64,000 bases of DNA. It comes from Planctomycetota bacterium (GTDB lineage Bacteria; Planctomycetota; UBA1135; GCA-002686595). The position numbers and the translations under genes were made by a program. This document shows, one piece after another, positions 1-64,000 of this stretch. The stretch is taken from assembly GCA_002686265.1 (NCBI GenBank), contig NZBA01000036.1, positions 1 to 64,000 of the forward strand. The letters run 5' to 3'. The first letter of the stretch is position 1, and each line of letters starts with the position of its first letter. Under the pieces are notes generated by a model. That model saw nothing but the letters and a program-made list of their open reading frames with translations, was not told the DNA's origin and did not search any database.

Positions 1-775
1 AATGCACAGGACGGCAGATCGGGTCGGTGATTCCATGGTTTCCTCTTCCTGTTCCCCTCTTCGTCCGGTGTCCGAGCAGAGCCCACGTCAGCGAGGCCTC
101 GGCAGACAGCCCCCAAACAAGGGTCTCACCGCAAGACGGATTCTACCACGAGAGCTGCTTCAGCACTCGCGGTGCCTGCCCTGCGGTGTCGTCTGCGAGG
201 TCCCTGGAGGCGAGGGGCCTCCTCACAGGCGATGCCGCAGGGACCTCTATTCGGAACCGAAACGGTCGTTCGGGTGGGCTGCGCACCTGGCGGCCGCCCC
301 TCCGGCAGTCCCCGAGGCGCCGGGCCGGGAGCGCTTGCCAACCCGACGGTTTCGAGGGGCCACGAGGACGGCCACCACGTCATCGGGACAGGAGAGATCC
401 AAGACCCCGGCCTCCGACTCCGCTCCGTCTCCCCGACCCGCGGAGTTGTCCCGCCTCCTCGCGAGGCACATCCCTGGAGTTGACCAGACTCCCATGAGGA
501 CTGGATCACTTCTTGGGGGCACGTCGGCCCTCGGGTGCGTGTTGAGCATGTTGTGGAGATCGTTGGACCGGCAAGCTGTCGTGGGGCGTGAGCGATATGC
601 TATCCACTCCTGTCGGGACCCCGATGCCCGCCTGTTTCCACGTGCCCGCTGCACCTCGGGCCGATGGGGCCTCGGGCCCAAGGGCCGTGCCCGAGGAGCA
701 TCGGCCTCTTGTCGATGATCGAGACGGGCGCGCGTCGGGCCACTACGGCGAGCCGCTGAGACGCCCTGACCCATC

Positions 776-3061
776 ATGGATCGACTTGCTCTGTTCCTGA
801 CTCGGCGGCGCGTTCCCATCATGGGAGTGGTGGCGCTCGTTACGGGGCTCGCGATCCTCGGGATGACGCGGCTCGAGTTCGATGATGGCCCCAGGCGCGT
901 GTTCAGAGCCGAGGACGCGGCCTACGGACTGCTCGAATCCGTCTACAGGGATTTCGGCGCGGACGACAACGAGTGCGTCGTCGTGATCGAAGCCGATGAC
1001 TTCTTCCGGGAACCTGCACCGAGCGCCTTGCGAGAGCTCGGGGAGGCTTGCTCGGCGGTACAGGGCGTTGAGTCCGTCCTAGGGCTCCCGGAGTCGGTGG
1101 TATTCTCGGGCATCTTCCCTCGTCCGCTGCTGCCTCCCGCCAGCGCCGGTGTGCAGGCTCGGGAGGAAGCCCGTCAGCGGGCGGCGAACAGCCCGCTGGT
1201 CAACGGTCACCTGCTCTCGGAGGATGGCAAGACAGCGGTGCTGTTCGTGAGGCTCGCGGGGGATGAGCTCTACGTGAGCGAAGTGGAGCCCCGGGTCGAG
1301 GCGCTGCGGGAGGCAATCGACCGCTGGGAGGAACGCACCGGCTTCGTCGCTCGCCTGACAGGCATCCCCCCGGTGCGGGTCGAGATCTACAGGGCCGTAC
1401 GGGAGGAGACGCTCGTGTTCCTGGGAGGCGGAGCCGGCCTCTGCTTCCTGCTGACCCTCGTCATCTTTCGCAACCTGCGGGCCGTCCTTTGTACCTGTGC
1501 CGGCCCCGTTCTCGGAGCGATCTGGACCCTGGGATTCCTCGGTCTGGCCGAGATCCAGATAGACATCATCACCACCGTGCTGCCGGCGCTCGTGGTCGTG
1601 ATCGGTTTCACGGATGCGGTTCACCTGATGGTCGACATGCGGCGCGCCCGGCTGGTCTCGGGCGGTGTCCAACCCGGTCAGGGGGCAAGCCGCGGTGCGA
1701 GCGAGCGGCTCGCCGCCTCACGGGGCGCCATCGCCGACCTCGGAATGCCCTGCCTCCTGGCGTCGGTGACCACCGCCATCGGCTTCGGGTCCCTGGCTCT
1801 GGGGAGCATGGAGATCATCCGCGGGTTCGGGTTGGCGGCCGTCGCCGGCGTGCTCCTGACCTTCAGCGCTGTCGTTGTCGTCGTGCCCCTGTCCGCCTCC
1901 TGGGCTGGTGACTTGGGTGGGATCCTGCCGGGAACGGGACCCGCTCTCGCCCGTTGGCGGAATCGATTCGGCCGGGGCATGGACGCGGTCACGCGTCACC
2001 CCGGCTGGGTCGGTGGGGGCGGGATCGCCCTCATCGCCAGTCTCCTTCTGCTGTCCGCTGACCTCGAGCCGGACAACCGCCTGACCGAGGCGACACCCCA
2101 CGACAATGAGTCCTTCCTGGCCATGCTGCGCTACGAGGAGGCCTTCGGCGGCGTGCTGGCGGGCTACGTGCTCGTGGAGTGGGACGAGAGCGTCAACCTG
2201 GGCTCGGGGGTCGTGGTCGAAGCGGTGCGGACCGTGGAAGGAGTGCTCGGGAGCCGCGAGGAGCTGTCCAACCCCTTCTCCGTCGTGCACTTCCTCGATG
2301 CCGCCGGCCTGGAACCCGCCGCCCTGCCGGGCCTGATCGACATCCTGCCCTCCGATGTGACCGGGCGCTTCGTGCGCCCCGACTTACGCCGGGCCCTCGT
2401 GGCGGTCAGCTTCCCCGACATCGCATCCGAGCCTGTGGGACCTCTCCTAGCCTCCCTTCAGGAGGAGCTGCACGCTCTAGCGGACGAGATGCCCGGCATC
2501 TTCCTGCACCTGACCGGCACGAATGTCGTCGCGCGAGAGAACATCAACGGCATGATCGTGGACCTGGTCAGAGGCTTGGCCTTCGCCGTGGGCGTGATCC
2601 TGCTCATCATCTCGATCGAGTTTCGCTCCTGGCGCTTGGGCTTGATCAGCCTGGTGCCCAACGTCCTGCCACTGGCCGCGGTCGCCGCGGCTCTGGCGGT
2701 GACCTCGCAGCCGCTCCAGGTCACCAGCTCGATCGTCTTCAGCGTTCTCCTGGGAATCGCCGTGGACGACACGATCCACGTTCTGGCCCGCTTCCGCCGC
2801 GAGCACGCCGTCGACGGGGACCTGCGGGCCGCGATCCGCCGCACCTTCCTGGTCGTCGGTCGCGCGCTCGCCATCACGACTACGGTCCTGATCGCCGGTT
2901 GCAGCGTGGTCCTCTGCTCCAGTATCCCCTCGTCACGTCTGTTCGGCATCCTGCTTTGCTTCGGCCTCTTGGTCGCACTCCTGGGTGACCTGGTCCTGCT
3001 GCCGGCTCTGATCGTGCTCACCGCTCGCCCGCGCTCCACACGAGCACCTGCCGGGGAGTAG
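776..3061 (+). CDS. MMPL/RND-family transporter with SSD-like membrane domains
   Basis: 761-aa ORF, two halves with multiple TM segments and motifs such as VVVIGFTDAVHLMVDMRRAR and LLGIAVDDTIHVLARFRREH, typical of the MMPL/Patched family. Confidence 0.85.
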   Translation: MDRLALFLTRRRVPIMGVVALVTGLAILGMTRLEFDDGPRRVFRAEDAAYGLLESVYRDFGADDNECVVVIEADDFFREPAPSALRELGEACSAVQGVESVLGLPESVVFSGIFPRPLLPPASAGVQAREEARQRAANSPLVNGHLLSEDGKTAVLFVRLAGDELYVSEVEPRVEALREAIDRWEERTGFVARLTGIPPVRVEIYRAVREETLVFLGGGAGLCFLLTLVIFRNLRAVLCTCAGPVLGAIWTLGFLGLAEIQIDIITTVLPALVVVIGFTDAVHLMVDMRRARLVSGGVQPGQGASRGASERLAASRGAIADLGMPCLLASVTTAIGFGSLALGSMEIIRGFGLAAVAGVLLTFSAVVVVVPLSASWAGDLGGILPGTGPALARWRNRFGRGMDAVTRHPGWVGGGGIALIASLLLLSADLEPDNRLTEATPHDNESFLAMLRYEEAFGGVLAGYVLVEWDESVNLGSGVVVEAVRTVEGVLGSREELSNPFSVVHFLDAAGLEPAALPGLIDILPSDVTGRFVRPDLRRALVAVSFPDIASEPVGPLLASLQEELHALADEMPGIFLHLTGTNVVARENINGMIVDLVRGLAFAVGVILLIISIEFRSWRLGLISLVPNVLPLAAVAAALAVTSQPLQVTSSIVFSVLLGIAVDDTIHVLARFRREHAVDGDLRAAIRRTFLVVGRALAITTTVLIAGCSVVLCSSIPSSRLFGILLCFGLLVALLGDLVLLPALIVLTARPRSTRAPAGE

Positions 3062-3167
3062 GACCGATTCCCTCGCCGGGCACATACGCCGCTCCAGGGC
3101 TCCTCCGCCGCTCCATCGTGTATCCTGAGGCGTCACCTCCAACGAACGGCAGCGCCCCCTCCCCTCC

Positions 3168-5147
3168 ATGGCGACCAAGTACCCCGAGAGCGAGAGCTCG
3201 GAGACCAAGAGTATCCTCCTGATCTCTCCCAACGCGAAGAACGAGTCTCTGTGGGTCACGGGCGAGGACAGCGCGACCTGCGAGGTGCTGAACAACTTCC
3301 CGCCCCTGGGCTTGGCCACCGTGGCCGGGTTGACGCCGCGCGAGGGCTACCGCGTTCAGCTCTGGGACGAGCTGGTCCATGGCGTGATCACGCCCGAAAC
3401 CGTGTTCGAGCACGAGTTCGACCTCGCCGCCGTCACGGGGTACGCGATGCACCGCAAGCGGGCCCTCGAGCTTTGCGAGCTGTTCAAGGAGCGCGGCGTC
3501 CTGACCGCCGTGGGCGGGCCCGGAGCGTCGGGAGAACCCAAGGCCTACGCCGGTACGGCGGACGTCGTCTTCGTGGGTGAGGTCGAACGCTCCTGGCCGC
3601 GCTTCCTCGAGGAGTGGCGCGCAGGCGCGGTCGAGGCCGAGTACCACCAGATCGACAAGCCGTCGCTGGAGGACAGCACCCCGCCGCGCTGGGAGAGCAT
3701 GGTGGAGCAGATGGCGCACTACGGGATGGGCGCCATCCAGACGACCCGGGGCTGCCCCTACGACTGCGAGTTCTGCGATGTGATCTACCTCTTCGGCCGC
3801 CGCCAGAGGCACAAACCGATCGAGGTCGTGATCGAGGAGCTCAGGGAGATGGTGTCCTTCGGTTTCGATTGGGTTTTCTTCTGCGATGACGAGTTCGGCG
3901 GAGACCCCAAGTACGCAAAGGCACTCCTGCGCCGCATCATCGAGGTCAATGCGACCTTCGAGAAGGAGATCCGCTTCTCGACGCAGATGTGCATCACCGC
4001 CGCGGGTGACGCGGAGTTCTGCGAGCTCCTCGCCGCAGCCAACTTCGACATGGTGTTCGTGGGCATCGAATCCGCCAGCACCAGCGCCCTCAAGGGTGCG
4101 AACAAGCTGCAGAACCTGCGCGGCGATCTCCTCACGAGCATCCACACCCTGCTCTCCCACGGCATCGGCATCCGCTCGGGGATGATCGTCGGATTCGACG
4201 AGGACGACACGGGGATCTTCGACACGACCTACGAGTTCCTGCAGAAGGCCTGCCTGCCCAGCGTCGGTATCTACATGCTCTCGGCGCCTCTGGGCACGCG
4301 CCTGTGGATGCGCCTGATGCACGAGGGCCGCGTGCTCTCCCTGGCCAAGAACAAGGACCTCGGCCCGGCGCGCGCCCTGACCAACATCATCCCCAAGGGC
4401 ATGACGCGCATGGAGCTCTACCGCGGCTATCGCGATCTGCTCGAGCGCGTCTACTCCTGGGAGAGCTTCGCCGAACGCATCTGCGGTTTCTTGACGCTGG
4501 CGAAGGACTCCGTTCGGCACGAGGACGGGGTCGTGGCCGAGACCGACGCGGCCGCCCTCGTCGAGAGACTCGGCGGCGGAAGCGACATGCTCGCCGCCAC
4601 GCGGAGGATCCTGACCCACGCCGCCGAGTCGGCCCCGCACATGCTCACGCGCGCACGCGATCTCGTCGTGCAGCACGCCCGCTTCTTCGATTCCATCCAG
4701 GCGACCCTGCCCGCGCTCGACCGCAACATCGAGCGGGAGGAGGGCGGCGAGATGATCCTCGAGCCCTTCCAGCGTGCGACCCCCCTCCCGCGCGACTTCA
4801 AGCAGGGCCTCGGGCGCATCCTGCCGAGGGTGCACCGCCGGGTCTTCGTCAACCTCGATCGGCCCGAACGGGCTCCAAGGGCGTTGACGGACATCTTCGT
4901 CGAGTTCCTGCTGCGGGTGGGAGAGGGCTTCAGCGGCTTCGAGGATCACCACACGACGCTCATCGAGGAGCTCTGTGATCGGACCTGCGCGGAGTTCAAC
5001 GGCGTGGCCGCCGTCCACTTCGAGCCGGCGAGCGAGGCCGACCTGGCGGCGGCTGTCGATCTGCCCAACGTCAAGCGTACGCGCCTCGTGGACGACCTCT
5101 TCAAGAGCGTCTTCCAGAAGCTCTCCGAGATGCGCCAGGGCGCCTGA
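3168..5147 (+). CDS. B12-binding-type radical SAM protein
   Basis: Radical SAM motif CPYDCEFC in TTRGCPYDCEFCDVIY; N-terminal Rossmann-like region PPLGLATVAGLTP...TGYAMH...VGGPGAS typical of B12-binding radical SAM enzymes. Confidence 0.85.
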   Translation: MATKYPESESSETKSILLISPNAKNESLWVTGEDSATCEVLNNFPPLGLATVAGLTPREGYRVQLWDELVHGVITPETVFEHEFDLAAVTGYAMHRKRALELCELFKERGVLTAVGGPGASGEPKAYAGTADVVFVGEVERSWPRFLEEWRAGAVEAEYHQIDKPSLEDSTPPRWESMVEQMAHYGMGAIQTTRGCPYDCEFCDVIYLFGRRQRHKPIEVVIEELREMVSFGFDWVFFCDDEFGGDPKYAKALLRRIIEVNATFEKEIRFSTQMCITAAGDAEFCELLAAANFDMVFVGIESASTSALKGANKLQNLRGDLLTSIHTLLSHGIGIRSGMIVGFDEDDTGIFDTTYEFLQKACLPSVGIYMLSAPLGTRLWMRLMHEGRVLSLAKNKDLGPARALTNIIPKGMTRMELYRGYRDLLERVYSWESFAERICGFLTLAKDSVRHEDGVVAETDAAALVERLGGGSDMLAATRRILTHAAESAPHMLTRARDLVVQHARFFDSIQATLPALDRNIEREEGGEMILEPFQRATPLPRDFKQGLGRILPRVHRRVFVNLDRPERAPRALTDIFVEFLLRVGEGFSGFEDHHTTLIEELCDRTCAEFNGVAAVHFEPASEADLAAAVDLPNVKRTRLVDDLFKSVFQKLSEMRQGA

Positions 5148-5410
5148 GGGCTCACTGCGCCGTCTGAGCGGGGGTCGTTCTGAGCGGGGCGCCTGGTTGC
5201 GCGGCCCTCCCGATTGCCTGAGCCCGGTCAGCGGTTCGCCGTCAGCCGTCGCCCCGTTCGCTCTCGCACGGGGCCCGGCTTGCGGTGCCCGCGCGACCCG
5301 AGCGTCACCGCGCGTCGAGGTCTGGGAGGGCGAACGCTTGAAGAACGTCCTCCGGAAGTTCTCCGAGACGGGCGCGGGCGCCATGGTGCAGCAGGGGAGC
5401 CCGAGTGCCG

Positions 5411-6847
5411 TCAGTGTTTCTCGGTCGGGAGCTTCCAGCGGGGGGAGGGGCGGTAGGCCTGCTCCATCAGATCGACGAGCTCCGCGAGCACCTCGGATCT
5501 GGTAGGCGCGAGGTCCTCGCGCTCGCCGAGGTCACGCTCGAGGTCGTACAGCCGGGGAGCGGAGGCCATCGGCTGCTGTACCACCTTCCAGCGGCCGCGG
5601 CGGAGGGCCTGGGCTCCGCCTCCCTCGTAGAAGGCCCAGTACTGGTACGGCGCTGGGCGCTGCCCGAGCTCGCCGAGCAGCGTGGGGGCGAAGGAAAGGC
5701 CGTCGGTGCTCTCGGGCACGTGGCGCTCGACTCCCGCCAGCTCCGCCAAGGTGGGCATCAGGTCCCAGAACCCGGCGGCGTGGTCGGCCGTCCGCCCCGC
5801 GCCGATCGTCCCCGGCCACGAGGCGATCAGGGGCACCCGAATCCCGCCCTCCGTCAGGGAGCGCTTGGTGCCGCTCAGAGGGCCGCTGGAATCGAAGAAC
5901 GCGGCCCGATGCCCGCCCTCGTTGTGGGGACCGTTGTCGGAGGTGAACAGCACCAGAGTCCGGTGGGTGATACCAAGCTCCTCGAGCAGGTCCACGAGGC
6001 GCCCCACGTCCCGGTCGAGCCGCGCGACCATGGCGGCGAACCCGCGCTCGGGAGCCGGCCAGTCCCGATCACCGTAGGGCGCTCCGGCGGGCACCTCCAT
6101 TCCCTGCCGGCCCGCCTCGTTGTTGGCGTGCGGGAGGGTCCAGGCGAGGGTCATGAAGAAGGGCTCCGCGGCGTGCTCGCCAACGAAGGCCAGGGCCGCG
6201 TCGGTGATCAGGTCGTGGCTGTAGTCGATCTTCGCCGTCGCCACGCCCTGGCCGTACTTGCCCTCCTGGGGAACGGTGTTGCGCAGGCGCACGCGCTCCT
6301 CATCACGGACGAGGAAGGACGGGAAGTGGTTGTGAGCGTGGTGCTGGTCGAGGTAGCCGAAGAAGGTGTCGAATCCTTGCCGGGTCGGCAGCCCCTCCGA
6401 ACCCTCGTGCCCGATGCCCCACTTGCCGAACAAACCCGTCGCGTAGCCGCCTTCTGAGAGCACCTCGGCCAGGGTCACCGTCTCCGCTCTCAAGTTCTGC
6501 TTGCCGTTTCCACGGATCTCGCAGTGGCCCGTGTGCATGCCCGTCATCAACACGGCGCGCGAAGGAGCGCAGACCGTGGAGCCGGCGTAGAAGGACGTGA
6601 AGCGACACCCCGCCGCGGCCAGGCGGTCGATGCGCGGGGTGGCGATCCGATCCTGGCCGTAGCACCCCAAGTCCCCGTAGCCGAGGTCGTCGGCGACGAT
6701 CAGGACGATGTTGGGCGGGGGCGCGGGCGGGGACGCGGGTTGGGCCGCGGGCGGGTACTGGGCGTCGCTCACCTCCTGCGCGAGGGCGACCGCGGTGAGG
6801 AGGGGAATCGCCCCGCACAGCGCCAACATGCTCGTACCGAACCGCAT
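5411..6847 (-). CDS. Secreted sulfatase (arylsulfatase family)
   Basis: Signal peptide; NIVLIVADDLGYGDLGCYG; formylglycine motif CAPSR in STVCAPSRAVLMTGMHTG; LFTSDNGPH. Confidence 0.93.
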   Translation of the reverse strand: MRFGTSMLALCGAIPLLTAVALAQEVSDAQYPPAAQPASPPAPPPNIVLIVADDLGYGDLGCYGQDRIATPRIDRLAAAGCRFTSFYAGSTVCAPSRAVLMTGMHTGHCEIRGNGKQNLRAETVTLAEVLSEGGYATGLFGKWGIGHEGSEGLPTRQGFDTFFGYLDQHHAHNHFPSFLVRDEERVRLRNTVPQEGKYGQGVATAKIDYSHDLITDAALAFVGEHAAEPFFMTLAWTLPHANNEAGRQGMEVPAGAPYGDRDWPAPERGFAAMVARLDRDVGRLVDLLEELGITHRTLVLFTSDNGPHNEGGHRAAFFDSSGPLSGTKRSLTEGGIRVPLIASWPGTIGAGRTADHAAGFWDLMPTLAELAGVERHVPESTDGLSFAPTLLGELGQRPAPYQYWAFYEGGGAQALRRGRWKVVQQPMASAPRLYDLERDLGEREDLAPTRSEVLAELVDLMEQAYRPSPRWKLPTEKH

Positions 6848-7015
6848 TCCCGGGAGTATGCCAAGCGAGCAGCCCGCGGCGCACGTCCCCGCGGTCGTTC
6901 AGGTTGGAATGACCGCGAAAGCGCTCCGTCTTCCGATGAGTGTCCGTCCGACCGCCGGCCCGCCGGCCCAGGGCAGCAGGACCCCGATCCGCGCACAGAG
7001 GACCCGCGGCGTGAG

Positions 7016-7642
7016 TCAGAACTGACGCACGACCCCAACCACGACGCCGCGCACCTCGACGTCATCGACCAGGATGGGCTCCACGGCCTGGTTGGCGGGC
7101 TGCAGGCGGACGCCCGTTCCCTCACGGTAGAAGCGCTTGAGTGTGACCTCTTCGTCCTCGAGCACCGCCACCACCGTCTCTCCGTCAGAAGCGGTCGTGC
7201 GCCGCTCGACGAGCACGATATCTCCATCGCGGATGGCGTCTTCGATCATCGAGTCGCCGCGTACGCGTAGGGCGTAGATGTCGCCTCCGTCGGGGACCAG
7301 TTCGGAGAGATCGAGCTCTTCGGGTGCTTCGATGGCTTCGATCGGACTGCCGGCGGCGATCTGGCCGAGGATCGGCACCGTGGCGTGGGGGCCGGGTAGC
7401 TCGGGTGTGTCGGCCTCGACGATGCGCAGGCCGCGGCTGACACCGCGGGCGGCGCGCTCGATGACGCCCTTGCGCTCCAGCTCACCGATGTGGCCGAAGA
7501 TCGTCACCTTGTTCACCCCGAAGGCCGCGGCGATTTCCTCCAGCGTGGGGCTGATCCCTTGCTCGGCGGTGTAGGCGCGCAGGAACTCGAGGATGTCGTG
7601 CTGTCGGCGAGTGAGGGGCGGTGTCGGAGGATGGGCGTTCAT
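7016..7642 (-). CDS. lexA: LexA SOS repressor
   Basis: N-terminal winged HTH (TRRQHDILEFLRAYTAEQGISPTLEEIAAAFGV), cleavage site region ILGQIAAGSPIEA, catalytic Ser (GDSMIEDAIRDGD) and Lys (EVTLKRFYRE); start at MNAHPPTPPLTRRQ. Confidence 0.95.
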   Translation of the reverse strand: MNAHPPTPPLTRRQHDILEFLRAYTAEQGISPTLEEIAAAFGVNKVTIFGHIGELERKGVIERAARGVSRGLRIVEADTPELPGPHATVPILGQIAAGSPIEAIEAPEELDLSELVPDGGDIYALRVRGDSMIEDAIRDGDIVLVERRTTASDGETVVAVLEDEEVTLKRFYREGTGVRLQPANQAVEPILVDDVEVRGVVVGVVRQF

Positions 7643-7818
7643 CGTGGGAGGCGCGGGTGTTGCCCAGAGAACGAACCACGCGGCTGCCGGACCGGAGTCA
7701 CCGGCGGAGCTGTCTCGTGGAGGGAGGGCATCTGGGAGATAGGGCTGCGGAGGAGAGCGACTTCGCCGGCACCGGGTGGATGGCGCCCACGCGAGGGGTG
7801 GAAGAGGCGCGGGTCGGC

Positions 7819-7896
7819 TCAGGCCAGTAGAGCACCGGCGAAGAGGACCAGGAAGAAGATCAGGGAGCCGCCTTCGGCGCGGAGGAATCTGGTCAT
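7819..7896 (-). CDS. Putative 25-aa single-TM peptide MTRFLRAEGGSLIFFLVLFAGALLA upstream of lexA
   Basis: Basic N-terminus followed by a continuous hydrophobic helix; about 21 of 25 codons end in G/C; same strand and directly upstream of lexA; weak RBS. Confidence 0.35.
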   Translation of the reverse strand: MTRFLRAEGGSLIFFLVLFAGALLA

Positions 7897-8290
7897 GGCG
7901 AAATGCCCCGTGGTTGCAGGGGCGGGGGAGGAGGATTGGGAGAGGGGACGGAGCGGAGCCGGGGAGGAGACCCAGGGGCGACGGGGAGTCTGACGAGAGA
8001 AGGTGGGAGAGTCGGTTTGCATCGCTAGGCGTCAGCCGAGGGCAGGGCAAGGGAAGCCGCTGTGGAGCGCCGTTCCCACCCGAGGGGGAGGTACGGGCGC
8101 CCTGCCCTTGGCTAACAGATGCCTAATCTATCGTCCCGCCGAACCCGAACAGGACCCGAACTTCGCAAAACGTGGCCTGGTTCCCTTGGCTGGGAGCGGT
8201 GGCTCCTCGGCAGGCCGCGGGTCGGACCGGCAGGTCGCTGGGCGAGCGTCGGCGGTAGAATGCAACCGAGGCCGGTCAACCGCGACGCAC

Positions 8291-10045
8291 ATGAGCAGGA
8301 ATCCCTTGGAGGCGGACTCGCGCCTTGGTCTCGAACGGCACCTGGTCGCCTTCGATCCGCGGCGCGTGCCGGTGTACCGCTTCGACGCGGTGGTCGTGGG
8401 GGGCGGGCTGGCGGGCGGTGTCGCGGCGCTCATCGCGGCGCGCGGCGGCCGCTCGGTTGCCCTGGTCACCAAGGCGGCTTTGGGAGAGGGGAACACCCGC
8501 TATGCGCAGGGCGGGCTCGCCGCCGTGGGCGCCGCCGACGACAGCGTTGCGTTGCACGTCGCCGACACCCTGCGCGTCGGATGCGGGCTGTGCGACCCGG
8601 CGGTCGTGGGGCGTATCGTGCGCGGCGGTCCCGACGCCCTCGAGGAGCTCATCGACCTGGGGACGGAGCTCGACCGCGGCCCCGACGGGAGCCTGCGCCT
8701 TTCGCGCGAGGGCGGCCACTCGCGGGGGCGGGTGGCCCATGCACGCGGCGACGCGACCGGCCTCGAGATCCAGCGCGCCGTGAACGCCGCCCTTGCGGCC
8801 GAGCCTGCGATCACCAGCTTCCCCGAGACCTTCGCCGTGGACCTGCTCGGAGACGGGCGGGGCGACCTGGCCGGCGTGCAGGGCCGGACCGCCGGTGGCG
8901 AGCACGTTGCTTTCTGCGCGCCGGACGTGCTGCTCGCCACCGGTGGCTCGGGCCAGATCTACCGCGAGACGACCAACCCGCCGGTGGCGACGGGGGACGG
9001 CGTTGCCATGGCCTTCCGGGCCGGCGCGCGCCTGCGGGACCTCGAGTTCGTGCAGTTCCACCCGACCTGCCTCTACATCGCCGGTGCGGCGCGCGTGCTG
9101 ATCAGCGAGGTCCTGCGCGGTGCCGGCGGTGCCTTGCGCGACCGCCACGGACGACGCTTCATGCCCGAGGCCCACCCCGAAGCCGAGCTCGCGCCGCGCG
9201 ACGTCGTCAGCCGGGCGGTCTTTCGCACGATGGTCGAGACGGGCGACACCAACGTCTACCTCGACCTGTCGGACGTCGATCTCGACCCGCACACCGCCTT
9301 CCCCGGGATCTCGCGCGTCTGTCGCGCCTTCGGCATCGACATCGCCTCCGAGGCGATCCCCGTCCGCCCCGGCGCCCACTACCAGATCGGCGGCGTGGAG
9401 ATCGACCGCGAAGGGCAAACGAGCGTTGAGGGCCTGTGGGCCGTCGGCGAGTGCGCAAGCTCGGGCCTGCACGGCGCCAACCGCATGGGGTCGAACTCCC
9501 TGCTCGAGGCCCTCTTCGGCGGGCTCGAAACCGGGCGTGCCCTCTCTCTGCGCCCAACGCGCGCACCCCAACCGCACAGCGTCGTGGCGGGCGGGGCCGA
9601 TGGGCGCGAGGAGAACGGCTTGACCCAGCCGGTGAACATCGAGGACCTGACCTACTCCCTGAAGTCCATGATGTGGCGCCAGATGGGCGTCGAGCGCGAT
9701 GCCGAGGGCATGAGCGAGGCCGCCGGCAAGCTCGGCTTCTGGTCGCGCGTCGTGCAGGACCTCGCCGAGCCCGGGCCGCGCACCTGGGAGCTGGTCAACA
9801 TGCTCACCGTGGCGCGCCTGGCCACGCTCTCCGCCCTCGGGCGCGAGGAGTCGCGCGGCGTCCACTACCGCACCGATTACCCCGAATCGGGCGACGCGCA
9901 GCACACCCTGCTCACGGGAATCTGGCCGGAGGACGGGCCCAGCCGGGTCCTCGTCCAGCGCGAGGCGGCGGCTTCTCCGGCTCCGGGCGGGGGCGATGCC
10001 GCGGGCGCGCTCGAGCTGCCCTCCACGAAGACCGCCGGTCGATGA
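8291..10045 (+). CDS. nadB: L-aspartate oxidase
   Basis: VVVGGGLAGGVAALIAARGG FAD site; NTRYAQGGLAAV; EFVQFHPTCLY; GLWAVGECASSGLHGANRMGSNSLLEALFGG. Confidence 0.93.
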   Translation: MSRNPLEADSRLGLERHLVAFDPRRVPVYRFDAVVVGGGLAGGVAALIAARGGRSVALVTKAALGEGNTRYAQGGLAAVGAADDSVALHVADTLRVGCGLCDPAVVGRIVRGGPDALEELIDLGTELDRGPDGSLRLSREGGHSRGRVAHARGDATGLEIQRAVNAALAAEPAITSFPETFAVDLLGDGRGDLAGVQGRTAGGEHVAFCAPDVLLATGGSGQIYRETTNPPVATGDGVAMAFRAGARLRDLEFVQFHPTCLYIAGAARVLISEVLRGAGGALRDRHGRRFMPEAHPEAELAPRDVVSRAVFRTMVETGDTNVYLDLSDVDLDPHTAFPGISRVCRAFGIDIASEAIPVRPGAHYQIGGVEIDREGQTSVEGLWAVGECASSGLHGANRMGSNSLLEALFGGLETGRALSLRPTRAPQPHSVVAGGADGREENGLTQPVNIEDLTYSLKSMMWRQMGVERDAEGMSEAAGKLGFWSRVVQDLAEPGPRTWELVNMLTVARLATLSALGREESRGVHYRTDYPESGDAQHTLLTGIWPEDGPSRVLVQREAAASPAPGGGDAAGALELPSTKTAGR

Positions 10046-11400
10046 GCCGCGAACCCCGACCGACGCTCCCGCCGCGCGAGCGGGTCCTCGTCTGCGGCGT
10101 GCTCCTGGGCGATCAGCGCCCCGAGCACGAGGGTCCTCTGAGCGAGGTGCGGGGACTGGTACGCGCCGCCGATGGGGAGGTCGTCGGCCCCGGCATCGTC
10201 CAGCGCCGGGAGCGGCCGCACCCGGCGACCCTGATGGGCAAGGGCAAGGCGCAGGAGGTGGCCGACGCCGTGCAGTCGATGCACCCCGACGCCGTGGTGG
10301 TCGACAACGACCTCACGCCGGCCCAGGGCCGCAACCTCGAGAAGATCTGGGGCGTGCGCGTCATCGACCGCTCCGAGCTGATCCTCGACATCTTCGCGCG
10401 TCGCGCCCGCACGCGTCAGGCCAGCCTGCAGGTCGAGCTGGCCCAGAACGAGTACCTCTTCCCGCGCCTGCGACGCATGTGGACGCACCTCGAGCGGACC
10501 GAGGGAGCGATCGGGGCCCGCGGTCCGGGAGAGACGCAGCTCGAGACCGACCGGCGCCTGTTGCGCAAGCGGATCCGCGACCTCAAGGCCGAGCTGGACC
10601 AGATCGAGCAGCGCCGAATGCGCGAGGTACGAACGCGCACGGACGTCTTCACGATCGGCCTGGTCGGCTACACCAATGCCGGCAAATCGACCCTGCTGAA
10701 CCGCCTCACCGGCTCGCGGGAATTCGTCGCCGACATGCTCTTCGCCACCCTCGACACGCGCACGCGCCAGTGGGAGCTCTCCGACGGCCGCATCGTCTTG
10801 CTCTCCGACACTGTCGGGTTCCTCGGCCGCCTCCCGCACCACCTCGTGGCCTCCTTCCACGCGACCCTCGAGGAGGCCCTCACCGCCGACGTCCTACTTC
10901 ACGTCGTGGACGGTGCACACCCCGACGCCGCCGGGCAGATGGCGGCCGTCGAGCGCGTCCTCGGCGAGCTCTCGCACCACACTCACGCCGACGTCCTGGT
11001 CTTCAACAAGATCGACCACGTGGGCGACGGAATCGAGCTCGCCCTGCTCTCGAGCGACCGCGAGGAGTCGGTCGTCTACCTCTCCGCGGCCACCGGCGAG
11101 GGCCTCGACCGCCTCGACGCCGTCGTTCGCGAACGGCTCGACGCCCGCTCGGCTCTACTGGACCTCTTCCTCCCCCTGGCCGACGGTCGCCTGGCCGCCT
11201 CGGTGCGTGGCGTCGGGGGCGTCCTCGAGGAGGAGGTGATCGGCGACGCCGAGTTGCGCCTGCGCGTACGCCTGGACGCCGGAGCCTTGGGGAACTTGCG
11301 CCGCCAAGCAGCGGGGGAGCTGCGCTTCGAGCTCCTCGAGCCCCCGCGGGAGGGGATAGACGGCCTGGCGGCCTTCGAGTTCCCGACCGAGCCGGCCTGA
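10042..11400 (+). CDS. hflX: GTPase HflX
   Basis: TLMGKGKAQEVA, GPGETQLETDRRLLRKRI, GYTNAGKSTLLNRLTG, DTVGFLGRLPHHLVASFHATLEEA; 4-nt ATGA overlap with nadB. Confidence 0.95.
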   Translation: MSREPRPTLPPRERVLVCGVLLGDQRPEHEGPLSEVRGLVRAADGEVVGPGIVQRRERPHPATLMGKGKAQEVADAVQSMHPDAVVVDNDLTPAQGRNLEKIWGVRVIDRSELILDIFARRARTRQASLQVELAQNEYLFPRLRRMWTHLERTEGAIGARGPGETQLETDRRLLRKRIRDLKAELDQIEQRRMREVRTRTDVFTIGLVGYTNAGKSTLLNRLTGSREFVADMLFATLDTRTRQWELSDGRIVLLSDTVGFLGRLPHHLVASFHATLEEALTADVLLHVVDGAHPDAAGQMAAVERVLGELSHHTHADVLVFNKIDHVGDGIELALLSSDREESVVYLSAATGEGLDRLDAVVRERLDARSALLDLFLPLADGRLAASVRGVGGVLEEEVIGDAELRLRVRLDAGALGNLRRQAAGELRFELLEPPREGIDGLAAFEFPTEPA

Positions 11401-11419
11401 GGCGCCCCGCCGCCTCCGC

Positions 11420-11944
11420 TCAGGGCTCGAGCTGTTCCTTGGGCGGCAGTTCGAGACTCTGCCCGGCTCGCAGGCTGTGCTCGTCGGTGAGTCCGTTGTA
11501 GCGCGCCACCAGCGCCGGCAGGGGCGGCCGCCCCGTCCCGTAGAAGTCCTCACAGATCTGCGATAGCACCTGCCCGGGGCGCACGGTCACCTCGAAGACC
11601 GGCGTCCAAGGGGGGAGGATCGGCTGCGCCGCGAGAGGGGCCCCGCCCGGCTCGTCGAACGCGCTCTCGATGAGCGGTCCGGCGCCCGCCCCGCGGTCGG
11701 CGCGCGCGGGCGCCGGCGCGTTCCCTTGCTCGGCTCGGGCGATGGGGGCCGGCCAGGAGGCCAGGGGCTCGGTGCCCGCGGGGCGGCCGATCACCACCCG
11801 CGCCCGGCCGCTAGGTGGTCCGCTGCCCTCGCCCGTCCTCAGCTCGATCCGCTCGCGGTGCAGCTCACGCGTCCAGCCGCGGTGCACGACGCCCGCAAGG
11901 GCGAAGAGGGCGAACAGGACGAACCAACCCGACAGGACTCGCAC
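11420..11944 (-). CDS. LysM-domain protein with N-terminal TM segment
   Basis: N-terminal hydrophobic helix LSGWFVLFALFALAGVV; C-terminal VRPGQVLSQICEDFYGTGRPPLPALVARYNGL...LRAGQSLELP is LysM-like; GTG start assumed. Confidence 0.65.
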   Translation of the reverse strand: MRVLSGWFVLFALFALAGVVHRGWTRELHRERIELRTGEGSGPPSGRARVVIGRPAGTEPLASWPAPIARAEQGNAPAPARADRGAGAGPLIESAFDEPGGAPLAAQPILPPWTPVFEVTVRPGQVLSQICEDFYGTGRPPLPALVARYNGLTDEHSLRAGQSLELPPKEQLEP

Positions 11945-12024
11945 ACGGGGAGTCTGCCACTGTGCGGAGGGCAGGTCGAGCCTCGCGGTGCGGCTGCTGA
12001 GCGGACTTTCGGGACTCCGCCCGC

Positions 12025-15021
12025 TCAGGCGCCGGCGGTCTCGGTCTGCGGGCTCTTCTCGCGGGTGCTCTCCGCCTCCCGACGGGCGCGCGAGCGGTTC
12101 TCCAGCCACAGCAGGGCCGGCGCGGCCACGAACATCGACGAGTAGGTGCCGACCAGCACGCCCATCAGCATGGCGAAGGAGAAGCCCTCCAGGACGCTGC
12201 CGCTCCCGACGTTGAAGCCGAACAGAACCGTGACCGCCAGCAGGGTCGTGATCGAGGTCAACAGCGTTCGCGAGAGGGTCTGGTTGATCGAGAGATTGAG
12301 GGCCTCCGCCAGCGTCCCCTTGGTGCGCGGCAGGTTCTCGCGGATGCGGTCGAAGACCACGATCGTGTCGTTCAGGGAGTAGCCGATGATGGTCAGGAAG
12401 GCTGCGATCATCGGTAGGCTGATCTCGCTGTCGAGGAGGCCCGTGACGTTCGTCACCGACAGCACGCCGAGGACGAACAGCACGTCGTGCACGATGGCCA
12501 GCACCGCCGCGATCCCGTAGCTGTACTCCGCGAAGCGCACGCGGATGTACATCACCACCGCGAACAGGCTCAAGAGCACGGCGATGATGGCCTTGTCGCG
12601 CAATTCGCCGACGACCTGGGCGCCGACCAGGGTCGTCCCCGGCATGGCCAGGGCCAGGCGGTACTCTTCGCCGGCCGCGTCCACCTGCCCGTTGAGGCGC
12701 TTGCCGATCTCCTGCTCGAGGGTCAACAGGGTGCTGTTGGGCTTGGCCGCGCCCGAGAAATCGTAGGCCCCGGGGTGGCCCCCGACGGCGGTGATGCTCA
12801 CGCCGGTCAGCGTGCCCTCGGCCGCGAGGGCGGCGGAGATGTCGGCCGCCGCGTGCTCGTTCTCGAAGTACAGCCGGCCGGTCGCGTCCTTGGTGACGGC
12901 GTCGAGCGCGAGGTCGATCGGTCCCTTCTGCAGCACGTCCGCGAGGGCATCGGCGATCTCGGCCTGGCCCGTCTTCTCACCGCCGGTCTGACCCGACTGG
13001 ACGACGTCGCCCTCGGACTTGTAGACGATGCGGAACTGGCGGAAGCCCGCCTCGTCGTCGCCCGAGTCGAGGATCGGCTTGACCTCCGCCGACTCGCCCA
13101 CGACGTTGGGGATGGCCGAGATCAGCGAGCGGATGTGGTCGGTGCCCTGAGGCTCCTCGGTGCGCACGGTGACCGTGAAGCCGCCGAGGAAGTCGATCGA
13201 CATGCGGTCGCGCTCTGGAATGCTGACGAAGAGCGCCATGCCGCCGACGATCAGCAGCACGGAGATGGGCAGGAGCTTCTTCGCGGCCGACATGAAGTCG
13301 ATGCGCGTCTCCTTGACCAGCTGCCCCATGGAGAAGCTCTCGGCCCCCTTCTCCATGGAGAGGTGCACGAGGATGCGCGTGACGACCAGGGCCGAGAAGA
13401 CCGAGGTCAAGATGCCGATCATCAGGGTCGTCGCGAAGCCGCGGATCGGGCCCGTACCCTGGTAGTAGAGGATCACGGCCGTGATGAAGGTCGTCACGTT
13501 GGCGTCGATGATGGTCACCGTCGCCCGTTCGAAGCCGTTCTTGGCCGCCTGCACGAGCTTGCGTCCCTTACGGCTTTCCTCGCGAATGCGCTCGTAGATC
13601 AGGATGTTGGCGTCTACCGCCATCCCGACCGTCAGGATGATGCCCGCCACGCCGGGCAGGGTCAGGGTCGCCTGCAGGAAGGCCATCGAGCCCATCAGCA
13701 GCGTCATGGAGCACAGCAGGCTGAGGGCCGCGAAGACACCCAGCTTGCGGTAGTAGATCATCATGAACACCAGCACGAGTGCGAGGCCGAGCACGGCGCT
13801 GAGGGCGCCCAGCTCGACGTAGCGATCACCGAGGGTCGCGCCGACTCGCTCCTCCTGCTCGAGCTCGGGCTTGACCCGCAGGGAGCCGGTCTTGAGCACC
13901 TTGACCATCTCCTCGACTTCGACTTGCGAGAAACCCTTGGAGCCGCCGGAGATCCGGAAGCTCTGGAAGAGCGGCTGCTCGATGGTCGCGAGCGAGATGA
14001 TCTCATCGTTGATGACGATCGCCATTAGCTCGCGCACGTACTCGCGGGTGAAGTCGCCGAAGCGGATCGTCGCACGGGCGTTCATGTCGACGCCCACCGC
14101 CGGCAGGCCGAACTCGTCGCTCGAGGGGCGCACGAAGTCGACGTCGGCGCTCGAGAAGGCCCACTCCGTCCGTGCCTGGACGACCACGGGCACGAGGTTG
14201 TCCCGTGCTTCGGGGGCCGCGTCGCCCGCCATGACGTGGTGGGGGAACCAGCGGATGTTGACCGGCGGCCCGAGCGGCGGGTCGAGGGCGTTGAATCCGG
14301 TGATCGCGATCCCGGGATGCTCGTCCAGCCATTCCTGGGCCTTCTGAAGCTCGCTCGTTTCGTCCGTCCCCGAGCCTTGGAAGTCCTCGGTCTGGGCGCG
14401 CGCGAAGATCTCCAGGGAGCCCGGGTTCTGGATCAGGCTGATGATGCTGTCGTGGCTCTTGAGCGTGACCGTCGTCCCCGGCGGGTGGTCCGCGACGTTC
14501 GAGCCGGCGAAGCCGCGCTCGAGGTCGAGCAGTTGCCCGCCGTCCCGGCTCTCGTACTTGATGCGCTCGGAACCGATCGCGATCACGCCCCCGGTCAGGG
14601 GGAAGCCCGAGGCATCCTGGTCGGAGGCGTCGAGGGACAGGGCGCCGTCCACCGGTGCGAGGCGATCGAGCAGAGGGGCCTTCGCCTCGATCGTCGTGCG
14701 CATCATCTGCGCCGGGACCTCGACCACGAAGCTGTCAGCGCCCTCGGGCCGGATGACGGTCTCCTTGGTGCCGGTCGGGTCGACCCGCTCGCGGATGACC
14801 GCGACGGTGTCCTGCATCAGTTGCTGGCGGTTGTCGTATTCCGCCTGCGTGATCTTCTTCTCGGCCAGAGCCCGGTCGAAGTCGATGCTCAGGAGGTAGC
14901 GCGTGCCGCCCTGCAGATCGAGACCGAGCCGAAACGGCGACTCGGGCAGAACGATGCACAGTACGGCCGCGGTCAGGGCGGCGGCGATCCAGAAGACCTT
15001 GCGACCGAGATTCTCGACCAT
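12025..15021 (-). CDS. secDF: SecD-SecF fusion protein translocase subunit
   Basis: 998 aa; SecD: FRLGLDLQGGTRYLL, GMAVDANILIYERIREE; SecF: VRFAEYSYGIAAVLAIVHDVLFVLG, GYSLNDTIVVFDRIREN. Confidence 0.95.
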   Translation of the reverse strand: MVENLGRKVFWIAAALTAAVLCIVLPESPFRLGLDLQGGTRYLLSIDFDRALAEKKITQAEYDNRQQLMQDTVAVIRERVDPTGTKETVIRPEGADSFVVEVPAQMMRTTIEAKAPLLDRLAPVDGALSLDASDQDASGFPLTGGVIAIGSERIKYESRDGGQLLDLERGFAGSNVADHPPGTTVTLKSHDSIISLIQNPGSLEIFARAQTEDFQGSGTDETSELQKAQEWLDEHPGIAITGFNALDPPLGPPVNIRWFPHHVMAGDAAPEARDNLVPVVVQARTEWAFSSADVDFVRPSSDEFGLPAVGVDMNARATIRFGDFTREYVRELMAIVINDEIISLATIEQPLFQSFRISGGSKGFSQVEVEEMVKVLKTGSLRVKPELEQEERVGATLGDRYVELGALSAVLGLALVLVFMMIYYRKLGVFAALSLLCSMTLLMGSMAFLQATLTLPGVAGIILTVGMAVDANILIYERIREESRKGRKLVQAAKNGFERATVTIIDANVTTFITAVILYYQGTGPIRGFATTLMIGILTSVFSALVVTRILVHLSMEKGAESFSMGQLVKETRIDFMSAAKKLLPISVLLIVGGMALFVSIPERDRMSIDFLGGFTVTVRTEEPQGTDHIRSLISAIPNVVGESAEVKPILDSGDDEAGFRQFRIVYKSEGDVVQSGQTGGEKTGQAEIADALADVLQKGPIDLALDAVTKDATGRLYFENEHAAADISAALAAEGTLTGVSITAVGGHPGAYDFSGAAKPNSTLLTLEQEIGKRLNGQVDAAGEEYRLALAMPGTTLVGAQVVGELRDKAIIAVLLSLFAVVMYIRVRFAEYSYGIAAVLAIVHDVLFVLGVLSVTNVTGLLDSEISLPMIAAFLTIIGYSLNDTIVVFDRIRENLPRTKGTLAEALNLSINQTLSRTLLTSITTLLAVTVLFGFNVGSGSVLEGFSFAMLMGVLVGTYSSMFVAAPALLWLENRSRARREAESTREKSPQTETAGA

Positions 15022-15177
15022 GGGAGAGATTGGTGTTTCGGATGCGGAGGAGAAGCGAACGGCGGAGATCGGAATCCACGGGCCGGCGAATCAGATCGCC
15101 GGATCTCGGTCGGAGGTTCAGCTCGACCGGGCAAGAGCCCGGGCAAGAGCCCAGCGGAGCAGGGGCGGGGACGAGAT

Positions 15178-15651
15178 TCAGACGCGGGCGGTCTCCTCGG
15201 GAGTCGCCTCTTCTTCGGTCGTCGCGGGGGTCGGCGGAGCTTTGGGCTCGACGACGGCGCCCGCACCGCGGCGCGCCTCCTCGAGGGCACGCTCGCGGCG
15301 TGCCCGCTCACCGAGCAGCTCGCGCACGCGGGTCTTCTTCCCGACGCGGTCGCGCAGGTAGTAGAGCTTCGCGCGCCGCACGTTGCCGTGGCGCGTGATG
15401 ACGACGTCCTGGACTCGGGGGCCGTGCAGGGGGAAGACGCGCTCCACTCCCTCGCCTTGGACGATGCGCCGAACGGTGATGTTGCGGCGGATCCCGCGCC
15501 GACGCACGGCGATGATCGTACCGACGAACAGCTGCACGCGCTCCTTGTCGCCCTCGCGGATGAGGTAGTGGACTTCGACCGAGTCCCCGACGTGGACCGT
15601 GGGGAGGGATTTCTTGCCGAGGTCGGCTTCCAGGCTATCGATCAGGTTCAT
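15178..15651 (-). CDS. rplS: 50S ribosomal protein L19 with extended C-terminal tail
   Basis: PTVHVGDSVEVHYLIREGDKERVQLFVGTIIAVRRRG...VERVFPLHGPRVQDVVITRHGNVRRAKLYYLRDRVGKKTRV. Confidence 0.95.
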   Translation of the reverse strand: MNLIDSLEADLGKKSLPTVHVGDSVEVHYLIREGDKERVQLFVGTIIAVRRRGIRRNITVRRIVQGEGVERVFPLHGPRVQDVVITRHGNVRRAKLYYLRDRVGKKTRVRELLGERARRERALEEARRGAGAVVEPKAPPTPATTEEEATPEETARV

Positions 15652-15660
15652 CGCTCGTTC

Positions 15661-15678
15661 GGGGCGCCTTGGCGCCCC
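15661..15678 (-). promoter_or_regulatory. Perfect 8-bp-stem hairpin just upstream of the rplS start
   Basis: Plus strand GGGGCGCC-TT-GGCGCCCC; 9 nt separate it from the rplS ATG on the minus strand. Confidence 0.5.
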
Positions 15679-15862
15679 CTCGCTTCCGTCGTTTCGGGGG
15701 TCTCGGTCTCGTGAGGTCTCGTCGCCGAGTGTCGTTCGCGTTCGGTGCGCCTCGGTGGCGTGCGCGGGACGCCTCGCGTCCCGGTGATCGATCGTCGTTC
15801 TCGCGGTCTTCGTGTCGCTGTTCGTGGTCAGCTTCCGTGTTTGGTGTGAGCGTTCCGGCTTC

Positions 15863-16600
15863 TCATTTTCCTTCGCTCTCCCGCAAGTGCTCGCCGCGTT
15901 CATGCGCGCGCTTGCGGCGCCAACGCGCAATCGCCGCGTGGTCGCCACTCAGCAGCACCTCGGGCACCGCGCGCCCGCGATAGGAGCGCGGTCGCGTGTA
16001 GTGCGGGTGGTCGAAGATCGGGGGCGGTGGCTCGGCGCGCTCGCCGGTGGCGCCGTCGCGGGTTTCCCCCGCGGCGCGGCCGCTCCCAAAGGAGTCCTCG
16101 ACAGCCGAGCGCTCGTTGCCCAGGGCACCGTCGAGCAGTCGCACGACTGCTTCGGTGACGGCTAGGGCGGGGAGCTCGCCGCCGGAGAGCACGAACTCAC
16201 CGAGGGAGATCGCCTCCCATTCGAAGAGCTCCGCGATGCGCTGGTCGAAGCCTTCGTAGCGGCCGCACAGGAGCAGGATGCGCTCTTCAGCGGTCAGGGA
16301 TTCGGCCGTCCCCTGGGTGAAGGGGCGACCGGTCGGGCAGAGCATGATCTTGCGGAACTCGCCGTGCCGGCGCTCGAGCCACTCGACGCACTCGACGATC
16401 GGCTCGGGGCGCAACACCATGCCGGGGCCGCCGCCGAAGGGGCGGTCGTCCACCGTGCGGTGGCGGTCGCGGGCGAAGTCGCGGAAGTCGATCAGCTCGA
16501 TCCGCGCCAGGCCGCGCTCGCGCGCGCTGCCGACGATGCTCGCCCTCAGGTAGGGCTCGAGCGCCTCGGGAAAGAGGGTCAGGATGGAAAAGAACGGCAC
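15863..16600 (-). CDS. trmD: tRNA (guanine-N1)-methyltransferase
   Basis: FFSILTLFPEALEPYL, RTVDDRPFGGGPGMVL, LCGRYEGFDQRI, EFVLSGGELPALAVTEAVVRLL; GTG start. Confidence 0.95.
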   Translation of the reverse strand: MPFFSILTLFPEALEPYLRASIVGSARERGLARIELIDFRDFARDRHRTVDDRPFGGGPGMVLRPEPIVECVEWLERRHGEFRKIMLCPTGRPFTQGTAESLTAEERILLLCGRYEGFDQRIAELFEWEAISLGEFVLSGGELPALAVTEAVVRLLDGALGNERSAVEDSFGSGRAAGETRDGATGERAEPPPPIFDHPHYTRPRSYRGRAVPEVLLSGDHAAIARWRRKRAHERGEHLRESEGK

Positions 16601-16718
16601 GCCATGCCTCCGGGCTGTCTCCTCGCGCGCCCTCGCGCGGGGGCTTCCTGTGCGGGTACACCCCGAAAATGGCCCAGCAGGGTAGACAGGCCGGTATCGC
16701 AGCGTCAAGGGTCTAGGC

Positions 16719-17378
16719 ATGTTCACCGGCATCGTGGAAGGAGTCGGCGTGGTGCGCTCGGTCGTGCCCGCCGGAAGTGGTCTGGTCCTGCGCGTCAGCC
16801 CCCCCGCTGGGCCCTGGAGCGTGTCGGAGGGCGACAGTGTCTCCGTTTGCGGGACCTGTCTGACCGTGGCGGGTTTGGAACCGGGCCAGGGGGATCCCGC
16901 CCGGCCCGCGGGCGGGGGGGCGGAGATGATCTTCGACCTCTCCGCGGAGACCGTGGCGCGGACCTGGTTCGGCGCCCTCGAGTCGGGGTTGCCGCTCAAC
17001 CTCGAGCGCGCGCTGCGCCTGGGCGACCGGCTGGACGGCCACATGGTCTCGGGCCACGTGGACGGTCTGGCGGAGGTGGCGGCCGTCGAGGACTCGGGCG
17101 ACGGCGGCCGGCGCTTCACCTTCGAGGTGGCGCCCGGTCTGGAGCGCTACCTGATCGAGAAGGGATCGGTGACCCTCGACGGCACCAGCTTGACGGTCGT
17201 CGAGCCCGACCGACGGCGCTTCGACGTGGCCGTCATCCCGCTCACCTTGGAGCGCACCAATCTAGGCCGCGCCGTGGTCGGCCAGCGCGTCAATGTCGAG
17301 GCCGACCTGGTCGGCAAGTGGATCGAGCGCCTGCTGCCGCCGTCGGCTTGGCAGCCCGGATCTCGTCCGGGCCGCTAG
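16719..17378 (+). CDS. ribE: Riboflavin synthase alpha subunit
   Basis: MFTGIVEGVG; SVCGTCLTV; GDRLDGHMVSGHVDG; VTLDGTSLTV. Confidence 0.95.
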   Translation: MFTGIVEGVGVVRSVVPAGSGLVLRVSPPAGPWSVSEGDSVSVCGTCLTVAGLEPGQGDPARPAGGGAEMIFDLSAETVARTWFGALESGLPLNLERALRLGDRLDGHMVSGHVDGLAEVAAVEDSGDGGRRFTFEVAPGLERYLIEKGSVTLDGTSLTVVEPDRRRFDVAVIPLTLERTNLGRAVVGQRVNVEADLVGKWIERLLPPSAWQPGSRPGR

Positions 17379-18538
17379 AACGCGCCGAACATGACCGAGG
17401 TGAAGGTCGTGATCGGCGCCGCCTCGCGGTACTCCTCGAGGCTGCGCGTCACCAGGCCGACGGCCTTCATCAGCTCGTCGTACATCTCCTCCTCCATCAC
17501 GAGCTTGCCGACGGTTCCCTCGCCCGCGCGCACCTTGGCCGTGATGGCGGCCACGTCGGCGGCGATCCCCTGGATCTCGACATACAGCTCGTCGCTCGCG
17601 AACAGGCGCCCGACCGTGCTGTCCTCGCTCGCCAGGCGTTGGGTGAAGATCTCGAGGTCGCGCACGATCTTGTCGTCGTTGACCAGGCGCCCGATGCTGC
17701 CCTGGCCGTCGTTGATCTTGCCGACCACCGAGCGCAGGTCCGCCAGGCCCTCGCTCACGTTGCGGCGCATCTCCTCGTCACCCAACAGCGCCGCCACGAC
17801 GCCGTCGCCCTCGCGCACGTCCGTGAGGATCGCCTGCAGGTCCTCGCCGATGGCGGTCAGGGAGCGATAGACCTCGTCCTCGGCGAGCAGCCTCCCGATC
17901 GTCCCCTTGCCCGCGGCGAGATCGGCGGTGATCCGCTCGACGTTGTCGAAGGTGTCCGCGGCGCTGGCGACCCCGCGCTTGAGGTCGGCTCCGAGCTCGT
18001 CGTCGATGAACAGGGGACCGAGGGCGCCGCGACCCTCCTGGACGCCCGAGACCAACTCCCGCACCCCGCTGATGGCCTCCGTCAGAGCGTCGCGGTTCTC
18101 CGCCACCAGCTCGTTGACGGCCTCCATCACGTTGGGAGCCACGGTCCCCGTGAGGTCCGCGCCCGCGGCCAGGTCCGGCGAGTCAGCCGGCCCCGGATCG
18201 ATCGTCAGCACGCGCCCGCCGAGCAGGGTCGCGTCCTCGATCTTGATCTCGTAGTCCCGGCTCAGGCGCACCTGGTCCTCGAGAGCGACGACGACCACGA
18301 TGCGCCTACCGACGGGCGCCGCCTGGTCGTAGGTGATCTGGGCCACGCGCCCCCAGCGCATGCCCGCGACGTGCACGGCGTCGCCCTTGCGCAGGCCGTG
18401 GGCCCTTGAGAAGTACACCGTCTTCTCGAACTCGGCTCCGAAGATCGTGTTGTGGCCGGGCATCAGCGTGAAGAAGGCGAGGATCCCGAAGGCCCCCATG
18501 ATCAAGAGGCCCAGGAGGAAGTGTTTTTGATTGCTCAC
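17375..18538 (-). CDS. mlaD: MCE/MlaD-family lipid transport substrate-binding protein
   Basis: N-terminal TM helix, MCE domain (GLRKGDAVHVAGMRWGRVAQI...LLGGRVLTIDPG), then six degenerate G-x-G-T-x-G-x-L-x-x-D-E repeats. Confidence 0.85.
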   Translation of the reverse strand: MSNQKHFLLGLLIMGAFGILAFFTLMPGHNTIFGAEFEKTVYFSRAHGLRKGDAVHVAGMRWGRVAQITYDQAAPVGRRIVVVVALEDQVRLSRDYEIKIEDATLLGGRVLTIDPGPADSPDLAAGADLTGTVAPNVMEAVNELVAENRDALTEAISGVRELVSGVQEGRGALGPLFIDDELGADLKRGVASAADTFDNVERITADLAAGKGTIGRLLAEDEVYRSLTAIGEDLQAILTDVREGDGVVAALLGDEEMRRNVSEGLADLRSVVGKINDGQGSIGRLVNDDKIVRDLEIFTQRLASEDSTVGRLFASDELYVEIQGIAADVAAITAKVRAGEGTVGKLVMEEEMYDELMKAVGLVTRSLEEYREAAPITTFTSVMFGAF

Positions 18539-19293
18539 GGGTTGTCCTTGGTCTCGGCTTCGCCGAAGAAACGCAGCAGGCGGGGGTGGTCTGATTCGAA
18601 GAACTCCTCGGGGGAACCCGCGTGGACGAGCGCGCGTCCCTCGTCGAGGAAGATCACCTCGTCGGCGACCGCGCGGATGCAGTCGATGCGGTGCTCCACG
18701 ACGATGGCGGTCACGTCCAGCTTCTGGGAGAGCTCCCGGATCTGGCGGTTGATCGAGCGCGCAATCTCGGGATCGAGACCGGCGTTGGGCTCGTCGTAGA
18801 GGATCAGCTCGGGGTCGGTGATCAGGGCGCGCGCGAGGCCGACGCGCTTCTTCATGCCGCCGGAGATCTCCGACGGCATCTTGCTCCCGGTGTCGCCGAT
18901 GTGGACCAGCTTCAGCTTGGCTTGCACGCGCTCGCTGATGTCCTCCTCGGACAGAGAAGTGCTCTCGCGCAGGGGCAGGGCGACGTTCTCCTCGACCGAC
19001 AGCCAGTTGATCAGCGCGCCCTCCTGGAATACGTAACCCATGCGGCGGCGCAGCTCGCGCATCTCCTTGCGGTGTAGCTGGGCGACGTCGCGGTCCTCGA
19101 CGAGCACCTGGCCGGAGTCGGCGCGCGTGAGGCCGATGATGTGGCGCAGGGTGACCGACTTCCCCGTCCCCGACGGTCCCATGATGCCCAGGGTCCGCCC
19201 GCGCCGGACCTCCAGGGACAGCCCGTTCAACACGGACGCGCCGCTGTAGGCCTTGTGCACGTCGACGAAGCGGATGACGGTCGAGTCTTGCAC
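18535..19293 (-). CDS. mlaF: ABC transporter ATPase, MlaF type
   Basis: Walker A GPSGTGKS, GYVFQEGALINWLSVEENVALPL, signature EISGGMKKRVGLARAL, Walker B ILYDEPNAGLDP. Confidence 0.93.
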   Translation of the reverse strand: MQDSTVIRFVDVHKAYSGASVLNGLSLEVRRGRTLGIMGPSGTGKSVTLRHIIGLTRADSGQVLVEDRDVAQLHRKEMRELRRRMGYVFQEGALINWLSVEENVALPLRESTSLSEEDISERVQAKLKLVHIGDTGSKMPSEISGGMKKRVGLARALITDPELILYDEPNAGLDPEIARSINRQIRELSQKLDVTAIVVEHRIDCIRAVADEVIFLDEGRALVHAGSPEEFFESDHPRLLRFFGEAETKDNP

Positions 19294-19297
19294 GCGT

Positions 19298-20074
19298 TCA
19301 GGCCTGGTACATGGCCCAGGTCATGAAGTAGTTGGAGATGATGATGGCGATGATCGAGTCGCGCACGGCGCCGCGCGTCGCGTGACCGACGCCGAGGGCG
19401 CCGCCGGTCGCACGCAGGCCCTGGGCGCAGGAGATGCCCGCGATGATCACGCCGAAGACGAAGGACTTGAGCAGTCCGGCGTAGACATCCTTGGGGATGC
19501 CGATCAGCTCGGACGTCGGTAGGAGGGCGTCAAGGGCCGAATCCATGTAGAGCTGGTAGCCGACGTGCAGCTGGGAGCTGGCCACGAAGCCGCCGCCGAA
19601 GATGCCAATCGTGTCGCAGATGATGGTCAGGATGGGACACATCACGGCCAGGGCAACCAGGCGAGGGACGACGAGGTAGCGCACGCGGTCGATCGACATC
19701 ACCTCCAGGGCCGCCAGTTCCTCGCTGACCGCCATCGTCCCGATCTCGGCGGCGATGGCGCTGCCGACCGTCGCGCTCAGGATCGTGGCCGTGATGAACG
19801 GCCCCATCTCGCGCGCCATGCTGATCGCCACGATGATCCCGATCTGGTCCTGCTGGCCGATGCGCGAGAGCTCGATGCCGGTCTGCAGGGCGACGATCAT
19901 GCCCATGAACAGGCCGACCAGGATTACCACGTGCAGGACGCCGACCCCGCCGTTGTACATGTGGTAGGCGATCATCCGCCGGCGGCGGGGGATCACATCC
20001 AGGCGCGTGAAGGCCTTGAACAAGAGCGAGAACAGGAAGCCCGTGTTCTCCAGGAATTGGCGCAGGAAGCTCAT
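19298..20074 (-). CDS. mlaE: ABC transporter permease, MlaE type
   Basis: MSFLRQFLENTGFLFSLLFKAFTRLD...ATVGSAIAAEIGTMAVSEELAALEVMSIDRVRYLVVPRLVAL is characteristic MlaE; start overlaps the upstream stop (ATGA). Confidence 0.93.
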   Translation of the reverse strand: MSFLRQFLENTGFLFSLLFKAFTRLDVIPRRRRMIAYHMYNGGVGVLHVVILVGLFMGMIVALQTGIELSRIGQQDQIGIIVAISMAREMGPFITATILSATVGSAIAAEIGTMAVSEELAALEVMSIDRVRYLVVPRLVALAVMCPILTIICDTIGIFGGGFVASSQLHVGYQLYMDSALDALLPTSELIGIPKDVYAGLLKSFVFGVIIAGISCAQGLRATGGALGVGHATRGAVRDSIIAIIISNYFMTWAMYQA

Positions 20075-21579
20075 CGGGGGGGGGCGTCTCCGTCGCCGGG
20101 CGCCGTCGCGGGCCCCGTGGATCTGACGCGTTCCAGGGGCCAGCCCGGGCCGGGCAGGGAGGGGGCCATCCACTCTAGGCTCTCGCCCGCCGCCGATCTC
20201 CAGCGCACCAGGCCGAAAAGAAGGGATGTCTCCCGCACCGCCCGGCCCGCGCGGCGGTAGTCGCGGCGGGCCCACAAGCCGGCCAGGGAGCGGCGGTCCT
20301 CGTCGGCGTCCTTCTCGCGCCGCCAGAGCCCGAGCAGGGAGCGCTCGCGCAGGTGCTCCCCGCGCTCCTCGCGGGCGAAGACCGTCCACAGCCAGGAGTA
20401 GTGGCGCTCGAGTTGGGGCATGTGCCAGAGCGGGCTGAGGGCCGGGAAGGAGAAGCGGCTTCCCTCGCTCCCGCGCTGGCTCTGGTAGAGGGGCCAGACC
20501 TTCTCGGTCCGCTGCTCACCGCCGTCGGCGCGCTTGACGTGATCGCCGTCGTAGAAGGGCGTGACGCGCAGGGCGTTGCGCGTGTGGTCGAGGTAGGTCT
20601 CCTCGCGAGAGTTGACGAAGGGCCACAGCCACCAGGTCGAGGTCATGCCGTCACCCTCGAAGCGTGACCAGAGCGGCCACAGGCGCGTGCGCTTCGCCGC
20701 CTTGCTCGTCCCCGGTCGCTGCACTCGAACCAGGGGCCACACGTCCCAGGATCGGAAGCCGCTGCGCGGATCGCGCGCGTATCCGAAGAAGGGCCACAGG
20801 ACGGTCGTGGCCTCGAAGCTCCCCTGACGCGCGCGTCCGAAGAAGGGGAACACCGACCAGCGCGAGCGCCGCCGCTCGGGGGGCAGGGAGAGCTTGTCGC
20901 GCTCGAAGCTCACGAAGGGCCAGAGGAAGAACCAACGATCGTAGTTGCCCTCCAGGTGCGCGTGTCCGGCGAGAGGCCAGACGCGCCAGCCCTCGGCGCC
21001 CTCGCCGGAGAGGAAGCGGAAGAAGGGAAACAGGAAGTGGTGCGCGACGCGCCCGTCGCGCTCGGTTCGCATGTAGAGCGGCCAGAGCGCGAAGTCGATC
21101 TTGTCGAAGGTCAGCAGCTTCTCGACTCGTCCGGCCACCGGCAGCCAGGCGCGCACCGTGCGACCGTCGGGGAAGCTGGCGAAGTAGACCAGCGGGAAGC
21201 CGAAGTAGGACCAGGTGCGCGTGCCGTCGGCGTGGGTCCGGCGCTGGTACTGGCCGAACGGAAGCAGGCGCGAGAGCTGCTCGTCGGGCGTGATCGAGAC
21301 CAGACCGAGGGGCGCGAGGAACTCCGTCTTCCGGCGTCCCTCGCCCGGGTGGGAGTGGAGGAACAGCGGGCGCAAGCCGAACTCGGTGATCTCACCGCCG
21401 GGGGCGTCGCGCTGCAGGACGAACGCTCCGCCGGCGGCCTCGATCTGCTCACCCCCGCCCGCCGTGGAGAGCTGGGTGAACAGCGGCGCCACGTGGCGGT
21501 CCGTCGCGTAGCTCGCACAGCCCGCCGCGAGGAAGCCGGCGAGCGCCAGGGAGCCGACCATGGGGCGGAGTGGACGCAT
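20071..21579 (-). CDS. Putative WP-repeat lipoprotein, first gene of the mla-like operon
   Basis: Lipobox GFLAAGC; about 12-15 degenerate (L/V)(W/F)P(L/F) repeats every 17-24 aa; stop overlaps the mlaE start. Confidence 0.8.
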   Translation of the reverse strand: MRPLRPMVGSLALAGFLAAGCASYATDRHVAPLFTQLSTAGGGEQIEAAGGAFVLQRDAPGGEITEFGLRPLFLHSHPGEGRRKTEFLAPLGLVSITPDEQLSRLLPFGQYQRRTHADGTRTWSYFGFPLVYFASFPDGRTVRAWLPVAGRVEKLLTFDKIDFALWPLYMRTERDGRVAHHFLFPFFRFLSGEGAEGWRVWPLAGHAHLEGNYDRWFFLWPFVSFERDKLSLPPERRRSRWSVFPFFGRARQGSFEATTVLWPFFGYARDPRSGFRSWDVWPLVRVQRPGTSKAAKRTRLWPLWSRFEGDGMTSTWWLWPFVNSREETYLDHTRNALRVTPFYDGDHVKRADGGEQRTEKVWPLYQSQRGSEGSRFSFPALSPLWHMPQLERHYSWLWTVFAREERGEHLRERSLLGLWRREKDADEDRRSLAGLWARRDYRRAGRAVRETSLLFGLVRWRSAAGESLEWMAPSLPGPGWPLERVRSTGPATAPGDGDAPPR

Positions 21580-21587
21580 GGCGCCGC

Positions 21588-21615
21588 ATTGTGGATGCGC
21601 TCCGATGCGTTGCAA
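21588..21615 (-). promoter_or_regulatory. Candidate sigma70-like promoter of the WP-repeat/mla operon, predicted leaderless
   Basis: Minus strand TTGCAA (21615-21610) - 16 nt - CACAAT (21593-21588), then 8 nt and ATG. Confidence 0.5.
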
Positions 21616-21682
21616 GCTCCGAGCGTTGCATGCTGCGCGGCGGGCCTGTTAGCTTCCGCCCGCGGCGAGAGAGGCCGCGTCC

Positions 21683-22681
21683 ATGAGCACCTACCTGAGC
21701 GGCATCCAGCCCAGTGGCATGCAGCACCTGGGCAACTACTTCGGGGCCATCCGCGGGCACATCGAGGCTCAGCGGGAGGGTGGCGAGCACTTCTACTTCA
21801 TCGCCGACTACCACGCGCTGACCACCAGTCGTGATCCGGAGGCCCTGCGCGAGCGCGTGCGCGAGACCGCCATCACCTACCTCGCCCTGGGCCTCGATCC
21901 CGAGCGCGCGACCCTCTTCCGCCACAGCGATGTGCCGGAGGTTTGCGAGCTCGCCTGGCTGCTCGCCTGCGTGACCGGCATGGGCCTGCTCGAGCGCGCG
22001 CACTCCTACAAGGACAAGAAGGCCAAGGGCATCCAGGCCACCGTCGGCTTGTTCACCTACCCGGTCCTGATGGCGGCCGACATCCTGGCCTATGAATCCG
22101 ACCGTGTGCCGGTCGGCACAGACCAGCTGCAGCACGTCGAGATGGCCCAGGACATGGCCGGCTACTTCAACCATGCCTACGGCGAGGTTTTTCGGCGGCC
22201 CGAGCCCGTGCTGCCCGAGGAGGGGCGCTTCGCGCGCGTCGTCGGCCTAGACGGCGAGAAGATGTCCAAGAGCAACGAGAACGGCATCTGGATCTTCGAG
22301 AGCGGCAAGCCCCTCGCCAAGCGCATCGGGCGCATCGTGACCGACAGCCGCGCACCGGCCGAGCCCAAGGACCCCGAGGAACTGCTGCCGTTTTGCTTCC
22401 TCGAGCTGTTCCTCGACTCCGACGAGCTCGAGGACTGGCGCGCGCGGACGCGCGAGGGCGGCGAAGGTGCCCCCGGCTACGGCCACATGAAGGCGCGCAT
22501 CGTCGAGGCCGTCGAGGAGACCTTCGCGCCCGCCCGAGTCCGGCGCGAGGAGCTGCTGGCCGATCCGGGCGAGGTCGACCGCATCCTCGCCCGCGGCGCC
22601 GAGAAGGCGCGCGCCATCGCCGTCGGCGTGCGAGACCGCGCCCTTGCCGCCTGCGGCCTCCGCAACCCGCTCCCCCGCTGA
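21683..22681 (+). CDS. trpS: Tryptophanyl-tRNA synthetase
   Basis: SGIQPSGMQHLGNYFGAI (HIGH-like), YPVLMAADILAYESDRVPVGTDQLQHVEMAQDMA, GEKMSKSNENGI. Confidence 0.95.
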   Translation: MSTYLSGIQPSGMQHLGNYFGAIRGHIEAQREGGEHFYFIADYHALTTSRDPEALRERVRETAITYLALGLDPERATLFRHSDVPEVCELAWLLACVTGMGLLERAHSYKDKKAKGIQATVGLFTYPVLMAADILAYESDRVPVGTDQLQHVEMAQDMAGYFNHAYGEVFRRPEPVLPEEGRFARVVGLDGEKMSKSNENGIWIFESGKPLAKRIGRIVTDSRAPAEPKDPEELLPFCFLELFLDSDELEDWRARTREGGEGAPGYGHMKARIVEAVEETFAPARVRREELLADPGEVDRILARGAEKARAIAVGVRDRALAACGLRNPLPR

Positions 22682-22683
22682 TC

Positions 22684-23172
22684 ATGACCGCCCCCGGCTT
22701 CCCCCGCCACGTTCCGGCGCTCGCCCTCGTCTGGCTCGCGGCCTGCGGCGCTCCCCGGAGCGCCGAGTCCTCTGTCGAGCCCATCGCGGACGCGCCGGCG
22801 CGCGGCTGGACGAGCACCTTCTCCGAGCCCGCCGTCTTGATCGCCGACGAGGTCCGCGTCGAGGGTCCGCGCGGCCTGCTCGACCACTTCGCGGTGCGCA
22901 TCGAGGAGCGCGCTCACGAACGCACGGAGAAGACCACGCCCGCCGGCTACCTGCAGCGCTTCGACGTGCGCTCCGACGGAGTCCAGACCGAGATCCGCGC
23001 CTGGCTCGACGACCTCGAGATCGTCGCTCTGCGCTCCCTGACCGCCTTGGAGCGGCCGGGCGAGGTGGACGTCTCGGTCCTCGCCCGCGGCGACGCCTTC
23101 TGGAAGAGCGTCGCCGACGGCCGGGAGCGCCGCGGCGGGGTCCTACGCCTGTCGGGCGAGTTGGAGCGCTGA
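22684..23172 (+). CDS. Hypothetical lipoprotein
   Basis: Signal peptide ending LVWLAACG; starts 2 nt after the trpS stop; no family recognised. Confidence 0.65.
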   Translation: MTAPGFPRHVPALALVWLAACGAPRSAESSVEPIADAPARGWTSTFSEPAVLIADEVRVEGPRGLLDHFAVRIEERAHERTEKTTPAGYLQRFDVRSDGVQTEIRAWLDDLEIVALRSLTALERPGEVDVSVLARGDAFWKSVADGRERRGGVLRLSGELER

Positions 23173-23175
23173 GCC

Positions 23176-24285
23176 GTGGCCCCTCGCGAGCGTCGCTCGC
23201 TTCCCGCGGTCCTCTCGGGCGCGCCGCTGCTCGCGGCCCTGCTGCTCGTCGGCCCCGCGGCCTGCCGTTCTTCAGGACCCTCGATCCCCCTCGCTCCGAT
23301 CGCCGAGCCGGGGCCCTACGACCGGCTCGCTCCGGGCGCCGCCGAGCGCCTCGCGGCGGCCGTGCGCGATCTGGAGGCGGGGCTGGCGGGCGCGGCGTAC
23401 GAGCCCCTGGAGACCCTCGCTCGCTCCCACCCGCGCAATGTCGTCGTCGGCCGCTGGCTGCAAGAGGCCGAATCCGCCCTGGTCGATCCCCAGGCCCCGG
23501 TCGCTGGTGAGCAGGAGGGCGCGGACGTCCTGCGCCGGGCTTGGCGCGGGCGGGCGGATGCCGACCCGAGCCCGACCGCCCTGATCCTCGCCGCGCGCCT
23601 CGAGGACGACCCGACCGCGGCCCTGCTGCTCCTCGAGCGCGCCCTGGAGTTGGACGGCGACTGCGCCTGGGCGCACTACGCCCAGGCGGCGGTCCACGCC
23701 CGTGCAGGGGACTGGGGAGCCGCGCGCTCCTCGGCCAGGGCCGCCCTCGAGCGCGAACCGGGGCACCTCGCCACCCTGCGTCTGTGGGCCTGGCTCGAGG
23801 GCCACACGGCCCGCCGAGCGGGCGCGATCGTCGTCCTGGGCTCCTGGTTGGAGCGGGCCGCCCTCGACCCGGGCACCTCCCCCGGTCAGCTCTTCGAGGG
23901 GCGCTTGGACCTGGCGCTTCTGCTGCTCGAGGAGGACCGCGCGCAGGAGGCGCGCGAGGTCTTGGACGTGCTCTCGGCCGAGGGCGAGTCGGAGGCGCGG
24001 CGCCTGGCGGCCTTGGCGGTCGCCGAGGTGATGCTGGGCGATCCCCTCGCGGCGCGGGCCGCCGCCGACCAGGCTCAGGAAGCGGATCGGAGCGCTCTCC
24101 TTCCGGCGGCCCAGGAGGCCCTGCTCGAGGAGTTCTGGCTCCGGAACGTCGAGCGCGCGCGGGAGAGTTGGCGCAGGGTGCTCGTGCTCTCGGGCAGTCG
24201 AGCGGACTTGGGCTCGCTGATGCAACGCCTGCGCGCCCAGGTGCACCTCGGGCGCCTTCCGCGAGCGGTCGAGGAAGGCGAGTGA
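23176..24285 (+). CDS. Hypothetical lipoprotein with TPR-like helical repeats
   Basis: Signal [13 protein letters not shown]; Ala/Leu-rich repeats such as [49 protein letters not shown] start. Confidence 0.65.
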
Positions 24286-24740
24286 AGGTCGTCCTCCAGC
24301 GCGTCAGCTCGGCGCGCGTGGTCGTCGATGGGGAGACGACCGGCGCGGTGGGGAAGGGCCTGCTGCTCCTGCTCGGCGTCCTGCGCGGCGACGGCGAGGC
24401 CGACGTCGCGCGCCTGGCCGAGCGCGTCGCGCGCTACCGCGTCTTCCGCGACGACGAGGGGCGCATGAACCTCTCCGCCCTCGACCTGGGGGCCGGGATG
24501 CTGGTCGTCAGCCAGTTCACCTTGGCGGCTGACGGCCGCAAGGGACGCCGCCCCTCCTTCGAGCGCGCCGCGCCGCCCGAGATCGCCCAGCCGCTCTACG
24601 AGCGCTTCGTGGACCACTTGCGCGGGTTGGGGCTCGAGTGTGCCACCGGGCGCTTCGGCGCGCTGATGCGCGTCGAGCTGGTGAACGACGGGCCGGTGAC
24701 CTTCGTCCTCGAGGAGCCCCACCCCGCCCCGCGGCCTTGA
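24282..24740 (+). CDS. dtd: D-aminoacyl-tRNA deacylase
   Basis: [79 protein letters not shown]. Confidence 0.95.
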
Positions 24741-24842
24741 AGAGCCGTGCTCGCCGAGAGCCCGCGCGCGACGACGGGAACGGGCCACCCCGCTTTGCGG
24801 CCCCGAGCGGCCGCGACCCTCTCGCCGGTCACAAGTTCTTGC

Positions 24843-24871
24843 TTGACGGGAAGATAGTGCGGTTCGACAAT
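24843..24871 (+). promoter_or_regulatory. Candidate sigma70-like promoter for the HU-family gene
   Basis: TTGACG (24843-24848) - 17 nt - GACAAT (24866-24871), about 48 nt before the ATG. Confidence 0.6.
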
Positions 24872-24919
24872 CCGCATCCGTTCCGGGGACCATCCTCCCT
24901 GCGGACGATTCCCCATCCC

Positions 24920-25405
24920 ATGAACGAGCAGAGCGAGAAGCCCGCCGACCGTAAGACGACGGTCACGAAAAAAGAGCTGATCCACCGCATCTCCGACGAT
25001 ACGGGCCTGACGAAGGTCGTGGTCAAGGATGTCCTGCAGCGTTTCCTCGACGAGATCATCAGCGAGCTCTCCGAGGGGAATCGACTCGAGTTCCGGGAGT
25101 TCGGCGTGTTCGAAGTGCGCCAGCGCTCGGCGCGCAGAGCTCAGAATCCGCGCACGCTCGAGAAGGTCGACGTGCAGGCCAAGCGTGTGGTGAAGTTCAA
25201 GGTCGGGCGCCTGATGCGCGAGCGCGTGGCCGGAGAGTGCCCCGCGCCCGAGCGCAACGACCCGTCCCGCGCGGAGGGTCGGCACGCGCGGCGAGCCGCG
25301 CCCGCCCCGACCAGCCGAGCCAGCTCCACGCCCGCTCCGCCGCCGCCCGCGCCCGCTTCCGAGCCCTCAGATGCGCCCCCCGCCTCGCCGGGATCGCCGT
25401 TCTAG
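24920..25405 (+). CDS. HU/IHF-family DNA-binding protein with Pro/Ala/Ser-rich C-terminal tail
   Basis: TKKELIHRISDDTGLTKVVVKDVLQRFLDEIISELSEGNRLEFREFGVFEVRQRSARRAQNPRT. Confidence 0.9.
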   Translation: MNEQSEKPADRKTTVTKKELIHRISDDTGLTKVVVKDVLQRFLDEIISELSEGNRLEFREFGVFEVRQRSARRAQNPRTLEKVDVQAKRVVKFKVGRLMRERVAGECPAPERNDPSRAEGRHARRAAPAPTSRASSTPAPPPPAPASEPSDAPPASPGSPF

Positions 25406-25423
25406 CAACCCGTCGGGACTCGC

Positions 25424-26602
25424 TCAGGCCCGCTCGTTCGCCGCCGCCAGGGCCCGTGTCGCGTCCCCGATCAGGTCGTCGGCGTGCTCGATGCCCACCG
25501 ACAGGCGCACGAGCCCGTCAGCCAGCCCGGCGGCGCGGCGCTCGGCGGCGGGGATGGCGGCGTGCGTCATGCTCGTGGGCACCTCGACCAGGGACTCGAC
25601 TCCGCCCAGGGACTCGGCCAGGGTGAAGATGCGCGTCGCCACGGCGAAGGCGTCGGCCGCCGCGACGCCGCCGGCGAGCTCGAAGGAGAGCATGCCGCCG
25701 AAGTCCGCCATCTGGCGCGCCGCCAGCTCGTGCTGGGGATGGCTCGCGAGGCCGGGGTAGATCACGCGCTCGACCGTCGGTTGGGCCTCGAGGAACTCCG
25801 CTAGCGCCCGAGCGTTGGCGCAGTGGCGGTCCATGCGCACCGGCAGGGTCTTGATGCCGCGCAGCACGAGGAAGCTCGAGAGGGCCTCGAGGCAGCCGCC
25901 GACGCTGTTCTGGAAGAAGGCCAGCTCCTCGCGCAAGGCCTCGTCTCGGCCGACGAGCGCCCCGGCGATGACGTCGGAGTGGCCGCCGAGGTACTTGCTC
26001 ATCGAGTGCACCACGATGTCGGCGCCGAGCTCGAGGGGCCGCTGCAGGTAGGGCGTGGCGAAGGTGTTGTCGACGACCGCGAGGGCGCCGCCGGCGTGGG
26101 CGATCTCCGCCACCGCGGCGACGTCGCACAGCCTGAGCAGCGGGTTGCTCGGCGTTTCGACGAAGACGAAGCGCGTCCGCTCGCGCATCGCCGAGCGCAC
26201 CGCGTCGGTGTCGGCGGCATCCACCAGTGTGAAGCCGATTCCGTAGCGCTCGAAGACCCTCTTGAAGATGCGGTAGGTGCCGCCGTAGAGGTCGTTGCCG
26301 CCGATGACGTGGTCGCCGGGGACGAGCTTGTCGAGCAGGGCGTTGGTGGCGGCCATCCCCGAGGCGAAGCACAGGCCCCATTCGCCGCCCTCGAGGGAGG
26401 CGACATTCTCCTCCAGGCACAGGCGCGTGGGGTTGGTCGTTCGCGAGTACTCATAGCCCTCACGCGGCGCGGCCGGCGCGTCCTGCTCGTAGGTCGTCGT
26501 CAAGTACACAGGCGGCATCACGGCGCCGTTGTGCGGGTCGGATTCCTGGCCGGCATGGATGGCGCGCGTCTCGAAGCGACCGTGGTCGTTGCGGATTCTC
26601 AT
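25424..26602 (-). CDS. metB: Cystathionine gamma-synthase/lyase-family PLP enzyme
   Basis: FETRAIHAGQESDPHNGAVMPPVYLTTTY, GYEYSRTTNPTR, PLP-lysine motif VHSMSKYLGGHSDVIAG. Confidence 0.9.
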   Translation of the reverse strand: MRIRNDHGRFETRAIHAGQESDPHNGAVMPPVYLTTTYEQDAPAAPREGYEYSRTTNPTRLCLEENVASLEGGEWGLCFASGMAATNALLDKLVPGDHVIGGNDLYGGTYRIFKRVFERYGIGFTLVDAADTDAVRSAMRERTRFVFVETPSNPLLRLCDVAAVAEIAHAGGALAVVDNTFATPYLQRPLELGADIVVHSMSKYLGGHSDVIAGALVGRDEALREELAFFQNSVGGCLEALSSFLVLRGIKTLPVRMDRHCANARALAEFLEAQPTVERVIYPGLASHPQHELAARQMADFGGMLSFELAGGVAAADAFAVATRIFTLAESLGGVESLVEVPTSMTHAAIPAAERRAAGLADGLVRLSVGIEHADDLIGDATRALAAANERA

Positions 26603-26900
26603 GATCGGTGGGGGCTGTGTTGCGTCGGGCGGGCGGCGAGTCTAGCCCGCGCTTGTCGCGAGCCTCCACGCCAGAACCCGCAATCCTCCGCTCCGCCGGC
26701 CCCGCGGGCGACCCCGTCGGGCCGTCGAGGAAGCCGACGATACGGGAGCCACCCCAGCGAGCGGGAGACCGGCGGAGCGGGGCGCTCGCGCACTCCGGCG
26801 TGGACGGTCACGGGGGGAGCGGGCGCGTTCGAGTCGCCCGCGAGGCTTCGCGCCCCGGCGATTGCGCTTTACGGCGTGAAGGCCCGCGAGGGAGGCACGC

Positions 26901-26906
26901 TAGAAT
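26901..26906 (+). promoter_or_regulatory. Candidate -10 element TAGAAT, 8 nt before the ATG of the following gene
   Basis: TAGAATcccggctcATG; no strong -35. Confidence 0.35.
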
Positions 26907-26914
26907 CCCGGCTC

Positions 26915-28630
26915 ATGGGCGCGGCCAAGGAAACGGAGGGAGCGCAGACCCTGCGGGCCGCCGTGGCCGTCTGCCTGCTGGGGTTGTTCTGGACGCTTCC
27001 GATGGGCAACGCCAGCGCCTGGGGCTGGGACGAGTCGATGCACTCGGAGTTGCCCGCCGTGCGCGTGCTGCTGGGCGCGACCTCTGGAGAGTGGCGCTCG
27101 GTCTCCGACGCCATCCACGGCTGCAACCAGTACCCCTTCGTTTGGCCGCTCTGCCTGGCCCTCGTGCAGGCGGTGTTCGGCGTGAGTGAGTTCGCCTGCC
27201 GCGTCGCCGGCACCTGGATCTGGTGCTTCGGCCTGCTCGGTCTGTTCGAGCTCACCCGCGCCGTCGTGGCGCGTCGGCGCGGAGGGGGGGCGGCCCGCCG
27301 CGGCGACGACCTGGCGCCCTGGCTCGCCTTGGGACTGGGCGCCCTCTCGCCCCTGCCGTTGGCCTACTCCGGCACGCTCTTCCTCGAGGTGCCCTTCGCC
27401 GCCGGCGCCGTCTGGGCCCTGCGCGCCTGGGTGCGCCGCGACGGAGGCGCGCGCCGCGACCTGGCCGCCGGGGCCTGGCTGGCCGTGGCCTTCTTCACCA
27501 AGTTCAACTACGGCCTGATGCTCGGAGCCGGCTGCGCGGCGGCCTGGATCCTCGAGGGAGGAGCGGCCCTGCGTGCGGGACGGGTCGGACCCTGGCTGAA
27601 GGCCGGCGCGGGCCTGGCCGCCGTCCCCGCCCTGGCCTTCGCCTGGTGGTTCCTCCTGCCGTTCCCCGAGGGTGCCGAGACCGCCGCGCGCCACCGGGCG
27701 GCCTTTGGCTCGTTCCTGGGCGGCAACCGCGACATGGTGCCGACCCCCGCGGGTGTCCGCATCTTGCATTGGGCCTGCTTCTTCTCTTTCAGCGCGCGCC
27801 TGCTGGCGGTGCAGCTCGCGGGCGTGATCGTCACCCTGCGCGGCGCCCTGCGCCCAGAGCTGCGCGTCCTGTGGCTCAGCCTGGCGGCGATGACGGTCCC
27901 CCTGTGGTCGCACCCCTTCCACCTCGACCGCTTCCTGATTCCCGCCGGCCCTGCCTTGTGGGCCTTGGCGGCCCTGGGCCTGGCGCGCCTGCTCCCCTCC
28001 GGCGCCCGATGGCGCGCCGTTTGCCTGGGGGGCGCGGCCGCGGCCGTGTTCTCCTACCCCGAGCACGACGCCCGAACCCTATCGCAGACCACGCGCCTGG
28101 CGGCGACCGCGCCCGCCGTGCGCGCCTTGCAGCTGGACACCTTCCGCGGCTGGCGGAACCTCACCGCCGGCCGGCCCCTACCGACAGCCGGTCTCGCCCG
28201 TGAGGAGCACGACGCCCTCAGCGACCTCGTGGCGAGCGAGGTGGCCGCGACCGAGCGCGTCGGCTGGCTGGGGCTCTCGTCGGGCTACTCGCCCGCCGCC
28301 ATCCATCTCGCCCTCCTGGAGCGCGGTGGTCCGCCCGAGCGCCTGCTGCGCGACGCGCACCGGACGATGGACGTGACCTTCGAGGGCGTCGACCCCGGTT
28401 GGGACGACGAGCGCCTCGCGGCCTGGGCCGCGGAGTTCGACGTCATCCTGTTCACCGATCCCCCGGACCTGCGCGCCCGCCGCGCACGCGCCTTCATCAG
28501 CGACTACCAGCGCCGCCTGGTGGCGAATCTCGGCTGGCCCCACGAGGTGCTGGGGAGCGTCGAGCTCTCGCGCCGCCGGCCCGAACCCCTCTCCGTGAAG
28601 GTCTACGCGTGCCGCCCGCCGATCCGCTGA
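26915..28630 (+). CDS. GT-C/GT39-like membrane glycosyltransferase
   Basis: Multiple TM helices, acidic first-loop motif WGWDESMHSELP typical of GT-C enzymes. Confidence 0.6.
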   Translation: MGAAKETEGAQTLRAAVAVCLLGLFWTLPMGNASAWGWDESMHSELPAVRVLLGATSGEWRSVSDAIHGCNQYPFVWPLCLALVQAVFGVSEFACRVAGTWIWCFGLLGLFELTRAVVARRRGGGAARRGDDLAPWLALGLGALSPLPLAYSGTLFLEVPFAAGAVWALRAWVRRDGGARRDLAAGAWLAVAFFTKFNYGLMLGAGCAAAWILEGGAALRAGRVGPWLKAGAGLAAVPALAFAWWFLLPFPEGAETAARHRAAFGSFLGGNRDMVPTPAGVRILHWACFFSFSARLLAVQLAGVIVTLRGALRPELRVLWLSLAAMTVPLWSHPFHLDRFLIPAGPALWALAALGLARLLPSGARWRAVCLGGAAAAVFSYPEHDARTLSQTTRLAATAPAVRALQLDTFRGWRNLTAGRPLPTAGLAREEHDALSDLVASEVAATERVGWLGLSSGYSPAAIHLALLERGGPPERLLRDAHRTMDVTFEGVDPGWDDERLAAWAAEFDVILFTDPPDLRARRARAFISDYQRRLVANLGWPHEVLGSVELSRRRPEPLSVKVYACRPPIR

Positions 28631-30690
28631 GCGCCTTCGCGGCGGCGACCCTGGACCTGCCGGCCCTGCAGGAAGTCCTGGTGGCGTTCGTGGAGACCTC
28701 GCTCGGCGCGCGCGCCGTGCGCGAGCTCGCTCCGCTCGCGTCCGACGAGGTGCGCGACGCCTTGGCGCGCGTAGGGGAGATCGAGCTCCTCGAGCGCGCC
28801 GGGGAACGGCTCGGCTTGGGCGGTGTGACCGACCCGGCGCCGCTGGTGGAAGCGGCCCGCGAGGGACCCCTGGACGAGGCGGAGGTCGCCCGCCTGCGCG
28901 GCTTCCTGGCGGCGGTCGAGCGCCTGGGGCACTGGCTCGAGCGGCGCGCGGGGGAGTGTCCGCGCCTGGGCCGGCTGGGAGCGGACCTGCCGGACCTCTC
29001 GGCCCTGCGCGAGCGCGTGGACGCGGTGGTGGACGAGCGCGGGCGCGTCGTCGACACCGCGTCGCCCCTGTTGGCGCGCCTGCGCAGCGAGGAGCGCGAG
29101 CTGGCGCGCAAGATCGACAGCACCCTGCGCCACCTCGCCACGCGCGACGGGCTCAAGCAGCACCTCTCCGACCACCGGCCCCACCTGCGCGGCGGGCGGC
29201 TGTGCCTGGCGGTCAAGGCCCAGAGCTCCGGCCGCGTGCGGGGCATCGTTCACGATCGCTCGCAGAGCGATCGCACGGCCTTCATCGAGCCGCGCGAGGC
29301 GGTCGAGCCCCAGAACCGCCTGGCGGATTGCCGCACCGAGGAGCGCCGTGAGCTGGCGCGGATCCTGAGCGAGCTGGCGCGCGACATCGGGCGCGAGGCG
29401 GAGCGGGTGGGGCTCGCGGCGAAGCTCCTCGCGCGGCTGGAGCTGGCCCTGGTGTCGGCGCGCTTCGCGGAGGCCTTCGAGGCACGCGTGCCCCTGCTCC
29501 CCGGTGAAGCCGGCGCGTCGCCCGGCCTGCTCCTGCGCTCGGCGCGCCACCCGCTGTTGATGGAGGAACTGCGCCGCGGGCGTCTGGCCGAGGTCGTCCC
29601 CATCGACCTGCGCCTGGGGGAGGACTTCGACCTGCTGGTCATCACCGGCCCCAACACCGGCGGCAAGACCCTGGCGCTCAAGACCGCCGGTCTCCTGGTG
29701 CTGATGACGCGCCTGGGGCTGCCACTTCCCTGCGCCGAGGGAACGACCGTGCCGCTCTACGCTGGCATCGCTGCCGACATCGGCGACGAGCAGGAGCTCA
29801 GCCAGAGCCTCTCGACCTTCTCGTCGCACCTGTTGCGCATTCGAGCCGGCCTGGAGCGGGCAGACGCGGACACCCTGGTGTTGATCGACGAGCTGGGCGG
29901 GGGGACCGACCCCGACGAGGGGGCGGCCCTGGGGGACGCGATCCTCTCCGAGCTGCTCGCGCGCGGGGCGCCGCCCCTGGTCAGCACGCATCTAGGGCGC
30001 CTCAAGGAGTTCGCCTACCGCAACAAGCGGGCGGAGAACGCCTGCGCGGAGTTCGACCTGGAGACCCTCGCTCCGCGCTACCGCCTGGTGATCGGGATCC
30101 CCGGCGATTCGGCTGCGCTGATCATCGCGCGGCGGCTGGGCCTCTCCGCCGAGCTCTGCGATGCCGCCGGCGAGCGCCTGGAGCGGCGCGACGAGCAGGT
30201 GTCCGCGCTCCTGGCGGAGGTGCGCGACGTGCGTACCGAGGCCGAACGGGTGCGCAGCTTGGCGGAGTCGCGCCTGGCGGACGCCGCTCAGGTTTCGCGC
30301 GAGGCGGGCAGCCTGCGTGATGACCTCGAGCGCCGCGGCGAACAGCTCGAGGCCGAGGCCCAGCGCGGCCTCGAGGAGCGTGTGCGCGAGGCGCGCGGGG
30401 CCCTGCTGCGTGCCGAGGCGCTCCTCGAGCAGGTCCCCGGCCGCCAGCGAGCGCCCCTCGCCGCCGCCCTCGCCGACGCGGAGCGGGCCCTGACCAGCGC
30501 CTCGCTCACCGAGCGCCGCCAGGCCTTCTTGGAGGGCCTGAAGAAGGGCGACCTGGTGTACCTGCCGCGCTACCGCCGGCGCTGCCCGGTGCACAAGGTG
30601 GACCGCGCCGGCGAGGTGCTGGTCGTCAAGCTCGGCTCGGTCAAGCTCGAGGTGGCCTTCGGCGAGGTCACGCCCTTCGAGAGTCTCTGA
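28609..30690 (+). CDS. MutS2-like ATPase lacking a C-terminal Smr domain
   Basis: Walker A ITGPNTGGKTLALKTAG, DIGDEQELSQSLSTFSSHL, LVLIDELGGGTDPDEGAALGDAIL, coiled coil, KOW-like end; GTG start overlaps the upstream ORF by 22 nt. Confidence 0.88.
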   Translation: MPPADPLSAFAAATLDLPALQEVLVAFVETSLGARAVRELAPLASDEVRDALARVGEIELLERAGERLGLGGVTDPAPLVEAAREGPLDEAEVARLRGFLAAVERLGHWLERRAGECPRLGRLGADLPDLSALRERVDAVVDERGRVVDTASPLLARLRSEERELARKIDSTLRHLATRDGLKQHLSDHRPHLRGGRLCLAVKAQSSGRVRGIVHDRSQSDRTAFIEPREAVEPQNRLADCRTEERRELARILSELARDIGREAERVGLAAKLLARLELALVSARFAEAFEARVPLLPGEAGASPGLLLRSARHPLLMEELRRGRLAEVVPIDLRLGEDFDLLVITGPNTGGKTLALKTAGLLVLMTRLGLPLPCAEGTTVPLYAGIAADIGDEQELSQSLSTFSSHLLRIRAGLERADADTLVLIDELGGGTDPDEGAALGDAILSELLARGAPPLVSTHLGRLKEFAYRNKRAENACAEFDLETLAPRYRLVIGIPGDSAALIIARRLGLSAELCDAAGERLERRDEQVSALLAEVRDVRTEAERVRSLAESRLADAAQVSREAGSLRDDLERRGEQLEAEAQRGLEERVREARGALLRAEALLEQVPGRQRAPLAAALADAERALTSASLTERRQAFLEGLKKGDLVYLPRYRRRCPVHKVDRAGEVLVVKLGSVKLEVAFGEVTPFESL

Positions 30691-30710
30691 GCGCTTCGCG
30701 CCCCGATCCG

Positions 30711-30716
30711 TATACT
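30711..30716 (+). promoter_or_regulatory. Candidate -10 element TATACT, 8 nt before the response regulator ATG
   Basis: TATACTctccgccgATG; weak -35. Confidence 0.4.
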
Positions 30717-30724
30717 CTCCGCCG

Positions 30725-31111
30725 ATGGCCGACCTGTTGCTGGTGGATGACGATGCGCGCCTGGCCGAGCTCTGCGCTTGGTTTCTCGCCAGGAGCGGGC
30801 ACGAGGTGCGGACGGCGGGCTCCTACCGCGAGGCGCGCGAGCTGCTCGCCGAGCGCGTGCCGCAGCTGATGCTGGCCGACCTCGACCTGGGGGCCGAGAG
30901 CGGGCGCGTGGAGCTGCGGAATCTGGCGGCCGAGGGCCTCCTGCCGCCCACCCTGGTCGTCTCCGGCTACCTCGACGCCGCCCTCGGCGCGGAGCTCGAG
31001 GCCATCGAGAACGTGTGCGGGACCCTCCCCAAGCCCTTCGACCCCGGCGAGCTGGCGACGCGCGTCGAGCTCTGCCTGGCGCGGGAGACGGCGGCGGAAG
31101 GGGGAGGGTGA
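30725..31111 (+). CDS. Stand-alone response regulator receiver domain protein
   Basis: LLLVDDDARLAELCAWFL, LMLADLDLG, TLVVSGY, TLPKPFDPGEL. Confidence 0.85.
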   Translation: MADLLLVDDDARLAELCAWFLARSGHEVRTAGSYREARELLAERVPQLMLADLDLGAESGRVELRNLAAEGLLPPTLVVSGYLDAALGAELEAIENVCGTLPKPFDPGELATRVELCLARETAAEGGG

Positions 31112-32265
31112 GCGCCCTCGTCTGGCGCACCGCCGGCGAGTCCCACGGCGGGTCGCTGCTCGGGATCGTCGAGGGCATGCCGTCGGGCCTGCGCCTGTCG
31201 GCCGAGCGCGTGGACCGCGAGCTCGCCCGGCGGCAGGGGGGCTACGGCCGCGGCGGGCGCATGAAGATCGAGCGCGACCGCGTGGAGCTCCTCGCCGGCA
31301 CGCGCGGCGGCCTGACCCTCGGCTCGCCGATCGCCTTTCGCCTGCCCAACCGCGACGACTCGATCGAGAAGCTCGGTGTGCCCGCCAGCGCACGTCCGGG
31401 GCACGCCGATCTCGCTGGCTGCCAGAAGCACGGTCACCGCGATCCGCGGGCGATCATGGAGCGTGCCAGCGCGCGCGAAACCGCCGCGCGGGTCGCGGCC
31501 GGAGGCATCGCGCGCCAGCTGCTCGAGCACCTCGGGATCGAGGTCTTCGCCCACGTGGTGGAGCTAGGCGGTGTGCGCGCCGACGCGGGTGCCTTCGAGG
31601 CCGCCGGCGAGCGGCGCGATGCCCTGCGCGCGGCGAGTGCGTTCACTTGTCTCGCCTCGGAGTGCGAGGAGCCCATGCGTGCCGCCATCGACGCGGCGCG
31701 CGAGGCGGGGGACACCCTCGGCGGGATCTTCGAGGTGCGGGCGGTGGGCCTGCCTCCCGGCCTGGGAGGCTACGCGGCCGCCGGCGAGCGCTTGACCGGC
31801 CGCATCGGCGGCGCCCTGCTATCGATCCCGGCCATCAAGGGCGTGGAGTTCGGCCTGGGCTTCGAGGCCGCCCGTCGCCCGGGCTCGGCGGTTCACGATC
31901 CGATCCGCCTGTGCGGAGAACGGAATGGCGAGGGGCGCTGGGGCCGCTTCGAGCGCACGACGAACGCCGCGGGGGGTCTGGAAGGCGGGATGACGACCGG
32001 CGAGCCCCTGGTGGTGCGGGCGGCCATGAAGCCCATCTCGACTCTGCGCCGCGGCTTGCCGACGGTGGACTTCGAGACGGGAGCGACCGTGGAGTCGACC
32101 TGGCAGCGCTCGGACGTGAGCGCGGTGCCGGCAGCCGGGGTCGTGGGGGAGGCCATGGTGGCCCTGGAGCTGGCGGCGGTGGTGCGCGAGCAGTTCGGCG
32201 GAGACTCCCTGGCCCAGCTCGAACGCGCTTGGGAGGCCTATCGGGCGGAGCTGGACGGGATCTGA
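31108..32265 (+). CDS. aroC: Chorismate synthase
   Basis: WRTAGESHGGSLLGIVEGMPSGL, RRQGGYGRGGRMKIE, GHADLAGCQKHGHRDPRAIMERASARETAARVAAG; GTG start overlaps upstream stop. Confidence 0.95.
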   Translation: MSALVWRTAGESHGGSLLGIVEGMPSGLRLSAERVDRELARRQGGYGRGGRMKIERDRVELLAGTRGGLTLGSPIAFRLPNRDDSIEKLGVPASARPGHADLAGCQKHGHRDPRAIMERASARETAARVAAGGIARQLLEHLGIEVFAHVVELGGVRADAGAFEAAGERRDALRAASAFTCLASECEEPMRAAIDAAREAGDTLGGIFEVRAVGLPPGLGGYAAAGERLTGRIGGALLSIPAIKGVEFGLGFEAARRPGSAVHDPIRLCGERNGEGRWGRFERTTNAAGGLEGGMTTGEPLVVRAAMKPISTLRRGLPTVDFETGATVESTWQRSDVSAVPAAGVVGEAMVALELAAVVREQFGGDSLAQLERAWEAYRAELDGI

Positions 32266-32306
32266 GAGCCCTTTGGACCTCCCGCGAGGGATTCACGACC
32301 CGACTC

Positions 32307-32334
32307 TTGACCCGGGCGACGCGACGCGTACCAT
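32307..32334 (+). promoter_or_regulatory. Candidate promoter for the tRNA-tuf cluster
   Basis: TTGACC (32307-32312) - 16 nt - TACCAT (32329-32334), upstream of the tRNA at 32417. Confidence 0.45.
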
Positions 32335-32416
32335 ACCGCGCTCCTTCAACCGCCCGAGGGACTCAACCAGCCCACGCCGGGGAGTCCTGCTCTCGCCGGC
32401 GGCCCGCTGGTTGCAC

Positions 32417-32492
32417 GCCAGCGTAGCTCAGTTGGCAGAGCACCTGATTTGTAATCAGGCGGTCGCGAGTTCGAGTCTCGCCGCTGGCTCCA
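32417..32492 (+). tRNA. tRNA-Thr (anticodon TGT), CCA encoded
   Basis: Acceptor GCCAGCG/CGCTGGC, anticodon loop TTTGTAA, T-arm GTTCGAGTC. Confidence 0.95.
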
Positions 32493-32795
32493 GCGGCGGG
32501 TCGGTCTCGGCGGGCGAAGGGGACCGCGCTCCGGCGTGGCTGTTCACTGGAAACGAAGATCACTGGATGACACGGGAGCGGTGAGCGCCCGCCGGCCCAT
32601 GAAAGTGGGCGGCACGGCGCCCGCGTCGGACCGGGCTCCGAGTGAGACGAGCCGAGTGCGCGTCGTCGCCATGCGCGCCGCGGAGTGAATGACGGCGTGG
32701 GCGGGGCCGACGCCTGCGCACTCCAGGCGGGCTGACTACTCGCCCTCCACGAGCGGTGCCGGCAGACACGCACCGAGAAAGACCCACATCCGGGC

Positions 32796-32880
<85 letters not shown>

Positions 32881-32934
32881 TCTACGAAGTACCGGCAAGC
32901 ACACCGGCGGACCACCCCACGGGCGGGCCCAGAA

Positions 32935-33008
32935 GCGGGCGTAGTTCAATGGTAGAACGTCAGCCTTCCAAGCTGATCGCGTGGGTTCGATTCCCATCGC
33001 CCGCTCCA
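32935..33008 (+). tRNA. tRNA-Gly (anticodon TCC), CCA encoded
   Basis: Acceptor GCGGGCG/CGCCCGC, anticodon loop CTTCCAA. Confidence 0.95.
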
Positions 33009-33037
33009 AATCACCTGACGGCAAACCACCTGACGAC
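33008..33037 (+). repeat. Imperfect 15-bp tandem duplication in tRNA spacer
   Basis: aaatcacctgacggc / aaaccacctgacgac. Confidence 0.6.
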
Positions 33038-33090
33038 AAATCCGAGCACCCGGCGGGCACCCGGCACCGACGCCAGCCCGAAGCGGGCCA

Positions 33091-33165
<75 letters not shown>

Positions 33166-33255
33166 GAGACCCAGCTTCCAAAGCTACGCCCGACAGGACC
33201 CATCCGAGCCAGCCGGCGATGCACCTCGGCGGCGACGGAGAAGTACACCTTACCG

Positions 33256-33286
33256 AGCTCTTTCCAGCCGCAGCTCTTTCCAGCCG
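33256..33286 (+). repeat. 16-bp-period direct repeat between tRNA-Thr and tuf
   Basis: agctctttccagccg at 33256-33270 and 33272-33286. Confidence 0.8.
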
Positions 33287-33519
33287 CTCTAGCTCATCCC
33301 GGCGGTGCTCCTCCTCCCAGGCCGCAGAACTCCCGCTCCCACCAGTGATCAAGACAGCGACGACCAGGACAGCCTGATCACCGAACAACTGATTCAAGAA
33401 CAACGAGTACGACCGAACGGCCCGACGCGGCGCTCAGCGCGGCGGCGGGCAGAGTCCAGAACCATTCCCTACCGACCCCACCCGCTGGGCATCGCCCACG
33501 AGCAACGAGTACCAAGAAC

Positions 33520-34728
<1,209 letters not shown>

Positions 34729-34861
34729 TTCCGCTAACGGATCCCGCGAGAGGAAGGCCGGGCGCCTTCCCCGCGTGGGGGTCGGCACGGCGCCCGCGCG
34801 CCGCGCCCGGCCGCAGACGTGACGGTGCCCGCTGAAGACCGCGACCGCTGAAGATCCCCCG

Positions 34862-35020
34862 ATGAAGATCAAGGAACGATACGTATTCCTCGAGTGCACC
34901 GAGTGTAGGAACCGCAACTACACGACGCACAAGCGGCTGAAGGCCGCCTACAAGCTCGAGAAGAAGAAGTACTGCCGCTTCTGCAAGCGGCACACGTCCC
35001 ACAGGGAGAAGAAGCTCTAG
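34862..35020 (+). CDS. rpmG: 50S ribosomal protein L33 (zinc-binding form)
   Basis: Own translation [52 protein letters not shown] with two CxxC pairs; missing from the ORF track because it is short. Confidence 0.95.
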
Positions 35021-35062
35021 TCGCCCCCCCCTCGCGGGCGGACGAAACGGAGGTTCCCAGGC

Positions 35063-35491
35063 ATGGCCTACAAAAAAGACCAGGGGCGGATGGCGCGCAT
35101 GGCCGTGTTCTGGTTCATGGCCGCGCTCTTGTTCTACGGCTGCCTCTCCCTCTACCGCGAGCTGGTCGGCCGCGTCGACTCTCTCGCGAACAACCTCGCG
35201 GGACGCATCCCCGTTCTCGGCCTTGAGGTCAACGGCGCGCTGCTCGTCACCGGCGCCGTGTTCGGGGGCGTGCTGCTGTTGACCTACCGCTACACCGAGC
35301 GTCCGCGCACGGCGGATCTGTTGATCGAGACCGAGAGCGAACTCAAGAAGGTGACCTGGCCGACCGTCGACGAGGCCTTCAAGTCCTCGATCGTGGTCGT
35401 GTTGACCGTCGCCTTTCTGATGGCCTTCCTCGCCTTCAGCGACGCCCTGCTCGGGCGCGTGGCGAGGGTCATTCTGATGGGGAGGAGCTGA
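35063..35491 (+). CDS. secE: Preprotein translocase subunit SecE with N-terminal membrane extension
   Basis: C-terminal ESELKKVTWPTVDEAFKSSIVVVLTVAFLMAFLAF; position between rpmG and nusG. Confidence 0.92.
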   Translation: MAYKKDQGRMARMAVFWFMAALLFYGCLSLYRELVGRVDSLANNLAGRIPVLGLEVNGALLVTGAVFGGVLLLTYRYTERPRTADLLIETESELKKVTWPTVDEAFKSSIVVVLTVAFLMAFLAFSDALLGRVARVILMGRS

Positions 35492-35494
35492 ATC

Positions 35495-36046
35495 GTGAGC
35501 CACAGATGGTACTTCGTCCGTTGCCAATCGGGGCGCGAGGACAGCATCGCCCGCAACGCCTCGACGCGCCTGAAGGTCTCGGGCCTGGAGGACATCGTGC
35601 CCCAGATCCTGGTTCCATTCGAGAAGGTCACCGACCTCAAGAACGGGAAGAAGCGCACGGTGAGCAGGAAGCTCTATCCCGGGTACCTGATGGTGCAGGC
35701 GGACATCGACGACGCCGAGGACAACCGCACGCACATGGTGCGCGGCACCCTGCGGTCGGTGGACGGGCTGCGCGAGTTCCTCGGAAGCGGGGGAGAAGCC
35801 ACGCCCCTGACCGAGAGCGAGGTCTCCGCCATCCTGGCGCGCATGTCGGACTCCGAGGCCCGACCGCAAGTGCGCATCGGCATGCAAGAGGGCGATCTTG
35901 TGAAGATCAAGTCGGGGGCCTTCGACGGGTTCGATGGAACCGTCGACGAGGTCAACGCCGAGAAGGGGACGATCCGGGTCGTTGTGACGATCTTCGGCCG
36001 TCCGACGCCTGTTGAACTGGAGTACTGGGAAGTGGAGGCCGTCTGA
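35495..36046 (+). CDS. nusG: Transcription termination/antitermination factor NusG
   Basis: [46 protein letters not shown]. Confidence 0.96.
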
Positions 36047-36048
36047 GC

Positions 36049-36474
36049 ATGGCTAAGCAACTGACAGCCAAGATCAAGCTGCACTGCCCCGCGGGGCAGG
36101 CGACGCCCGCCCCGCCCGTCGGCCCCGCCCTCGGCGCCCACGGTCTGAACATCTCCGACTTCGTCAAGATGTTCAACGACCGCACGCGCGAGCAAATGGG
36201 CCTGGTCATTCCCGTCGAGATCAACGTCTACCAAGACCGCACATTCGACTTCATCCTGAAGTCGCCGCCGGCCTCGGTTCTGCTGAAAAAGAAGGCGGGC
36301 GTCGAGAAGGGCGCCGGGGTCGTGGGGACGGAGATCGTCGGCCAAGTGACCCGGGCGGATTTGGAGGAGATCGTGGAGATGAAGAAAGCGGACCTCAATG
36401 CACGGAGCATCGACGAGGCCTGCCGCATCATCGCCGGAACGGCCCGCTCGATGGGCATCGAGGTCGTGGAGTGA
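36049..36474 (+). CDS. rplK: 50S ribosomal protein L11
   Basis: [39 protein letters not shown]. Confidence 0.97.
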
Positions 36475-36531
36475 CATGGTTCGTGGAGTGACATGGTTCG
36501 TGGAGTGACATGGTTCGTGGAGTGACATTGT
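36464..36531 (+). repeat. Four tandem 17-bp repeats spanning the rplK stop and rplA start
   Basis: TCGTGGAGTGACATGGT x3 plus TCGTGGAGTGACATTGT, contiguous at 36464-36480, 36481-36497, 36498-36514, 36515-36531. Confidence 0.97.
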
Positions 36532-37213
36532 GAAGCGCAGCCGCAGATACATCGAAGCCGTCGCACAGGTGGACAAGGAACGCGTCTACGAGCCCGCAGA
36601 GGCTCTGGACGTGCTCAAGAGCCTGCCGGCACCCAAGTTCGACGAGTCCGTCGAGGTCGTCTTGCGCCTGGGGATCGACCCGCGCAAGTCCGACCAGCTG
36701 GTGCGGGGCGCCGTGTCGCTCCCCAACGGGCTCGGGAAGCAGATCACCGTGGTCGTGTTCGCCGAAGGCGACAAGGCCGACGCCGCGCGCGAGGCGGGGG
36801 CGGACCACGTCGGCTCGGCGGACCTGGCCGCGAAGATCTCCGGCGGCTGGATGGACTTCGACGTCGTCATCACAAGCCCCGACATGATGAAGCACGTCGG
36901 CAAGCTCGGGAAGATCCTCGGCCCCCAAGGCAAGATGCCAAGCCCCAAGTCGGGCACCGTAACCCCCGAGGTCGCCCAAGCCGTCTCCGACTTCAAGGCC
37001 GGCAAGGTCGAGTTCCGCACGGACGACGGCGGCAACGTCCACGCCGCCGTGGGCAAGCGGTCCTTCTCGACGGGCGCATTGGCCGAGAACCTCAAGACCT
37101 TCGTCGACCACGTGACGGGCATGCGCCCGGCCACGGTCAAGGGCACCTTTGTTCGGCGCATCTGCGTTTCGACCTCCATGGGCCCGGGCCTGTGGGTTTC
37201 TCCCGGGAGCTAG
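36530..37213 (+). CDS. rplA: 50S ribosomal protein L1
   Basis: MKRSRRYIEAVAQVDKERVYEPAEAL...MKHVGKLGKILGPQGKMPSPKSGTVTPEV; GTG start. Confidence 0.96.
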   Translation: MKRSRRYIEAVAQVDKERVYEPAEALDVLKSLPAPKFDESVEVVLRLGIDPRKSDQLVRGAVSLPNGLGKQITVVVFAEGDKADAAREAGADHVGSADLAAKISGGWMDFDVVITSPDMMKHVGKLGKILGPQGKMPSPKSGTVTPEVAQAVSDFKAGKVEFRTDDGGNVHAAVGKRSFSTGALAENLKTFVDHVTGMRPATVKGTFVRRICVSTSMGPGLWVSPGS

Positions 37214-37216
37214 GTG

Positions 37217-37936
37217 ATGGCAAACCTCGTCAATACCCTGATCTGCAAGGAGCTCGACTCGGAGCTCACCGACGCCGAAGGCATGGTCCTCGTCTCCTTC
37301 GCGGGCCTGACCGTGGCGGAGACCGAGCAGGTACGCGGCGAACTGGCCGACCACGGCGTCAAGTTCCGCATGGTGCGCAACAACCTCGCCCAGCGCGTGA
37401 TGGCCGAGCGCGGGCTCGAGTTCCCCGACGACATCTACGTCGGCAACACCGCCCTGGCCTATGGAGACGCCGAGCAGGCCATCCTGGCGGCCAAGGTCTT
37501 TGCGGGCCCCGAGGTCAAGAAGGCAGGCAAGGTCAAGTTCAAGGCCGGCCTGCTCGAGGGCGAAATCCTCGACGCGGCCGACTCCCAAGCCCTGGCCGAC
37601 ATCCCCGACCGCCAGACCCTGCAGGCCAAGATCCTCGGCTGTGTGAGCGGGCCCGGACGCGGCATCGTGTGCGCGGTCTCCGGCGTGCCCAGTGGGCTCG
37701 CGCGGGTGGTCCAGGCCCACGTGGACGCCGGCGGCCCGCTGGAGGAGGCCGAGGCGGCCACCGAGACCGAGGCGGCGCAACCGGGCGCGGAGAGCGAACA
37801 ACCTCAGGCCGAGACCGCCGCCGAGGCCGCCGCCGAGACCGAGGCGGCCCCCGTGGCGCCGGCCGAGGCCGAAGCGACCGCCGAGGAGGCGCCTGAAGGC
37901 GCGTCCGAGGATGCAGCGGGGGAGGAAGAGGCGTAG
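37217..37936 (+). CDS. rplJ: 50S ribosomal protein L10 with long acidic Ala/Glu-rich C-terminal tail
   Basis: MVLVSFAGLTVAETEQVRGELADHGVKFRMVRNNLAQRVM; tail EEAEAATETEAAQPG...ASEDAAGEEEA. Confidence 0.93.
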   Translation: MANLVNTLICKELDSELTDAEGMVLVSFAGLTVAETEQVRGELADHGVKFRMVRNNLAQRVMAERGLEFPDDIYVGNTALAYGDAEQAILAAKVFAGPEVKKAGKVKFKAGLLEGEILDAADSQALADIPDRQTLQAKILGCVSGPGRGIVCAVSGVPSGLARVVQAHVDAGGPLEEAEAATETEAAQPGAESEQPQAETAAEAAAETEAAPVAPAEAEATAEEAPEGASEDAAGEEEA

Positions 37937-38080
37937 CCGTCTCCCCACAGAAACCCGAGCAGACCGAACGATCCACGATCCGCACCGCAGACGATCACGA
38001 GCGGGTTCGTCCACCGCCGACGGCGGCGACCCCTCTTTCCCTTCAGTTCCGCAGACGATTTTTCTCCAGGAGTGACCGAC

Positions 38081-38485
38081 ATGTCCGATGAGGCAACCGT
38101 CGAGCTCGATTCCGAGCTCCAGACCATCGCAGACCAACTCGACGGCCTGACCCTTCTTCAGGCTTCCAAACTCGTCCAACACCTCGAGGACAAGTGGGGA
38201 GTGAGCGCGGCCGCCCCGGTGGCCGTCATGGCCCCCGGCGCCGGCGGCGGCGACGCGGGCGGCGAGGAGGAGCAGACCTCCTTCGACGTCATCCTGCAGG
38301 CCGCGGGCGACAAGAAGATCCAGGTCATCAAGGAGGTCCGCGCGATCACCGGCCTGGGCCTCAAGGAGGCCAAGGGGCTGGTCGACTCGGCCCCCGCACC
38401 GGTCAAGGAGGGCATCCCGGCTGACGAGGCCGAGGCGCTCAAGGGCCAGCTCGAGACCGCCGGCGCGACTGTCGAGGTCAAGTAG
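38081..38485 (+). CDS. rplL: 50S ribosomal protein L7/L12
   Basis: EKTSFDV-like [47 protein letters not shown]; acidic Ala/Gly hinge. Confidence 0.96.
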
Positions 38486-38537
38486 CCCGGCGGCACCCGT
38501 GCCCGCGAACCTCCGTATGCCGGATCAGCCTCCGCAG

Positions 38538-38555
38538 TCGGGTCAGGTGACCCGA
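38538..38555. promoter_or_regulatory. Inverted repeat in the rplL-rpoB intergenic region
   Basis: TCGGGTCA-GG-TGACCCGA. Confidence 0.4.
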
Positions 38556-38865
38556 TCGACCTTTCGGGACCGCTCTGCGGGCTCAGAGGGGAAGGACGCT
38601 GCCGGCATCGCCTGCAACCATCGAACAGAGCGCCACGCCGGGCGGGCTACCTCCCGCCGGACGCGCTCCGTTCCCCTGTCGATTCTCGGGTTCTTCGAGG
38701 CTACACCGTAGGCTCGGATGAGGCCCCGGCCGCGGCGCGATGCGCCGTGGCCCGGGCAGCGTCCGCGTCGGCGGCTCCCGCCTCCGAGCGCCCTCTTTCC
38801 ATCCTGTCAGCCGGCATCGAACAAGCGACATTACCGCGATCCGGCCCAGTTGGTCAGCGGCTCAC

Positions 38866-41800
38866 ATGACAGCAACCACATCTCCCGTCGAAGTCTTCGG
38901 TCGGTACCCCTCGATCATCGATCTGCCCGATCTGGTCGAAACCCAAACCAGGGCCTGGAACGAGTTCATCGCCCGGGACGTCGCCCAGGCGAACCGCTCC
39001 GAGATCGGCCTCCAGAAGCTCCTGGGCGAGATCTTCCCGATCTACTCCTACGACAAGACCCTGTGTCTGGAGTACGTCGGCTACGAGCTCGGCCGCCCGC
39101 GGTACACCATCGACGAGTGCCGCAAGCTGCGGCTGACCTTCGGCTACCCGTTCAAGGTGCGCCTGCGCCTGATCAAGACCGAAGCCATCGAGGAGGAGGT
39201 CTACCTGGGCGAGATCCCGATCATGATCGGCGGCGGGGAGTTCATCGTGAACGGCTCCGAGCGCGTGATCGTGAGCCAGCTCCACCGCTCTCCGGGTGTG
39301 GACTTCTCCTACGACCAGGCCAGCGCGTCGGACTCGCGCCGCCTCCACAGCTGCTGGATCATCCCCGAGCGCGGGTCGTGGGTCGAGCTGAACGTGACCA
39401 AGAAGGACATCCTTCAGGTGCGCATCGACCAGTCGGGCAAGTTCTCGGCGATCACCCTGCTGCGTGCCCTCGACGAGTCGCTGGGGAACGACCGCGACCT
39501 CCTGCGCCACTTCTACAAGACCAAGCGCGTCAAGAAGACCAAGTCTCAGACCGAGAAGGCCTTCGCCAAGTCGATCACAGACAAGGTCGCCGTGGGGGAC
39601 ATCGTCGTTCTCAAGACCGGCGAGGTGCTCGTTCCCTCGGGTGAGATCATTCCGGAGACCGCGGCGCTGGAGATCGCGGGGAGCGACCTGGCCGAAGTCG
39701 AGATCATCGCCGGCGATGTCGAGGACATCGACATGCTGATCGTCAACTCCCTGCACGAGGACCCGACCAAGAGCCACGAGGAGGCCCTGCTCAAGATCTA
39801 CGGGCGCCTGCGCCCCGGGAATCCCGTGCAACTCGAGAAGGCACGCGACCTCTTCCACGAGAAGTTCTTCGACGCCCAGCGCTATCGCCTCGGGCGCGTC
39901 GGTCGTTTCCGGCTCAACCGCAAGTTCAACCAGGACATCCCCGAAGACACGCAGGTCCTCAAGCCCGAGGACATCATCGGCTCGATCCGCTACCTGATCG
40001 GGCTTCGAAGCGGGGAAGGCGAGGTCGATGACATCGACAACCTGGGCAACCGCCGCGTGCGGACCATCGCCGAGTTGGCGGGAGAGGAGTTCCGCAAGGG
40101 CCTGCTCAAGCTCAAGCGCACGGCGCAGGAGCGCATGAACCTCGAGAACGCCGAGACGGTCTCGCCGCGCACGCTGATCAACTCCAAGACCTTCTCCAGC
40201 GCAGTCGACTACTTCTTTGGACGCAGCGAGCTCTCGCAGGTGGTCGACCAGGCCAACCCGCTCAGCCAGCTGACCCACGAGCGGCGCCTGTCCGCCCTCG
40301 GTCCCGGCGGCCTCAACCGCAAGCGCGCCGGCTTCGACGTGCGCGACGTGCACCTTTCGCACTACGGACGCCTGTGCCCGATCGAGACCCCCGAGGGCTC
40401 GAACATCGGCCTGATCTCGTCCTTGGCCCTGTACGCCCGCCTCGACGACTACGGCTTCCTCACCGCGCCCTTCCGCAAGGTGAACAAGGGCAAGCTGGCA
40501 AAGAAGGTCGTCTACCTCCGGGCGGACCAAGAGTCGGGCCTGGTGATGGCGCCGGCCGACGTGGCCCTGGACGACAAGGGGCAGCTCACCTCGGAGCGCG
40601 TCCTCGCCCGCCGCGACGGCGACAACGTCGAAGTCTCTCCGGAAGAGGTCGATTACGTCGACGTCTCCCCGAGCCAGATCATCGGCGTGTCCGCGGCGCT
40701 GATCCCCTTCCTGGAGCACGACGACGCCAACCGGGCGCTGATGGGCTCGAACATGCAGCGCCAAGCCGTCCCGCTCTTGATCGTGGAGCCGCCCACCGTG
40801 GGCACGGGGATGGAGACGATCGTCGCGCGCAACTCGAACATGCCGCTGTACGCGACCGCCGACGGCGAGGTCGACTACGCCGACTCGGCGACGATCATCG
40901 TCGGCGAGGAGACCTACGACCTGACCAAGTTCCGCGGGCTGAACGACCGCACGACCCAGAACCACCGACCGATGGTCGAGGAGGGCACCAAGGTCAAGGC
41001 CGGCGACCTGTTGGCGGACGGTGCGGCCACCCGAGACGGTGAACTGGCACTCGGCAAGAACCTGCTCGTCGCCTTCATGACCTGGGACGGGTTCAACTTC
41101 GAGGATGCGATCCTCGTCTCCGAGCGACTCGTGCGCGACGACGTCTTCACCTCTCTCCACATCGAGGAATACGAGGTCGAGATCCGCGAAACGAAGCTCG
41201 GCAAGGAGGAGTTCACCTGCGACATCCCCAATGTCGGGGAGAAGGCGCTGGTCGACCTCGACGAGACCGGAATCGTCCGCATCGGCACCTTCGTCGAGGC
41301 GGGAGACATCCTGGTCGGCAAGGTCGCTCCCAAGTCGAAGAGTGAGCTCACCCCCGAGGAGAAACTCCTGCACGCGATCTTCGGCAAGGCCGGCGTCGAC
41401 GTGAAGAACGCCTCGTTGAACATGCCGCCGGGGACGCGCGGCGTCGTCATCGACGCCCAGAAGTTCTCGCGCCGCGTCAACCTGACGGACGCCGAGCGGG
41501 CAAAGGCCCTCGGGGTCATCCGCGAGGCCGAGAAGGAGTTCCTGCGAGCCCTGAGGATCCACAGTGCGGGCATGCTCGAGGGCGTAACGGCCGCGCTGGG
41601 AGAGGCCGTCATCGACGACTTGACCGGCAAGCCCGTGGAGCTGGACGACACCTCGACCTACGACGAACTGCGTCGCATTCGCCTGCTCAGCGTCGCTTCG
41701 ATGGAGGCCGCCGCCGACGCCAAGAAGATGGCCAAGGCACAGGAGGTCATCAACGAGTGTCAGGAGAAGATCGACGAGAAGGAGAGCGAGAAGAACAAGG

Positions 41801-42585
41801 TCGTCAACCGGCTCAGCCGCGGGGACGAGCTCCCCACGGGTGTGTTGGAGATGGTCAAGGTCTACATCGCCACCAAGCGCAACCTGCGCGTCGGTGACAA
41901 GATGGCCGGCCGCCACGGCAACAAGGGTGTCATCTCCAAGATCGTGCCGATCGAGGACATGCCGTACCTCGAGGACGGGACGCCGATGGATATCGTGCTC
42001 AACCCGCTAGGCGTGCCCAGCCGCATGAACGTCGGGCAGATCCTCGAGACCCACCTCGGCCTGGCCGCCCGCACCCTCGGAATCCGCTGCTACACCCCGG
42101 CTTTCGACGGCGCGAAGGAGGAGGAGATCGAGGGAATGCTCGAGCGCGCGGGCCTGCCGACCACTGGCAAGTTCACGCTCTTCGACGGCCGCTCGGGCAG
42201 CCCCTTCGAGCAGAGCGTCACGGTCGGCGTGATGTACATGCTCAAGCTCCACCACCTCGTGGACGAGAAGGTGCATGCGCGCGCCACCGGGCCCTACAGC
42301 TTGATCACGCAGCAGCCGCTGGGTGGCAAGGCGCGCTTCGGTGGGCAGCGTTTCGGCGAGATGGAGGTCTGGGCCCTCGAGGCCTACGGCGCTGCCGCCA
42401 TCCTGCAGGAGCAGCTCACCGTCAAGTCCGACGACGTGGACGGGCGGACGAAGATCTACGAGTCGATGGTCAAGGGGCTCAACATCCTCGAACCGGGGAC
42501 TCCGGTCTCCTTCGAGGTGCTGACGAACGAGATCAAGGGCCTGGGGCTGAACATGCAGCTCCACAAGAAGGCCGCCACGCTCTAG
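38866..42585 (+). CDS. rpoB: DNA-directed RNA polymerase subunit beta
   Basis: [68 protein letters not shown] and other beta-subunit blocks. Confidence 0.98.
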
Positions 42586-42758
42586 GACCCGCCGCGCTCC
42601 GAGAACACCTTGAAGGGTCCCTCGCCACCATGACGACCTCCTCCGCACCGGCCCGACGGCGGCTCGCACCGCCGAGCTCTGTGCGCCTCCAGGATCTGAA
42701 CCCGCACGGATCCGATCGCCCCGCCATCCGAAGCTCCTCTCGAACGGACTCCTAGACC

Positions 42759-47189
<4,431 letters not shown>

Positions 47190-47244
47190 TTCCCCGAAGC
47201 GGTCGCCGCGACACGCTTCGGCGCGGTCTGGCGGCCCCAAACGC

Positions 47245-47273
47245 TTGACGGACGGTCCGTCGCTCCACACAAT
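47245..47273 (+). promoter_or_regulatory. Candidate promoter for the str genes, overlapping a palindrome
   Basis: TTGACG (47245-47250) - 17 nt - CACAAT (47268-47273); GACGGAC-G-GTCCGTC at 47247-47261. Confidence 0.6.
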
Positions 47274-47297
47274 GCTGCCCCTTTTCAGGGTGGCGAT

Positions 47298-47313
47298 CCC
47301 CCTCGCGAGGGGG
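47298..47313 (+). promoter_or_regulatory. Perfect palindrome/hairpin in the rpsL leader
   Basis: CCCCCTCGCGAGGGGG, ending 26 nt before the rpsL ATG. Confidence 0.5.
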
Positions 47314-47339
47314 CCTTGCGCAGAACCAAGCCAGATTCC

Positions 47340-47714
47340 ATGCCGACCATCAATCAGCTGATCCGCAAGGGCCGCCAGAAGGCGACCAAGCGCTCGAAGT
47401 CTCCCGTGCTGGATTCCTGCCCCCAGAAGCGGGGCGTGTGCCTGCAGGTCAAGACACAGACGCCCAAGAAGCCGAACTCCGCCCTGCGCAAGATCGCGCG
47501 CGTGCGCTTGTCCAACGGCAAGGAGATCACCGCCTACATCCCGGGCGAGGGCCACAACCTCCAGGAACACTCGGTGGTGCTCGTGCGCGGCGGACGCGTG
47601 CGTGACCTTCCCGGTGTTCGCTACCACATCCTGCGCGGGACGCTCGATACGGGCGGCGTCGAGGACCGCACCCAAAGCCGTTCCAAGTACGGAACCAAGC
47701 GCCCCAAGAAGTAG
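47340..47714 (+). CDS. rpsL: 30S ribosomal protein S12
   Basis: [70 protein letters not shown]. Confidence 0.98.
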
Positions 47715-47729
47715 ACACCTTTCATTCTC

Positions 47730-48203
47730 ATGCCGCGCAACTACAAGTCCACCGCCGTCTTCATCAAGCCGGACCCACGCTACGGGTCGATCTTGGCCTC
47801 GAAGCTGATCAACAAGATCATGCTCGACGGCAAGAAGAGCACGGCGCAGAAGATCTTCTACGACGCCATCGAGATCGCCGCCAAGAAGCTCCCCGAGGTC
47901 GAGGAGACCGAGGAGATTTTCACCAAGGCCATCGAGAACGCCCGCCCAACCGTGGAGGTGCGCTCCAAGCGCGTTGGTGGCGCCAACTACCAGGTCCCCC
48001 GCGAGGTGAAGCGCGGCCGCCAGCAGACGCTGGCGATCCGCTGGGTCGTGGACAATGCCCGCAAGAAGAAGGGCAAGCCCATGGCGCAGCGCCTGGCGGA
48101 GGAACTGATCGATGCCTACAACGGCACCGGGGCGTCGGTCCACTGGAAAGAGAACATCCACAAGATGGCCGAGGCCAACAAGGCCTACGCCCACTACGCC
48201 TAG
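47730..48203 (+). CDS. rpsG: 30S ribosomal protein S7
   Basis: DPRYGSILASKLINKIMLDGKKSTAQKIFYDAI, RVGGANYQVPREV. Confidence 0.97.
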   Translation: MPRNYKSTAVFIKPDPRYGSILASKLINKIMLDGKKSTAQKIFYDAIEIAAKKLPEVEETEEIFTKAIENARPTVEVRSKRVGGANYQVPREVKRGRQQTLAIRWVVDNARKKKGKPMAQRLAEELIDAYNGTGASVHWKENIHKMAEANKAYAHYA

Positions 48204-48406
48204 CCGACACCCCCGCCGGGCGGTGTTCCTCCCCGGCGCTGCTCGTGCCCCGTGCTCTCCCCGCCCGGTGGCGTCCTCGGCCGGTCGGCGTTCCTGCGCG
48301 GCTGTGTCCTCGCCGGGCGGGCCCTGGCGCGGCCGCGGTGCCTCCCGCCCGCATTCGCCCCCGGATCGAACGTCCGGCTCTTCGTGATGACCGTCGTGAT
48401 GACCGA

Positions 48407-48916
48407 ATGAGCATGCCGCCCGTCCCGCCCGATGTTCTGATCCTGCGCGATCCGCGGGAATCGGTGCGCAAGTGCTCCCTGACGCCTCTACGCGGTAGGC
48501 CGGCGTTCGAGTTCGTGGCGTATCACCGTGAACGGCGCGTCGAGGCCGCCGGGCGCATTCTGCTGCACCCCGACGGGGAACCCCTCTCGCCCGCCGACCG
48601 CTGCCGCGGCCTGCTACTGGTGGACTGCTCCTGGCGCCGGCTGGAGAGCCTGCTGCGCACCGTCGACGGCGACCCTCCCCGCCGCAGTCTCCCAGAACTC
48701 GCCACCGCCTACCCGCGCCGGAGTCGCAGTTTCGAGGATCCTCCTCACGGCCTGGCCTCGATCGAGGCCCTCTACGCAGCCCTGGTCCTGCTCGGCGGAG
48801 CGAGCCGCGATCTGCTGAACGGCTATCGCTGGGCCGAGGAGTTCCTGGCGGCGAATCCCGGGCTGGACGCCTCCCGCCGGCACGCCGCCCCACAGGCGGG
48901 CGGGCTCGGACGCTGA
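48407..48916 (+). CDS. Tsr3-like (SPOUT-class aminocarboxypropyltransferase) protein
   Basis: RKCSLTPLRG; LSPADRCRGLLLVDCSWRRLESL; RRSLPELATAYPRRS; LASIEALYAALVLLGGASRDLLNGYRWAEEFLAANPGLD matches the Tsr3 family block order recalled from yeast Tsr3. Confidence 0.7.
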   Translation: MSMPPVPPDVLILRDPRESVRKCSLTPLRGRPAFEFVAYHRERRVEAAGRILLHPDGEPLSPADRCRGLLLVDCSWRRLESLLRTVDGDPPRRSLPELATAYPRRSRSFEDPPHGLASIEALYAALVLLGGASRDLLNGYRWAEEFLAANPGLDASRRHAAPQAGGLGR

Positions 48917-48935
48917 ACCCGCGCGGCCGAGGCGC

Positions 48936-48941
48936 TACCCT
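48936..48941 (+). promoter_or_regulatory. Candidate -10 element TACCCT, 9 nt before the fusA ATG
   Basis: TACCCTctgccggccATG. Confidence 0.3.
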
Positions 48942-48950
48942 CTGCCGGCC

Positions 48951-51008
48951 ATGGGCCCTGATCGAGTCCGCAACTTCGGCATCGCCGCTCACATCGACGC
49001 CGGTAAGACCACCGTCTCCGAGCGCATGCTGTACTACAGCGGCGTCGAGCACCGCATCGGCGGCGTCGACGAGGGAACGGCCGTCATGGATTGGATGGCG
49101 GAGGAACGCGAGCGCGGGATCACGATCACCGCCGCGGCTACACGCGTGCCCTGGCGCGATCACGAGCTCAACCTGATCGATACGCCTGGCCACGTCGACT
49201 TCACCGTCGAGGTCGAGCGCTGCATGCGAGTGCTCGACGGCGCGATTCTCGTCCTGGACGCGGTAAGCGGTGTGCAGGCCCAGTCCGAGACCGTCTGGCG
49301 ACAGATGGAGCGACACGGGGTCCCGGCGATCGCCTTCGTCAACAAGTGCGACCGCCCGGGCGCGGACTACCTGGCGGCGGTCGGCACGCTGCGGGAGCGC
49401 TTGGGCGCGCCGGGTATTCCCATCCAGCTGCCCCTGGACCCGGCCGAGGAACCGCGCCTGATCGTGGACTTGCTCACCGGCCGCGCCCTGCGCTACCACG
49501 CCGATCGCGGGAGCCGCGACCCCGAGGTCCTGGACCCACCCGCCGAGGCCGCCGACGAGATCGGAGTCCTGCGCTCGGAGTTGATCGAGACCCTCGCGGA
49601 GGAGGACGAGGCGGTGCTGGCCTGTGTCCTGGAGGACAGCGAGCCGCCGGTCGAGCTACTGGTCGCGGCCCTCAAGAAGCGTGTCCTCGACCGCACCCTC
49701 GTGCCGGTGCTCTGCGGCGCCGCCCTGCGCAACCTCGGCGTGCAGCCTCTGCTCGACGCCGTCGTCGACTACTTGCCCTCGCCGCTGGAGGTCTCGGCGG
49801 TGGAGGGCGTGGAGCCCGAGTCGCTCGCGCCCCTCACGCGCGAAGCGAGGACCGACGAGCCCTTCTCCGCCCTGGCGTTCAAGTTGCACGCCGGGCCCCA
49901 CGGGGATCTGACCTTCCTGCGCATCTACTCGGGCAGCCTGACCCCCGGGCAGGCTCTGCTCAATCCGCGCGTCGGCAAGAAGGAACGCGTGGCGCGCGTT
50001 CTGCGAATGCACTCCGAGGCCAGCGAAGCCCTCGAACGCGCCGAGGCGGGGGACATCGTGGCCGTCACGGGCCTGAAGTGGACCGGCACCGGCGACACCC
50101 TCTGCGTGCGCGAGGCTCCGATCCTGCTCGAGGCCCTCGACTTCCCCGCGCCGGTCATCACGCGCGTGGTGGAACCCGCCAGCGGCGCCGAGCGTGATCG
50201 CTTGCGCCAAGCCCTCGCGCGCCTTGCTCACGAGGACCCCAGCCTGCACGTGCGCGAGGACGAGGACTCGGGCCAGTGGACCATCGCGGGGATGGGGGAG
50301 TTGCACCTCGAAGTCGTCCAGCACCGCCTCGAGGCCGAGTTCGATCTCGCGCCGCGAGTCGGCCAACCGCGAGTTGCCTACCGAGAGACGGTCCTCACCG
50401 GGGCCTCCGGACGCGGCGTCGTCGACCGTCCCCTGGCGGGCAAGGAGATCTTCGTCGCCCTCGAGCTGACCCTCTCTCCAGCGCCCGACGGGCTCGCGCC
50501 GCGGGTCGAATTCCCCGGCGACTGCCTCCTCCCCGTGCCCTTCCGCGCGGCGGTGGAGGAGGCCTTGATGCTCGAGGCTCAGGTCGGGCCGCGCTTCGGA
50601 TACCCCATGGTGCGCGCCGCGATCGAGATCGGCGCCGTGGAGGTGCGCGAGGGCAAGACCAGCGACGTGGCCTTTGTCCAGGCCGGGGTGGTCGCCCTGC
50701 GCCAGGCCATCAGCGCGGCGGAGTGCGCCATCGAAGAGCCGATGATGGCCTTCGAGATCCAGACGCCGAGCGAGTTCTCGAGCGGCATCATCGCCGACCT
50801 GAACGCCCGCGACGCCGAGCTGTCCGAAGTCGTGGCCGAGGCCGACGCCTGCCGCATCGAGGGACGCGTGCCCCTCGCGGCGATGTTCGGCTACTCGACA
50901 GCTGTCCGCTCCCTCTCCCAGGGCCGGGCGGGCTTCAGCATGTCCCCCTCCGCGTATCGGCCCGTGGCGGAACGCGACCTGGCCGCTCGCGGGCTCATCT
51001 GGAGCTGA
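48951..51008 (+). CDS. fusA: Elongation factor G
   Basis: [84 protein letters not shown]. Confidence 0.93.
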
Positions 51009-51139
51009 GCGGGGCCGCACAGGGGGTTGGAGGGGCCGCCGGGGCTCTCCGGCTGGGGACGAGGGCTCTCGGAGGGCACGCCGGTTCAGCCCGAGTGACC
51101 CCACGAGGCGCAGGGAATCCAACTTGCGGCTCGTCGCTG

Positions 51140-51168
51140 TTGACGGGACCCCTCCCAGTGCCTAGTTT
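51140..51168 (+). promoter_or_regulatory. Candidate promoter for the S10 operon
   Basis: TTGACG (51140-51145) - 17 nt - TAGTTT (51163-51168); predicts a leader of about 210 nt before rpsJ. Confidence 0.45.
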
Positions 51169-51385
51169 ACTCGGCCCTCCAACGCCCCCCCCGGCGGCCG
51201 ACTCGGCCGGCGGGACCGGCCGCGAAGGGACATCCCGCCCGGCTCTCCTCAGCGTCGCAGCGGTACCGAACAGAGCGGCGTCCAGCCCCGCGGCGCCAAC
51301 CAGAGGCAACCCTCCTGGCTCTCCGCTCCCGAACGCGCTCGGGAGAGGGAGGGAGGGCGGCGAGCCGACACCAGACCGCTACCAG

Positions 51386-51691
51386 ATGAAGGACAAGATC
51401 CAGATCCGCATGGAGGCCTACGACCACGAGGCCCTCGACCAGTCCTGTGTCGACATCGTCGACACGGCCAAGAGGACCGGCGCGCGCGTGGCCGGCCCCA
51501 TCCCTCTGCCCACCCGGGTGGAGCGCTACACCGTCCTTCGCTCTCCGTTCATCGACAAGAAGTCGCGGGAGCAGTTCGAGATCCGCACGCACAAGCGGAT
51601 CATCTACATCTCCGAGCCCACCAGTCAGACAGTGGACTCCCTGTCCAGTCTGAACATGCCCGCTGGCGTGGACATCCGCATCAAGGCCTGA
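51386..51691 (+). CDS. rpsJ: 30S ribosomal protein S10
   Basis: [54 protein letters not shown]. Confidence 0.98.
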
Positions 51692-51909
51692 GCCTCGAGC
51701 GCGGCGCCGCGAGCGCCGCGTCGGACCCGCGACACCACCGCCAGCACCTCCTCTCTCTCTCCACACGGCAGCGTTCTGCCCCGAGGTCCCGTGATCTCTG
51801 GACAGCGGTGCCTCACCCGCCCAACAACACCGAATCCGCGTGGCCAGGCGTCGAGTGCGCAGCTGATGCGCACACCTGGTCGAACCGGACCCTCACTGTT
51901 TTAGGAATC

Positions 51910-52554
51910 ATGACGCTGATCCTGGGACGAAAAAAAGGAATGACTCAGCTCTTCGCTGAGGACGGCACGGTCACCGGGGTGACCGTGGTCGAGGCCGGTC
52001 CGTGCGTGGTGACTCAGGTCCGCACGCAAGAGCAGGACGGGTACGACGCCGTACAGCTCGGTTTCGAGGACGTTCCCGACCGGCTGGTCTCCAAGCCGCG
52101 CAGAGGCCTGTTCAAGAAGACCGGAGTGAGCCCCAAGCGCTTTCTGCGCGAGGAGCGCCTCGCGAACCCGGCGGCGACCGAGGTCGGCGAGTCGGTTACC
52201 GTCGGAGCATTCGAAGCTGGCGAGCTCGTGGACGTGACCGGAACCAGCAAGGGGCGCGGTTTCGCGGGCACCATCAAGCGCCATGGCTTCTCCCGCGGTT
52301 CCGAGACCCACGGCTGCATGAACGTGCGCCAGCCTGGCTCGATCGGTTGCTCGGCCTACCCCGCGCGAGTCTTCAAGGGCAAGCGCATGTCGGGCCACAT
52401 GGGGGCGCGGCGGCGCACGACCAAGAACCTGACGATCATGCGTGTCGACAGCGACAAGAACCTGCTGTTCCTCAAGGGCGCCGTGCCCGGACCGCCCAAC
52501 GGGTTCGTCCAGGTGCGGACCGCCCGGACCGGGATCGTGAAGAAGAAGGGCTGA
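51910..52554 (+). CDS. rplC: 50S ribosomal protein L3
   Basis: LILGRKKGMTQLFAEDGTVTGVTVVEAGPCVV, KGRGFAGTIKRHGFSRG. Confidence 0.97.
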   Translation: MTLILGRKKGMTQLFAEDGTVTGVTVVEAGPCVVTQVRTQEQDGYDAVQLGFEDVPDRLVSKPRRGLFKKTGVSPKRFLREERLANPAATEVGESVTVGAFEAGELVDVTGTSKGRGFAGTIKRHGFSRGSETHGCMNVRQPGSIGCSAYPARVFKGKRMSGHMGARRRTTKNLTIMRVDSDKNLLFLKGAVPGPPNGFVQVRTARTGIVKKKG

Positions 52555-52559
52555 GAGGA

Positions 52560-53207
52560 ATGCAGGTCAAGAGCTACAAGTCCGGAAGCCTCGGCCTCGT
52601 CGAGGTCGACGAGGCTCCCTTTGGCGACAAGGTCCTCTACCGGACCTTGAAGGACGCCGTCACGATGCACCAGGCCAATCAGCGCCAGGGCACGACGAAC
52701 GCGCGCGGGCGCTCCGAGGTCCGCGGCACCAACAAGAAGCCCTACCGCCAGAAGCACACCGGCCGTGCCCGCGCCGGCGACTGCAAGTCGCCCATCTGGC
52801 GCGGAGGCGGCGTCGTCTTCGGGCCGCACCGGCGCGACTACTCCTACCACATGCCGGCCAAGGCGCGCCGCGTGGCCCTGCGCACCGCTCTGGCGGGGAA
52901 GCTGAAGGACGACGAGGTCTGCGTGGCCGACCTGGGCTCGTTCTCGGCGCCCTCCTCGCGCGCGGCCCGCAAGGTGATCGCGGACCTGGGCACGCCGCGC
53001 CGGTTGACCCTCGTTCTCGCCGAGCGCGACGAGCTGGTCTGGAAGTCGTTTCGGAACTTCCCCGGCGTCACGGTGCGTACCGCCGAAGAGCTGTGCGCCT
53101 ACGACGTCGTTGCAGGCGGGCTGATCGTGACCGAGGCCGGAGTCCTCGAGACCCTCGCCGGGCGAGTCGGTCTCCCGGCCGCTGCCGCGGAAGGAGCCGC
53201 CCAGTGA
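52560..53207 (+). CDS. rplD: 50S ribosomal protein L4
   Basis: [50 protein letters not shown]. Confidence 0.97.
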
Positions 53208-53494
53208 CTTCCACCGAGAGCATGTATCGGATCATCAAGCGACAGGTGATCACCGAGAAGGCCGCCGACGACTCCGGTCGCCGCAACGCCTACCATTTCG
53301 CCGTCCCCACGGACGCGAACAAGATCGAGATCCGCAAGGCCGTCGAGAAGCTCTTCGGAGTCAAGGTCGTCGCCGTGAACACCCTGCGCGTGCGCGGCAA
53401 GTGGCGGCGGCGGGGCTACACGACCGGCACGACCAAGCCGTGGAAGAAGGCGATGATCACCCTCGCCGAGGGCCACACCATCGACGCGTTTTAG
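53204..53494 (+). CDS. rplW: 50S ribosomal protein L23
   Basis: [54 protein letters not shown] start or ATG at 53222. Confidence 0.95.
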
Positions 53495-53517
53495 GGCCGC
53501 ACTGCAGGACGAACATC

Positions 53518-54351
53518 GTGGGCATCAAGAAATACAAGCCGACATCAGCGGGCCGACGCCATGGCAGCGTCCTCGACTTCGAGGAGCTGTCCGGGGTAAA
53601 GCCCGAGAAGACCCTCCTGCGGCCGCTGAAGAAGACGGGCGGGCGGAACAACCACGGTCGCATCACCTGCCGGCGCCGGGGCGGGGGCCACAAACGCCGC
53701 TACCGCCTGATCGACTTCAAGCGCAACAAGGACGGCGTCCCGGCCAAGGTCCACTCGATCGAGTACGATCCGAACCGCTCGGCGAACATCGCTCTGTTGC
53801 ACTATGCGGACGGCGAGAAGCGCTACATCATCGCGCCCCTCGGTATGGAGGTCGGCCAGGTCGTCACCTCCGGTCCCGAGTCAGAGTCTCTCCCCGGGAA
53901 CGCCCTGCAGCTGGCGCACATTCCTCTCGGCCTCCACATCCACAACGTGGAGCTCAAGCCGGGGCGGGGCGGCCAGATCTGCCGCTCGGCCGGCAGCTAC
54001 GCTCAGTTGATGGCGCGCGAGGGAGACTACGCGGTCGTTCAGCTGCCCTCGGGGGAGCTGCGCCGCATCCACATCACCTGCCGGGCGACGATCGGGCGCA
54101 TCGGCAACAGCGACCACCAGAACGTCAAGCTCGGCAAGGCCGGCCGGCGCCGCCACATGGGACGCAGGCCGAAGGTGCGCGGCACGGCAATGAACCCGGT
54201 CGACCACCCGATGGGCGGCGGCGAGGGACGAACCGCTGGCGGCCGTCACCCTTGCGGTCCGACCGCCGTGCTCTCCAAGGGTGGGCGGACGCGCCGCTCC
54301 CAGAATCCGACAGACAAGTTCATCCTCCGCCGCCGTAAGAAGCGCAGGTAG
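53518..54351 (+). CDS. rplB: 50S ribosomal protein L2
   Basis: [23 protein letters not shown]...[42 protein letters not shown] start. Confidence 0.97.
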
Positions 54352-54419
54352 TCACGATGCACTCAGACCTCAGCATGATCCGGAGCAAAGAGAACCGGCA
54401 GACGGGAAGGCGGGCGTAG

Positions 54420-54704
54420 ATGGGGCGCAGCATCAAGAAGGGCCCCTACATCGACGCGAAGCTGGCCGCCAAGGTGGAGCGTCTGGCGGACACGGGCGGT
54501 CGGGATCCGATCCGCACTTGGGCGCGCGCGTCCACCATCCCGCCCGACTTCGTCGGGCACACCTTCCTGGTCCACAACGGGAACAAGCACATCAAGGTCT
54601 TCGTGACCGAGGACATGGTCGGTCACAAGCTCGGGGAATTCGCGCCCACGCGCACCTTCCGCGGCCATACGAACAAGAAGGAAGGGATGAGGGCGACTCG
54701 CTAG
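54420..54704 (+). CDS. rpsS: 30S ribosomal protein S19
   Basis: [67 protein letters not shown]. Confidence 0.98.
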
Positions 54705-54725
54705 GGCGACGCGCTTCGCGACACG

Positions 54726-55157
54726 ATGGACGCCACCGATTCTGTGACCACCGCCCGCTTCACCGCGCGGCACCGCTACGCGCGCCTGACCGCGCGCAAG
54801 GCGCGACTCGTCGCGGATCAGATCCGCGGGATGTCGGCCAACGCGGCGATCGAGCTGCTCGAGTTCTCTCCCAAGCGAGCCGGGCACTTCTACCTGAAGC
54901 TCCTGCGCTCTGCGATGGCAAACGCCAGCCAGTCCGAAGATGTGAACCTCAACCGGCTCACCATCTGTGACTGCCGGGCCGACGACGGCCCGATGCTCCA
55001 GAATCGCCTGCGCTGGCGCGCGGGGCCCCAGGGCCGGGCGATGCCCTTTGCCAAGAAGACCAGCCACTTGACCGTGACGGTATGCGAGCAGCTCTCCGCA
55101 GCCGCCGCTCCCATCGCGACCGAAGCGGACGAGATCTCGTCCGAAGACGAGGAATAG
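54726..55157 (+). CDS. rplV: 50S ribosomal protein L22
   Basis: [54 protein letters not shown]. Confidence 0.96.
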
Positions 55158-55164
55158 AGATCAC

Positions 55165-55896
55165 ATGGGTCAAAAGGTACATCCCACCGGCTACCGCATC
55201 GGGACCATCGAGCCTTGGCGCTCGCGCTGGTACGCCAACAAGAAGGACTTCGGGCGCCTCCTGCTGCAGGACAAGGCGATCCGCGATCACATCGAGAAGG
55301 AGTTCTCGTCCGCGGGGATTCCGCGCATCGAGATCGAGCGCTCCGGAGAGTCGATCAACGTGATCATCTACTCGGCTCGCCCCGGAGTCCTGGTCGGACG
55401 TAAGGGTGTTCGCGTCGAGCAGCTCAAGAAGGATCTCCAGGCGATCACCGGCTCCGAATGCCACCTGACCTTGCATGAGGTCAAGCGCCCGGAGCTGGAG
55501 GCGAAGCTGGTAGCCGAGGTCGTGGCCGAGGCCCTCGAGAAGCGGATGAATTTCCGCAGGGCCATCAAGCGGGCGATCCAGACCACCATGCAGTCCGGCG
55601 CACAAGGCGTGAAGGTCGAGGTTGCCGGGCGCCTGGGCGGAGCCGAGATGGCGCGCCGCAACAAGGAGCGCGAGGGGCGCGTGCCGCTCTCGACCCTGCA
55701 GGCCCACGTTGACTACGGTACCGCTCGCGCACGCACCTCCTACGGGATCATCGGCGTGAAGGTCTGGATCTACAAGGGCGACATCGAGCGCGGGAAACTG
55801 ATCGATTTCCGCCAGCAACAGAGCATGACGGCCCAGGCGGACCGTCCGCGCCTCGGCCGCGGTAGGGGGGACTCTCGCCCCCGGAGGGACGGGTGA
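55165..55896 (+). CDS. rpsC: 30S ribosomal protein S3
   Basis: [48 protein letters not shown]. Confidence 0.97.
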
Positions 55897-55900
55897 CGTC

Positions 55901-56320
55901 ATGGCGATGATGCCCAAGCGGACCAAGCACCGGAAGGTGCAGCGCGGCAAGATGAAGGGCCTCGCGACCCGCGGAAACCGTGTCTCCTTCGGTGACTACG
56001 GCCTCATGTCCCTGGACTACGGCTGGATCAGCGGGCGACACCTCGAGGCGGGCCGTATCGCCGCGAACCGGGCGACCGGCGGCAATGCGAAGATCTGGAT
56101 CCGAGTCTTCCCCCACAAGCCGATTTCGGCCAAGCCGGCCGAGACGCGCATGGGCAAGGGCAAGGGCGAGGTCGACTATTGGGCCGCCGAGGTGAAACCC
56201 GGGACGGTCATGCTCGAGCTGGGCGGTGTCACCGAGGACACGGCCAAGCTCGCCTTCAAGCGCGTCGCTCACAAGATGCCGGTCAAGGTCAAGATGGTCC
56301 GGCGCCTCCCCACAAACTGA
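55901..56320 (+). CDS. rplP: 50S ribosomal protein L16
   Basis: [58 protein letters not shown]. Confidence 0.97.
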
Positions 56321-56336
56321 CGCGAGCGAAGCCGCC

Positions 56337-56549
56337 ATGAACATCGACGAAGTACGCGGGAAGACCGACTCCGAGCTCGAGTACGAGCTGGAGCAGATGA
56401 AGAAAGAGCTGTTCGACCTGCGCATGAAGGCCAGCATGGAGAACATCGCCAACCCCGCCCGCATCCGCGTCCTGCGCAGGGCCATGGCCCGGGCGCGGAC
56501 GATCTTGCACGAACGCGCGACCGGAGTGCGCGGACAGGAGCCTCGCTAG
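56337..56549 (+). CDS. rpmC: 50S ribosomal protein L29
   Basis: KTDSELEYELEQMKKELFDLRMKASMENIANPARIRVLRRAMARARTIL. Confidence 0.95.
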   Translation: MNIDEVRGKTDSELEYELEQMKKELFDLRMKASMENIANPARIRVLRRAMARARTILHERATGVRGQEPR

Positions 56550-56551
56550 TC

Positions 56552-56845
56552 ATGGAAGCCGCAGGGATGAGCAATCGAAACAAGCGCCGGACACTTCAGG
56601 GGACGGTCGTTAGCGACAAGATGGACGCGACGATCACGGTGCGCGCGGAGCGCATGATTCAGCACCCCCGCTACCTGAAGTACGTCCGCCGTCATAAGAA
56701 GTACACAGCCCACGACGCCGGCGGAGAGGCTTGCACCGGGGATTTCGTCGAGATCGTCGAAACCCGCCCGATCAGCAAGTCCAAGCGATGGCGTCTCACG
56801 AGCGTGATCCGAAAGGCGAGCATCGTCGAGGAGGCTGACGCATGA
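56552..56845 (+). CDS. rpsQ: 30S ribosomal protein S17
   Basis: [44 protein letters not shown]. Confidence 0.97.
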
Positions 56846-57210
56846 TCCAGATGCAGACCTTCCTTGATGTCGCGGACAACACCGGAGCCAAGCGGGTTCA
56901 GGTGATCAAGGTTCTCGGTGGCACGCACCGCCGCTACGCCTCCCTGGGGGACATCGTCGTCGCGACGGTGAAGAAGGCGCTTCCGGGATCGGAGCTCAAG
57001 ACGGGGACGATCATCAAGGGCGTCATCGTCCGCGTGCGCAAGAACACTCGCCGCAACGACGGCTCCTACGTGCGCTTTGACCGCAACGCGATCGTCGTGC
57101 TCGACGCCGATGGGAACCCGCGCGGGACCCGCATCTTCGGTGCCGTGGCCCGCGAACTCCGCGAGCGGAACTACATGAAGATCATCAGCCTTGCTCAGGA
57201 GGTCGTCTGA
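56842..57210 (+). CDS. rplN: 50S ribosomal protein L14
   Basis: [27 protein letters not shown]...[21 protein letters not shown]. Confidence 0.98.
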
Positions 57211-57473
57211 TGCACGTGCGCAACGGTGACCTGGTGATCGTCATCTCGGGAAACGACAAGGGCAAGACGGGCGAGGTGAGGGGCCTGGATCGCAAGCGCG
57301 AGCGAGTACTCGTGGACGGCGTCAACATCCGCTGGAAGCACCGCAAGCCGACCCAGCAGAGCCCTCAAGGTGAGCGGGTTCAGATGGAGTTTCCGATCCA
57401 CGTCAGCAACGTGATGCACTACGACGCGAGCGCCGGCAAGGGCGTCCGCCGCCGGCCTGGAGCAAAGAGCTGA
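57210..57473 (+). CDS. rplX: 50S ribosomal protein L24
   Basis: VRNGDLVIVISGNDKGKTGEVRGLDRKRERVLVDGVNIRWKHRKP. Confidence 0.96.
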   Translation: MHVRNGDLVIVISGNDKGKTGEVRGLDRKRERVLVDGVNIRWKHRKPTQQSPQGERVQMEFPIHVSNVMHYDASAGKGVRRRPGAKS

Positions 57474-57476
57474 GTC

Positions 57477-58097
57477 ATGGCCTCCGAGAAGAAGAACAAG
57501 CAGAACAAACAGGACGAGTCCGCCGAGAACGGCGCCGCTCAGGCCGCGCCGCCGCGCCTCAAGGAGAAGTACGCGGGCGAAGTCCGCGTGGGACTCAAGC
57601 AGCAGTTCGGCATCGGCAATGAGATGGCTCTGCCCCGGCTCGAGAAGATCGTCGTCAACATGGGCGTCAAGGGCGCCGTGGAGAACAAGGGCAAGGTAGA
57701 GTCCGCCGCCAAGGACCTGGCGACGATCACCGGCCAGAAGCCGACGGTCAGGCTGGCTCGAAGGGCCATCTCGGGCTTCAAGCTGCGGCAGGGGATGCCG
57801 ATCGCCTGCGCGGTCACCCTGCGGGGGGACAAGATGTGGGAGTTCGCCGATCGCCTGCTCACCGTCGCTCTGCCGCGTATCCGCGACTTCCGCGGGGTCA
57901 AGAGCAAGCTCGACGGCCGCGGCAACTACACGCTCGGCGTCTCCGAGCAGTCGATCTTCCCCGAGATCGAGTTCGACCGCATCGAGTTCCAGCAGGGGAT
58001 GGACATCACCTTCGTGACGACCGCACCCAGCGACGAGCAGGGGCACGCGCTGCTCAAGAAGCTCGGAATGCCCTTCCGTACGGAAGAGGAGAACTGA
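57477..58097 (+). CDS. rplE: 50S ribosomal protein L5 with charged N-terminal extension
   Basis: [57 protein letters not shown]. Confidence 0.97.
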
Positions 58098-58100
58098 TCC

Positions 58101-58286
58101 ATGGCCAAGACCTCACTGATCGTAAAGCACGCGCGCAAGCCGAAGTACAAGGTGCGCGGCTATCTGCGCTGCGCCATGTGTGGCCGCTCGCGTGGTGTCT
58201 ATCGCAAGTTCCAAATCTGCCGAATCTGCCTGCGCGAGCGTGCGCTCCTAGGTGAGATTCCCGGCATGCGCAAGGCGTCCTGGTAG
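58101..58286 (+). CDS. rpsN: 30S ribosomal protein S14, zinc-binding type
   Basis: [61 protein letters not shown]. Confidence 0.98.
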
Positions 58287-58299
58287 GGAGGATTCAGCC

Positions 58300-58695
58300 A
58301 TGATGACCGACCCGATCGCTGACATGCTGACGCGCATCCGCAACGCGAATGCGATCCAGAACAAGACCGTCCGAATCCCGGCCTCGCGCCTGAAGGTCGG
58401 CCTGGCCGAGGTCCTCCGGACGGAGGGTTTCATCGCGGGCTACGAGGTCGAGGAGGGCAAGCCGTTCAGCAACATCCGTATGACCTTGAAGTACGGACCC
58501 GAGGGCGAGCACGTGATTCGAAGCATCGATCGCGTCAGCAAGCCCGGCTGCCGTGTCTACTCGAGCGCCAAGGAACTGCGCCCCGTCTTGCGCGGCCTCG
58601 GCATCCAGATCCTCTCGACACCCCAGGGAGTTCTCTCAGACCGCAAGGCCCGCGAGCTCAACGTCGGCGGCGAGATCCTCTGCAGACTCACTTGA
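58300..58695 (+). CDS. rpsH: 30S ribosomal protein S8
   Basis: MTDPIADMLTRIRNANAIQNKTVRIPASRLKVGLAEVLRTEGFI...GVLSDRKARELNVGGEILCRL. Confidence 0.98.
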   Translation: MMTDPIADMLTRIRNANAIQNKTVRIPASRLKVGLAEVLRTEGFIAGYEVEEGKPFSNIRMTLKYGPEGEHVIRSIDRVSKPGCRVYSSAKELRPVLRGLGIQILSTPQGVLSDRKARELNVGGEILCRLT

Positions 58696-58699
58696 TCCC

Positions 58700-59248
58700 A
58701 TGTCGCGCATCGGAAAACAGCCTGTCCCGGTCCCGGCCGGAGTGACGGTGGAGCTCGGAAGCGGGCGAACCGCTACCGTCAAGGGGCCCGGCGGCTCCCT
58801 GACCATGGAGTTTCGCCCGGAGATCGAGCTGGCGGTGGAGGGCGCGCAGGTGAACGTCACGACCAACGGGTCGGGCAGCGCCCGCGAGGCGCGGGCCTTC
58901 CACGGCCTGACGCGGGCACTCCTCAACAACATGGTCGTGGGCGTCACCAAGGGCTTCGAGAAGAAGCTCGACATCATCGGGGTCGGCTGGAACGCGGCGG
59001 CCCAGGGCAACAAGCTGGTGCTCAACATCGGCTTCTGTCATCCGGTCGACATCGCAATCCCGACGGGCATCACCGTCGAGACGCCCCGGCCCACCCACAT
59101 CATCATCAAGGGCGCCGACAAGCAGGCCGTGGGGCACCTCGCGGCCGTGATTCGCGCCGTCCGTCCGCCGGAGCCCTACAAGGGCAAGGGCATCCGCTAC
59201 GTCGACGAGTTCGTCCGTCGCAAGGCCGGCAAGAGCTTCGGCGCCTAG
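58700..59248 (+). CDS. rplF: 50S ribosomal protein L6
   Basis: [34 protein letters not shown]...[26 protein letters not shown]. Confidence 0.97.
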
Positions 59249-59264
59249 AGCCGAGGGGAATCAC

Positions 59265-59294
59265 GAACAAGGCACAGTCATGAACAAGGCACAG
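59265..59294 (+). repeat. 17-bp-period direct repeat overlapping the rplR start
   Basis: gaacaaggcacag at 59265-59277 and 59282-59294; flanks tcAC|gaac versus tcAT|gaac. Confidence 0.9.
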
Positions 59295-59648
59295 AGAAAG
59301 AACGCGACACGCCTGCGCCGTACCCGCTCGGTGGGCAGGAAGGTGCGCCGTGGAACGACCCGCCGGCGTCTCGCCGTGAACCGCAGTCTCAAGCACATCT
59401 CAGGCCAGGTCATCGACGATGGCGAGGGTCGGACCCTGTGCGGAATCTCCAGCACCGCCAAGGCCCTGGCCGCGGACCTGGCGGGCAAGACGAAGACCGA
59501 GCAGGCTCGGGTCGTCGGTGCCGAGATGGCGCGCCGGGCCAAGGCAGCCGGGGTCGAGGAGGTCGTCTTCGACCGCCGCGGAAGCAAGTATCACGGCCGC
59601 GTCAAGGCCTTCGCCGATGCCGCCCGGGAGGCCGGCCTCAAGTTCTAG
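59280..59648 (+). CDS. rplR: 50S ribosomal protein L18
   Basis: [48 protein letters not shown]...[28 protein letters not shown]. Confidence 0.96.
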
Positions 59649-59680
59649 AGAGGCGTCGAGCCCACAGACACGCGAACAGC

Positions 59681-60199
59681 ATGAAACACAAGATCGAGTA
59701 TCTGGACACGATGGAGGTCGAGGAGATCGCCGACCTCTCGGAGACTCTCGTCAAGGTCAACCGCTCCGCGGCGGTGGTCAAGGGCGGTCGACGTTTCTCC
59801 TTCTCGGCCCTGTCCATCGTCGGTAACCGCGACGGGCTGGTGGGGTTCGGCTTCGGGAAGGCGCGCCAGGTTCCCTACGCTATCGAGAAGGCCGCCAAGG
59901 ACGGGCGCAAGCACCTGCAGCGGGTGCACGTGGCGGAGGGCGGGACGATCCCTCACGAGATCACCGGCCGCTTCTGCGGGGCGATGATCAGGCTCCTCCC
60001 GGCCTCTCCCGGCACGGGCATCATCGCTTGCTCCTCGGTGCGGGCGGTGTGCGAGATGGCGGGCATCAAGAACATCCTGACCAAGTCGTACGGATCCACG
60101 AACCCGATCAACTTGGTCAAGGCCACCCTCGCCGCTCTCGCGCAGCTCCGCACAAGCGAGCAGCTGAGCGCGTTGCGCGGAGTCCCGATCAACCGCTAG
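59681..60199 (+). CDS. rpsE: 30S ribosomal protein S5
   Basis: LVKVNRSAAVVKGGRRFSFSALSIVGNRDGLVGFGFGKARQVPYAIEKA. Confidence 0.97.
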   Translation: MKHKIEYLDTMEVEEIADLSETLVKVNRSAAVVKGGRRFSFSALSIVGNRDGLVGFGFGKARQVPYAIEKAAKDGRKHLQRVHVAEGGTIPHEITGRFCGAMIRLLPASPGTGIIACSSVRAVCEMAGIKNILTKSYGSTNPINLVKATLAALAQLRTSEQLSALRGVPINR

Positions 60200-60227
60200 G
60201 CCCCGCCGCACGCCAGAAAACGGAACC

Positions 60228-60782
60228 ATGGACCTCCAGACAGTCACCAGCAAGGGCACGCGCTACACGAAGGCGCGCCGCGTGGGACGCGGGACCGGAA
60301 GCGGTCGCGGGAAGACCTGCGGGCGTGGGCACAAGGGGTGGGGGCAGCGCTCCGGCTCCAGCCGCCGGCCGGGGTACGAGGGCGGTCAGATGCCCATCTA
60401 CCGACGAGTTCCCAAGCGCGGGTTCACCAACGCGCGCTTCCGGACGGAGTACACGGTCGTCAACGTGGAGGCGCTGAACTCCTTCGAGGATGGCGACGTC
60501 GTGGACCTCGCCGCAATCATCGCGCGTGGCCTGACCAGTCTCGATACGCCTCTGCTCAAGGTGCTCGGAAACGGCGAACTCACCACGAAGCTGACGGTTC
60601 GAGCTCAGAAGTTCAGCGCCAGCGCGGCAGCGAAGATCGTGGCGGCCGGCGGGACTGTCGTCGGACTGGACTCCCGCGGGCGCGCGCCTGGAGAGGCTCG
60701 AGCGAGCGAGAAACCCCAGGCTGTCGAACCCCGGGAGACCCAAACCCCCGAGACCTCCGAGGGTGAGGAGGCCGGATCCTAG
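60228..60782 (+). CDS. rplO: 50S ribosomal protein L15 with acidic C-terminal tail
   Basis: ARRVGRGTGSGRGKTCGRGHKGWGQRSGSSRRPGYEGGQMPIYRRVPKRGF. Confidence 0.97.
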   Translation: MDLQTVTSKGTRYTKARRVGRGTGSGRGKTCGRGHKGWGQRSGSSRRPGYEGGQMPIYRRVPKRGFTNARFRTEYTVVNVEALNSFEDGDVVDLAAIIARGLTSLDTPLLKVLGNGELTTKLTVRAQKFSASAAAKIVAAGGTVVGLDSRGRAPGEARASEKPQAVEPRETQTPETSEGEEAGS

Positions 60783-62086
60783 TGGACGGTTCCTTCCTGA
60801 GGCTCTTCTTCGTTCCGGAGACCCGGAAGAAGATCTTCACCACGCTGATGCTCCTCCTGGCGTATCGCGTGGGCTTCCACGTGCCCATTCCGGGCATGAG
60901 CGCCGAGTTCATGGAGACCATGAGCCAGAATGCGCTCTTCGGCCTGATCAGCGCCTTCTCCGGCGGCGCAATCGGCCAGACGGTCATCTTCGGCCTGGGC
61001 ATCATGCCCTACATTTCCGCCTCCATCATCTTCTCGATGCTGACCAAGGTCTCGCCGACCCTGGAGGCCGTCCAGAAGGAGGGCGCGGCCGGCCAGAAGA
61101 AGATCAACCAGTGGACGCGCTTGGCAGTCGTGCCGATCGCATTCCTGCAGGGCCTGCTGATCTACACCGGAGTGTTCCTCAAGCAGCCGCAGATGGTCGA
61201 ACCCTACATGCAGGGCCACCCGATTGTCCTTGGGTTGATCGTGATCTCGACCCTGCTCGCCGGCGCCTTGTTCGTGATGTGGGTCGGTGAGCTCATCACC
61301 GAGCACGGCGTGGGTAACGGAGCTTCGCTGATCATCATGGCGGGCATCGTCTCGAACATCCCCAGCGCCATGGCACGCATGGCCGGCCAGCCTGAGTTCT
61401 GGCAGATGGTGCTGACCACTATCGGCATCTGGGTCGTGACGATCTTCGTCGTGGTCTTCATCCACAAGGGTGCGCGGCGAGTGCCTATCCAGTACGCTCG
61501 CCTTACCCGCGGACGGCGCGTCTACGGCGGGCAGCGGCACTACCTGCCCCTGAAGGTCAACATGGCCGGCGTGATGCCGATCATCTTCGCCTCTGTGCTG
61601 TTCATCATCCCGACGATGCTGTTCGAATGGCTGGGCCTGGTCCAGCTTCGGGCGATCTTCAACGACCAGACCGGCTTCGTGTACGTCTGCACTTACATCG
61701 GCCTGGTGTTCGCCTTCTGCTTCTTCTGGAACCGTCTGATGTTCCAGCCCGACGAGATCGCGAAGAACTTGCGCGAGCACGGTTCGTTCATCCCCGGCAT
61801 TCGTCCCGGCGCCCGGACCGCCGAGTACCTGACCAACATCCTGACGCGCATCCCCCTCGCCGGAGCCGCCTTTCTGGCCCTCGTTGCGGTGTATCCGAAC
61901 TTCGTGACGAAGAACACGCCCATTCCCAACGACCTGCGCTACTTCCTCGGCGGGACCTCGGTGCTGATCGTCGTGGGCGTCGCGCTCGAACTCGTCGATC
62001 GCCTGAACGCTCAACTCGTCATGCGCGAGTACGACGGCGTGGCGGGCGGCTCGGGGCCGCGCTGGACCAAGAAGAAGGGCGCCTGA
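60782..62086 (+). CDS. secY: Preprotein translocase subunit SecY
   Basis: RKKIFTTLMLLLAYRVGFHVPIPGM, GLGIMPYISASIIFSMLTKVSP, EHGVGNGASLIIMAGIV. Confidence 0.98.
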   Translation: MDGSFLRLFFVPETRKKIFTTLMLLLAYRVGFHVPIPGMSAEFMETMSQNALFGLISAFSGGAIGQTVIFGLGIMPYISASIIFSMLTKVSPTLEAVQKEGAAGQKKINQWTRLAVVPIAFLQGLLIYTGVFLKQPQMVEPYMQGHPIVLGLIVISTLLAGALFVMWVGELITEHGVGNGASLIIMAGIVSNIPSAMARMAGQPEFWQMVLTTIGIWVVTIFVVVFIHKGARRVPIQYARLTRGRRVYGGQRHYLPLKVNMAGVMPIIFASVLFIIPTMLFEWLGLVQLRAIFNDQTGFVYVCTYIGLVFAFCFFWNRLMFQPDEIAKNLREHGSFIPGIRPGARTAEYLTNILTRIPLAGAAFLALVAVYPNFVTKNTPIPNDLRYFLGGTSVLIVVGVALELVDRLNAQLVMREYDGVAGGSGPRWTKKKGA

Positions 62087-62106
62087 GCCGGCAAGGCGCT
62101 CCGACC

Positions 62107-62808
62107 ATGATCGACCAAGTCGTCATCCTCCTCGGCCCTCCGGGCTCGGGAAAGGGAACCCAGGCCCGTCGCTTGAGCGCGGACCTGGGCGTTCCCCACG
62201 TGGCGACCGGGGAGATGTTTCGCAGCAACGTGGAAGACGACACCGAACTCGGCAGGCGCGCACGGGGCTTCATGGAGTCGGGCCGGCTGGTTCCCGATGA
62301 GCTCGTGACAGAGATGCTGTTCGTCCGCGTCGCCGCCGAAGACTGCAGTTGCGGATACGTGTTGGACGGGTTCCCGCGCACGCTCGGGCAGGCAGAGGCC
62401 TTGGATCGGGGCATCGAAGGCCGCTGGGGCGCGAGCGTCGCTTCTCTGGAGGTCCCCGACGCAGCCCTAGTCGAGCGCGCCTCCGGGCGCCTGCTCTGCC
62501 GTAACGACGGCAACCACATCTACCACGCGTCCTTCTCTCCGCCCGCGTCCGAGGGAATCTGTGACCAGTGCGGAGGCGAACTGTACCGCCGTGAAGACGA
62601 CGTGCCCGAGGTCGTCGCGGCGCGGCTCGGGGTCTACCGCGAGCAGACCGCGCCCGTGCTCGAGCACTACGCGCAGGCGGGACACCTGCTGGGGGTGAAC
62701 GGCGACCAGGCCCCCGACGAGGTCTACCGCACCCTGCGGGCCGCGTTAGAGGGTGAAAGCCGAGAGAACAGCGCCCTCGAAGGCTCGACGACCGAGGGGG
62801 GCGAGTAA
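62107..62808 (+). CDS. adk: Adenylate kinase, long-lid type
   Basis: [53 protein letters not shown], lid [35 protein letters not shown]. Confidence 0.96.
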
Positions 62809-63050
62809 TGGCGAAGGAAGAACCGATCGTGGTCGACGCCATCGTCACCGAAGCCCTCCCGAACGCCCGATTCCGGGCCAAGTTGGAATCGGGTCACGAG
62901 ATCCTGGCACACGTCAGCGGCAAGATGCGGATGCACTACATCCGGATCATGGCCGGAGACAAGATCACCATCGAGATGTCGCCCTACGATCTGACGAAGG
63001 GCAGGATCGTCTCGCGCGGCGACCGCCGCTATCAGAGAAGGAGAACCTGA
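62808..63050 (+). CDS. infA: Translation initiation factor IF-1
   Basis: [63 protein letters not shown]. Confidence 0.96.
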
Positions 63051-63169
63051 TGAAGGTCCGAAGTAGCGTCCGCCGCATGTGCACCCACTGCAAGATCGTC
63101 CGCCGTCGCGGTGTTCTGCGGGTCATTTGCTCCGTGGATCCCCGTCACAAGCAGCGCCAAGGAAAGTGA
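63050..63169 (+). CDS. rpmJ: 50S ribosomal protein L36 (zinc-binding form)
   Basis: [39 protein letters not shown]; CxxC...C...H. Confidence 0.96.
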
Positions 63170-63185
63170 ACCACAGGAAGCCATC

Positions 63186-63569
63186 ATGCCTCGCGTAGTC
63201 GGTGTAGACATCCCCAATGACAAGCGCCTCGATGTGGCCATGACCTACATCTTCGGCGTCGGACGAGTGACCGCCAGCAGAGTCTGCGTGGAGCTCAAGT
63301 TCGACCCCGGAATGCAGGCCCGGGACCTGACCGAGGAACAGATCACCACCCTCGCCCACCACCTCGAGAAGAAGTACGTAGTGGAGGGACAGCTGCGACG
63401 AAACGTCGCGGCCTCGATCGGCCGCCTGCGCGACATCGGTAGCTACCGAGGCCTGCGGCACCGCCGCGGGCTGCCGGTACGCGGCCAGCGCACGAAGACC
63501 AACGCTCGCGGCCGAAAGGGCGCGAAGAAGACCGTTGCGGGCAAGAAGTCCGTCAAGGGCATGAAGTAG
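63186..63569 (+). CDS. rpsM: 30S ribosomal protein S13
   Basis: [27 protein letters not shown]...[26 protein letters not shown]. Confidence 0.98.
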
Positions 63570-63604
63570 GCGAGCTCGTCTCAGAAAGAAGCAATCTAGA
63601 AGCG

Positions 63605-63985
63605 ATGGCGAAACAGACAAAGAAGAAGGCCCGCAAGAACGTCTCCAAGGGGATCGTTCACATCAAGGCGAGCTTCAACAACACCCTGGTCACGATCACG
63701 GACGAGGCTGGCGCGGTCATCGCGAGCAGCTCCTCGGGCGTGATGGGCTTCAAGGGCACCCGCAAGAGCACGCCCTTCGCCGCCCAGCGAGCATCGGACA
63801 ATGCCGCCGCCACGGCGAAGCGCCACGGCCTCAAGGAGGTCATCGTGCGCGTCAAGGGCGCCGGCTCCGGCCGTGAGTCCGCCGTCCGCGCCTTGAGCAA
63901 TGCCGGCATTCGCGTCAGCTACATCGAGGACGTCACACCCCTCCCGCACAACGGTTGCCGTGCCCGCAAGCGGCGCCGCGTCTGA
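63605..63985 (+). CDS. rpsK: 30S ribosomal protein S11
   Basis: [49 protein letters not shown]...[19 protein letters not shown]. Confidence 0.98.
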
Positions 63986-64000
63986 TCCAACAACATCCTG

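Follow-up and report, generated by a model that had tools for sequence, protein, structure and literature searches.

A WP-repeat lipoprotein encoded with MlaEFD in Planctomycetota is a candidate for the outer-membrane end of a trans-envelope bridge

Introduction

The locus described here raises the question of how an MlaEFD system reaches the outer membrane when its MlaD carries no C-terminal β-barrel, and whether a lipoprotein rich in W-P repeats, encoded by the first gene of the same operon, provides this contact. MlaA and MlaC are missing from most bacteria that have MlaEFD; in Veillonella parvula, the envelope can be spanned by a long MlaD whose C-terminal barrel is located in the outer membrane (PMC10665443). 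The same study reported the barrel to be absent from the PVC group and left open both the outer-membrane contact of barrel-less long MlaDs and the existence of helper proteins for them (PMC10665443).

Operon architecture

The window, i.e., the whole 64,000-nucleotide stretch of DNA that was analysed, comes from a Planctomycetota genome assembled in 135 contigs (92% complete) whose relatives include Poly30, Pla163, and Pla86. The operon lies on the minus strand and comprises (i) the gene of the 502-aa WP-repeat lipoprotein, for which the label LWP was coined in this analysis (20071..21579; stop TGA at 20073-20071), as its first gene; (ii) the mlaE permease gene (19298..20074; PF02405, E=2e-65); (iii) the mlaF ATPase gene (18535..19293; PF00005, ABC_tran, E=1e-33), with a GTG start and with PRK11831 (MlaF) among the best matches of its product; and (iv) mlaD (17375..18538; PF02470, E=6e-13), whose product displays a transmembrane helix at residues 2-25 and an MCE domain at residues 37-114. 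A MlaE permease, a MlaF ATPase, and a MlaD MCE protein within a single operon meet the test for an MlaEFD core. The reading frame at 20071..21579 proposed in the earlier note is a real gene with a lipobox, its minus-strand orientation having been left unstated there, and the translational coupling suggested for the four genes holds at every junction: the LWP stop overlaps the mlaE ATG (ATGA), 4 nt separate the TGA of mlaE from the GTG of mlaF, and mlaF and mlaD overlap in GTGA.

Two further observations concern the surroundings and the form of the gene. A small predicted lipoprotein is encoded at 22685-23172 of the window, downstream of the divergent trpS and on the trpS strand. At one locus (L144:5910-8339, genome G318), LWP and MlaE form a single continuous frame of 810 codons, where family members have an intervening stop; this may be either a natural fusion or a sequence error.

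Export signal and repeat region of LWP

The N-terminus of LWP (MRPLRPMVGSLALAGFLAAGC) comprises a signal peptide and the lipobox GFLAAGC with Cys21, fulfilling the criterion for a lipoprotein. The lipobox cysteine is kept in 59/59 homologs of the order, and a lipobox was recognised, by script and inspection, in ~35/40 distant LWPs. Lipoprotein status is not universal, being ruled out by family f33 (L132, L133, L136) and genome G097 (L147), where LWP carries an ordinary signal peptide without a lipobox. There is no Asp at +2 of the cysteine (C-A-S); under the E. coli lipoprotein sorting rule, untested in Planctomycetota, the +2 residue of LWP is compatible with the outer membrane.

The WP-repeat region (20458..21369, minus strand; residues ~71-374) displays 16 W/F-P turns, on average 19.5 aa apart (range 17-24). 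The motif [LVIAF][WF]P[LFVI] matches LWP 10 times, whereas shuffled sequences are expected to give 0.33 matches (at most 4 in 5000 shuffles), and the repeat prolines are kept in 90-100% of 59 homologs, most of them being invariant, so that the run of degenerate motifs at 17-24-aa intervals described previously is real; it is also longer than had been listed, with ~16 units from about P71 to P363 and weaker units up to ~residue 460. Each repeat proline is flanked at -2, -1, +1, and +2 by residues that are 90-97% hydrophobic and nearly uncharged, positions -7 and +6 being about half charged. The dN/dS of 0.20 against a same-genus genome indicates that LWP is under purifying selection.

Family identity and predicted fold

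Searches with LWP returned nothing above cut-off in Pfam or NCBIfam and no sequence match in the PDB, in agreement with the earlier statement that no named family could be recognised; there was no match to the MlaA family PF04333 (Pfam scan to E=10) or to the PqiC family models (Pfam scan to E=10, NCBIfam). Lipoprotein_15 was rejected as the family of LWP, the match (E=0.007) covering 18 residues only and falling below the cut-off. No homologs were found in the viral contigs and plasmids searched.

The AlphaFold2 model of LWP, built with 59 orthologs, is all-β (mean pLDDT 94.5, pTM 0.82), which supports, at the level of a model only, the β-rich structure that had been proposed. According to the DSSP assignment, it comprises about 45 short strands in addition to the signal helix, with most repeat prolines located in tight turns joining successive strands, e.g., strands 238-243 and 247-252 around P245; the hydrophobic W-P turns would therefore line one edge of the sheet, an inference drawn from the DSSP string only. 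Judging from the DSSP assignment and the type of structure matched by Foldseek, the overall arrangement would be a long antiparallel β-meander, the choice between propeller, solenoid, and barrel remaining unsettled. Foldseek searches against the PDB and BFVD gave E values down to 8e-6 with TM-scores to the query of at most 0.19 and large rmsd, and the matches are thus read as local hairpin resemblance only, to antiparallel sheets of OspA, CPAP TCP10, teneurin, WD40, and VDAC. OspA, CPAP TCP10, and the teneurin YD shell resemble LWP in their successive antiparallel hairpins but share neither a sequence family nor a global fold with it. The fold check of the model therefore gives no global counterpart in these databases, whether a known enzyme or a known barrel.

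WP-repeat proteins of the FPLYW type also occur apart from the LWP operon, at loci L334-L348 (contigs G100:C168, G119:C212, G091:C76, G081:C318, G361:C17, G005:C2, and G108:C65), in open frames of 386-1467 aa with up to ~27 repeats. None has a Pfam family over cut-off; the paralog L340 gives a weak match to LA_1737_Cterm (NCBIfam NF047486; E=2e-5, 25 bits versus a cut-off of 60), whereas LWP itself gives none. Since WP-repeat proteins are found away from mla genes, the repeat is not specific to lipid transport. A wider unnamed superfamily is thereby indicated, of which LWP provides a confident fold model without a global match.

Distribution and linkage to mlaEFD

LWP was detected in 80/81 genomes searched among the relatives of the source genome; in the one exception (G019), mlaE and mlaD are unmatched as well, which points to a gap or to loss of the whole operon. 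The survey was confined to Planctomycetota, and the named records matched in one contig scan were all planctomycetes. Among 399 sampled Planctomycetota genomes, 161 contain LWP matches, 152 of them strong (E<1e-40), and the homologs span dozens of families.

Within the order, LWP occurs together with mlaEFD at 40/40 loci (one gene being split across two contig ends), in the conserved block CysG-DTD-TrpS-LWP-mlaEFD-RibE-TrmD-RplS-SecDF. Such conservation is what would be seen if the linkage were merely local synteny of one lineage, a reading that is hardly tenable: LWP lies inside the mla operon at 38/40 distant loci of the phylum (in one, between mlaF and mlaD), and 20 of these 38, a few on short contigs, have none of TrpS, DTD, CysG, RibE, TrmD, RplS, or SecDF, which contradicts plain synteny, as does the spread of the homologs over dozens of families. 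The two unlinked distant loci belong to family f35, of which two more genomes are alike (4 genomes); here LWP, mlaE, and mlaD reside on separate contigs, the MlaDs keep the C-terminal tail described below, and mlaE is of the same clade. The neighbourhood survey that the earlier note had called for thus finds LWP linked to mlaEFD wherever the contig suffices, with one family-level exception, and the assignment of LWP to the MlaEFD system is well supported.

MlaA, MlaC, and other mla loci

The previous remark that MlaA and MlaC are unrecognisable extends to the whole source genome, in which, at 92% completeness, neither MlaA (PF04333) nor MlaC (PF05494) was matched, the E. coli and Caulobacter controls being positive; there is therefore no E. 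coli-type pathway in this genome for the LWP operon to work with. The outcomes named in the earlier note as refuting its proposal, a known unrelated enzyme or barrel fold, or homologs never linked to mla genes together with a complete MlaA/MlaC elsewhere, were both looked for, and neither was observed. MlaA was found in 5/41 and MlaC in 2/41 genomes searched. In G007 and G020 the two adjoin, as additional systems, G007 also having an adjacent MlaD. The source genome contains a second MlaE and MCE locus (L231; G000:C96:43348-45115), of another MlaE clade and without LWP.

The MlaD stalk and its conserved tail

The AlphaFold2 model of the window MlaD (pLDDT 78.6) displays the transmembrane helix, the MCE domain, and a helical stalk at residues 137-373, with no barrel and with the tail modelled at low confidence. 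The source genome has no match to the planctomycete barrel profile, and with a helical MlaD C-terminus the test for a Veillonella-type barrel is not met. Along the stalk (window 17378-18130), repeats of ~34 aa with the pattern GxGxxGxLxxDxxL are seen in the consensus of 51 MlaDs.

At LWP loci, the C-terminus of MlaD is a conserved tail with the pattern REAAPI..F..LF..F, which in the window corresponds to residues 368-387 (EEYREAAPITTFTSVMFGAF; 17378..17437, minus strand). Only six positions are invariant over 51 MlaDs, namely G10, G59, G63, and, in the tail, R371, E372, and P375. The tail motif occurs in 70/72 MCE proteins from LWP loci versus 0/25 from loci without LWP, the two misses being a variant (EEQAPI) and a second MCE protein. 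The bond between LWP and tail is not universal: two genomes of family f78 keep a divergent MlaD tail without a detectable LWP.

Interchange of LWP with an MlaD bearing a putative barrel

Two operons within the LWP clade of MlaE have neither LWP nor tail, and their MlaDs, of 589 and 683 aa, end in a domain of ~200 aa that has no Pfam model and that we read, from its sequence pattern, as a putative Veillonella-type β-barrel. A profile of this domain matches 47/399 Planctomycetota genomes, which indicates barrel-bearing MlaDs in this phylum, contrary to the absence from the PVC group reported in PMC10665443. Barrel-like MlaDs were seen at L268:7546-9312, L269:8013-10061, and L311-L330.

LWP (152/399) and the barrel-bearing MlaD (47/399) occur together in a single genome, versus 17.9 expected (Fisher p=1e-9), and in that genome (G101) they are on different contigs. 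LWP loci never contained a barrel, nor did the barrel loci examined contain LWP. Genomes whose best MlaE is close to that of the window number 113, of which 83 encode LWP without the barrel, 23 the barrel without LWP, 1 both, and 6 neither; among the 76 other genomes, with an MlaE not close to it, 70 have no LWP or barrel. Of the genomes with neither, those of f51 display a rearranged operon and a different MlaD end. In those of f78, the gene immediately upstream of mlaE resembles acetylglutamate kinase, and on the contig of G220 no MCE gene could be detected. The LWP and barrel operons sampled for the MlaE tree all group in a single clade (93/87) with interleaved labels; the LWP label changes 6 times and the barrel label 4 times, at least 4 and at least 2 of these changes being forced by well-supported branches. 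The Fisher values and co-occurrence counts are uncorrected for phylogeny or shared ancestry, and since the LWP and barrel operons were selected for the tree by those very features, the rarity of operons with neither cannot be demonstrated from the tree alone. LWP and the MlaD barrel are almost mutually exclusive.

These patterns bear on two other explanations. LWP might be an envelope protein of other function, e.g., one that scaffolds the outer membrane or the peptidoglycan, merely co-transcribed with mlaEFD; the occurrence of WP-repeat proteins in other contexts and the f35 genomes, which encode LWP away from mla genes, are compatible with this, whereas the persistence of the mla linkage where all other tested neighbours are gone, and the tracking of LWP by both the MlaD tail and the barrel swap, make it unlikely. 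More room is left for an LWP that works within the Mla system on the periplasmic or inner-membrane side, as an MlaC-like lipid carrier or as a sleeve of the MlaD stalk, and not at the outer membrane: some LWPs have plain signal peptides, the source genome has no MlaC, and the lipoprotein sorting rule of planctomycetes is not known. This arrangement is possible, but we consider it doubtful, given that most homologs keep the lipobox and that LWP alternates with an MlaD barrel of the kind placed in the outer membrane in Veillonella (PMC10665443), not with MlaC.

Proposed role of LWP

Because it accompanies MlaEFD where MlaD lacks the barrel, LWP is a strong candidate to supply the outer-membrane end that is missing there. 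Based on the barrel swap, the MlaD tail, and the lipobox, we favour, as the most likely reading and with some confidence only, that LWP provides in trans the outer-membrane end of an MlaEFD bridge across the envelope and thereby substitutes for the MlaD barrel. In the proposed arrangement, (i) MlaE and MlaF would sit in the inner membrane; (ii) the helical stalk of MlaD would cross part of the periplasm and end in the conserved tail; (iii) LWP, exported and usually lipid-anchored, would present a β-meander with hydrophobic (L/V)-(W/F)-P-(L/F)-(F/Y) apices at its repeat turns; (iv) from the inner face of the outer membrane, LWP would receive the MlaD tail, both location and contact being inferred; and (v) LWP would form the outer-membrane end of the bridge, replacing the β-barrel that related MlaDs carry in cis. 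The outer-membrane-side partnership suggested in the earlier note thus gains support from the barrel swap and the MlaD tail, while the outer-membrane location, the contact with MlaD, and the lipid conduit it envisaged are still inference; the lack of localisation, interaction, or lipid data counts against the outer-membrane-end reading, and the direction of transport is likewise inferred. Only tentatively can a more specific form be put forward, in which LWP would be an outer-membrane lipid port, a rolled β-meander with its W-P turn edge in the inner leaflet and a lumen taking lipids from the MlaD tube, repeatedly exchanged with the MlaD barrel. The outer-membrane-end reading is directly testable, since it names a particular gene found across much of the phylum, the MlaD tail that goes with it, and a naturally occurring barrel swap.

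Comparison with known systems

The MlaEFD core is known; the LWP partner, the MlaD tail, and the barrel interchange appear to be new, no description of the LWP family or of the other two having been found in the open-access literature. The six-component Mla system of E. coli requires MlaA and MlaC, both missing from the source genome. MlaA, the outer-membrane lipoprotein of that system, is comparable to LWP in role, as a lipoprotein working with MlaEFD, but not in sequence. PqiC offers a second comparison: it is a lipoprotein encoded, like LWP, with an MCE system (PqiABC), and it meets and can hold the MCE protein at the outer membrane, yet it belongs to another family and forms an octameric toroid, whereas LWP is a 502-aa β-repeat protein (PMC10897342). 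The closest parallel is the minimal MlaEFD system of Veillonella, which, like that of the window, comprises MlaE, MlaF, and a long MlaD with a helical stalk, without MlaA or MlaC, and for which a trans-envelope bridge has been proposed; the Veillonella MlaD carries a C-terminal outer-membrane β-barrel, whereas the MlaD of the window lacks such a barrel, its operon encoding a WP-repeat lipoprotein as a separate protein.

Follow-up and report, generated by a model that had tools for sequence, protein, structure and literature searches.

To our knowledge, acp hypermodification of rRNA occurs only in archaea and eukaryotes, and there at a single site. In E. coli numbering, the helix 31 residue targeted by Tsr3 is U966; at this position H. 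volcanii carries acp3U966 and eukaryotes m1acp3-pseudouridine, and bacteria have G or m2G (PMC2584109, PMC6259748). In bacteria, the acp modification known to be made by this superfamily is tRNA acp3U47, and the work on Tsr3 and TapT assigns the aspartate of the shared motif as catalytic base and the tryptophan as SAM-binding residue, with TapT carrying in addition an N-terminal CXXCXXXXXXCXC module (PMC7026641). In 2014 Burroughs & Aravind described a bacterial TDD family, pc1599, that occurs mostly in planctomycetes, verrucomicrobia and chlamydiae and is recovered in Tsr3 searches (PMC4275035). They predicted an RNase; that Tsr3 and TapT are acp-transferases was demonstrated only afterwards (PMC7026641). 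The core motifs described for the TDD superfamily are D-s-[ST]-W, an acidic residue that follows strand 1, and the Glu of the penultimate helix. Our literature search encountered the name pc1599 in no paper other than PMC4275035, which was also the sole source to mention Tsr3 together with planctomycetes. Here we analyze a Tsr3-like gene in a planctomycete, within a 64,000-nucleotide stretch of DNA referred to as the window.

Family membership and active site

The tsr3-like gene (48407..48916, + strand) starts with ATG and encodes a predicted SAM-dependent acp-transferase of 169 aa in the TDD superfamily, and its translation holds the four sequence blocks quoted by the original prediction in the order claimed. 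The protein scores 41.3 bits (E 1.6e-10) against the PF04034 profile (Tsr3/DUF367, Ribo_biogen_C), above the gathering cut-off of 29.9, and this profile is matched by 25/25 class members. Against the DTW/TapT profile PF03942 it reaches 11.8 bits, under the cut-off of 33.7, and it also misses the NCBIfam Tsr3/DUF367 equivalog cut-offs (52.8 bits where 152 are required, and 44.3 where 300 are). Archaeal Tsr3 5apg was the sole solved structure matched by sequence in a phmmer search (2.5e-11), and a profile of 25 relatives recovered from the PDB 5apg (6.5e-14) and 5ap8 (3.1e-7), the two archaeal Tsr3 crystal structures, with no further significant match and with TapT missing up to E = 10. The AlphaFold model is confident (mean pLDDT 90), and its best Foldseek matches are again 5apg and 5ap8 (2.3e-9 and about 1e-5), as expected for a Tsr3-type SPOUT-like fold, with TapT far behind at 0.026. 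Chance does not come near to explaining this similarity to Tsr3, and the gene is real and by profile a member of the Tsr3 family, as had been proposed from the sequence blocks. Comparison with the same-genus copy gives dN 0.10 and dS 0.75, and so purifying selection acts on the gene.

The active-site motif is retained as well. The KCSLTPL block opens with K22-C23-S24 (48470..48478, + strand), placed by alignment to archaeal Tsr3, in which S24 aligns to T19, a SAM-contacting residue of V. distributa Tsr3. The D/E-x-S/T-W catalytic/SAM motif is D73-C-S-W76 (48623..48634, + strand), and the third conserved TDD motif is G115-L-A-S-I-E-A121 (48749..48769, + strand). E18, D73, W76 and E120 are unchanged across the 25 aligned sequences, and the TDD core motifs are thus all present. 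The window protein contains no CxxC, and the N-terminal zinc module of TapT is absent. Directly after K22-C23-S24, LTP stands where S. solfataricus Tsr3 has GKK, and since LTPL takes the place of the basic residues found around GKKL in archaea, RNA recognition probably differs from that of archaeal Tsr3.

In a tree of 58 rows the DTW proteins (100/98), two archaeal Tsr3 sequences (98/88) and the bacterial family (100/97) form separate groups, the last on a long branch; as archaea contribute just two rows and pc1599 itself is not represented, the tree speaks to the distinctness of the bacterial branch from DTW and archaeal Tsr3 and not to the direction of descent. Recent transfer of an archaeal gene was set aside on the basis of this separate long branch, with nesting possible given the two archaeal rows. 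A search for plasmid-borne archaeal Tsr3 sequences returned none.

Genomic context and distribution

The gene lies in a str operon, where rpoC and rpsL (S12; 47340..47714, + strand) precede rpsG (S7; 47730..48203, + strand), which ends 203 bp upstream of the tsr3-like gene, and an EF-G gene (48951..51008, + strand) begins 34 bp downstream. No promoter or terminator stands out in the interval from rpsG to EF-G. The position between rpsG and EF-G given in the original prediction is thereby borne out, with the correction that this EF-G, which passes TIGR00484, is divergent in domain IV and lacks the SGG-GQ loop-I motif. The same motif is missing in all 24 class relatives checked, and Pfam EFG_IV falls under its cut-off for the window EF-G. 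Identity of this EF-G to relatives is mostly 41-66%, and S12 of the same relatives shows 80-92%. Planctomycetes have been reported with spdEFG1/spdEFG2 in place of EF-G I (PMC3150367); the PDB matches of the window EF-G do not discriminate among these types.

Both rpsG and EF-G flank the gene in 22 of 28 relatives, and EF-G alone does so in 4 more. Among a further 100 loci, 70 have both neighbors, 11 have one and 19 have neither; the two sets overlap, with some genomes in both, and several of the non-flanked loci end at contig ends. The association is genuine in most families of the class (f1, f2, f4, f5 and f8), whereas in f6 and f7 the gene is outside the str operon in the members checked, as it is in all 20 loci from outside the class (0/20). 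The operon link is therefore old within one lineage and lineage-specific, not universal. Archaeal Tsr3 genes are likewise found near ribosomal operons (PMC4275035).

Within this planctomycete class the tsr3-like gene is a core gene, present in 126 of 128 genomes and in all 53 of the high-quality ones (53/53); the named relatives nearest the window genome are strains Poly30 and Pla86 (Planctomycetota). Across a phylum sample its occurrence is patchy (78/295 genomes), with many members of family f30, scattered others, and most genomes without it. Tsr3-like genes 57-60% identical to the window protein also occur, outside the str operon, in MAGs named Myxococcales (L125:2908-3405) and Deltaproteobacteria (L140:4959-5459), and these copies reflect either lateral transfer or mis-binning. 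In a 9.5-Mb single-contig planctomycete genome (G179; L225:3177-5843) there is an overlap between the Tsr3-like gene and a kdsB-like one, and QueD- and FolE-like genes follow directly downstream (names assigned by eye).

Candidate substrates

We favor, at a probability of roughly one half, a bacterial Tsr3-like acp-transferase that modifies an rRNA uridine other than 966 and probably not U1498. The evidence for such an rRNA enzyme comprises PF04034 membership, sequence matches to Tsr3 structures only, a fold clearly closest to these, the D-C-S-W motif with E120, presence in 126/128 genomes, and the rpsG/EF-G flanks. From homology, motif and fold, the chemistry is predicted to be SAM-dependent acp transfer to N3 of uridine, and the operon position, the lack of the Cys module and coexistence with DTW enzymes suggest that this uridine is probably in rRNA. 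The enzyme would bind SAM with the acp group pointing at the active site and pass that group to N3; D73 would serve as the base and W76 would hold SAM. The substrate would be more likely in the small than in the large subunit. The gene appears to be kept vertically in the class and is probably co-expressed with S12, S7 and EF-G, and its core status and operon position would fit a function in maturing the ribosome. That it represents the first bacterial rRNA acp-transferase, acting on an SSU or LSU uridine outside helix 31 position 966, is a proposal to which we give slightly less than even odds. Several observations weigh on the other side. We know of no bacterial rRNA acp modification, and the papers searched contain none; outside the class and in f6 and f7 the gene lies elsewhere than in the str operon; the GKKL basic residues are replaced; and a DTW enzyme is missing from the window genome. 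An association scan of 24 16S sequences likewise gave no credible 16S uridine: position 98 was the only gene-linked uridine column, which, compared over 16 versus 8 sequences and lacking plausibility, was treated as noise.

A doubtful but serious alternative has the protein act on tRNA, as an acp-transferase that forms acp3U either at position 47 or within the D-loop and replaces DTW/TapT where these are missing. Superfamily and chemistry are common to both, tRNA acp3U47 is the precedent in bacteria, outside the class there is no link between the gene and ribosomal genes, and a search of the window genome for a DTW enzyme found none, leaving room for a tRNA role there. However, strong DTW matches occur in 12/40 genomes with the gene and 8/40 without it, so the two are not alternatives and the gene is no simple stand-in. 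The absence of anti-correlation led us to reject DTW/TapT replacement as such, and because DTW co-occurs in those 12/40 genomes and the zinc-binding Cys module is lacking, the gene product is not simply a tRNA enzyme. Profile and fold, moreover, agree with the rRNA-acting Tsr3 and not with TapT, and in most of the class the gene sits in the str operon.

It is improbable that the activity has diverged to RNA methylation or to a non-catalytic role in assembly. The long branch separating the family from archaeal Tsr3 and the missed equivalog cut-offs would fit such a change, but the catalytic D and the SAM-binding W are invariant in 25 relatives and the predicted Tsr3-like fold is confident. Hardly more plausible, and if anything less so, is action at an established site of N3-uridine methylation that lacks its customary enzyme, namely 23S U1915 (RlmH) or 16S U1498 (RsmE). 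RlmH, the 23S m3-pseudouridine1915 methyltransferase, has no match in the window genome or in 69/80 sampled Planctomycetota. It is absent from 35/40 genomes with the gene, yet it is as rare without it (34/40 lack RlmH), and since the window genome, like most others, encodes RsmE, U1498 is an unlikely target; neither enzyme shows a pattern of replacement, and this candidate was rejected for both.

Least probable is the reading of the original prediction, a functional Tsr3 that modifies helix 31 at 966 just as the archaeal and eukaryotic enzymes do, for which PF04034 membership and the ribosomal gene context speak. At helix 31 the partial 16S of the window genome reads TTCGAAGCAACGCG, that is A965 G966 C967; the genus mate also has G966, as do all 24 of 24 full-length Planctomycetota 16S sequences (16 with the gene, 8 without), and the 962-970 loop of family f1 is entirely free of U. 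Neither U nor m1-pseudouridine, the substrates of Tsr3, is therefore available at SSU 966 in the organism's own 16S or in any relative checked. The window genome also encodes RsmD, the G966 methyltransferase (135 bits, above cut-off). Because G stands in place of U966 and RsmD is present, the helix 31 target is rejected, and 966 could be the site only for an enzyme that accepts G; we know of no report of acp transfer to G.

Implications and relation to known systems

A Tsr3 relative is thus kept class-wide, mostly in the str operon, in organisms whose classical site is G. This combination implies either that bacterial ribosomes carry a hitherto undescribed acp site or that bacteria have a second way of making tRNA acp3U, and the choice between rRNA and tRNA bears on the ancestral function of the superfamily. 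If the target is indeed rRNA, the enzyme family would have switched its rRNA target between domains. The tsr3-like gene is a good lead, a conserved predicted RNA modifier with the obvious target excluded, and not a new kind of system. In sum, the family membership and str operon association originally put forward stand; the helix 31 target does not, nor does the view of Tsr3 as eukaryotic/archaeal, which the bacterial sister family published in 2014 had made outdated (PMC4275035).

Among described proteins, archaeal and eukaryotic Tsr3 (PF04034; 5apg, 5ap8) share profile, fold and catalytic motif with the window protein, which has the length of the archaeal core enzyme, but the bacterial family forms a separate well-supported branch, meets no U966, and has LTPL for the GKKL basic block. 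TapT/DTWD (PF03942), the tRNA acp3U transferases, share the superfamily, the D/E-x-S/T-W motif and the predicted acp chemistry; the window protein differs in its sub-threshold score, the missing N-terminal Cys module and a weak fold match, and DTW coexists with it in many genomes. There is likeness also to pc1599, named after a Protochlamydia protein, which like the window family is bacterial, centered on the PVC group, bears D-s-[ST]-W and is recovered with archaeal Tsr3 searches. Unlike the window family, pc1599 is given no str operon position in the main text of PMC4275035, and the two are likened by description. Those Tsr3 searches recovered a Planctomyces brasiliensis protein (PMC4275035), and the window family extends across Planctomycetota; matched by the description of that family, the window protein most likely belongs to pc1599.
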